Origin: Leucobacter sp. PH1c
GTDB lineage: Bacteria; Actinomycetota; Actinomycetes; Actinomycetales; Microbacteriaceae
Direction of reading: 5' to 3'
NCBI RefSeq assembly: GCF_000633415.1
Contig: NZ_AYMV01000041.1
Location: 1 to 33,521 of the forward strand
DNA length: 33,521 nt
Below are positions 1-33,521 of this stretch, in pieces (the stretch's first letter is position 1; every line of letters begins with the position of its first letter). The translations under genes and the position numbers were made by a program. The notes under the pieces are model-generated. The model was not told the DNA's origin. It saw nothing but the letters and a program-made list of their open reading frames with translations, and ran no database searches.

Positions 1-1972
1 GGAACGCACCCTCACGCGGGCTGGTGATCGCCGGCACGGACGGCACCGTCAGGTCCACCGTCACTCCGACTGGGGCGCTCGTCGCCGTGTTCCCCGCGGA
101 GTCCGTGGAGACCGCAGTGAGCGCATGCTCGGCCTCGGGAAGCGGAGCGGTCGGGGCGCATGACCATGCACCGTCGACCACGGTCGCCGCGCAGACCTCG
201 GTGCCGTCCTCCGTTCGCACCACGATCGCGCTCTCGGTTTCGCCCGTGCCCGAGATGGCGGGCAGCACGTTGTTCGTGAAGGTGCCGTCCTCGGGTGCCG
301 TGATCACGGGCGTCGTGGGTGGCGTCGTGTCGATCCGGATCGCCGTCGCGGTGCCGGTGCGCTCATTCCCCGCGCGGTCGCGTGCGACGGGGGTGAAAGC
401 GTACTCGCCCTCGGTGAGCTCCGGATCCGCCGTGCAGGCCCAGGCCTCGTCGACCACCGTGGCCGTGCACACCGCGCCTCCGTCTGGGCCGAGGACGGTG
501 ACGGTGCTGCCGTTCTCGCCCGTGCCCGCGAAGGGGAGCGCGGTGGCGTTTGTGACCGTCCCCGCGGTGGGGGCGGTGATGACGGGAGCCTCCGGCGCGA
601 CGGTATCGATCGTCACGCTCACTCCGGCGCCCGCGGCGGCGTTGCCTGCCCGGTCTTTTGCGGTCGGGGTGAACACGTAGTCGCCGTCGGTGAACGGCGT
701 CTCCGACGAGCACGCCCACTTCCCGTCCGAGGACGCCTTCGCCGCGCAGATGGCGGTGCCCTCCTGATCGGTCACGGAGACTGCGGAGCCCCCCTCGCTG
801 GTGCCGGCGAAATCGAGGGCGGTCGTCTTCGTGGCGGAGCCGTCGACGGGCGTCGTGATGACGGGCTCCACTGGCGGGGTGAGGTCGAGCGTGACGGTGA
901 TGCTCGAGCCCGCGGTGACATTGCCCGCCGGATCGGTGGCCGTGGGGGTGAACGTGTGGTTGCCCTCGCCGTAGCTCACGGACGACGTGCAGCTCCAGGC
1001 GCCGTCGGTGACGGGGGCGGAGCAGAGCGCCGTGTTCGGATCCTTCGGGTTGGTGACGGTGACGGTGTTGCCGGTCTCGCCGGTGCCGGAGAACTCCGGG
1101 GCCGGCGAGTTGATGTGCGCACCGTCGGCCGGGCCGGTGAGCACGGGAGCGGGCGGCGGCACGGTGTCGATCGTGAGTGTGATCGGATCGCTCGTTGCGG
1201 TGTTCGTCAGGATCGTCGTCGAGACGACGGTGAGGATATAGCTGCGGTCAGGCACGCCGGAGCCCGGCTTCGCAGCGCAGCTCCAGGTTCCTCCGGGTTG
1301 CACCGTCGTGTCGCACCAGATCTTGCCGAACTGGTCCTTCACCAGGACCGTGTCCGAGGTGGAGCCCGTGCCGGAGAGCTCCGGGGCCGTGTTATTGATC
1401 GAGGAGCCATCCGAAGGAGTCGTGAGCTTCGGAACCGCGGGGACAAGGTGGTCGAATACGAGCACCTCGTGGGCGCTCTTCAAATTCGAGGCGAGAGGAA
1501 CCCACGGTCCGGATCCCATGTACTGCCCCTCGGTGAAGCCATAGTCCCACCGATCGAGGATGCGGCCGTCGGCCGCGAAGTGGAACCTCTGAAAATCGCT
1601 GTCGGTGCAGACGGCAAACGTGACCTTGGCGCCATTCCACGTGGAGTTCGTGAGGCACAGGCCCGTGCTCTGCGAAACGATGGGGCCGGTCTGGCCGCGT
1701 GCGGGGAAGGTGAACAGCCCGCCGCCGGTGGGCTCGGTGCCCGACGGGCCGTTGGCGACCCGTTCGAGCGGATCTGTGTTCGGCCAGGCGTTCCAGGCCT
1801 TCGTGGATACCCCCGAGTACGTGCGGAACTCGCCGATGAGCCGGTCGCTCGTCGCCGCGGCCGCCGGGGTCGCGAGCCCGGGCAGCCCGGGCAGCACGAG
1901 GGTCATCGCGGTGACCGCGATCACCCCGAGCATGGCTCCGAGGGTGCGGGGCAAATGGCGGGTCCGCTTCAT
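1..1972 (-). CDS. Secreted bacterial-Ig-repeat surface protein, partial (C-terminus beyond left edge)
   Basis: The frame is open from an ATG at 1972 to the window edge, giving 657 residues without a stop. GGAG lies 8 nt before the ATG. Residues 1-40 form a signal peptide: MKRTRH, a hydrophobic core, then an Ala-rich AxA cleavage site near residue 40. Residues about 85-175 resemble one ricin-B/beta-trefoil module (SQSTGLCLTN, then DFQRFHFAADGRI). From about residue 180 come Ig-like repeats of 90-100 residues, each opening like PAPVLTGPADG, with central SGTGETG, a Cys in the C-A/W-x-C stretch, and closing with FTPTATDPAGN. Five are complete and a sixth starts at the edge. This repeat type is common in exported adhesins and wall-associated proteins. 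Ligand and anchoring are unknown because the C-terminus is missing. Confidence 0.85.
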   Translation of the reverse strand, partial: MKRTRHLPRTLGAMLGVIAVTAMTLVLPGLPGLATPAAAATSDRLIGEFRTYSGVSTKAWNAWPNTDPLERVANGPSGTEPTGGGLFTFPARGQTGPIVSQSTGLCLTNSTWNGAKVTFAVCTDSDFQRFHFAADGRILDRWDYGFTEGQYMGSGPWVPLASNLKSAHEVLVFDHLVPAVPKLTTPSDGSSINNTAPELSGTGSTSDTVLVKDQFGKIWCDTTVQPGGTWSCAAKPGSGVPDRSYILTVVSTTILTNTATSDPITLTIDTVPPPAPVLTGPADGAHINSPAPEFSGTGETGNTVTVTNPKDPNTALCSAPVTDGAWSCTSSVSYGEGNHTFTPTATDPAGNVTAGSSITVTLDLTPPVEPVITTPVDGSATKTTALDFAGTSEGGSAVSVTDQEGTAICAAKASSDGKWACSSETPFTDGDYVFTPTAKDRAGNAAAGAGVSVTIDTVAPEAPVITAPTAGTVTNATALPFAGTGENGSTVTVLGPDGGAVCTATVVDEAWACTADPELTEGEYAFTPVARDRAGNERTGTATAIRIDTTPPTTPVITAPEDGTFTNNVLPAISGTGETESAIVVRTEDGTEVCAATVVDGAWSCAPTAPLPEAEHALTAVSTDSAGNTATSAPVGVTVDLTVPSVPAITSPREGAF

Positions 1973-2011
1973 GCGACAGGCTCCACTTCTTGGCGACGAC
2001 ACGTTCTGCGT

Positions 2012-2025
2012 GGCACAGCTGTGCC
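2012..2025. promoter_or_regulatory. 14-bp perfect palindrome upstream of the Ig-repeat gene
   Basis: GGCACAGCTGTGCC is a perfect dyad centred about 46 nt upstream of the start at 1972. It could be a regulator site or a 5' UTR hairpin for the minus-strand gene. Its core ACAGCTGTGC also occurs upstream of the PadR gene near 26777. Function is inferred only from symmetry and position. Confidence 0.3.
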
Positions 2026-2146
2026 CCGCAGTTGCAGTCTGCGGCTGCCGCTCCGGAACTAGGTGCCGGGTCCACCGTGATTGGGTGCTGCCCGCGTCCG
2101 CGCCTAGGTGGCGGCCGATCGCGGCGCCCCGTCCGCGCGCTCGGAG

Positions 2147-2176
2147 TTCTCGTGCGCGCCCCGGCCGTGCTACATT
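2147..2176 (+). promoter_or_regulatory. Probable promoter of the transporter/CoA operon
   Basis: TACATT at 2171-2176 is a good actinobacterial -10 element. TTCTCG at 2147-2152 is a weak -35 candidate 18 nt upstream. It lies just before the palindrome at 2183-2206 and about 93 nt before the first start codon. The rest of the interval between the two divergent genes (1973-2268) holds only the two palindromes and the ribosome binding site. Confidence 0.45.
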
Positions 2177-2182
2177 CTTCTC

Positions 2183-2206
2183 ATTCGATCGATCGATCGA
2201 TCGAAT
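2183..2206. promoter_or_regulatory. 24-bp perfect palindrome, candidate repressor operator
   Basis: The site is a perfect inverted repeat made of ATT, a run of CGAT units, and AAT. It begins 7 nt after the -10 TACATT, so it should cover the transcription start, a classic repressor position. A shorter palindrome with the same GATCGATC core lies at 7008-7023, just ahead of the operon's own tetR gene. Binding by that TetR protein is inferred. Confidence 0.5.
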
Positions 2207-2268
2207 ACAAGAACGCGCGGCGGATCGCCTCGCCGGGGAACGACCCCACTGACAAAGGAGTGAGTGAG

Positions 2269-3084
2269 ATGAAGCAGCACGCAGCGACACGGATCGGAGC
2301 GGTCGTCCTCGCGATCGCCGCAGGCGCCCTCGGGCTCGCCGGCTGCAGCGCAGCCGCCGGCGCGCAGCCCGCGTCGGGCGGCGACGCGAGCGGCCTGACG
2401 ACGATCGAGCCGGGAACCTTCACCTGCTCGATGAGCGGCGAGTACCGCCCCTTCAACTACTTCGACGAGACGGGCACGCTCGTCGGCTTCGACGTCGACA
2501 TGTGCACCGCGATCGCCGAGGAGCTCGGGCTCCAGGCGAAGCCGGTCTCCGCGCCCTTCAACTCGCTCATTGGCGGCCTGCAGGCCGACCGCGCCGACGC
2601 GATCATCGGCTCGCTCGCCGCCACCGAGGAGCGCAAGCAGCAGGTGCTGTTCACCGAGCCGTACTACGAGACGGGGGCCTCGCTCTTCGTGCCCGCCGAC
2701 TCATCGGTCGCCTCGATCGCGGACCTCGACGGGGCCACGGTCGGCGTGACCCTCGGCACCACCTTCGAGGAGTTCGCCCGCGAGCAGGCGAACATCGCCG
2801 AGGTGAAGACCTACCAGGCCGATCCCGACGCGCTGAAGGATCTCGAGACGGGCCGCATCGACGGCGTGATCACCCAGGGCTTTATCGGGAACTACCTCGC
2901 GAAGAATGCCGGCTTCGCCGTCACGGAGGTCGGCGACGTGCTCATCCCCGATGTCGCGGCGATCGCCGTCGGCAAGAAGAACACCGAGCTGCGCGATGCG
3001 ATCGACGTGGCGCTCGCCACCCTGCGCGAGAACGGCACCTACGACGCGCTGAGCCAGGAGTGGTTCGGCGAGAGCCTGGGCTAA
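2269..3084 (+). CDS. ABC transporter solute-binding lipoprotein, SBP_bac_3 (polar amino acid-like) family
   Basis: This 271-residue extracytoplasmic receptor would deliver its ligand to the permease and ATPase encoded next. The start is the ATG at 2269, with AAAGGAG 8 nt upstream; the frame is open further upstream but lacks a better start. The lipobox L23-A-G-C26 predicts lipid attachment at Cys26. Family landmarks are YRPFNYF (59-65), the TEER segment with Arg122 (expected carboxylate ligand), GTTFEEFA (163-170) and GRIDGV (195-200). In HisJ and LAO-binding protein, an Asp five residues after GR-[IL]-D holds the ligand alpha-amino group; here that position is Gln203. This suggests a carboxylate ligand lacking a normal alpha-amino group. 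The family assignment is firm; the ligand is unknown. Confidence 0.92.
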   Translation: MKQHAATRIGAVVLAIAAGALGLAGCSAAAGAQPASGGDASGLTTIEPGTFTCSMSGEYRPFNYFDETGTLVGFDVDMCTAIAEELGLQAKPVSAPFNSLIGGLQADRADAIIGSLAATEERKQQVLFTEPYYETGASLFVPADSSVASIADLDGATVGVTLGTTFEEFAREQANIAEVKTYQADPDALKDLETGRIDGVITQGFIGNYLAKNAGFAVTEVGDVLIPDVAAIAVGKKNTELRDAIDVALATLRENGTYDALSQEWFGESLG

Positions 3085-3126
3085 GCCCCAGCCCACCCAC
3101 CGAAACGAAAGAACGAGAACTCACTG

Positions 3127-3777
3127 ATGGAATTCCTCCAGTCGCTGCTGTCGAGCTGGCCGGTCTTCGTGCAGGGCCTCGGGGTCACGCTCGCACTGAC
3201 GGTGCTGACGCTGATCTTCTCGCTGATCCTCGCCGTGCTCATCACGGCGATGCGGCTCAGCGGGAAGAAGCCCCTCGTCTGGTTCGCCACGGCGTACCTG
3301 GCGGTCATCCGCGGCGTCCCCCTGATCGCGCTCCTGTTCGTGATCTACTTCGGCATCGTGTCCGTCGTGAAGGTCGAGGCCTTCACCGCGGCGGTCGTCG
3401 GCCTCAGCATCCACACCTCCGCCTACGTCTCCGAGATCCTGCGCTCCGGCCTCGCCTCGGTGCCGAACGGTCAGGTCGAGGCCGCGCGCTCGCTCGGCAT
3501 GAGCCGCACCCGCACCCTGCAGAAGGTGGTCGGCCCGCAGGCGATCCGCGTGGTCGTCCCGGCCCTCGCCAACCAGGCGATCATCTCGCTCAAGGACAGC
3601 TCGGTCGCCGCGTTCATCACCGTGGGGGAGCTCTTCATGACAGCGCAGCGGCTGTCGGCCGCCTCGTTCGAGCCGCTGACCTACTACAGCATCGTCAGCA
3701 TCTACTATCTCGCGATCGTGGGGCTCATGACCCTCGGCGTGAACCGCGTCGAAGCGTACTTCCGGAAGCGAGGATAA
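3127..3777 (+). CDS. ABC transporter permease, His/Glu/Gln/Arg (HisMQ) family
   Basis: This 216-residue membrane protein is the usual length for the family. It has several hydrophobic segments, starting around residues 12-45. The EAA loop that contacts the ATPase is clear: [13 protein letters not shown] followed by [16 protein letters not shown]. The ATG start follows an A/G-rich stretch with only a weak ribosome binding site, 42 nt after the binding-protein stop. Only one permease is encoded, so it probably forms a homodimer. Substrate specificity cannot be read from the sequence and is inferred from the neighbouring receptor. Confidence 0.93.
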
Positions 3778-3782
3778 CCCGC

Positions 3783-4559
3783 ATGACCACCACCCTCCCG
3801 GCCTCGGCGGCCACCGGCACCACCCCGCGCGTGCGGATCCGCGACGCGGTGAAGCGCTACGGCGACCACACCGTGCTCGACGGCGTCAACCTCGACGTGG
3901 CCTGCGGCGAGGTCACCGTGCTCATCGGCCCCTCCGGCGCCGGCAAGAGCACGCTGCTGCGCTGCATCAACGGCCTCGAACGCCTCTCCGGCGGCTCGGT
4001 CGAGATCGACGGCGCCCACCTCGACTACCGCGAGCGCACCCTGAACGCCATGCGCCAGGACGTCGGCATGGTGTTCCAGTCCTTCAACCTGTTCCCGCAC
4101 CTCACCGTGCTGCAGAACATCACCCTCGCCCAGCTCTGCGTCGCGAAGCAGGAGCGCGGCGCGGCCGAGGAGACCGCGCTGCAGCTGCTCGACCGGGTCG
4201 GCCTCGCCGCGAAGCGAGACGCCTACCCGCGCTCGCTCTCGGGTGGGCAGCAGCAGCGCGTGGCCATCGCCCGCGCGCTCGCGATGAAGCCGAAGCTCAT
4301 GCTCTTCGACGAGCCCACCTCGGCGCTCGACCCTGAGCTCGTGGGCGAGGTGCTCGCGGTGATGCGCGAGCTCGCGCAGGAGGGGATGACCATGGTCGCC
4401 GTGACGCACGAGATGCGCTTCGCCCGGCAGGTGGCCGACACGATCGCGCTCGTCGCCGACGGCAACATCCAGGAGCAGGGCCCGCCCGAGCGCGTGCTCG
4501 ACGACCCCCAGTCGGAGCGCGGGCGCGCGTTCCTGCGCCAGATCACGGAGGAGGGGTGA
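3783..4559 (+). CDS. ABC transporter ATP-binding protein, polar amino acid type (HisP/GlnQ-like)
   Basis: This 258-residue ATPase should power the importer. Walker A is GPSGAGKST (49-57), the Q-loop is in [13 protein letters not shown], the ABC signature is LSGGQQQR, Walker B is [14 protein letters not shown] and the switch His is in VTHEMRFAR. The HisP/GlnQ-like sequence fits the HisM-type permease 5 nt upstream. The stop codon overlaps the GTG start of the following crotonase gene (GTGA). This translational coupling ties the importer to the CoA-dependent enzymes. Confidence 0.95.
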
Positions 4560-5386
4560 GCGCCTCGGCGCCCCCGGACCCGGCCCCGGATCCGCGCGCG
4601 CTCTTCGGCGACGCCGCGGACTATCCCGCGGCAACGGAGCTCGTGCGCTGCTCGATCACCGGTGAGACCGCCGCGATCGAGCTGGCCCGACCCGAGCGCC
4701 TGAACGCGGCCTCCGCCGAGCTCATCTGGGGCCTCGCGCACGCCCTGCACCGCGTGCGCGAGGCGGGGTGCCGTGCCGTCGTCCTGCGCGGCGCGGGCCG
4801 CGCATTCTGCGCCGGGCACGATCTCAAGGCCCCGCCTCTCCCGCGCCACTCGCCCGCGGCGCGGCTCCACCTCGACCGGCTCCAGTTCGTCAGCCGCACG
4901 CTGCGCGATCCCGAGCTCGTCTCCGTCGCGAACGTGCACGGCTTCGCCTACGGCGCCGGCATCGAGCTCGCCCTCAGCTGCGATTTCGTCGTTGCCGAAC
5001 GCGGCACGCTGTTCCGCTTCCCTGAGGTGTCGGTTGGCCTCTCGGTCACGGGCGGGATATCGTTCTACCTTCCGCAGGCGATCGGGATGCCTCGGGCAAA
5101 GGAGCTCATCATGCTGGGAGAACCGTTCGACGCGCAGACCGCCGTCGAGCTCGGCATGATCACCCGCATCGCCGACGGCGACGCCCGCCACGAGACGAGC
5201 GACCGGATCCTGGCGCGGATCGTCGAGCTGCCGCACGCCGCGTTGGCGCTCGCCAAGGGCACGATCGAACGCGTGTTCGCCGCAGACGCGGAGCGCGCCA
5301 TGTGCCTGGAGATCGAGAACGGGCTGCGCACGGGCGGCGCGGCAGAGGCCGAGCGGGCACGCGCCCGGTTCAGCGGGCGCGCGTGA
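4556..5386 (+). CDS. Enoyl-CoA hydratase/isomerase (crotonase) family protein
   Basis: This 276-residue protein is predicted to bind an acyl-CoA and hydrate or isomerise a double bond. The oxyanion-hole region AFCAGHDLK is at about 83-91. Both catalytic glutamates of true hydratases are present: Glu137 in GAGIELALSCD and Glu157 in FRFPEVSVG, matching Glu144 and Glu164 of rat crotonase. The GTG start overlaps the ATPase stop and the gene's own stop overlaps the next GTG, so it sits in a coupled set. The N-terminal 30 residues are extra relative to the core fold. Hydratase, isomerase or retro-aldol cleavage all remain possible; the retained glutamates favour hydration. Confidence 0.9.
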   Translation: MSASAPPDPAPDPRALFGDAADYPAATELVRCSITGETAAIELARPERLNAASAELIWGLAHALHRVREAGCRAVVLRGAGRAFCAGHDLKAPPLPRHSPAARLHLDRLQFVSRTLRDPELVSVANVHGFAYGAGIELALSCDFVVAERGTLFRFPEVSVGLSVTGGISFYLPQAIGMPRAKELIMLGEPFDAQTAVELGMITRIADGDARHETSDRILARIVELPHAALALAKGTIERVFAADAERAMCLEIENGLRTGGAAEAERARARFSGRA

Positions 5387-7050
5387 GCCCCGCCCAGCTC
5401 CCGGCACTCGCGGGGCGCGTGGTGCAGGATCTCGCGCAGCCGCCCGGCTTCGTGCGCATCCCGCTCGACGCCGCGGCCGACATCGGCGGCCTCGTGGAGC
5501 GTGCGGCCCGGCTCTGGCCCGAGCGCGTGGCCTGGCGCTTCGACCCGAGCGGGGAATGGCTGAGCTTCGCCGAGGTCGAACGGCGCACCCGTGCGCTCGC
5601 CGCCGCGCTCGCCGCCGACGGGATCGGCCCGGGGGACCGCGTGGCGCTCCTCGCGCCGAACAGCCCGGCGTTCCCCCTCAGCTGGATCGCGCTCGCGCGG
5701 CTCGGCGCCACCACGGTGCCGGTGAACGTGCGCTACCGCCGTCGCGACCTCGCCCACGTGCTCCGGGCGAGCGCGCCGAAGCTGCTGCTCGCCGCGCCGT
5801 GCGCGCTCGAGACCGCGGCGGCAGCGGCGGCCTACGCCGAGAGCTCCGTGCGCGTGGTCGACCTCGACGCGTACCTCGCGGCAGCGGGCGGCAGCGCCGC
5901 CGATCCCGGGCTCCCCGCCGATCCCGGGCTCCCCGCCGACACTGCGCTCCCCGCCAGCGCCCCCGGACCCGACGCCGTCGCGAACATCCAGTTCACCTCG
6001 GGCACCACGGGGCCGCCCAAGGGCTGCGTGCTGAGCCACCGCTACTGGCTCGCCCTCGCCTGGACCCTGATGCGCGAGGCGCCCGGCATCACCGCCGAGG
6101 ACGTGCTCTTCACGGCCCAGCCGATGTCGTACATCGATCCGCAGTGGAATGTGATCGTCGCGCTCGCCGCGGGCGCCGAGCTCGTCGTCGCCGACGGCTT
6201 CCACCCCACCACCTTCTGGGAGCGCGTGCGCCACTACGGCGTCACCTACTTCTACTGCCTCGGGCTGATGCCCGTGCTCCTCGAGCGCATGCCGCCGAGC
6301 CCCGAGGACCGTGCGCACCGCGTGCGGCTGATCCAGGCCTCCGCGATCCCGCCCGCGCTTCACCGCACGCTCGAGGAGCGCTGGGGCGCCCCCTGGCTCG
6401 AGGCCTTCGGCATGACGGAGACGGGCTCCGACCTCTTCATGCCCGAGATCGAGGGCTCCCGCTTCGCGGCGAGCAGCTGGATCGGCGTGCCCCGGGCCCA
6501 CCGCGAGGCCGCCGTCGTGACCCCCGCGGGCGACGTCGCCCGGGCGGGGGAGCGCGGCGAGCTCTGGATCCGCGGCGACGGCCTCTTCCTCGGCTACCTC
6601 GGGGAGGAGGACCGCGGATCGGATCCCGACGCGTGGTTCCCCACAGGCGACATCGTGCAGCACGACGGCGCCGGGCGCATCGCCTACGTCGGCCGCACGA
6701 AAGACATGATCCGCCGTTCCGGGGAGAACGTCTCGGCCGTCGAGGTGGAGAGCGTCATCACGGCGCACCCCGCCGTGCAGGTCTCGGCCGTGACCGGGCT
6801 GCCCGACGAGCTCCGCGGCGAAGAGGTCGCCTGCTTCGTACTCCGCGAGCCCGGTGACGCGCGCGCCGACGCCGAGCTGTTCCGCGATCTGGCCGAATAC
6901 TGCGCTGCGGAGCTCGCGAGCTTCAAGATTCCCCGATACTGGAAAGCGGTAACGAAGTTCCCGCGGACGGCTTCCGAACGCGTGGCGAAGCACAGGCTCT
7001 CGGAGTCGCTCGATCGATCGAGCTTCTGGGACTTGCGAAGCGAGAGGTAA
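5383..7050 (+). CDS. Acyl-CoA ligase (AMP-binding, CaiC/crotonobetaine-CoA ligase-like)
   Basis: This 555-residue protein should activate a carboxylate to its CoA thioester through an acyl-AMP. The GTG at 5383 overlaps the crotonase stop (GTGA). Motifs in order are FTSGTTGPPKGCVLSH (ATP/phosphate loop, about 205-220), AFGMTETGSD, the WFPTGD hinge region, and GRTKDMIRRSGENVS. The C-terminal A10 segment reads TASERVAKHRL: Arg533 takes the place of the usual catalytic Lys (normally GK), with Lys536 three residues on. From memory this ER-V-x-K form occurs in carnitine/crotonobetaine-CoA ligase-like families. Residues about 170-198 form a Pro/Ala-rich linker with a repeated ADPGLP unit. The substrate is unknown. 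Confidence 0.9.
   Translation: MSPAQLPALAGRVVQDLAQPPGFVRIPLDAAADIGGLVERAARLWPERVAWRFDPSGEWLSFAEVERRTRALAAALAADGIGPGDRVALLAPNSPAFPLSWIALARLGATTVPVNVRYRRRDLAHVLRASAPKLLLAAPCALETAAAAAAYAESSVRVVDLDAYLAAAGGSAADPGLPADPGLPADTALPASAPGPDAVANIQFTSGTTGPPKGCVLSHRYWLALAWTLMREAPGITAEDVLFTAQPMSYIDPQWNVIVALAAGAELVVADGFHPTTFWERVRHYGVTYFYCLGLMPVLLERMPPSPEDRAHRVRLIQASAIPPALHRTLEERWGAPWLEAFGMTETGSDLFMPEIEGSRFAASSWIGVPRAHREAAVVTPAGDVARAGERGELWIRGDGLFLGYLGEEDRGSDPDAWFPTGDIVQHDGAGRIAYVGRTKDMIRRSGENVSAVEVESVITAHPAVQVSAVTGLPDELRGEEVACFVLREPGDARADAELFRDLAEYCAAELASFKIPRYWKAVTKFPRTASERVAKHRLSESLDRSSFWDLRSER
7008..7023. promoter_or_regulatory. 16-bp palindrome ahead of tetR, candidate autoregulatory site
   Basis: GCTCGATCGATCGAGC is a perfect dyad within the end of the ligase gene, 33 nt before the tetR start. 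It shares the GATCGATC core with the larger palindrome at 2183-2206. Because it is coding DNA, chance and codon constraint remain possible explanations. Confidence 0.35.
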
Positions 7051-7056
7051 CCCCAG

Positions 7057-7815
7057 ATGACGAGCCCGGCCCTGAACGAACTGCAGCAGCTCGCCGTTCC
7101 CGCCCTCCCCACCGGCACCCACCTGCGCGTGCTCGAAGCGGCGCTGCACCTCTTCGCGCGCAACGGCTACAACGCCACGGGCATCCGCGAGATCGCCACC
7201 CACAGCGGCCTCACCTCCTCGACGCTGTACCACTACGCGGGGACGAAGGATCAGCTGCTCGCCCAGATCCTCGGCGACTCGCTCGAGCGGTACACGATCG
7301 CCTCCGAATTCCTGAACGAGCACTGCACCGATCCCGCCGAACTGCTCGCGCAGCTCGTCTGGCTGCACGTCGTGACGCACGCGCTGCAGCGCGATTCCGC
7401 GCTCGTCGGCGACTCAGAGATCGACAACCTCGGCCCCGAGGATCGCGCGCGCGTGGTCGCCCAGCGCGACCACTACGAGCGGATCTGGCAGGACGCCATC
7501 CGCCGCGGCGTCGCGAGCGGCAGCTTCACCGTGCGCGACGAGCGGATCGTGCGCCTTGCGCTGCTCGAGACCTGCACGAGCGTGTCCCACTGGTTCTCGC
7601 GCGACGGGGAGCTCTCGGCCGCCGAGGTGGCCGACCGCTTCATCGACATCGCGTTCGCGATGCTGCGCCACGAACCGAGCGGCACCGAGATCCCCACGGG
7701 CGACGATCACCTCGCCGGTGCCCTCGTGAGCCGGGTCTGGGGCATCAGCGCTGACGAGTACGCCGGGCGGGCGACCGCCGCCCGCTCCGACACCGACGAC
7801 GGGAGTTCCTCATGA
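7057..7815 (+). CDS. TetR/AcrR-family transcriptional regulator
   Basis: This 252-residue protein has an N-terminal helix-turn-helix at about residues 24-68 (LFARNGYNATGIREIA, then SGLTSSTLYHYAGTKDQL). A larger helical ligand-binding domain follows. GAGAGG, overlapping the ligase stop, lies 8 nt before the ATG. The gene sits inside the cluster, 6 nt after the ligase and overlapping the SDR gene by 4 nt. It is therefore the obvious candidate regulator of the pathway, probably responding to the substrate or its CoA ester. A Ser/Asp-rich tail ends the protein. Target sites are proposed at 2183-2206 and 7008-7023. Confidence 0.92.
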   Translation: MTSPALNELQQLAVPALPTGTHLRVLEAALHLFARNGYNATGIREIATHSGLTSSTLYHYAGTKDQLLAQILGDSLERYTIASEFLNEHCTDPAELLAQLVWLHVVTHALQRDSALVGDSEIDNLGPEDRARVVAQRDHYERIWQDAIRRGVASGSFTVRDERIVRLALLETCTSVSHWFSRDGELSAAEVADRFIDIAFAMLRHEPSGTEIPTGDDHLAGALVSRVWGISADEYAGRATAARSDTDDGSSS

Positions 7816-8675
7816 CCGACACTGCTGCCACTGATGCCGCTGCCACCGCTGCCACCGCTGCAGCGTCCGCACGCGCAGCCGCACCCGTGCCCGGCCCCGG
7901 AACCGCGGGGCTCGCCGGCCCCGGCGCCGGGCGCTGCGCCATCGTGACGGGCGGCGGGCGCGGGATCGGCCGCGCCACCGCCCGCGAGCTCGCCGCCCGC
8001 GGCTGGGCCGTGGCCCTCTTCGACCTCGACCCCGCCGGGCTCGACGAGACCGCCCGGCTCATCCGCGAGGCAGGCGGGCGCGCCGCGGGCTTCGCCGTCG
8101 ACGTGTCCGACGAAGACGCCGTGGCCGCGGGCGTCGCCGCGGCGGCCGCCGAGCTCGGAGCGCCCCTCGTACTCGTGAACAACGCGGGCGTGCTGCGCGA
8201 CGACTTCCTCTTCCGCGCCACCCTCGACGACTGGGACCTCATCATGAACGTGCACCTGCGCGGGGCGTTCCTCATGAGCCGTGCCGTGCAGCGCTTCATG
8301 GTCGAGGCCGGCTGGGGGCGCATCGTCAACCTGTCGAGCACCTCGGCGCTCGGCAACGCGGGGCAGAGCAACTACTCGGCGGCGAAGGCCGGCATCCAGG
8401 GCCTCACCAAGACCCTCGCGCTCGAGCTCGGCAAGTTCGGGATCACGGCGAACGCCGTCGCCCCCGGATTCATCGCGACCGACATGACGCGCGCGACGGC
8501 CGCGCGCCAGGGCATCACCTTCGAGGAGCTCGCCGAGCGCGTCTCGGCGGCCACCGCCGTGCGCCGCATGGGCGATCCCGCCGATATCGCGCACGCGATC
8601 GCGTTCTTCGTCGCAGAGGAGAGCAGCTTCGTCTCGGGGCAGGTGCTCTACGTCTCGGGCGGGCCGAATGCCTGA
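7812..8675 (+). CDS. SDR-family dehydrogenase (FabG-like 3-hydroxyacyl-CoA/ketoacyl reductase)
   Basis: This 287-residue NAD(P)-dependent oxidoreductase has the cofactor motif TGGGRGIG (46-53), NNAG (123-126), catalytic Asn147, Ser in NLSSTSA, Tyr188 and Lys192 (YSAAK). It probably oxidises a 3-hydroxyacyl-CoA produced by the upstream crotonase, or acts in the reverse direction. The ATG overlaps the tetR stop (ATGA) and has GGGAG 6 nt upstream, which supports the long form. The first 40 residues are an unusual Ala/Thr then Pro/Gly-rich extension, encoded by imprecise GCTGCCACC-type repeats. A shorter native start cannot be excluded. Confidence 0.9.
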   Translation: MTDTAATDAAATAATAAASARAAAPVPGPGTAGLAGPGAGRCAIVTGGGRGIGRATARELAARGWAVALFDLDPAGLDETARLIREAGGRAAGFAVDVSDEDAVAAGVAAAAAELGAPLVLVNNAGVLRDDFLFRATLDDWDLIMNVHLRGAFLMSRAVQRFMVEAGWGRIVNLSSTSALGNAGQSNYSAAKAGIQGLTKTLALELGKFGITANAVAPGFIATDMTRATAARQGITFEELAERVSAATAVRRMGDPADIAHAIAFFVAEESSFVSGQVLYVSGGPNA

Positions 8676-9138
8676 TCCCGCACCCGTCGAGTTCGCGGGG
8701 CTCGCCGCCCTCCGCGCCGCCGCGGGCCGCGAGCTGGGGCCGAGCGGCTGGTTCGCCGTGACCCAGGAGCGCGTCGACGACTTCGCCCGCGTCACCGAGG
8801 ACTGGCAGCCCATCCACTGCGACCCGGCGGTGGCCGCGGCGAGCCTGTTCGGCGGCACGATCGCGCACGGCTACCTCTCCGTCGCGCTGCTCTCGCGCTT
8901 CGCCCGCGAGCTGTACACGATCACCGGCACGCGCACGGTGGTGAACTACGGGCTCGATCGCGTGCGCTTCCCCGCGCCGCTGCGCGTGGGCGCCCGGGTG
9001 CGCGCCCGGGCCCAGATCGGCGCGGCGGCCGAGCGCGGAGCGCTGCTCGACGTGCCCGTCACCTACACGCTCGAAGCGGAGGGCGAGGCGCGTCCCGTGC
9101 TCGTGGCCGAGACCCGGATCCTGGTCGACGCGGCCTGA
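8668..9138 (+). CDS. MaoC-like (R)-specific enoyl-CoA hydratase, hotdog fold
   Basis: This 156-residue single-hotdog protein carries the MaoC/hydratase-2 active-site segment VTEDWQPIHCDPAVAAAS, with the expected catalytic pair Asp45 and His50. GGTIAHGYLSVALL follows, the usual lid and helix region. It would hydrate a trans-2-enoyl-CoA or dehydrate the matching hydroxyacyl-CoA with stereochemistry opposite to crotonases. The ATG lies within the end of the SDR gene (8-nt overlap). It is the last gene of the cluster; no clear hairpin follows before parA. Confidence 0.88.
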   Translation: MPDPAPVEFAGLAALRAAAGRELGPSGWFAVTQERVDDFARVTEDWQPIHCDPAVAAASLFGGTIAHGYLSVALLSRFARELYTITGTRTVVNYGLDRVRFPAPLRVGARVRARAQIGAAAERGALLDVPVTYTLEAEGEARPVLVAETRILVDAA

Positions 9139-9163
9139 GCGCCGCGGCCTCGCCCGCGCACGA

Positions 9164-9169
9164 TAGGAT
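9164..9169 (+). promoter_or_regulatory. Possible -10 element for the parA-scpAB block
   Basis: TAGGAT lies in the 66-nt gap before parA, 35 nt before its start codon, followed by AGGAG. No convincing -35 box is visible. It would give the segregation/housekeeping block its own promoter. Confidence 0.3.
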
Positions 9170-9204
9170 GGAGCGTTAGCGAGGCAGGCGAGAGGAGACC
9201 GGGA

Positions 9205-10059
9205 ATGGCGAAGCAAGAGGTCGAGCTGGGTCCGACCGGCCGGCCCGAGCGGGTCATCCCGGCACCCGCCAAGCTCGAGCGTCACGGCCCCGCGCGCATC
9301 ATCGCGATGTGCAACCAGAAGGGCGGCGTCGGCAAGACGACGAGCACGATCAACCTGGCTGCGGCGCTCGCGCGCTACGGCCGCCGCGTGCTGGCCGTCG
9401 ACTTCGATCCGCAGGGCGCGCTCTCAGCGGGTCTCGGTGTGCCCGCGCACGACGTCGTGACGATCTACGACCTGATGCTCGGCAAGGAGAAGGATCCGCG
9501 CACCGCGATCCAGCCCACCGCCACGCCCGGCCTCGACGTGATCCCCGCGAACATCGACCTCTCCGCGGCCGAGGTACACCTCGTCACCGAGGTGGCCCGC
9601 GAGCAGATCCTCGGCGGCGTGCTCCGCAAGGTCGCCGACGACTACGACGTGATTCTCGTCGACTGCCAGCCCTCGCTCGGCCTGCTCACCGTCAACGCGC
9701 TCACCGCGAGCCACGGCGTGCTCATCCCGCTCGCCTGCGAGTACTTCGCGCTGCGCGGCGTCGCCCTGCTCGTCGAGACGATCGACAAGGTCAAGGACCG
9801 CCTCAACCCGGCCCTCGAACTCGACGGCATCCTCGCCACGATGTACGACTCGCGCACGCTGCACGCGCGCGAGGTGCTCGAGCGCGTGGTGGACACCTTC
9901 GGCGACAAGGTCTTCGACACCGTCATCGGCCGCACGGTCAAGCTGCCCGACGCGCAGATCGCGGCGCAGCCGATCCTCGACTACGCGCCGTCGAACGCGG
10001 CGTCCGAAGCGTATCTGAAGCTCGCTCGCGAGCTCGTGCAGCGGGGCGTGGTCGCCTAA
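9205..10059 (+). CDS. parA: ParA/Soj-family ATPase linked to scpAB
   Basis: This 284-residue P-loop ATPase has the deviant Walker A motif KGGVGKTT (39-46) with the signature Lys, VDFDPQGALS, and the Walker B region VILVDCQPSLG. Such proteins dimerise on ATP and bind DNA nonspecifically during DNA segregation. AGGAG lies 7 nt before the ATG. No parB is adjacent; the gene precedes scpA and scpB, an arrangement common in Actinobacteria. It is therefore probably the chromosomal ParA paralogue associated with SMC-ScpAB, not a plasmid partition gene. The 30-residue N-terminal extension before the core has no recognised role. Confidence 0.92.
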   Translation: MAKQEVELGPTGRPERVIPAPAKLERHGPARIIAMCNQKGGVGKTTSTINLAAALARYGRRVLAVDFDPQGALSAGLGVPAHDVVTIYDLMLGKEKDPRTAIQPTATPGLDVIPANIDLSAAEVHLVTEVAREQILGGVLRKVADDYDVILVDCQPSLGLLTVNALTASHGVLIPLACEYFALRGVALLVETIDKVKDRLNPALELDGILATMYDSRTLHAREVLERVVDTFGDKVFDTVIGRTVKLPDAQIAAQPILDYAPSNAASEAYLKLARELVQRGVVA

Positions 10060-10067
10060 CCACGATC

Positions 10068-10916
10068 ATGGCAGCGCTCGACACGAACCAGGAGCCGGGC
10101 GTGCGCGATGCGCCCGGCTCGTCGAGCGCGCCCGAAGCGTTCCGGGTCTCGCTCGAAGTCTTCGATGGTCCGTTCGATCTGCTGCTCAACCTCATCGGGA
10201 AGCACGAGCTCGACATCACCGAGGTGTCGCTCAGCCTCGTCACCGACGAGTTCATCTCCTACCTGCGCTCGCTGGAGGGGCAGGGGATCATCGAGCTGGA
10301 TCGGGCCTCCGAGTTCCTCGTGGTCGCCGCCACCCTGCTCGACCTGAAGATCGCGAGCCTCCTGCCGCAGGGCGAGGCCGTCGACGCCGAGGACATCGCG
10401 CTGCTCGAAGCGCGCGACCTGCTCTTCGCGCGGCTGCTCCAGTACCGGGCGTTCAAGCAGGCGAGCGCCTGGTTCCAGGAGCGGCTGCTCGCCGAGGACG
10501 CCAGGCACCCGCGCCTCGTACCGCTCGACCCGAAGTACCGGGAGCGCGGACCCGAGCTCGTGTGGACGCTCTCCGCCGCGGACTTCGCGGCGATCGCCAC
10601 GCTCGCGTTCGCGCCCCGCGAGATCCCCACCGTCGGCCTTGACCACCTGCACGCGCCGCTCGTGTCGATCCGCGAGCAGGCCGCCGTCGTCGTGGCCGAG
10701 CTCCGCGGCTCGGGCGCGCGCACCTTCCGCGAGCTCATCGCTGGGGTGTCCGAGCGCGGCGTGGTGATCGCGCGCTTCCTCGCGATCCTGGAGCTGTACC
10801 GGCGCGCCGCCGTGGTCTTCGAGCAGGCGGAGCCGCTCGGGGAACTCATCGTGCAGTGGACGGGCGAGGAGTGGTCCGACGACGAACTCGCAACCCTGGG
10901 GAGCGACTATGACTGA
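10068..10916 (+). CDS. scpA: Segregation and condensation protein A (ScpA kleisin)
   Basis: This 282-residue protein bridges the SMC heads and binds ScpB in the bacterial condensin complex. Its N-terminal signature is clear: FRVSLEVFDGPFDLLLNLI at about 25-43, then DITEVSLSLVTDEFISYL. The C-terminal winged-helix region (FRELIAGVSERGVVIARFLAILEL) should contact an SMC head. The start at 10068 is the first plausible ATG after parA, with a poor ribosome binding site, suggesting reinitiation from parA 8 nt upstream. It overlaps scpB by 8 nt, consistent with co-translation of the two partners. Confidence 0.95.
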   Translation: MAALDTNQEPGVRDAPGSSSAPEAFRVSLEVFDGPFDLLLNLIGKHELDITEVSLSLVTDEFISYLRSLEGQGIIELDRASEFLVVAATLLDLKIASLLPQGEAVDAEDIALLEARDLLFARLLQYRAFKQASAWFQERLLAEDARHPRLVPLDPKYRERGPELVWTLSAADFAAIATLAFAPREIPTVGLDHLHAPLVSIREQAAVVVAELRGSGARTFRELIAGVSERGVVIARFLAILELYRRAAVVFEQAEPLGELIVQWTGEEWSDDELATLGSDYD

Positions 10917-11568
10917 GCCCGCCGTGCCCGCAGCGCCCCCCGCGTCCGCGATGCCCGCAGCCCCCGCGACGCCCGCCGACAGCGCCGCTGAGGAGCTCGC
11001 CGCCGCGCGTGCGGCGCACACGCTCCCGCAGCAGCTGGAGGCGCTCCTCATCGTTGCCGACGAGCCGCTCAGCGCCGTCGCGCTCGCCACGGCGACCGAC
11101 CACCCCGTGCGCGAGGTGCGCGCCGCGCTCACCGCGCTGGCCGCGGCGTACGACGGCGACGACGCCGCCACCGCGCGCGGTTTCGAGCTGCGCGAAGTGG
11201 GCGGCGGGTACCGCTTCTACGTGCGCGAGAGCCTCGACCCGATCGTGGCCGACTTCGTGCACCAGCAGACCCCCGCGAAGCTGTCGCAAGCGGCGCTCGA
11301 GACGCTCGCCGTCATCGCGTACCGCCAGCCCATCGCCCGCGGCGCGATCGCCTCGATCCGCGCCGTGAACGTCGATTCCGTGGTGCGCACCCTGCTCGCC
11401 CGGGGCCTCATCACCGAGGTGGGGCACGACCCGGAGACCACCGCCACGCTGTACGGCACCTCGGAGGCGCTGCTCGGCTATCTCGGCATCGGAGACATTT
11501 CGGAGCTGCCGCCCATCGCGCCGCTGCTCGACGATCCACTGGAAGGTTTTACACATGAGTCGCAATGA
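10909..11568 (+). CDS. scpB: Segregation and condensation protein B (ScpB)
   Basis: This 219-residue partner of ScpA contains two winged helices. The first starts near LPQQLEALLIVADEPLS and the second has the family signature LSQAALETLAVIAYRQPI followed by RAVNVDSVVRTLLARGLI. An Ala/Pro-rich stretch of about 30 residues precedes the domain and is probably disordered. It overlaps scpA by 8 nt and the downstream rluB gene by 14 nt, so the three are one translational unit. Confidence 0.95.
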   Translation: MTEPAVPAAPPASAMPAAPATPADSAAEELAAARAAHTLPQQLEALLIVADEPLSAVALATATDHPVREVRAALTALAAAYDGDDAATARGFELREVGGGYRFYVRESLDPIVADFVHQQTPAKLSQAALETLAVIAYRQPIARGAIASIRAVNVDSVVRTLLARGLITEVGHDPETTATLYGTSEALLGYLGIGDISELPPIAPLLDDPLEGFTHESQ

Positions 11569-13141
11569 TCAGGGAGTCGGCGGGTCGTTCTCCGTCGACG
11601 GCGGAGCCGCGGAAGTGGACCTCGCCGAGTTCGGCTGGGATCCCGCAGCCCGCGCCGCGGCGCTCGGCGACCGCGCCGAGCAGCCCGAAGACTTCGGCGA
11701 CGAGCCGCGCCGCGACGCGGACGCCGGGGAGGACGACGGCCGCGTGCGCCTGCAGAAGGCGCTCGCGCACGCCGGGATCGCCTCGCGCCGCGCGTGCGAG
11801 ACGCTCATCACGAGCGGCCGCGTCTGGGTGAACGGGACGGCCGAGCGCGAGCTCGGATCCCGCATCGACCCGAGCACCGACGAGGTGCGCGTCGACGGGG
11901 TCGTCGTGCAGCTCGACGCCACGAAGCGCTACTTCGTGCTGAACAAGCCGACCGGCGTCGTCTCGACCATGAGCGACGAGCACGGCCGCCCCGACCTGCG
12001 CGAGTTCACCGAGCAGTTCGAGGACCGCCTGTACAACGTCGGCCGACTCGACACGGACACGAGCGGCCTCCTCATCCTCACGAACGACGGGGAGCTGGCC
12101 CACCGCCTCGCGCACCCGAGCTTCGGCGTGCAGAAGACGTACGTCGCGAAGGTGCGCGGCCGCGTGACGCCGGCGACGATCCAGCAGCTGAAGGACGGCG
12201 TCGAGCTGAAGGACGGCCCGATCCGTGCCGACCGCGCGAAGCTGCTCCCCGGCGGCGCGGGCAAGTCGCACTCGCTCGTCGAGCTGACCCTGCACTCGGG
12301 CAAGAACCGCATCGTGCGCCGCATGCTCGCCGAGGTGGGGCACCCCGTCGACGAGCTCGTGCGCCGCCAGTTTGGCCCGCTGCACCTCGGCACGCTGCGC
12401 GTGGGCGAGATGCGTGAGCTCGCTCCCGCCGAGCGCGGGGCCCTCCTCTCCGCCGGGCCGGACGACTGGCAGGGCGGCACCGACGCTGAGGCACAGGACG
12501 CCGCGAAGAAGAAGCCTCGCTCGCGGGCGGGCTGGGCAAAGAGCTCGGTGACCGCCGGGCGCCCCGGCGACGGGAAGGGCGCGAAGGGCATGCGCGGCAT
12601 CGCGGCGCGCGGCAACCCGCACGGGCGCCGCGCGGGCGAGGCCGAGCGCGACGAGCGCCGCGGCGGGCAGCGCTCGGGCGACCGGGATCGCGATCAGCGC
12701 GGCGAGCGCGGCTTCCGCGGTGGCGATCGGGATCGGGACCAGCGCGGGGGAGCACCCCGCGGGAACCGCTCCGGTGGCCGCGAGCGCAGCCAGGACCGCG
12801 ACCGGAACTGGGAGAGCGACCGCAACCGTGATCAGCGTGGCGGCCGCTCCGGCGGGCGCGAGCCGTACCGCGGCGACCGGGAGCGCGACCAGCGCGGCTT
12901 CCGCGGGAACGACCGCGGCGCGGACCGTGGCGCCGCCGGTGGCCGGGATCGCGACTTCCGCGGGAACGATCGTGCCGACCGCTCGGATCGCTCGGATCGC
13001 TCGGATCGCTACGATCGCTCGGACCGCTCGGACCGCTCGGACCGCTCCGATCGTTCGGACCGCTCGGCTCGTGACCAGCGCGACACCCGTGGCGGCGCGC
13101 CCCGTGGCGGCGCGCCCCGAGACACTCGGGGCCGGCGATGA
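11555..13141 (+). CDS. rluB: 23S rRNA pseudouridine synthase (RluB/RsuA family) with long disordered Arg/Asp/Gly tail
   Basis: This 528-residue enzyme is about twice the core family length. Residues 63-105 form an S4 RNA-binding domain (RLQKALAHAGIASRRACE). The catalytic domain includes NKPTGVVSTM and the active-site GRLDTDTSGLL with Asp166 as nucleophile. From about residue 310 the protein becomes a charged low-complexity tail with many RDRDQRG units, ending in a nearly pure Ser-Asp-Arg repeat. GGAAGG lies 8 nt before the ATG, which is inside the end of scpB. The stop overlaps tyrA (ATGA). Core function is secure; target uridine and tail role are not. The tail may bind RNA or ribosomes. Confidence 0.93.
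   Translation: MSRNDQGVGGSFSVDGGAAEVDLAEFGWDPAARAAALGDRAEQPEDFGDEPRRDADAGEDDGRVRLQKALAHAGIASRRACETLITSGRVWVNGTAERELGSRIDPSTDEVRVDGVVVQLDATKRYFVLNKPTGVVSTMSDEHGRPDLREFTEQFEDRLYNVGRLDTDTSGLLILTNDGELAHRLAHPSFGVQKTYVAKVRGRVTPATIQQLKDGVELKDGPIRADRAKLLPGGAGKSHSLVELTLHSGKNRIVRRMLAEVGHPVDELVRRQFGPLHLGTLRVGEMRELAPAERGALLSAGPDDWQGGTDAEAQDAAKKKPRSRAGWAKSSVTAGRPGDGKGAKGMRGIAARGNPHGRRAGEAERDERRGGQRSGDRDRDQRGERGFRGGDRDRDQRGGAPRGNRSGGRERSQDRDRNWESDRNRDQRGGRSGGREPYRGDRERDQRGFRGNDRGADRGAAGGRDRDFRGNDRADRSDRSDRSDRYDRSDRSDRSDRSDRSDRSARDQRDTRGGAPRGGAPRDTRGRR
12974..13066 (+). repeat. 9-bp tandem repeat encoding (Ser-Asp-Arg)n in the rluB tail
   Basis: Ten 9-nt units, consensus TCGGATCGC or TCGGACCGC, encode ADR, three SDR, YDR and five SDR. 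They differ mainly at third codon positions. Such in-frame repeats can gain or lose units by replication slippage without a frameshift. Confidence 0.85.
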
Positions 13142-14259
13142 GCGCCCTCGCGCCCCGCGCGGGGCTCGCCAGCGCGGCACCCGCCGCGCGCACCCGCGGT
13201 GCGGTCCACGTGATCGGCTCCGGGCTGCTCGGCGCGAGCGTCGGCCTCGGGCTGCGTGAGCGCGGCGTCGATGTCACGCTGGAAGACCTCTCGCCCACCA
13301 CGGTGGCGCTCGCCGCGGACTACGGCGCCGGCCGCGTCCGCACGGCCGAGGATCCGGCCCCCGCGATCGTGGTGATCGCGACCCCGCCCGATGTGACCGC
13401 CGACGCCGTCGAGCGCGCGCTCGCCACCTACCCCAGCGCGGTCGTCACTGACGTCGCGAGCGTGAAGCTCGCCCCGCTCCAGGAGCTCATGCGCCGCGGG
13501 GTCGACCTCACGCGCTACGTGGGCTCCCACCCGATGGCGGGCCGCGAGCGCGGTGGCGCGATCATGGCCCGCGCCGATCTCTTCACCGCGCGCCCCTGGG
13601 TGATCTGCCGCGACGCGGACACCCCCGCCGACGCCCTCGCACTCGTCGAGGACGTGGCCCTCGACCTCGGCGGCGTGCTCATCGAGATGACCCCCGAGGA
13701 GCACGACCGCTCCGTCGGGCTCGTCTCGCACCTCCCGCAGGTGGTGTCGAGCCTCCTCGCCGCCCGCCTCGTACCGGCAACGGATCAGGCGATCGGGCTC
13801 GCAGGGGCCGGGCTGCGCGACACCACGCGCATCGCGGCGAGCGATCCCGAGCTCTGGATCCAGATCCTCGGCGCGAACCAGCAGCCCGTCACCGAACTGC
13901 TCGACGCGCTCGCCGCAGACATCGCGGCGTTCGCCGACGCGCTCCGCGATCCCGAGCAGGCGGGGGCGAAGCGCCGCATCGCCGATCTGCTCTCGGCAGG
14001 CAACGCGGGCGTCGCCCGGATCCCGGGCAAGCACGGCTCCTCCGAACGCTTCACCACGATCACCGTGCTGATCGACGATACGCCCGGTCAGCTCGCACGT
14101 CTGCTCACCGAACTCGGAGAACTGGGCATTAACATGGAAGACTTGCGTCTGGAGCACTCGCCGGGCGCTCAGATCGGCTTCGCAGAGATCGCGGTGCTGC
14201 CCGAGGTGGCGGAGCGCGCGGTGGCCGATCTCGTCGAACGCGGATGGAGGACGCTGTGA
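13138..14259 (+). CDS. tyrA: Prephenate dehydrogenase with C-terminal ACT domain
   Basis: This 373-residue enzyme oxidatively decarboxylates prephenate to 4-hydroxyphenylpyruvate in tyrosine synthesis. The dinucleotide motif is VHVIGSGLLGASVG (about 23-36). The catalytic segment GSHPMAGRERGG carries His131, the expected catalytic residue. Residues about 303-373 form an ACT domain (ITVLIDDTPGQLARLLTELG), which in this family usually gives tyrosine feedback. The start overlaps the rluB stop (ATGA), and the stop overlaps cmk by one base. The rluB-tyrA-cmk-der order is common in Actinobacteria. Confidence 0.93.
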   Translation: MSALAPRAGLASAAPAARTRGAVHVIGSGLLGASVGLGLRERGVDVTLEDLSPTTVALAADYGAGRVRTAEDPAPAIVVIATPPDVTADAVERALATYPSAVVTDVASVKLAPLQELMRRGVDLTRYVGSHPMAGRERGGAIMARADLFTARPWVICRDADTPADALALVEDVALDLGGVLIEMTPEEHDRSVGLVSHLPQVVSSLLAARLVPATDQAIGLAGAGLRDTTRIAASDPELWIQILGANQQPVTELLDALAADIAAFADALRDPEQAGAKRRIADLLSAGNAGVARIPGKHGSSERFTTITVLIDDTPGQLARLLTELGELGINMEDLRLEHSPGAQIGFAEIAVLPEVAERAVADLVERGWRTL

Positions 14260-15008
14260 TGCACGCTGGACACGAGTCGGGAGCCGTCGCCCCGATCCTC
14301 GTCGCGATCGACGGACCCGCGGGCAGCGGCAAGTCGAGCGTGTCGCGGACAGCGGCGGATCGGCTCGGCTTCGGCATCCTCGACACGGGCGCGGCCTACC
14401 GCGCGCTCGCGTGGACAGCGCAGCGGCTCGGGATCGACCTCGACGACGCGGCCGCCGTCGAGGCGCTGCTCGGCGCGTGGAACTACCGCATCACCCTGCG
14501 CGGCGCGCAGCAGGTGACGGTCGCGGTGCCCGGCAGCGCGGAGGCCGCGGCCGCCGAGCTCGACGCACCGCACGACATCACCGCCGCGATCCGCGATCAC
14601 GCGGTGAGCGGGCAGGTTAGCCGCGTGTCGAAGCACCCCGCGGTGCGGGAGCGGCTGAACGAGATGTTCCGCCGCACGGTCGCCGAGTCCGGGCTCCCCG
14701 GCGTGGTGATCGAGGGGCGCGACATCACCACCGTCGTCGCACCGGACGCGCCGGTGCGGATCCTCCTCACGGCCTCGCCCGAGGTGCGCGCCACGCGCCG
14801 CGCGGGCGAGCTGCCCGGGCTCTCGCCCGAGCAGGTGCTCGCCGATCTGCACGCCCGCGACGCGAAGGACGCCCTCGTGGTGGACTTCTTCACCCCGGCA
14901 CCCGGGGTCACGCTCGTCGATACGAGCGACCTGAACTTCGAGCAGTCGGTGCAGGCTGTCGTCGATATCGTACGAGCGGCGCAGGGCGTCGCGGAAGAGA
15001 GCGAATGA
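14259..15008 (+). CDS. cmk: Cytidylate kinase
   Basis: This 249-residue enzyme phosphorylates CMP and dCMP with ATP. The P-loop is GPAGSGKSS (19-27), followed by [17 protein letters not shown] (substrate region), [15 protein letters not shown] and the [12 protein letters not shown] lid region. I chose the ATG at 14259 because GGAGG ends 8 nt before it and it overlaps the tyrA stop (TGATG). In-frame GTG at 14256 and ATG at 14244 are alternatives, but the latter would place GGAGG inside the gene. It is coupled to der by a 4-nt overlap. Confidence 0.94.
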
Positions 15009-16570
15009 TGAGCACGGAACAGCACGGCGCACCCGGCGCCGAGAACGAGACGGAGGTGTTCGACGTCTCCGCGATCGACGACTCCGAGGTGATCGTCGGC
15101 GAGGGCTACGATCCCGAGCAGGACGGCGTCACCGACGAGGAGCGCCTGCGCGCCATGCGCTCGAACCTCGACGGCTTCGACCTCGAAGACGACGACATGG
15201 TGCTTGTCAACGAGGACGGCGAGTTCCTCGGCTTCGCGGAGCCCGCGGCCGAAGCCCTCCCGGTGGTCGCGATCGTCGGCCGCCCGAACGTCGGCAAGTC
15301 GGCGCTCGTCAACCGCATCCTCGGCCGCCGCGAGGCCGTCGTCGAGGACCTCCCGGGCGTCACGCGCGACCGCGTGAGCTACCCCGCCGAGTGGACGGGC
15401 ACGCGCTTCACGCTCGTCGACACCGGCGGCTGGGAGCCCGACGCGAAGGGCCTCGACGCCTCCGTCGCGCTGCAGGCCGAGGTGGCCATCGAGCTCTGCG
15501 ACGTCGTCATGTTCGTCGTCGACTCCCGCGTGGGGCCGACCGCGACCGACGAGCGCGTCGTGCAGCTGCTGCGCCGCACGAACAAGCCCGTGTTCCTCGT
15601 GGCCAACAAGGTCGACGACCTGGTGCAGGAGCCCGAGGCGGCCCAGCTGTGGTCGCTCGGTCTCGGCGAGCCGCACGCCGTCTCCGCCCTCCACGGCCGC
15701 GGCGTGGCCGACCTGCTCGACCAGGTCATCGCCGCGCTCCCCGAGGAGTCCGCGGTCGCGCAGCCGAAGCTCGCCGGCCCCCGCCGCGTCGCGCTGCTCG
15801 GCCGCCCGAACGTCGGCAAGTCGAGCCTCCTGAACAAGGCCGCGGGCGAGGAGCGCGCCGTCGTCTCCGACATCGCGGGCACCACGCGCGATCCCGTGGA
15901 CGAGCAGGTCGAGATCGCCGGGCGCGTGTGGACCTTCGTCGACACCGCCGGCATCCGTCGCCGCGTGCACCTGCAGAAGGGCGCCGACTTCTACGCGACG
16001 CTCCGCACCGCCGCAGCGCTCGAGAAGGCCGAGGTCGCGGTCGTGCTCATCGACGTGACCCAGGAGATCAGCGACCAGGATCTGCGCATCATCGACCTCG
16101 TCCTCGAGTCGGGCCGCGCCCTCGTGCTGGCCTTCAACAAGTGGGACATGCTCGACGACGACCGGCGCCGTTACCTGGAGCGGGAGATCGAGCAGGATCT
16201 CGCGCACGTCGACTGGGCGCCCCGCGTGAACATCTCGGCGCGCACCGGCCGCCACCTCGAGAAGCTCGTGCCCGCGCTCGAGACGGCCCTCGAGTCCTGG
16301 GACACCCGCATTCCCACGGCCAAGTTCAACGCCTTCATCGCCGAGCTGGTGCAGGAGCACCCGCACCCGCTGCGCGGAGGCAAGCAGCCGAAGATCCTGT
16401 TCGGCACGCAGGTGCAGAACCGGCCGCCCACGTTCGTGCTCTTCACCTCGGGTTTCCTGGATCCCGGCTACCGCCGCTTCATCCAGCGCCGCCTCCGCGA
16501 GACGTACAACTTCGAGGGCAGCCCGATCGTGCTGAACATGCGCATCCGCGAGAAGCGCCAGCGCGTGTAG
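15005..16570 (+). CDS. der: Ribosome biogenesis GTPase Der (EngA)
   Basis: This 521-residue protein has two tandem GTPase domains and a C-terminal KH-like domain, and acts in 50S subunit assembly. Domain 1 has GRPNVGKS (92-99), [13 protein letters not shown] and NKVD. Domain 2 has GRPNVGKS near residue 268, [13 protein letters not shown] and NKWD. The C-terminal domain ends at REKRQRV. An acidic N-terminal extension of about 85 residues (for example [14 protein letters not shown]) precedes the first domain and is absent from E. coli Der; its role is unknown. It is the last gene before the terminator at 16615. Confidence 0.96.
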
Positions 16571-16614
16571 CGTTCGCGTGCCGGTGCCGCGTGCTGCGGC
16601 GCGGGCGCACCGCA

Positions 16615-16660
16615 CGCCGCGGGGCGGGGGAGCTGAGGCTCTCCCGCCCCGCGGCGTTTT
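16615..16660 (+). terminator. Rho-independent terminator after der
   Basis: Arms at 16615-16632 and 16639-16656 pair over 18 bp with a single G-U wobble and a 6-nt loop. TTTT follows at 16657-16660. It ends the parA-to-der unit 44 nt after the der stop. Confidence 0.88.
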
Positions 16661-16683
16661 GGTGCTCCCCAGCCAGGCTGCTC

Positions 16684-16689
16684 TACGCT
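16684..16689 (+). promoter_or_regulatory. -10 element of a probable leaderless transcript (DUF817 gene)
   Basis: TACGCT ends 6 nt before the ATG at 16696, so transcription would begin at or next to the start codon. There is no Shine-Dalgarno sequence. No clear -35 box is visible. Confidence 0.45.
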
Positions 16690-16695
16690 GAGCGG

Positions 16696-17631
16696 ATGCA
16701 ACAGGACCGCCCGGGCGCCGCCCGCACACTCACCCCGCTCGAGCGGGCGATCGACCGCGCGGCGCACCGCCTGCTCGCCGACGCACCCGCCCGCGGGGCG
16801 CGCGCCGTGCTGGTCGAGTGCGTCGTCTTCGTCCTGAAGCAGGCGTGGGCGTGCGTTTTCGGCGCCCTGCTCCTCGCCGTGATCGTCGCGGCGCGCCTCT
16901 GGTACCCCGACGACGCGGCGCTCGCCCGCAACGACGCGCTCACCATCGCCGCGATCCTGATCCAGGTCGGGATGCTCGTGTTCAAGCTGGAGAGCGGGCG
17001 CGAGCTCTGGGTGATCGTGCTCTTCCACCTCACGGGCACCGCGATGGAGCTGTTCAAGACCGACGTGGGCTCCTGGTCGTACGAGCAGGCCGGCGTGCTC
17101 CACATCGGCGCGGTGCCGCTCTTCAGCGGATTCATGTACGCCGCAGTCGGCTCGTACATGGTGCGCGTCTACCGCCTGCACGGGCTCCGCTTCTCCCATT
17201 ACCCGCCCGTCTGGGCGACGACGCTCGTCGCCGCGGCCATCTACGCGAACTTCTTCACGCACCACTTCATCGTCGATCTGCGCTGGGTGCTGCTCGCCGC
17301 CGTCGCGCTGCTCTGGTGGCGCACCGTGATGCACTTCCGCCTGTACCGCGTGACCCTCCGTGCCCCGCTGCTTCTCGTGTTCCTCGGGGTCGCGGTGTTC
17401 ATCTGGCTCGCCGAGAACATCGCCACCTGGGGCGGCGCCTGGCTCTACCCCCACCAGGAGGGCGGCTGGGAGCTGGTCTCGCCGCAGAAGCTGATCGCCT
17501 GGTTCCTGCTCATGATCATCTCCGTCGTGATGGTCACCTGGGTGTACCCGCCGCGCGAACCGGATCCTGAGCCGCCGGAGCCCGAGCAGCCCGGTGCGCC
17601 CGGTGCGCCCGGCGCCGGGAGCGCGGGGTGA
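16696..17631 (+). CDS. DUF817 family integral membrane protein
   Basis: This 311-residue protein has about eight hydrophobic segments. Features I associate with DUF817 are FVLKQAWACVFGALLL, FKLESGRELWVIVLFHLTGT, ELFKTDVGSWSY, HIGAVPLFSGFMYAAVGSY and the late ENIATWGGAWLYPHQ. No biochemical role is known to me. The conserved acidic, His and Trp residues near membrane ends suggest an enzyme or transporter instead of a simple scaffold. A Pro/Glu/Gly-rich tail follows the last segment. The stop overlaps the GTG of the next gene. The start at 16696 fits the leaderless promoter pattern. Confidence 0.8.
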   Translation: MQQDRPGAARTLTPLERAIDRAAHRLLADAPARGARAVLVECVVFVLKQAWACVFGALLLAVIVAARLWYPDDAALARNDALTIAAILIQVGMLVFKLESGRELWVIVLFHLTGTAMELFKTDVGSWSYEQAGVLHIGAVPLFSGFMYAAVGSYMVRVYRLHGLRFSHYPPVWATTLVAAAIYANFFTHHFIVDLRWVLLAAVALLWWRTVMHFRLYRVTLRAPLLLVFLGVAVFIWLAENIATWGGAWLYPHQEGGWELVSPQKLIAWFLLMIISVVMVTWVYPPREPDPEPPEPEQPGAPGAPGAGSAG

Positions 17632-18623
17632 CGCGCGCGCTGCGCTCGCCGCTCTGCTGGGCGATCCTCGCGTTCGCGGTCGCCGTCCCGTGGGCGCTCG
17701 TCGGCGACGGCACGGCCTTCGGCCCCGTGGTCTCCGGGCTCCTCGCCGGGTTCTTCCTCGCCTACGCGGTGCTCGGGGCCTCCCGCAGGCTCCTGCCGCC
17801 GCGCGCTGACCTCGTGCTGCACCCGGCGCTCGCGGCGGCGCTCGGGCTCGTCGGGGTGTTCGTCGTGCCCGAGCTGCCTCGGATCATGGCGTGGCTGCGC
17901 GGCTGGGCGCCGCAGCCGGTGGTCGCCGTCGCCCCGGTGTTCGGCATGGCACTCGTGAGCTTCGCGGGTGTTGTGTGGTTGCTGCTCCTCGCCCGCGCTG
18001 TCGCGGCGATCCCGAGCCGGGACCGGCGGGAGCTCCCGGCGCCCGGGTGGGAGGCCCTCGCGCGGGGCGCCGAGGCGCGGTTCACCGCGGTGCCCATGAC
18101 CCGCCGCGCCTACGGGTGGGTGCTCGCTGCGGTCGGCGCCGTCCTCGTCATCGCGCTGGGTGCGGTGTTCGTCTTCGCCGAGCCCGTGCTCTGGTGGTGG
18201 GCGCCGAAGCTTGTCCTGCTCGTACTCGGCATCGGCATCGTGCTGCCGATCGTGCTCGTCGCCCGCGCGGCGCTGCGCGCGCGGGGCCGGGAGTACCGCG
18301 TGGCCTTCGTGGGCGAGTGCATCGAGCTGCGCGCGCCCGACGAGCGCATCGTCCTGCCGCTCCGGGCGCTCGACGAGCTCGTGTGGTGCGCGTCCGGCGA
18401 CGGGGCCCGGCTCGAACTCCGCGCGGGGGAGCGGCGTATCTCGCTGCTCGTCGGCATCGCCCGGCCGCTGCCGGGGCTGCTCGCGGGCCTGCCCCCGCTG
18501 TCGCGCCGCGTGCGCGCGGCGCTGGCCGAGGCGGGGCTTGCTGAGCAGCCCACCCGCCGTGGTTGGAGCGGCGCCCCCTCCGCGCACCCAGTGCACCGCT
18601 ACGTGCGCCCGGCTGCCCGCTAG
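17628..18623 (+). CDS. Membrane protein of unknown function, PH-like cytoplasmic half
   Basis: I do not recognise this 331-residue protein. It has about three membrane segments in residues 1-85, one near 105-125 (ALVSFAGVVWLLLLARAV) and two at about 165-220. The C-terminal 110 residues are soluble and contain short beta-like strands (EYRVAFVGECIELRAP, ERIVLPLRALDELVW, ARLELRAGERRISLLVG), reminiscent of a bacterial PH-type domain. The GTG start overlaps the DUF817 stop (GTGA), so the two are probably co-translated and may work together. The function is unknown. Confidence 0.7.
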   Translation: MTRALRSPLCWAILAFAVAVPWALVGDGTAFGPVVSGLLAGFFLAYAVLGASRRLLPPRADLVLHPALAAALGLVGVFVVPELPRIMAWLRGWAPQPVVAVAPVFGMALVSFAGVVWLLLLARAVAAIPSRDRRELPAPGWEALARGAEARFTAVPMTRRAYGWVLAAVGAVLVIALGAVFVFAEPVLWWWAPKLVLLVLGIGIVLPIVLVARAALRARGREYRVAFVGECIELRAPDERIVLPLRALDELVWCASGDGARLELRAGERRISLLVGIARPLPGLLAGLPPLSRRVRAALAEAGLAEQPTRRGWSGAPSAHPVHRYVRPAAR

Positions 18624-18645
18624 CGGGGCCACCGCCTCGGAACGC

Positions 18646-18688
18646 GGAACGGCCCGGGCCACCAGCGAGTGGTGATCCGGGCCGTTCC
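18646..18688. terminator. Long hairpin between convergent genes, probable bidirectional terminator
   Basis: Arms at 18646-18664 and 18670-18688 pair over 19 positions with one G-U and one mismatch, around a 5-nt loop. It lies between the stops of the convergent genes at 18623 and 18721. There is no T-run on either strand. Confidence 0.6.
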
Positions 18689-18720
18689 CGACTGCTCGGG
18701 CCGCGCGGGCCAGGTGCCGC

Positions 18721-19251
18721 CTAGAACCAGGCGAAGGGGAGCACGATCAGGCCGAAGCCGAGCGCGATGATCCCGATCAGGATCCCGAGCGCCGTGAAGC
18801 CGAGCATGATCCCGTTGAGCCACACGCCCCAGAGCGCCAGCGTGCGCTCGGTGGTGCGGCGACGCAGCGCGAGGATGCTGAACACGAGGCCCGCGATCGG
18901 GGCGATGAAGGTCCAGCTGCTCACGATCGACGCGATGCCGAGCACGAAGCCGACGATCGCGAAGACCCGGCCGTTGTCGCCCTCCTCGGCGGGGGCCGAG
19001 GACGCGGGGACCGACCCCGCGGGGGAGCCCGGTGCGCCGGTCGGGGCGCCGGGGGCGTAGCCGCCCGAGAACGGGGCCTGCTCGGCGCCCGCCTGGGGTG
19101 CCGCACCGAACTGCGGTGCGCCGCCGGTCTGGGGCGCGGCATCCGTCGCTGCCGCCAGCGCGGCCTCGCCTGCGGGGATGACGATCGTCTGGTCCGCAGC
19201 GGCGTCGACCGTGGTGGGGGCGGTGCCGGGGAGGATCGCGGTGGTGGTCAT
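18721..19251 (-). CDS. DUF4190 domain membrane protein with Pro/Ala-rich N-terminus
   Basis: This 176-residue protein has a disordered Ala/Pro/Gly/Gln-rich N-terminal region (1-95). Two membrane segments of DUF4190 type follow: VFAIVGFVLGIASIVSS through IAPIAGLVFSILALRRR, then GIMLGFTALGILIGIIALGFG. The ATG at 19251 has AAAGGAG about 6 nt upstream. DUF4190 proteins are small membrane proteins of unknown role, common in Actinobacteria. It is transcribed in the same direction as the MFS gene upstream but lies 168 nt away, beyond a hairpin, so it probably has its own promoter. Confidence 0.8.
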   Translation of the reverse strand: MTTTAILPGTAPTTVDAAADQTIVIPAGEAALAAATDAAPQTGGAPQFGAAPQAGAEQAPFSGGYAPGAPTGAPGSPAGSVPASSAPAEEGDNGRVFAIVGFVLGIASIVSSWTFIAPIAGLVFSILALRRRTTERTLALWGVWLNGIMLGFTALGILIGIIALGFGLIVLPFAWF

Positions 19252-19321
19252 GGTGCTCTCCTTTCGAGCGGTTGTCGGGGAGGGTGGCTGCCATCCCGTC
19301 CTGATGCTTCCAAGGTATTGC

Positions 19322-19355
19322 GGCACCCCGGTGCTGCGCGTCCCCCCGGGGTGCC
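19322..19355 (-). terminator. Hairpin downstream of the MFS gene
   Basis: GGCACCCCGG (19322-19331) pairs perfectly with CCGGGGTGCC (19346-19355) across a 14-nt loop, 65 nt past the MFS stop. It lacks a T-run, so terminator function is tentative. The gap 19252-19419 holds no gene. Confidence 0.4.
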
Positions 19356-19419
19356 GGGCGGCTCGTACCTGAGTACTGTCCCGCCCCACCCGGCCCCCGG
19401 GGGAACCCTGACGCGCCGC

Positions 19420-20967
19420 CTAGTGCGAGACCTTCGAGAGGTCCGTGCCCTTCGGCGCGATGAGGAACACGGCGGTGGCGACGGCGAACATGATGACCGC
19501 GCCCGCGATCCCCGTCGCCTGCAGCGCGTGGGTGAACGCGACCCCGGCCTCCGATGCGAGCTCGGGCATGCCCAGCTGATCCGCGATCGAGACGGCCGCG
19601 CCGAGCGACTCCTGCGCCTGCGCGCCCAGCTTCGGATCGACGCCAGCGAGCGCGTCCGAGGCGAGGAACTCCGCGCGGTAGAGCAGCGCGGAGATGCTGC
19701 CGAGGATCGCGACGCCGAGCACGGCGCCGAACTCGTAGGAGGTCTCCTCGAGCGCCCCGGCGTTGCCCGCCTTCTCCTCGGGGGAGCCGTGCATGATCAT
19801 CGCCGAGGCGATCGCGAGCGAACCGCTGCCCGCACCGACGAGCGCGAGCGCGATGATCACGGTCGTGATGGTGAGCGTGCCCGGCTGGACGCCGACGAGC
19901 AGCATGCCGACCCCGGCGAAGCCGATCCCGCCCGCGAGCACCGCGCGCGCCCCGATGAGCCGCGCGAGTGGCGGTGCGGAGAGCGACGCGATGGCGCCGG
20001 CGATCGCGATCGGGAACAGGCGGATTCCGGCCTCGACGGGCGAGGCGCCGTCGACGAGCTGCATCCACTGCGCGATGAGGAGCAGCGCGGCGATCATCGC
20101 GAACGTCGAGCCGAGCGCCGCGAGGATGCCGGCCGAGAACTCGCGATTGCGGAACAGCTGCAGGTCGAGCAGCGGGGCGTCGCTGCGGATGCAGCGCACC
20201 ACGAACCAGGCGAGCAGCGCAGCGCCCGCGGCGAAGGCGATGAGCGCCTCGGGCACGAGGAAGCTCGCCTCCTTGCCGAAGGTCTTGATGGCCCACACGA
20301 GGAGCGTCATGCCCACGAGGGAGAGGATCGCGGCGATCGCGTCCCAGCGGCCCGGGTGCGCGACGCGCGACTCGGGGAGAATCCAGAGCCCCGCGATCAC
20401 GCCCGCGAGCATGAGCGGCACGTTGATGAGGAACGCCGCGTGCCACGAGAAGTGCTCGAGCAGCACGCCGCCGATGAGCGGGCCGACGGCCGCGCCCAGG
20501 CTCGACACGGCCGCCCAGATGCTGAGCGCGGTGGCGCGCTCCTTGGGGTCGGCGAAGATCACGCGGATGAGCGACAGCGTGATCGGCATGATCATGGCGC
20601 CGCCGACGCCGAGCAGCGCGCGGATCCCGATCACGCCCTCCGCGCTGTTCGCGAAGAGGATGAGCAGCGAGGCGCCGCCGAAGATCGTGTAGCCGAGCAG
20701 CAGCATGCGCTTGCGGCCCCAGCGGTCGGCGATCGCGGCGAACGAGACCAGGAGGCCCGCGAGCACGAGGGAATAGACGTCGATGATCCAGAGCTGCTGA
20801 TCCGACGAGGGGTGCAGCTCGGCCGCCATTTCGGGCAGCGCGATGTTCAGGATCGTCATGTCCATGGTGATCACGAGCAGGCTGGCCGTGAGCACCGCGA
20901 GAGCCGCCCAGCGGCGGCCGCGGCTGAACTGCTGCGGGGGCGCCTGGGGTGCGGGATGGGGGGACAT
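19420..20967 (-). CDS. MFS multidrug exporter, DHA2 (EmrB/QacA-like, 14-TM) family
   Basis: This 515-residue transporter length fits 14 membrane segments. Landmarks are DMTILNIALPEMAAEL in helix 1 (the acidic residue and family D1 motif), LWIIDVYSLVLAGLL, and motif A ADRWGRKRMLLLG. RALLGVGGAMIMPITLSLI follows, then motif C-like LGAAVGPLIGGVLLEHFSW. It should export hydrophobic or cationic compounds using the proton gradient. AGGAG lies about 4 nt before the ATG. A TetR gene in the same orientation lies 315 nt upstream and is the probable regulator. The actual drug range cannot be predicted. Confidence 0.93.
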   Translation of the reverse strand: MSPHPAPQAPPQQFSRGRRWAALAVLTASLLVITMDMTILNIALPEMAAELHPSSDQQLWIIDVYSLVLAGLLVSFAAIADRWGRKRMLLLGYTIFGGASLLILFANSAEGVIGIRALLGVGGAMIMPITLSLIRVIFADPKERATALSIWAAVSSLGAAVGPLIGGVLLEHFSWHAAFLINVPLMLAGVIAGLWILPESRVAHPGRWDAIAAILSLVGMTLLVWAIKTFGKEASFLVPEALIAFAAGAALLAWFVVRCIRSDAPLLDLQLFRNREFSAGILAALGSTFAMIAALLLIAQWMQLVDGASPVEAGIRLFPIAIAGAIASLSAPPLARLIGARAVLAGGIGFAGVGMLLVGVQPGTLTITTVIIALALVGAGSGSLAIASAMIMHGSPEEKAGNAGALEETSYEFGAVLGVAILGSISALLYRAEFLASDALAGVDPKLGAQAQESLGAAVSIADQLGMPELASEAGVAFTHALQATGIAGAVIMFAVATAVFLIAPKGTDLSKVSH

Positions 20968-21020
20968 GGTCTCCTGCCTTTCTGGGAGTGGAGCGTTGGG
21001 TACAACGTGGGGTGGGGCCC

Positions 21021-21060
21021 GAGTGGGGCCGGGCGGGCCCGTGTGGGGCCAGGCGGGCCC
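21021..21060. repeat. Two 20-bp direct repeats in the tetR-MFS gap
   Basis: Units 21021-21040 and 21041-21060 share 18 of 20 bases (GTGGGGCC then GGCGGGCCC). They are noncoding, between the tetR stop and the MFS start. Confidence 0.7.
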
Positions 21061-21104
21061 GAACGAGGTTCGGGCGGAGCCCAGGATCCGAGGCCCGCGG
21101 CGCT

Positions 21105-21184
21105 GAGCGGCGGTGGTGCCGAGCGGCGGTGATGCCGAGCGGCGGTGGTGCCGAGCGGCGGTGGTGCCGAGCGGCGGTGATGCC
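21105..21184. repeat. Five exact-length 16-bp tandem repeats in the tetR-MFS gap
   Basis: The unit GAGCGGCGGTGRTGCC occurs five times in a row, varying only at R (G, A, G, G, A). The array lies between the tetR gene (ends 21283) and the MFS start (20967), so it sits in the leader or between two cotranscribed genes. The rest of 20968-21282 has no gene that I can support. Confidence 0.9.
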
Positions 21185-21282
21185 GTCGGGCGAGTGGCGC
21201 GGTGCGCGCCGTGCTGCGGAGTGCAGCGGCGGGGCGGGCCCTCGCGCGGGCCGCGGGAACGTTCGCGGGGAACGGCCTGCGG

Positions 21283-21954
21283 CTAGGGGTGCGCGGGGCC
21301 CGAAGTTCGTCGAAGTTCGGGGGTCTCGGGCAGGTGGCTCAGGGCGAGGAACGCGCGGGTGAGGTCCTCCCGGGAGAGGGGCTCCTCGCGCAGCCCCGCG
21401 TGCACCGTGGCGCCGTCGAGGTACACGGAGAGCGCGACGGCAGCGGGGCGGCCGATGTGGTCGGTGAGCATCTCGATGAGGCGGTCGTTCCAGCGCAGCG
21501 CGAGTGCGCGGACGCGGGGATCGGTCGTGCCGCTCGTGATGAGGGCGATCTCCGCGTGGACGGCCCGTCGGTCGTGGAGGAACGCGAGGATCTCCGTGAC
21601 GGCGCGGCTCGGATCCTCCGTGATCTCGGCGACGAACGGTTCGATGGCTTTGAGCGCCTCGTCGATCTCGTCGGCCAGCTGCTGCAGCGCGGCCTCGCGG
21701 AGCTCGTCGATCGATGCGAAGTGCTGGGTCGTGGAGCCGAGGGGCACCCCGGCGCGGGCGGCGATCGCCCGGTGCGTGAGCGCAGCGACCCCGTGCTCGG
21801 CGACGAGCGCGGTCGCAGCGTCGAGGATCGCGCGGCGGCGACCCTCGGGATCGCGGCGGCGCGGCGCGGCGGTGCGTGCGGGCGCGGCTGCGGGTGCGGC
21901 GGTGGGCGCAGGCGCGGCGGTGGGCGCCGCGGTCTGCGGATGCGTCTCCGACAT
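21283..21954 (-). CDS. TetR-family regulator, probable repressor of the MFS exporter
   Basis: This 223-residue protein starts with an Ala/Pro-rich stretch of about 30 residues. The helix-turn-helix follows (RRAILDAATALVAEHG, then LTHRAIAARAGVPLGSTTQHF at about 58-78). The C-terminal helical domain should bind a small inducer. GGAGG lies 5 nt before the ATG. A doubled TetR-type operator lies about 75-100 nt upstream. Its position next to an MFS exporter fits the standard drug-responsive repressor arrangement. The divergent rraA gene may share the control. Confidence 0.9.
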   Translation of the reverse strand: MSETHPQTAAPTAAPAPTAAPAAAPARTAAPRRRDPEGRRRAILDAATALVAEHGVAALTHRAIAARAGVPLGSTTQHFASIDELREAALQQLADEIDEALKAIEPFVAEITEDPSRAVTEILAFLHDRRAVHAEIALITSGTTDPRVRALALRWNDRLIEMLTDHIGRPAAVALSVYLDGATVHAGLREEPLSREDLTRAFLALSHLPETPELRRTSGPAHP

Positions 21955-21978
21955 GGCGTCCTCCGTTCCTGCCCGCGC

Positions 21979-22014
21979 GTGCCTGGGGTCGTGCCTGGGA
22001 TCATGCCTGGGCTC
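21979..22014. repeat. Three 12-bp direct repeats in the tetR leader
   Basis: Three units of RTGCCTGGG plus a variable triplet (GTC, ATC, CTC) run head to tail, ending 24 nt from the tetR start codon. Role unknown; possibly slippage-derived or part of the leader RNA. Confidence 0.7.
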
Positions 22015-22028
22015 GCGCCGAAGCTTGA

Positions 22029-22056
22029 TGTACTTATGTACATGTACTTTTGTACA
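22029..22056. promoter_or_regulatory. Doubled TetR-type operator, two abutting 14-bp dyads
   Basis: TGTACTTATGTACA and TGTACTTTTGTACA lie head to tail with no gap. Each is TGTAC-N4-GTACA, and they differ at one central base. This AT-rich patch lies in the divergent region between tetR (start 21954) and rraA (start 22182), among GC-rich DNA, and probably overlaps the tetR promoter. Confidence 0.75.
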
Positions 22057-22123
22057 TTACCGGGCCCCGGTGCGCAAGATGACAGTTTCATGCAATCCCG
22101 TGCCGTTCGTCGGCGGATACAGA

Positions 22124-22129
22124 TAGCGT
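22124..22129 (+). promoter_or_regulatory. Possible -10 element for rraA
   Basis: TAGCGT lies 52 nt before the rraA ATG, with a weak TGCCGT 17 nt further upstream. The transcript would carry AAGGAGG ahead of the start. It is about 70 nt downstream of the doubled operator. Confidence 0.35.
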
Positions 22130-22181
22130 GGATCCTGGCCGACCGCCGTGTGGTGGTCCGGCCCCAAGGAGGAAACGCACA

Positions 22182-22652
22182 ATGGCTCAGATCAGTACGG
22201 CCGACCTGTACGACGAGCGCGGTGACGAGCTGCAGTCGGTAGCGCTGCAGTTCCAGAACATCGGCGGCATGAGCGGCTTCACCGGCGTGGTCCGCACGGT
22301 CCGCTGCTTCCAGGACAACGCCCTGCTCAAGCAGGTGCTCTCGACGCCCGGCGATGGTGCCGTGCTCGTCATCGACGGGGCGGGCTCGCTCGCGACGGCG
22401 CTCGTGGGCGACGTGATCGCCGGCCTCGCGGTCGACAACGGCTGGGCGGGGCTCATCGTGAACGGCGCGATCCGCGACCGCGTCGCGATCGGTACGCTGC
22501 CGTTCGGCGTGAAGGCGCTCGGATCGAACCCCGCGAAGTCGACGAAGACCGGCGCTGGCGAACAGGACGTCCCGGTGGAGATCGCCGGCGTCACGTTCCG
22601 CCCCGGCGCGCAGGTCTGGTGCGATGAAGACGGGATCCTCGTCGAGCACTAG
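22182..22652 (+). CDS. rraA: RraA-family protein (RNase E regulator-like / HMG-CHA aldolase-like)
   Basis: This 156-residue protein is the normal length for RraA. The ATG at 22182 has a perfect AAGGAGG 9 nt upstream. The family core is [28 protein letters not shown], then [20 protein letters not shown] and [10 protein letters not shown]. The spacing GD-x20-RD matches the metal and oxyacid binding motif described for 4-hydroxy-4-methyl-2-oxoglutarate/oxaloacetate aldolases of this fold. Proteins of this family are named either RNase E inhibitor or aldolase. The sequence shows aldolase-competent residues but not which role is used in the cell. Confidence 0.88.
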
Positions 22653-22661
22653 GATCGCGGT

Positions 22662-23384
22662 GTGAGCACTCGAATGCGGGCAGCGCTGCCCTTCGTTCCC
22701 TACATCGTGATCTCGGTCGTGCACGTCACGGCCCGGTTCCTCGAGCACCCCATCGACGCGCCGACAAAGCTCCTGCTCATGCCGGCGCTCGCGCTCGGCG
22801 TACTCTGGGCGGCGCGCGGCATCACGCCCTGGCCGCGGGGCGTGATCGCGCTGCTCATCGCGTCGATCATCGGCTCCTGGCTGGGCGACGGATCCGCCAC
22901 GTTCTTCCCGATGTTCGCAGACGAGCTCCCCATGATGCTGCTCTGCTTCGGCCTGGCGCACGTGGGCTACCTGCTGCTCATGTGGCGGGCGCGCGGCGTC
23001 GCGGTGCGGCGCATTCCCCTCTGGGCGCTCGCCTACGCCGTCGCCTACGTCGTGATGATCGCGGTCCTCGTGCCGCACACCGGTGCGCTCACTGTGCCCG
23101 TGATGATCTACGGCCTGCTGCTCGCGGGCACGGCGGCGATGGCGTCGCGCTGCGGGCCCGTGATCGCGTGGGGCGGGGCCTGGTTCCTCGTCTCCGACGC
23201 GATCCTGTCGTTCCGCATCTTCCTCCCCGAGGTGATGCCGGACTGGACGAGCGGCATGGTGATGCTCACCTACACGCTCGGCCAGGGGCTCATCGCCGCC
23301 GGGATCGTTACGGCGCTGCGGCGGCGGGCGGCGCGTCCGTCGGCCGCTCCGGCAGCTCCGGCAGCACCCTCAGCAGCTTCTTGA
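22662..23384 (+). CDS. Lysoplasmalogenase family (YhhN/TMEM86) membrane protein
   Basis: This 240-residue protein has about eight membrane segments. YhhN features are the KLLLMPALALG segment, IASIIGSWLGDGSATFF with its conserved GD, and WFLVSDAILSFRIF with the conserved S-D. Characterised relatives hydrolyse the vinyl-ether bond of lysoplasmalogen. The GTG at 22662 is preceded by AGGA and lies 9 nt after rraA, so the two are probably cotranscribed. The Ala/Pro-rich tail (about 20 residues) is encoded by DNA that overlaps the convergent Nudix gene by 77 bp. Confidence 0.85.
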   Translation: MSTRMRAALPFVPYIVISVVHVTARFLEHPIDAPTKLLLMPALALGVLWAARGITPWPRGVIALLIASIIGSWLGDGSATFFPMFADELPMMLLCFGLAHVGYLLLMWRARGVAVRRIPLWALAYAVAYVVMIAVLVPHTGALTVPVMIYGLLLAGTAAMASRCGPVIAWGGAWFLVSDAILSFRIFLPEVMPDWTSGMVMLTYTLGQGLIAAGIVTALRRRAARPSAAPAAPAAPSAAS

Positions 23385-24246
23385 CGCCCCGGGTGGTCGC
23401 GGCCCCCGCGACGCGCACCCGCACCTTCAGCTCGGCGTCGCTCGTCACCACGGTGACGATCGCGCCCTGCTCGGCCACCCGATCCACCTCGGCGACGATC
23501 GCGTCGTCGCCGACCTCGGGGGCGTCGACCACGCGCACGTGCGCGCCGTCGCCGATCCCGCGCGCGATGCCCTCCGTGACGAGCACCCACTCGGGGAACG
23601 CTTGCGCGAGGCCCGCCACCCGGGTGTCGGGGAGATCGAGGAAGCCGGCGCGGATCCCGTTGCCGTTCGCAACGAACGCGTCCACCCGGTCCCGCAGCCG
23701 CACGGCCGCCGCGCGGCGGTCCTTCCACCAGCCGTCGGGTACGGCGCCGATCACGTTCGCGGCGTCGACGATCACGGTCGGGGTGCCCCCGACGAGCGGG
23801 CGCAGGAGCGCCCAGCTGCTCGCGAACGCGGGGTGCAGGGTGAGGTTCTCGACCTCATCGACGGGCACCCACTCGAGCGCGTGGCTCTCCGGGTCGGTGA
23901 TCTCGGGCTCGAACGGCACCGCGACATCCGCGATCAGCGTCGTGTAGCTCCAGCCGCCGCGGTCGAGCACGTGCGTGAAGCGCGGGATCATCGAGTGATC
24001 CGGCACCCCCGCCTCCTCCTGCGACTCGCGGAGCGCCGCGGCGATCGGCGTCTCGTCAGCGTGCCGGGCGCCGCCCGGGATGCCCCAGGTATCGCCGTGA
24101 TCGCTCCACGTGACGCGGTGCTGCATGAGGATGGCGTTCCGGGCGCGGTCGTACGCGAGGAGGCCCGCGGCGCCGAAGCGGCCCCAGTAACGGCCGCCGT
24201 CCTCAGCAGTGACCCACGCATCGCCGGAATCTCGGAGGTCGCTCAT
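23308..24246 (-). CDS. Nudix hydrolase fused to a NYN/PIN-like domain
   Basis: This 312-residue protein combines two predicted activities. Residues 25-145 form a Nudix domain with an intact Nudix box at 59-81 (GARHADE, then ALRESQEEAGV), expected to hydrolyse a nucleoside-diphosphate-linked compound. Residues 155-295 look like a NYN (PIN-like) nuclease domain: TVIVDAANVIG with Asp161 and Asn164, an acidic VGDDAI (Asp247/248), and VTVVTSDAELKVRV with Asp270. The ATG at 24246 has GGAGG only 1 nt away, but a TACGCT -10 sits 6 nt upstream, so a leaderless start fits. An in-frame upstream start (near 24294) is less likely. The 3' end overlaps the YhhN gene. Confidence 0.82.
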   Translation of the reverse strand: MSDLRDSGDAWVTAEDGGRYWGRFGAAGLLAYDRARNAILMQHRVTWSDHGDTWGIPGGARHADETPIAAALRESQEEAGVPDHSMIPRFTHVLDRGGWSYTTLIADVAVPFEPEITDPESHALEWVPVDEVENLTLHPAFASSWALLRPLVGGTPTVIVDAANVIGAVPDGWWKDRRAAAVRLRDRVDAFVANGNGIRAGFLDLPDTRVAGLAQAFPEWVLVTEGIARGIGDGAHVRVVDAPEVGDDAIVAEVDRVAEQGAIVTVVTSDAELKVRVRVAGAATTRGVKKLLRVLPELPERPTDAPPAAAAP

Positions 24247-24252
24247 GCCTCC

Positions 24253-24258
24253 AGCGTA
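24253..24258 (-). promoter_or_regulatory. -10 element of a probable leaderless transcript (Nudix-NYN gene)
   Basis: On the minus strand TACGCT is followed by 6 nt and then the ATG at 24246, exactly the spacing seen at 16684 on the plus strand. Confidence 0.45.
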
Positions 24259-24293
24259 CTCGCGGGCTCGGCGGATGCGCACGGCTCCTCCCA

Positions 24294-24299
24294 TAGGCT
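24294..24299 (+). promoter_or_regulatory. -10 element of a probable leaderless transcript (ABC-F gene)
   Basis: TAGGCT ends 7 nt before the ATG at 24307. No ribosome binding site lies between. It faces the divergent Nudix promoter 36 nt away. Confidence 0.5.
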
Positions 24300-24306
24300 G
24301 GGTGCT

Positions 24307-26064
24307 ATGACGGCAACTCTTGTGGCTCAGGGGCTCGCGGGCGGCTACGCGCACCGCACGCTCTTCGAGGATCTCGACCTCACGGTCGCACCCGGCGACG
24401 TGGTGGGCGTCGTCGGGGTGAACGGCGCCGGGAAGTCGACGCTGCTGAGGATCCTCGCGGGCGAGCTGCCGCCCCAGGCGGGCGCCGTGCACCTCGCCCC
24501 GCTCGATGCCTTCGTCGGGTGGCTGCCGCAGGAGCACGAGCGCGTGGCGGGCGAGACCGTCGCGGCGTACGTGGCGCGGCGCACGGGGTGCGCCCAGGCC
24601 ACCGAGGACATGGACGCCGCCGCCGCGGCCCTCGGCGATCCCGCGGCCGCGACCCTGGGCGGCGCGGACCCCGCCGACGTCTACTCGGCCGCGCTCGAGC
24701 GCTGGCTCGCGAGCGGCGCCGCCGATCTGGAGGAGCGGCTGCCCGGCGTCCTCGCCGAGCTCGGCCTCGGCGGCCCGGGCGCGGGATCCGGCGCAGGCGC
24801 GGGAGCGGGCCCAGACTCGGGATCCGGCGCAGATTCGGGATCCGGTGCTGGCTCCGGATCCGGGCCCGCGAGCGTCTCCGCCGACTCGCTCATGACCTCC
24901 CTCTCCGGCGGGCAGGCGGCCCGCGTGGGCCTCGCCGCCCTCCTGCTCTCGCGCTTCGACATCGTGCTGCTCGACGAGCCCACGAACGACCTCGACCTCG
25001 ACGGCCTCGAACGGCTTGAGCGCTTCGTGCAGGGGCTGCGCGGCGGCGCCGTGCTCGTGAGCCACGACCGCGAGTTCCTCGCCCGCTGCGTGACCCGCGT
25101 GCTCGAACTCGACCTCGCGCAGCACTCGAACCGGATCTACGGCGGCGGCTACGAGGCCTACCTGGAGGAGCGCGAGATCGTGCGGCAGCACCAGCGCGAC
25201 GCGTACGAGGAGTTCGCCGAGACGAAGGCCGACCTCGTCGCCCGCGCCCGCACGCAGCGCGAGTGGTCGAGCCAGGGCACTCGCAACGCCCTGCGCAAGT
25301 CGCCCGACAACGACAAGATCCGGCGCCGCGCGGCCACCGAGTCGAGCGAGAAGCAGGCCCAGAAGGTGCGCCAGATGGAGAGCCGCATCCGTCGCCTCGA
25401 GGAGGTGGAGGAACCCCGCAAGGAGTGGCGGCTCGAGTTCACGATCGGTGCCGCGCCCCGATCGAGCGCTGTGGTTGCGACCCTCAACGAAGCCGTCGTG
25501 CGGCAGGGCGACTTCACGCTCGGCCCCGTCTCGCTGCAACTGAACGCGGGGGAGCGGGTGGGCATCACCGGCCCGAACGGCGCCGGCAAGTCGACACTGC
25601 TCGCCCTGCTCCTCGGCCGCCGGGCACCGGACGCGGGCGCCGCGGCGCTCGGCACCTCGGTGGCGATCGGCGAGGTGGACCAGGCCCGCTCGCTCTTCGC
25701 GGGCGAGCAGCCGCTCGCCGAAGCCGTCGAGGCGCTCGTGCCCGAGCTCGCCTCCGGCGAAGTGCGCACGCTGCTTGCGAAGTTCGGCCTCAAGGCCGAC
25801 CACGTGCTGCGGCCCTGCGGCGAGCTCTCCCCGGGGGAACGCACCCGCGCTGGCCTCGCGCTGCTCCAGGCGCGCGGCGTGAACGTGCTCGTGCTCGACG
25901 AGCCGACGAACCACCTCGACCTGCCCGCGATCGAGCAGCTCGAGCAGGCGCTCGAGAGCTACACGGGCGCGCTCCTGCTCGTCACGCACGACCGCCGCAT
26001 GCTCGAGACGGTTCGCCTCGACCGCCGGTGGCACGTCGAGGCCGGGCAGGTCACGGAGCGGTAG
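24307..26064 (+). CDS. ABC-F family ATPase with two nucleotide-binding domains
   Basis: This 585-residue cytoplasmic protein has two ABC domains and no membrane segments, as in ribosome-associated ABC-F factors. NBD1 has VNGAGKST (Walker A), LSGGQAARVGLA, and LLDEPTNDLDLDGLE. NBD2 has PNGAGKST, LSPGERTRAGLAL, and LDEPTNHLDLPAIEQ. The linker between them (about 270-370) is charged and helical (RQMESRIRRLEEVEE), as expected for the arm that reaches the ribosomal P/E site. Residues 155-194, just before the NBD1 signature, form an unusual Gly/Ser/Ala insertion. A resistance role is possible but not shown; housekeeping translation factors look similar. Confidence 0.92.
   Translation: MTATLVAQGLAGGYAHRTLFEDLDLTVAPGDVVGVVGVNGAGKSTLLRILAGELPPQAGAVHLAPLDAFVGWLPQEHERVAGETVAAYVARRTGCAQATEDMDAAAAALGDPAAATLGGADPADVYSAALERWLASGAADLEERLPGVLAELGLGGPGAGSGAGAGAGPDSGSGADSGSGAGSGSGPASVSADSLMTSLSGGQAARVGLAALLLSRFDIVLLDEPTNDLDLDGLERLERFVQGLRGGAVLVSHDREFLARCVTRVLELDLAQHSNRIYGGGYEAYLEEREIVRQHQRDAYEEFAETKADLVARARTQREWSSQGTRNALRKSPDNDKIRRRAATESSEKQAQKVRQMESRIRRLEEVEEPRKEWRLEFTIGAAPRSSAVVATLNEAVVRQGDFTLGPVSLQLNAGERVGITGPNGAGKSTLLALLLGRRAPDAGAAALGTSVAIGEVDQARSLFAGEQPLAEAVEALVPELASGEVRTLLAKFGLKADHVLRPCGELSPGERTRAGLALLQARGVNVLVLDEPTNHLDLPAIEQLEQALESYTGALLLVTHDRRMLETVRLDRRWHVEAGQVTER
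24769..24888 (+). repeat. Imperfect GGATCCGG-rich repeat encoding the Gly/Ser insertion in ABC-F NBD1
   Basis: Repeated GGATCCGG units joined by GGCGCAG-like segments encode residues 155-194 (GAGSGAGAGAG, then DSGSGADSGSG). The repetition suggests in-frame slippage. It lies just before the LSGGQ signature at residue 199. Confidence 0.75.
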
Positions 26065-26731
26065 CGGCCTGCGCGCCCTGGAGGAGTGACTGCGAGCTGC
26101 CGTGGATGAGGTGCAGGTGCATCTCGGTCAGCGCCTCGACCCAGTTCTGGATCGAGGTGACGCGGCTCGAACGCATGATCCGGCTGAGCGCCTGGCTCGG
26201 CGCGGTGGCCTCTGCGTCGCCCGGCTCCGTGGCCGCGAGTCCCGTGCTGCCGGGCGCGCTCGCGGGCGCCGCAGTGCCGGGGCTCCCCGGTAGGACGGGG
26301 ACCTGAGGCGCGCCGTCCGCCGGGAGCGCGGTGAGCAGCTCCAACTGCGATCTGCGGTAGGTGATCTCGGTCTCGAGGAGCCGCAACGCGGAGTACGGCG
26401 CAAAGGTGGCGGCCGCGAGGATGCGCAGCGAGAAGGAGACCTCATCCACGCGGGGGATGGGGGAGTAGGGCTCGTCGATCCACTCGCGGAGGAGCTGCTC
26501 GCCCGCGGCGGTCACGTGCAGGTGCTGCGCGTCCGGGTATTCGGCCCCGCCGTCGGCGTCCGATCCGATGAGGCCCTCGTTCAGGAGGGACGTGAGGTGC
26601 GTGAGCACGCTTGGGAGGTCCGGCTCGTCGAGCGCGAACGGCCCCTCGATGTCGAGGATCGGGATGAGCTCGCGCATGCGCGGGGTCCGGTTCCCGATGA
26701 GGGTCAAAATGAGGTAAGTCAGCTGCGTCAT
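26051..26731 (-). CDS. PadR-like winged-helix transcriptional regulator
   Basis: This 226-residue protein begins like a PadR regulator: MTQLTYLILTLIGNRTPRMRELIP, then LPSVLTHLTSLLNEGLI (recognition helix region, about 39-55) and the wing HLHVTAAGEQLLREWI. The C-terminal part is helical and probably dimerises, but is interrupted by a Pro/Ala/Gly-rich stretch at about 137-180. The start is uncertain. The ATG at 26731 has no ribosome binding site, and an in-frame TTG at 26761 would add 10 residues. The stop lies inside the convergent ABC-F gene (14-bp overlap), so it is a candidate regulator of that locus or of the genes at 27397. Confidence 0.75.
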   Translation of the reverse strand: MTQLTYLILTLIGNRTPRMRELIPILDIEGPFALDEPDLPSVLTHLTSLLNEGLIGSDADGGAEYPDAQHLHVTAAGEQLLREWIDEPYSPIPRVDEVSFSLRILAAATFAPYSALRLLETEITYRRSQLELLTALPADGAPQVPVLPGSPGTAAPASAPGSTGLAATEPGDAEATAPSQALSRIMRSSRVTSIQNWVEALTEMHLHLIHGSSQSLLQGAQAATAP

Positions 26732-26810
26732 TGATGTTCGTGTCAATCTGCTATTCAGCAATTGGTTTTTACTGTAACAGCTGTGCTAGCTGCCTGATTT
26801 TCACTAGGTA
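26732..26810 (-). promoter_or_regulatory. AT-rich promoter/operator zone of the PadR gene
   Basis: This stretch is strikingly AT-rich beside its GC-rich surroundings. On the minus strand it has a possible -10 TACAGT (26771-26776), an 8-bp palindrome ACAGCTGT (26777-26784) and a small TGCT-N4-AGCA dyad (26749-26760). It is a good place for PadR autoregulation; no experimental site is implied. Confidence 0.4.
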
Positions 26811-27396
26811 GTCCAGTGCCCTGCACCATCCCTGCCCGCGGGAGAGCCTGCCCGGCGCCTGTTCGCAGCCTAGGCCTGCAGGCCCCTTTCGCGTAGAACG
26901 CGCCGACGGTCCGTGGCACGGGCACCGGCTCTCCGTGCGCCGCGGCGCGGCTGCAGTGGGGGATCGGAGCGACTCCGGTGTGAGTCACCGCGCACCCGCG
27001 GCCCCGGGCGCGCGCACCGGCTGGTGAGCGCGGAATGCGGTCGCGCGCCGAGCGTGCGCGACGGCGCGAGACGCGCGCCGTACCCCCGGGCCGCTCGACC
27101 GACGGGCACTCCACGTCGCCGAGGTCGGACCCGCACTGGGAACGCGGAGGCTGGCACGGGGAATTGCTCCGCGCCGCACTGCAGCGGTGCCGCATCGCTC
27201 GCGAAGCGCGCAATCGGTGCCCGGCTTGGGGGGCGCGCGACCTAGCCTGGTCCCGCCGTGCGGCCCGGGCGCTGTGCTCAGACGCCTCTCGGAGCATGCC
27301 CGGCGCGAGCCCCTGCCCGCCCACCGGTGCGTGCTCCGGCGCGCGGCCCGCCGCCCGGGCCCCACCCACTGACGCAAGCGAAGGAGAACGAACACC
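26811..27396. other. GC-rich intergenic region, no credible gene
   Basis: Several frames are open here, but all translate to Arg/Pro/Ala-rich sequence with no family motif, as expected by chance at this GC content. A 12-bp palindrome GGCCTGCAGGCC lies at 26873-26884. A possible -10 TAGCCT lies at 27243-27248. AAGGAG at 27381-27386 serves the next gene. I see no RNA gene. Confidence 0.5.
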
Positions 27397-28155
27397 ATGG
27401 CACACCGCAAGCACACGCTCGCCATGCGGCTGGGGGTGCTCCTCACCGTGGTGCTCACGGGGTGGCATATCTTCGCCTCCTTCCTGTGGATCTCGCCGCC
27501 CAGCGAGTTGCGCACCGTCGTCCCGGGGAAGGCGCTCTCGAACTACATGCTCCCCTGGTACGGGCAGAGCTGGAGCGTGTTCGCCCCCGCTCCGATCAAC
27601 GGCGACTACTTCTTCAAAGTGCGCGCGCACACGCCGGGCCCGGACGGGCTGGTCGAGACCGAGTGGGTCGACGCGACGACTGCGGAGCTGTCGCTTGCGC
27701 AGTATCAGCTGTTCCCGCCGCGGGCCGCCGGCCTCGCCTCACAGTTGGCCTCGAACTTCAAGGGCGCGTACGAGGAGCTGTCCGATGAGCAGCAGGAGAT
27801 CGCCGCCCTCGGCTACTACAAGGGCGACGCGTGGCTCGGCCGCATGCAGATCGCGCTGGATGAGGTCGGGGACGATCCCGATGCCGTCGCCGCGTACATC
27901 TCCCAGGAGCGCTACGCCTCCGCGTACGCGGCGCAGGTCGCTCAGGCGGTCTGGGGCCCCGAGGTGGTCAACGTGCAGTTCCAGGTCAGCCGGCAGAACG
28001 TGATCCCCTTCGCCGAACGCCACAATCCGGATGCCGAGCGGCCGGCCGAGCAGATCGTGTCCACCGGGTGGCGCGGCATCCTCGCGCTCGAGGATCAGTC
28101 CGAATCGGCCTTCGCCCACACCTTCCGCGACGCGCTGCGGAGGTCCGGACAGTGA
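27397..28155 (+). CDS. DUF5819 (SdpA-like) membrane-anchored protein
   Basis: This 252-residue protein has one N-terminal membrane segment (about 10-33, MRLGVLLTVVLTGWHIFASF) and a large outside domain. The motif YGQSWSVFAPAP (about 55-66) is the hallmark I associate with DUF5819 and SdpA-type proteins. AAGGAG lies 10 nt before the ATG. The stop overlaps the GTG of an HTTM gene, and this pair corresponds to the SdpA-SdpB pairing of Bacillus subtilis, where both are needed to mature the SdpC toxin. No SdpC-like gene is visible here. Function as a peptide-maturation partner is inferred. Confidence 0.8.
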   Translation: MAHRKHTLAMRLGVLLTVVLTGWHIFASFLWISPPSELRTVVPGKALSNYMLPWYGQSWSVFAPAPINGDYFFKVRAHTPGPDGLVETEWVDATTAELSLAQYQLFPPRAAGLASQLASNFKGAYEELSDEQQEIAALGYYKGDAWLGRMQIALDEVGDDPDAVAAYISQERYASAYAAQVAQAVWGPEVVNVQFQVSRQNVIPFAERHNPDAERPAEQIVSTGWRGILALEDQSESAFAHTFRDALRRSGQ

Positions 28156-29351
28156 GGAATCCCATGCACCCAGCGCACGACATCGCCACCGCGCCCGCGC
28201 CCGCGCCCGCGTCACAGCCCGAGCCCGCGCCCGAGCTCGGCGGGGATCCGGTGCCGGAGGCGGGCAGCCCCGAGACCGAGCGCTCCCGGAGCTGGCCCGG
28301 CCGGATCTGCGCCGCGCTCTGCGCTTTCGCCGCGGGGATCTGGGGCTCGATCCGCGCCACGGTGGTGCGCATCATCCGCTTCGTGGACGACTGGCTGCTC
28401 GACCGGAAGCACGCCCAGTACGGCACCGCCGTGGTGCGGATCCTGTTGGGCATCACGCTCCTCGGCAGCGCCCTCAGCGAGGTCGGAACGCGCGCGTACA
28501 CCTGGGGTCCGGGTGCGGCCTGGACCGGCCAGCTGCAGTACCCCACGAGCGGCTTCTCCGAGATGTGGCCGTTCGCGATGATCCGCGAGGCCGCGAAGAG
28601 CGAGACCGGCATCACGCTGGTGTTGCTCGCCCTGATCGTGTGCGCTGCGCTCTTCACCGTCGGCTACCGCACGCGGCTCGTGATGATCCCGCTGTTCCTG
28701 CTGTGGGTCGGTTTCGTGAACATCAACCTCTACGTGCAGAACCAGAGCGACAACCTCACTCGAATCGTCTTCATCGCGCTCGCCTTCAGCGCGCTGTCGG
28801 ATCGCTGGTCGCTCGACGCGCGGCGCCGGAAGCGCTTCGCGGGAGCGCCCGGCGGCATCCTGCTTCGCCTCTGGCGCTTCCAGCCTGTGCTCCCCGAGTG
28901 GGTCACGACTCTCGCGCACAACGCGGCCGTCGTGGTGATCGGGGTGCAGATCTGCTTCGTCTACGCGGCGGGCGGGCTCTTCAAAGCCGGGGGCGAACCC
29001 TGGCAGAGCGGGATCGCGGTGTACGCGCCGCTCCAGACGATGGAGTTCGGTACCTGGCCCGTGCTGAGCGACCTCATCACCGCGTGGGGGCCAGCCGTCG
29101 CAGTCGGAACCATCGGCACAGTGCTCGTTCAAACCGCCTTTCCGCTGATGCTTCTCCGGCGATTCACGCGTGTCATCGCACTCATCGTGATCATGGGATT
29201 CCACGCCGCGATCGGTCTTCTCATGGGGCTACCCTGGTTCTCCCTCGGGATGATCGCTCTGGACGCAATCTTCATCAGCGACCGGAGCTGGCTCGGGTTG
29301 GAACGCCGATGGCGTGCTGCATGGGGGAGCGCAGGGGAACGCAGAACATAA
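28152..29351 (+). CDS. HTTM domain (SdpB-like, vitamin K carboxylase-related) membrane protein
   Basis: This 399-residue protein has a Pro/Ala/Glu-rich cytoplasmic N-terminus (about 1-50), then many membrane segments. The HTTM-type core runs from RKHAQYGTAVVRILLGITLL through VMIPLFLLWVGFVNINLY, NLTRIVFIALAFSALSDRW, QICFVYAAGGLFKAGG and MGFHAAIGLLMGLPWFSLGM. I chose GTG 28152, which has GGAGG 8 nt upstream and overlaps the DUF5819 stop (GTGA). ATG 28164 is also possible. HTTM proteins include SdpB; their chemistry in bacteria is largely unknown. It probably acts with the DUF5819 protein on a secreted peptide or lipid. Confidence 0.82.
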   Translation: MRNPMHPAHDIATAPAPAPASQPEPAPELGGDPVPEAGSPETERSRSWPGRICAALCAFAAGIWGSIRATVVRIIRFVDDWLLDRKHAQYGTAVVRILLGITLLGSALSEVGTRAYTWGPGAAWTGQLQYPTSGFSEMWPFAMIREAAKSETGITLVLLALIVCAALFTVGYRTRLVMIPLFLLWVGFVNINLYVQNQSDNLTRIVFIALAFSALSDRWSLDARRRKRFAGAPGGILLRLWRFQPVLPEWVTTLAHNAAVVVIGVQICFVYAAGGLFKAGGEPWQSGIAVYAPLQTMEFGTWPVLSDLITAWGPAVAVGTIGTVLVQTAFPLMLLRRFTRVIALIVIMGFHAAIGLLMGLPWFSLGMIALDAIFISDRSWLGLERRWRAAWGSAGERRT

Positions 29352-29495
29352 GCGGGGGCGCTCAGCACGGTATCGGGGGCCACCTCGCGCCGCGCCTCCT
29401 CGACAGCAACGCCGGGCGGGTGTCTCCGGAGCGGGTGCAGCAGCCACGCCGTACGCACGCCGCGCGGAGCCCGAGGCGAAACCGGGAGGGTAGCA

Positions 29496-32159
29496 ATGCT
29501 GAAAGACACGAACAGTCCCCTGGGCGGGGTTGAAGACACCCGGGCCGCGGTGATCCGGCGTCTCGTCATGAACCTCGAACTCGGGCACGACATCGACCTC
29601 GTCGCCGGGCGCGGCCTCGGCCTGAGCACCGCGCTGCGGTCGCTCTCTGCCGAGCTCGAGAACCGGGAGTGGAACGTCGTGCACGTGCGCGGGGTCCCCT
29701 CGCTCAAACCTCACTCGCTCGCGGCCCTGCACGCGGCGGAGATCGGGGTCGGCCGAGATGGGCGGCCGGGCGGGATCGTCACTGCCGTGCAGACGCTGAA
29801 AGCGCTCGCGGCGACGGGCCCGCTGGCGCTCCTCGTGGACGACTGGCACGACCTCGATGAGGTCTCGTGGGGCGTCATCGAGACCGCGCAGTCCCGCGTC
29901 GACATGTCCGTCGTCGTGGGGCGCCGCCCCACGCGGCGGAAGAAGCGCACCCCCTCCGGCCTCGGGGGATCCTCCGGCCGCGGGAGCTTCGTGATCGAGC
30001 TCCAACCGCTCACCTTCTCCGAGATGCTGCTCGCGATCGAGAAGAAACTACAGGGTGCGGTGGACCACAGCTCGGTGAGCAGCCTCTTCGTCTACTCCGG
30101 CGGCGTACCGTCGCTGGTGTTCGGGGTGCTCGAGGTGCTGATCCTCACGGATCGGATCATCAAGATCGACGGGGTGTGGCACCTGGCGGAGCCCTTCTGG
30201 AACCCCGCGCTCGATGGTGTCGTCGACGGGGTCATCGCGGCGCTCGACGGCGACGAGCGCGACGCGCTCGAACAGCTGAGCGCCGAGGAGCGCTGGGAGC
30301 TCCCCGCCGCGGAGGAGCTCGTGGGGCGCGATACACTCCACCGCCTGATCGAAGCGGGGAGCGTCGCACGGTACTTCCTCGCCGGGGCGGAGAGCGTGTC
30401 CGTATCGCCCCCGATCCTCATCGACAGCTTCAGCGCTCGCCGCAGCGCGCTCGACGGGGTCAGCGCGCAGCTCTGGCAGCCCTTCCAGCTGCGCGAGGAG
30501 CCCGCACCCGGCGATCGGGGCCAGCGCGAATCGCGCGCGGGCGATCTCGCACAGGAGCCCGACGCGACGTTCGTGCGCGTGCTGAGCGAGCATGTGCACC
30601 GGCAGGTCTCGCAGCGCTCCGCGCTGTGGCAGGCGGATCCCTCCCCGGAGAACGCGGTGCTGCTCCTGAAAGCGCTCGTCAAGCTCCCCGGGAACGAGAT
30701 CGCGCTCGCGCGCCTGCTCGAAGGGCCGGTATCCGGCGATCCGCAGAACTTCTTCGCCGCAGTGCTCGCCTACGCGCGGATCCGGATGCGCCAGCTGCGC
30801 GGGGAGCCGCTCGCCGAGGTGACCGCCGAGGAGACCTCCGAGGCGCGCGGACTGAGCGGCCCCGGCACGCAGTTCGTGCGGCTCATCACGGCACTCGAGT
30901 GCGGGGGCGCGATCACGGAGGCGGATCTGCACACCGAGACCTCCGAGTTCGCGCCGCTCGCCCAGACCAAAGCGCTGCTCAACAAGCGATTCCTCACCGA
31001 GGTCTGGTTCGGTCATATCCGGCACGCGCGCGTGCTCGGCGAAAAGGTCGCGCGGGTCACCACGTCCGAGAGCGGCGAGCAACTCGTCACCGAGGCGCTG
31101 CTGCTCTGCTTCGAAGGCGAGCTGCGCGCGGCCGAGCTGCGCGCGCGGCAGACGATCGAGCTCGCGCGGAACGGTCTGAACCTCGACGCGCTGCACAACG
31201 CCTACTTCGTGCTGATCCTCGTGCTCACGATGCGTGGGCGCTACCGCGAGCTCCCGGAGCTCCTGGACTCCATCAGCGTGTTCGGGGGACTGCGCACGTA
31301 TCACGCCCAGGCGCACGCGGACTCGCTCAACCTGATCGCGCTGGCCCTCGTACGCATGGGTCGCGTGGTGCAGGGCGAGAGCGTTGCGGCCCGGGCCCTC
31401 CGGGTGAGCTACCTGGCGCGCGAGCGGGTCGGATTCAGCCGCGCTCTCCTCGACGCCCAGCTGCGCGCGGCGCACGGAGAAGCGCTGAGCGGGACCGGCC
31501 TGTGGGCCTCAGCGGAGCAGTGCTGGGGGCAGGGGCTCCGGCTCTCCGCGGCGATGCAGGGGCTCGCCGCCATCGAGGTCGAACCGCGCGACGCGTGGTT
31601 CCGGCAGATCGCGATCTGGCTCGAGGACGTCGACAGCCCGCTGCTGCGCCTGCAGCTCTCGCTCGCCTGCGCCCTCCGCGACGACGATCGCCACGAGCTC
31701 GCCACGATCGGGGAGCTCATGCTGCGCCGCGGAGAGGACGGGAACGGGCGCCGCGCGATCCGCCGCGCGTTCGAGCTGGCGCTCGAGGCGGCAGACGGTG
31801 AGCTTGCCGCGAAGCTCCGCGTGCACCTCGACAGCTGGCAGAACGGCACCGACGAGTTCGTCGACGAACGCCGCTTCTCCCAGAAGTATCTCGAGCTGAC
31901 CCCGCGAGAGGTGCAGATCGTGGGAAAGATCGTCCGGGGCCACAGCAACCCGGAGATCGCGCTGAAGCTCGGGCTCAGCGTGCGCACCGTCGAGAGCCAC
32001 CTCAACCGGATCCTCCGGAAAGCCGGTGTGGAGCAGCGCGACGAGCTGCGCGGACTCGTCCCCGTGCTGCTCGACAAGCGGGGTGCGAACCCGGGCGGGG
32101 ATCCGGGCCCGTCCAGCGCGCAGGAGCCCCGATCCGAAGAATCTGCTCCGCCCGCGTAA
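29496..32159 (+). CDS. Large LuxR-family (LAL/STAND-like) transcriptional regulator with degenerate Walker A
   Basis: This 887-residue protein has the layout of MalT-like regulators: N-terminal ATPase-like domain, long helical repeat region, and C-terminal LuxR helix-turn-helix. The P-loop position reads AGRGLGLST (37-45): the catalytic Lys is replaced by Leu43. The Walker B segment ALLVDDWHDLDEV is kept. Residues about 350-790 are helical and TPR-like. The DNA-binding domain starts at LTPREVQIVGKIVRGHSNPEIA (about 801), followed by SVRTVESHLNRILRKAGV. GGGAGGG lies 5 nt before the ATG. It lies upstream of the secreted protein at 32277, a likely target. The gap 29352-29495 contains no gene. 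Confidence 0.88.
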   Translation: MLKDTNSPLGGVEDTRAAVIRRLVMNLELGHDIDLVAGRGLGLSTALRSLSAELENREWNVVHVRGVPSLKPHSLAALHAAEIGVGRDGRPGGIVTAVQTLKALAATGPLALLVDDWHDLDEVSWGVIETAQSRVDMSVVVGRRPTRRKKRTPSGLGGSSGRGSFVIELQPLTFSEMLLAIEKKLQGAVDHSSVSSLFVYSGGVPSLVFGVLEVLILTDRIIKIDGVWHLAEPFWNPALDGVVDGVIAALDGDERDALEQLSAEERWELPAAEELVGRDTLHRLIEAGSVARYFLAGAESVSVSPPILIDSFSARRSALDGVSAQLWQPFQLREEPAPGDRGQRESRAGDLAQEPDATFVRVLSEHVHRQVSQRSALWQADPSPENAVLLLKALVKLPGNEIALARLLEGPVSGDPQNFFAAVLAYARIRMRQLRGEPLAEVTAEETSEARGLSGPGTQFVRLITALECGGAITEADLHTETSEFAPLAQTKALLNKRFLTEVWFGHIRHARVLGEKVARVTTSESGEQLVTEALLLCFEGELRAAELRARQTIELARNGLNLDALHNAYFVLILVLTMRGRYRELPELLDSISVFGGLRTYHAQAHADSLNLIALALVRMGRVVQGESVAARALRVSYLARERVGFSRALLDAQLRAAHGEALSGTGLWASAEQCWGQGLRLSAAMQGLAAIEVEPRDAWFRQIAIWLEDVDSPLLRLQLSLACALRDDDRHELATIGELMLRRGEDGNGRRAIRRAFELALEAADGELAAKLRVHLDSWQNGTDEFVDERRFSQKYLELTPREVQIVGKIVRGHSNPEIALKLGLSVRTVESHLNRILRKAGVEQRDELRGLVPVLLDKRGANPGGDPGPSSAQEPRSEESAPPA

Positions 32160-32187
32160 TGGATCCGCTGCCGTTCCGTCTCTCTCA

Positions 32188-32228
32188 GTGAGGGATGCGG
32201 TGCGCCCCGCGCTCACCGCATCCCTCAC
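32188..32228 (+). terminator. 15-bp perfect hairpin after the LuxR gene
   Basis: GTGAGGGATGCGGTG (32188-32202) pairs perfectly with CACCGCATCCCTCAC (32214-32228) over an 11-nt loop, 28 nt past the LuxR stop. There is no T-run, so it is either a terminator or an RNA stabiliser. Confidence 0.6.
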
Positions 32229-32232
32229 CCGC

Positions 32233-32252
32233 GGGACTTCGTTCGAAGTCCC
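32233..32252. promoter_or_regulatory. 20-bp inverted repeat just upstream of the anchor-G gene
   Basis: GGGACTTCG and CGAAGTCCC (9 bp each) flank a TT spacer. It lies 24 nt before the ATG at 32277, immediately after the first hairpin. It could be the LuxR regulator's binding site or an mRNA hairpin near the ribosome entry site. Confidence 0.5.
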
Positions 32253-32276
32253 TTCGACACGAATGAATGGAACAGC

Positions 32277-33521
32277 ATGGGTTCAGTATTTTGGGCGAAA
32301 CGCCCCGACACGGGAACGCCGCCGGTTGCCGGCCGCCGTGTTGCTGCTGCCGGGCTTGCCGCGTCAGTGGTCGCGGCGAGCCTGTTCAGCGGCGGTGCCG
32401 CTCAGGCCGCCCCGCTCGAGGGCGACTTCAGCGGTCACGTCCGCGCCTATGGCGCATTCGCGGCGGCCGACGTGGGCGGTGGCCTGCTCGGCTCGCTGCT
32501 GAACGCGCGCGCGAACATCGCCGAGTCGATCTCCGTCGCCGACAGCCAGGGCCTCGCGCACTACGGCCAGCTCGGTGCCTTCAACTTCGGCATCCCGAGC
32601 AGCATCCTGAACGATCCGGATGCGCGCTCCTACGCTCGCGCGACCCCCGTCGGGGTGGGCGCGCTGGGCATTCCCGTGCAGCCGGTCAAGGCTGAGTCGT
32701 TCTCGCGCACGAACACGGAGGGCGGCCAGAAGAACCAGGACTTCGGCAAGATCAACCTCCAGCCGCTCGCCTCGCTCAACGCGCTCACCGGGAGCGCGAT
32801 GAGCTCGTGGGCTCCGGTGGTCGGGGCCGGTTCTGGCGTGCTGGCGCAGGTCGACCAGACGACCGCCGAGGCGCAGATCGTCACCCAGATCCCGCTCCTG
32901 CCGTCGATCCTCCAGCCGATGCTGCCGCTCGCCGGAGCAGCCCTCGGCAAGACCGCGGGAAGCGTGAACCTCGTTCCCGACGACGCGTGCATCGACGGCA
33001 CCGCCGTCGAGGCGACCTCGCGCTGGCAGTTCGGTGAGGCCAAGGTGCTTGGCGAGACGCTTCGCGTGTCCTGGGGTGCCGGCCAGAACGCCGACCAGTG
33101 GCCGGAGGTGACGGCACGCGTCAACGGCCAGACCGGTGGCGCGCAGCTCGTCGTCAGCGAGCTGCCCGACATGACCGTCTCGGTCATCGGCGGCGCGGCC
33201 AGCGTGAGCCTGCACCCGGGGATGAGCCTCGAGCTCGACAAGATCCTCCCGAAGGCGCTCACGGCGATCCTCACCGGTGAGATCTCGTACGAGGGCATCA
33301 CGAACAAGCAGGAGTCCCAGGACGGCACGCACGCCTCGGGCACGATGAACGGCCTCGGCATGGACGTGTCGCTGCTCGACCTTCCCTTCATCGGCGCGCT
33401 CGGCAACCTCGAGTTCGGCATGATGAAGACGGACGTCGCGGCGAACATCCAGGCCGGCGGCATCTCCTGCACGCCCGAGCCCGAGTCGAACGTGAACGCT
33501 TCGGCGTCGGCGTCGGCGTCG
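32277..33521 (+). CDS. Secreted choice-of-anchor G family protein, partial (C-terminus beyond right edge)
   Basis: The frame is open from the ATG at 32277 to the window end (415 codons, no stop). Residues 1-44 form a signal peptide: charged start, RRVAAAGLAASVVAASLF core, AQA cleavage before APLEGD. The mature part resembles choice-of-anchor G proteins: GHVRAYGAFAAADVGGGLLGSLL, FSRTNTEGG, the DDACIDG segment and a second Cys near GISCTPEPE. It is expected at the cell surface, with a variable C-terminal anchor in this family. The window ends in Ser-Ala dipeptides, probably a stalk. The ribosome binding site is weak. Function is unknown; it may be controlled by the LuxR gene upstream. Confidence 0.82.
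   Translation, partial: MGSVFWAKRPDTGTPPVAGRRVAAAGLAASVVAASLFSGGAAQAAPLEGDFSGHVRAYGAFAAADVGGGLLGSLLNARANIAESISVADSQGLAHYGQLGAFNFGIPSSILNDPDARSYARATPVGVGALGIPVQPVKAESFSRTNTEGGQKNQDFGKINLQPLASLNALTGSAMSSWAPVVGAGSGVLAQVDQTTAEAQIVTQIPLLPSILQPMLPLAGAALGKTAGSVNLVPDDACIDGTAVEATSRWQFGEAKVLGETLRVSWGAGQNADQWPEVTARVNGQTGGAQLVVSELPDMTVSVIGGAASVSLHPGMSLELDKILPKALTAILTGEISYEGITNKQESQDGTHASGTMNGLGMDVSLLDLPFIGALGNLEFGMMKTDVAANIQAGGISCTPEPESNVNASASASAS
33498..33521 (+). repeat. Ser-Ala dipeptide repeat running off the window
   Basis: Four consecutive Ala-Ser pairs (GCTTCG then GCGTCG units) end the window in frame with the anchor-G protein. The array length is unknown because it continues beyond the edge. 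Confidence 0.8.

Follow-up and report, generated by a model that had tools for sequence, protein, structure and literature searches.

A predicted TetR-repressed operon of Leucobacter sp. PH1c that may import and degrade a β-amino acid through CoA chemistry

Introduction

We propose that eight genes of Leucobacter sp. PH1c form an inducible operon under repression by the TetR regulator that it encodes, and that this operon would import and degrade a carboxylic acid without a free α-amino group, the predicted substrate being most likely a β-amino acid. We hold this reading tentatively, as quite possible if short of probable. It starts from features that can be observed in the sequences themselves, namely the gene content, the conserved gene order, an operator motif, the loss of an Asp in the binding protein, and the Glu pair and loop change of the crotonase. 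The operon lies at positions 2269-9138, on the + strand, of a window of 33,521 nt, which is the whole stretch of DNA that was analysed (contig NZ_AYMV01000041.1, assembly GCF_000633415.1; the genome is of 3.1 Mb). An earlier sequence-only reading had described it as a coupled importer and CoA-pathway operon, and we examine here how that description can be extended.

Gene content of the operon

The eight one-strand genes, whose families had first been read from motifs, were all confirmed by open reading frames and by domain and family profiles. The operon opens with a family-3 solute-binding protein (SBP_bac_3, PF00497; 2269-3084), followed by an ABC permease of the polar amino-acid, HEQRo type (3127-3777) and by a GlnQ/EhuA-like ABC ATPase (3783-4559), which scores under both cut-offs. 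Then come a crotonase (4556-5386), proposed here to be a CoA ammonia lyase, and an AMP-forming acyl-CoA ligase (5383-7050), both with a GTG start. The last three genes encode the TetR regulator (TetR_N, TetR_C_24; 7057-7815), a FabG-like SDR dehydrogenase (7812-8675), which we propose to be an (R)-3-hydroxyacyl-CoA dehydrogenase, and a MaoC hydratase (8668-9138), a putative (R)-specific enoyl-CoA hydratase whose closest solved relative is Rv0130. Most genes had been said to overlap by 4-8 nt; this holds for four of the seven junctions (-4, -4, -4 and -8 nt), while 42, 5 and 6 nt separate the genes at the remaining three.

Neither an acyl-CoA dehydrogenase nor a thiolase is found among the eight genes, so that this is not a complete β-oxidation operon. 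Their reported absence stands for the operon and not beyond it, since the genome has four matches to the acyl-CoA dehydrogenase N-domain and thiolase matches at four places outside the operon, and a thiolase gene is part of the related Cryobacterium clusters.

The importer and its ligand

As a rule, family-3 binding proteins bind amino acids, and the position of such an importer beside CoA genes had been singled out as a puzzle. It was well placed. The binding protein scores 132 bits with PF00497 (cut-off 26.4) and the permease 86 bits with TIGR01726 (cut-off 42.2), which puts the importer among the polar amino-acid ABC importers. Its binding protein, permease and ATPase are of the same families as those of the LAO/HisJ and OccJ/NocT importers, with which it shares the carboxylate Arg, retained in the binding-protein clade (Arg122 in our protein). 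However, the α-ammonium Asp of LAO/HisJ (Asp161) is lost, with Arg77 kept, and Gln203 stands in its column. In the alignment, an Asp is found there in none of the 65 clade members, ours included, and in 43 of 44 more distant homologues, the boundary of the clade (rank 65) having been chosen after the alignment had been seen. A change of Ser72 to Ala was considered as a ligand marker and rejected, that column not being diagnostic in the alignment.

The loss of Asp161 resembles that in OccJ (Asn) and NocT (Ser). NocT, which has neither Ser72 nor Asp161, fails to bind arginine, according to an excerpt of PMC4192606. In OccJ, restoring the Asp (N202D) left octopine and arginine binding the same as in the wild type, and this position alone therefore does not settle the ligand; its loss would also be compatible with opines, betaines (carnitine included) and plain carboxylates. 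The substrate could be an N-substituted, opine-like or longer ω-amino acid, whose carbon chain would undergo the CoA chemistry with an acyl-CoA dehydrogenase encoded elsewhere. The Asn and Ser of OccJ and NocT speak for this, as do the dehydrogenases that the genome does encode and the HydA (caprolactamase/N-methylhydantoinase-like) and HydB genes found beside four of the five Cryobacterium clusters. We nevertheless consider it very unlikely, as a dehydrogenase would be required for an ω-amino acid and no further site for the operator of the operon (≤1 mismatch) is found in the genome.

The crotonase

The crotonase has both catalytic Glu, as had been read from its motifs, and a Val in place of the loop Pro. 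Among the 120 homologues listed of 1118, both Glu are present in all and the loop Pro in none, with the Pro column defined from 2pbp rather than from rat or Bva sequences. The same combination is described, in an excerpt of PMC4619459, for BvaB1 and BvaB2, the crotonase-type CoA ammonia lyases of β-valine breakdown in Pseudomonas sp. SBV1, which yield an enoyl-CoA from a β-aminoacyl-CoA. The missing Pro is not unique to this family, as a crotonase paralogue in the same genome (L004) has an Ala at that position. As far as the same part of PMC4619459 goes, the BvaA-BvaB1/BvaB2 system also resembles our operon in having amino-acid transporter, CoA-ligase and crotonase genes in a row, the last two sharing one base. 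It differs in that BvaA is phenylacetate-CoA-ligase-like, that a single permease stands in the place of the ABC importer, that the route passes through 3-methylcrotonyl-CoA instead of MaoC, SDR and thiolase steps, and that activity was demonstrated there, whereas here it is predicted from sequence.

Other names have been given to these crotonases. JGI calls many of them PaaG-type isomerases, and PaaG is the best NCBIfam model for ours, under its cut-off. These names, the lack of a dehydrogenase in the operon and the loss of Asp161 with Arg77 kept would suit a plain unsaturated (2- or 3-enoic) or aromatic carboxylate, brought in by an importer switched to non-amino carboxylates, activated by the ligase, isomerised or hydrated by the crotonase and passed on to MaoC, SDR and thiolase. 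We find this rather unlikely: with a 2-enoic acid, MaoC would make the crotonase, the enzyme that constantly accompanies the ligase, redundant, and the GABA-permease-like partner and amidohydrolases of the relatives described below point to nitrogen compounds. An already unsaturated substrate had been suggested to explain the missing dehydrogenase, and it keeps that modest chance; an ammonia-lyase crotonase accounts for the gap at least equally well.

The ligase

The ligase is not of the BvaA subfamily, BvaA being compared here by its description, and of the 105 NCBIfam models that match it, the top 25 include none for a phenylacetate ligase. This counts against the β-amino acid reading. Crotonobetaine/carnitine-CoA ligase is a frequent name both among its models and among the sources of its homologues. 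Its A4 motif (YIDPQW) contains an Asp (Asp252) found in 119 of the 120 homologues listed of 1454, and the catalytic Lys of A10 is replaced by Arg in most of the family, ours included. We do not claim that Asp252 is the amine-binding Asp of amino-acid adenylation domains (for its role, see the excerpted PMC11253843), as it aligns one column off that residue and CaiC also has an Asp there.

The names given to the ligase suggest a carnitine-like or other 3-hydroxy acid. The ligase would then form a 3-hydroxyacyl-CoA, the crotonase would dehydrate it and MaoC would rehydrate it with the opposite stereochemistry, so that the two together would act as an epimerase, SDR and thiolase finishing the pathway; the 4HBT thioesterase found near all five Cryobacterium clusters could free a shortened acid. 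The E. coli caiTABCDE genes do encode a ligase and a crotonase that belong, broadly, to the families found here, with identities of 29.8% to CaiC over 500 aa and 27% to CaiD over 186 aa. With such identities, and with 230 bits against a cut-off of 651 for the CaiC model (PRK08008), we rejected these two proteins as CaiC and CaiD equivalogs. The crotonase loop also differs, CaiD having the Pro that is absent from this crotonase family, the transporter is a different one, and no CaiA-, CaiB- or CaiT-like gene is found within the eight. As amino acids are the usual ligands of family-3 binding proteins, and as the amide hydrolases adjoining the modules of relatives would be left unexplained, we regard a carnitine-like substrate as unlikely. 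A literature search for Leucobacter and carnitine returned nothing on topic.

Conservation in relatives

All eight genes are found in the same order in two further Leucobacter genomes, and five Cryobacterium genomes keep this order with a thiolase gene inserted between the tetR and SDR genes (5/5). Such an order, kept in two genera, is not due to chance. In one genome of another family (L095), the importer, crotonase, ligase and TetR genes are together. The importer and CoA genes thus behave as one unit in these nine genomes, which also have the operator motif in common, in agreement with the coupling first proposed. Free separation of the two parts, which would have spoken against it, is seen in part: the crotonase and ligase genes are paired but lack this importer in five Nocardioides-family genomes, in two Actinomadura genomes and in 10 of 11 more distant loci, absences being weak in those samples where 3-4 candidates per genome were scored (up to 24-26 in two genus surveys). 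The eleventh distant locus (L046) has a different importer beside its TetR-ECH-LIG genes; this importer keeps Asp161, which speaks against the β-amino acid reading, and the operator is absent there.

The core is therefore the crotonase and ligase pair, often with TetR and an amidohydrolase, which recurs in Nocardioides-family and Actinomadura genomes. In one Actinomadura locus (L022), the best score of the partner transporter is with a GABA permease, under the cut-off of that model. The 4HBT gene seen in Actinomadura brought to mind the ligase, crotonase and thioesterase of the 4-chlorobenzoate type.

Among the loci seen, the two Microbacteriaceae genera are the only ones in which the pair is accompanied by MaoC, SDR and thiolase. 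This trio presumably resembles the actinobacterial (R)-β-oxidation genes Rv0241c-Rv0243: MaoC, a FabG-like SDR and thiolase form a group in Cryobacterium and lie close to each other in L031, the SDR gene adjoining that of MaoC in both. It differs in being joined here to the ligase, crotonase and importer, and in that the Leucobacter operon has no thiolase. Shortening by retro-aldol cleavage, which had been put forward for lack of a thiolase, was dropped because all five Cryobacterium clusters contain one and because the Leucobacter genome encodes thiolases outside the operon.

The operator and its regulator

A palindrome, TTCGATCGATCGATCGATCGAA, is found at 2184-2205, directly after a promoter-like TGCTACATT that is common to our locus and to loci L020 and L021. 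It is the predicted TetR site, and a second copy with one mismatch (7006-7021) lies in the last part of the ligase gene, immediately ahead of tetR, as it also does in L020 and L021. With up to one mismatch, TCGATCGATCGATCGA has no other occurrence in the 3.1-Mb genome than these two, the first of which precedes the binding-protein gene. The element is also upstream of the binding-protein gene in Leucobacter, Cryobacterium and L095, and the GATC-repeat operator is common to genomes of four families. Among 30 loci examined, CGATCGATCG is present in 14, which are all 14 whose TetR reads LYHY[AM]GTK (LYHYAGTK in the recognition helix of ours), and in none of the three having another TetR at that place. 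The regulator would thus bind the palindrome, with the acid or its CoA ester as a candidate effector. A literature search on the operator string gave nothing on topic.

A possible β-amino acid pathway

If the substrate is a β-amino acid, TetR would repress its own operon at the GATC-repeat operator, and the ABC importer would bring in the amino acid, of which the ligase would form the CoA ester. The crotonase would then remove ammonia to give a 2-enoyl-CoA, and an acyl-CoA dehydrogenase would therefore not be needed. MaoC would hydrate this product to an (R)-3-hydroxyacyl-CoA, the SDR would oxidise it, and a thiolase (in the cluster in Cryobacterium, encoded elsewhere in Leucobacter) would release acetyl-CoA. 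Two hydratase-fold enzymes without a dehydrogenase fit such an elimination followed by a hydration. In the relatives, amidohydrolases probably free the amino acid from amides, and the hot-dog thioesterase probably releases the shortened product.

A more specific proposal, which we put forward with some doubt, is that of an independently assembled actinobacterial β-amino acid route, made of a clamp-less ABC importer, a 'carnitine-CoA' ligase, an ammonia-lyase crotonase and a GATC-operator repressor, and possibly acting on β-lysine or its N-acetyl form. A lysine-2,3-aminomutase-like (KamA-like) gene adjoins the module in five genomes of one family (f8), and has no match in the Leucobacter genome. 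Across 18 loci of f8 with this gene (L097-L114), the amidohydrolase of the module is beside it in 5 and not in 13, and in one genome (G982) the module and the KamA-like gene are on separate contigs. As the gene also resides in f8 without the module, β-lysine is a weak lead only. BvaA did not accept β-lysine, according to the excerpt of PMC4619459. A search for Cryobacterium and β-amino acids found nothing.

Little has been mapped of how bacteria break down β-amino acids, and our literature search found one CoA-dependent crotonase route. If the reading proposed here is true, the operator together with the loss of Asp161 would provide a genetic handle for finding such routes across Actinobacteria, and the name of carnitine-CoA ligase would become doubtful for a large ligase family. 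The importers and ammonia lyases might also be useful for β-amino acid production.

Gene order of the operon and its relatives

All eight genes that a sequence-only reading had placed on one strand were recovered there by gene calls and profile matches, on the forward strand between 2269 and 9138. From the solute-binding protein (SBP) gene to that of the MaoC hydratase they are separated by +42, +5, -4, -4, +6, -4 and -8 nt, four of the seven junctions being overlaps. The annotation also bears out that the operon encodes neither an acyl-CoA dehydrogenase nor a thiolase; the 3.12 Mb host genome, in which the window is contig 41, has four matches to the acyl-CoA dehydrogenase N-domain and six thiolase match segments in four places (contigs C46, C1, C21 and C7). 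Upstream, at the contig end (2-1933, reverse strand), lies a predicted protein of 644 aa with a signal-like start; two other Leucobacter loci, L020 and L021, have different genes at that position.

These two loci keep all eight genes in unchanged order, and the nearest named relatives of the ligase are those of Leucobacter chromiireducens and Leucobacter sp. 7(1). The ligase is present in 3 of the 54 genomes of the genus (own genome counted) and in 5 of 57 Cryobacterium genomes (g78). The survey of 299 family genomes found it in 12 at E<=1e-60, nine of these at <=43% identity. The five Cryobacterium clusters (L025, L026, L074, L075, L076) read SBP, permease, ATPase, crotonase, ligase, TetR, thiolase, SDR and MaoC. 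A 4HBT thioesterase gene adjoins all five, an Amidohydro_3 gene four (not L025; the L075 copy is called in two pieces), and the hydantoinase/oxoprolinase-type genes HydA and HydB, kin of caprolactamase and N-methylhydantoinase, again four (not L076); in those same four a GNAT gene lies on the opposite strand between crotonase and ligase. L095, from another family of the order, also has importer, crotonase, ligase and TetR, with an Amidohydro_3 gene on the opposite strand. Another genus of the family carries a MaoC-SDR pair (L031, 12790-15907; 50% and 62% identical to those of the window) near a thiolase 54% identical to that of Cryobacterium, together with a distant ligase (33%).

The importer had been read as coupled to the CoA genes: this holds in Leucobacter and, with a thiolase inserted, in Cryobacterium, but the importer is absent from the crotonase-ligase cores of Actinomadura and of the Nocardioides family (f8). 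In both Actinomadura loci (L022, L023) crotonase and ligase are grouped with TetR, with genes for an Amidohydro_3 protein and a 4HBT thioesterase, and with one for an amino-acid permease, which in L022 scores best as a GABA permease (487 bits, below the cut-off of 678). In five f8 loci (L090, L091, L092, L094, L096) crotonase, ligase and amidohydrolase are consecutive, with TetR adjoining in three, while L089 and L093 have the pair with neither importer nor amidohydrolase. The pair is found in all 11 loci L046-L056; L046 adds TetR, an amino-acid ABC importer of a different kind and a TRAP transporter, and L048-L056, from further actinobacterial genomes, have varied neighbours, without the operator or this importer. 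Since the core occurs without it, the importer, as judged from these neighbourhoods, is a partner in some lineages and not an obligate part.

A lysine-2,3-aminomutase-like gene (L090, 12897-14363; TIGR03820, E 2.5e-48, below cut-off) adjoins the module amidohydrolase in five f8 genomes (L090, G910/L091, G949/L094, G889/L096, G840/L099), and is found without the module in 13 other f8 loci.

A predicted operator found with one type of TetR

Upstream of its SBP gene the window has a GATC-repeat palindrome (2184-2205), and so do L020, L021, L025, L074, L075, L076 and L095; in L026 the palindrome lies some 1.1 kb ahead of the SBP gene, with a phosphotriesterase-like gene in between. The three Leucobacter loci have a second copy where the ligase gene ends, ahead of tetR; in L025, L026, L074 and L075 the second copy precedes the ligase gene. 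The motif CGATCGATCG occurs in 14 of the 30 loci examined, for an expectation from base composition of about 0.004-0.03 per locus, and all 14 have a TetR with the recognition helix LYHY[AM]GTK; it is absent from the three loci whose adjacent TetR has a different helix (L027, L046, L089) and from the 13 in which no such TetR was called. Within its own genome, TCGATCGATCGATCGA at up to one mismatch is confined to this operon, and its reversed control pattern gave no site. Among 15 genomes scanned, exact YCGATCGATCGATCGR sites were found in 12, every one inside the module, and one-mismatch sites outside it numbered five (two in G754, one each in G078, G1136 and G840); the G840 module has no site at up to one mismatch. 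In both Actinomadura genomes a site lies ahead of the amidohydrolase gene, which ties that gene to the same predicted regulon.

The enzymes

Both catalytic Glu claimed for the crotonase are in place in the alignment; of 1118 homologues, the 120 listed, own protein among them, all keep the pair. The loop proline of Otzen et al., reported to be missing from the crotonase-type CoA ammonia lyases BvaB1/B2 and equated here with the 2pbp column and not with the rat or Bva sequences, is replaced by Val in 115 and Ile in five of these 120; 2pbp and CaiD have Pro. Of the six other crotonase-fold loci of the genome, L001, L006 and L007 have the proline and L004 has Ala in its place; the second catalytic Glu is missing from L002 and L003.

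The ligase (5383-7050) is 29.8% identical to CaiC. Among the 120 listed of 1454 homologues, the motif YxDPQW has its Asp in 119, and Arg replaces the A10 Lys, the catalytic Lys position of ANL enzymes, in at least 113 (93 ER, 17 QR, 2 LR, 1 HR); of the remaining seven, one has EK and six are unmatched by the pattern. The MaoC protein is nearest to Rv0130, and carries what we take, from the motif and by eye, to be its Asp-His pair. Amino-acid adenylation domains bind the amine, a β-amino group being no exception, through an Asp of the A4 motif (PMC11253843); the Asp of YxDPQW aligns one column beyond it.

The binding protein

Numbered by alignment with E. coli ArgT and HisJ, the SBP matches the ligand columns of LAO at Tyr59 (Tyr14), Phe97 (Phe52), Arg122 (Arg77) and Thr165 (Thr121), and differs at Ser56 (Asp11), Ala117 (Ser72) and Gln203 (Asp161). 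Among the 120 listed of 127 homologues, own protein counted, Arg77 is invariant and the Ser72 column, varying inside and outside the clade, is not diagnostic. In the Asp161 column none of the 65 nearest proteins, a boundary drawn after the alignment had been inspected, has Asp: Gln stands there in 51, Val in four, Thr, Ser and Asn in three each and Ala in one. Of the other 55, 43 have Asp, 11 have a gap and one, a fragment with clade-like motifs (P0093), has Gln. Both SBPs of L046 retain Asp161. A second SBP of the clade, with Gln in this column, follows HydB in L074 (2243-3070) and L075 (18828-19664).

In LAO the α-amine is held by Ser72 and Asp161, and NocT, without both, is reported not to bind arginine (PMC4192606). 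Despite this precedent, the loss of Asp161 is only suggestive of, and does not prove, a change of ligand, because in OccJ, which has Asn there and micromolar affinity for arginine, restoring Asp (N202D) left octopine and arginine binding as in wild type (PMC5740067).

A possible route for a β-amino acid

Why a ligase and an elimination enzyme should be accompanied by a separate pair of hydratase and dehydrogenase becomes understandable if the crotonase first strips a group from C3. Such a step would also accommodate water as the leaving group, from a carnitine-like substrate, which we rank after a β-amino acid, as we do amine-free enoic acids: the amide hydrolases in relatives, like the classes of transporter, point towards a substrate with nitrogen, and the SBP lacks the normal α-amino clamp, although the OccJ N202D result slightly lowers our confidence in this choice. 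In the literature searched, one paper describes CoA-dependent deamination of β-amino acids by a crotonase (PMC4619459); its consulted sections mention no ABC importer, no such operator and no MaoC/SDR/thiolase tail. Taking C3 elimination, the nitrogen hints and the SBP together, and going by inference beyond the sequence facts, we tentatively favor a β-amino acid as the substrate of this operon, with ammonia as the group that may leave.
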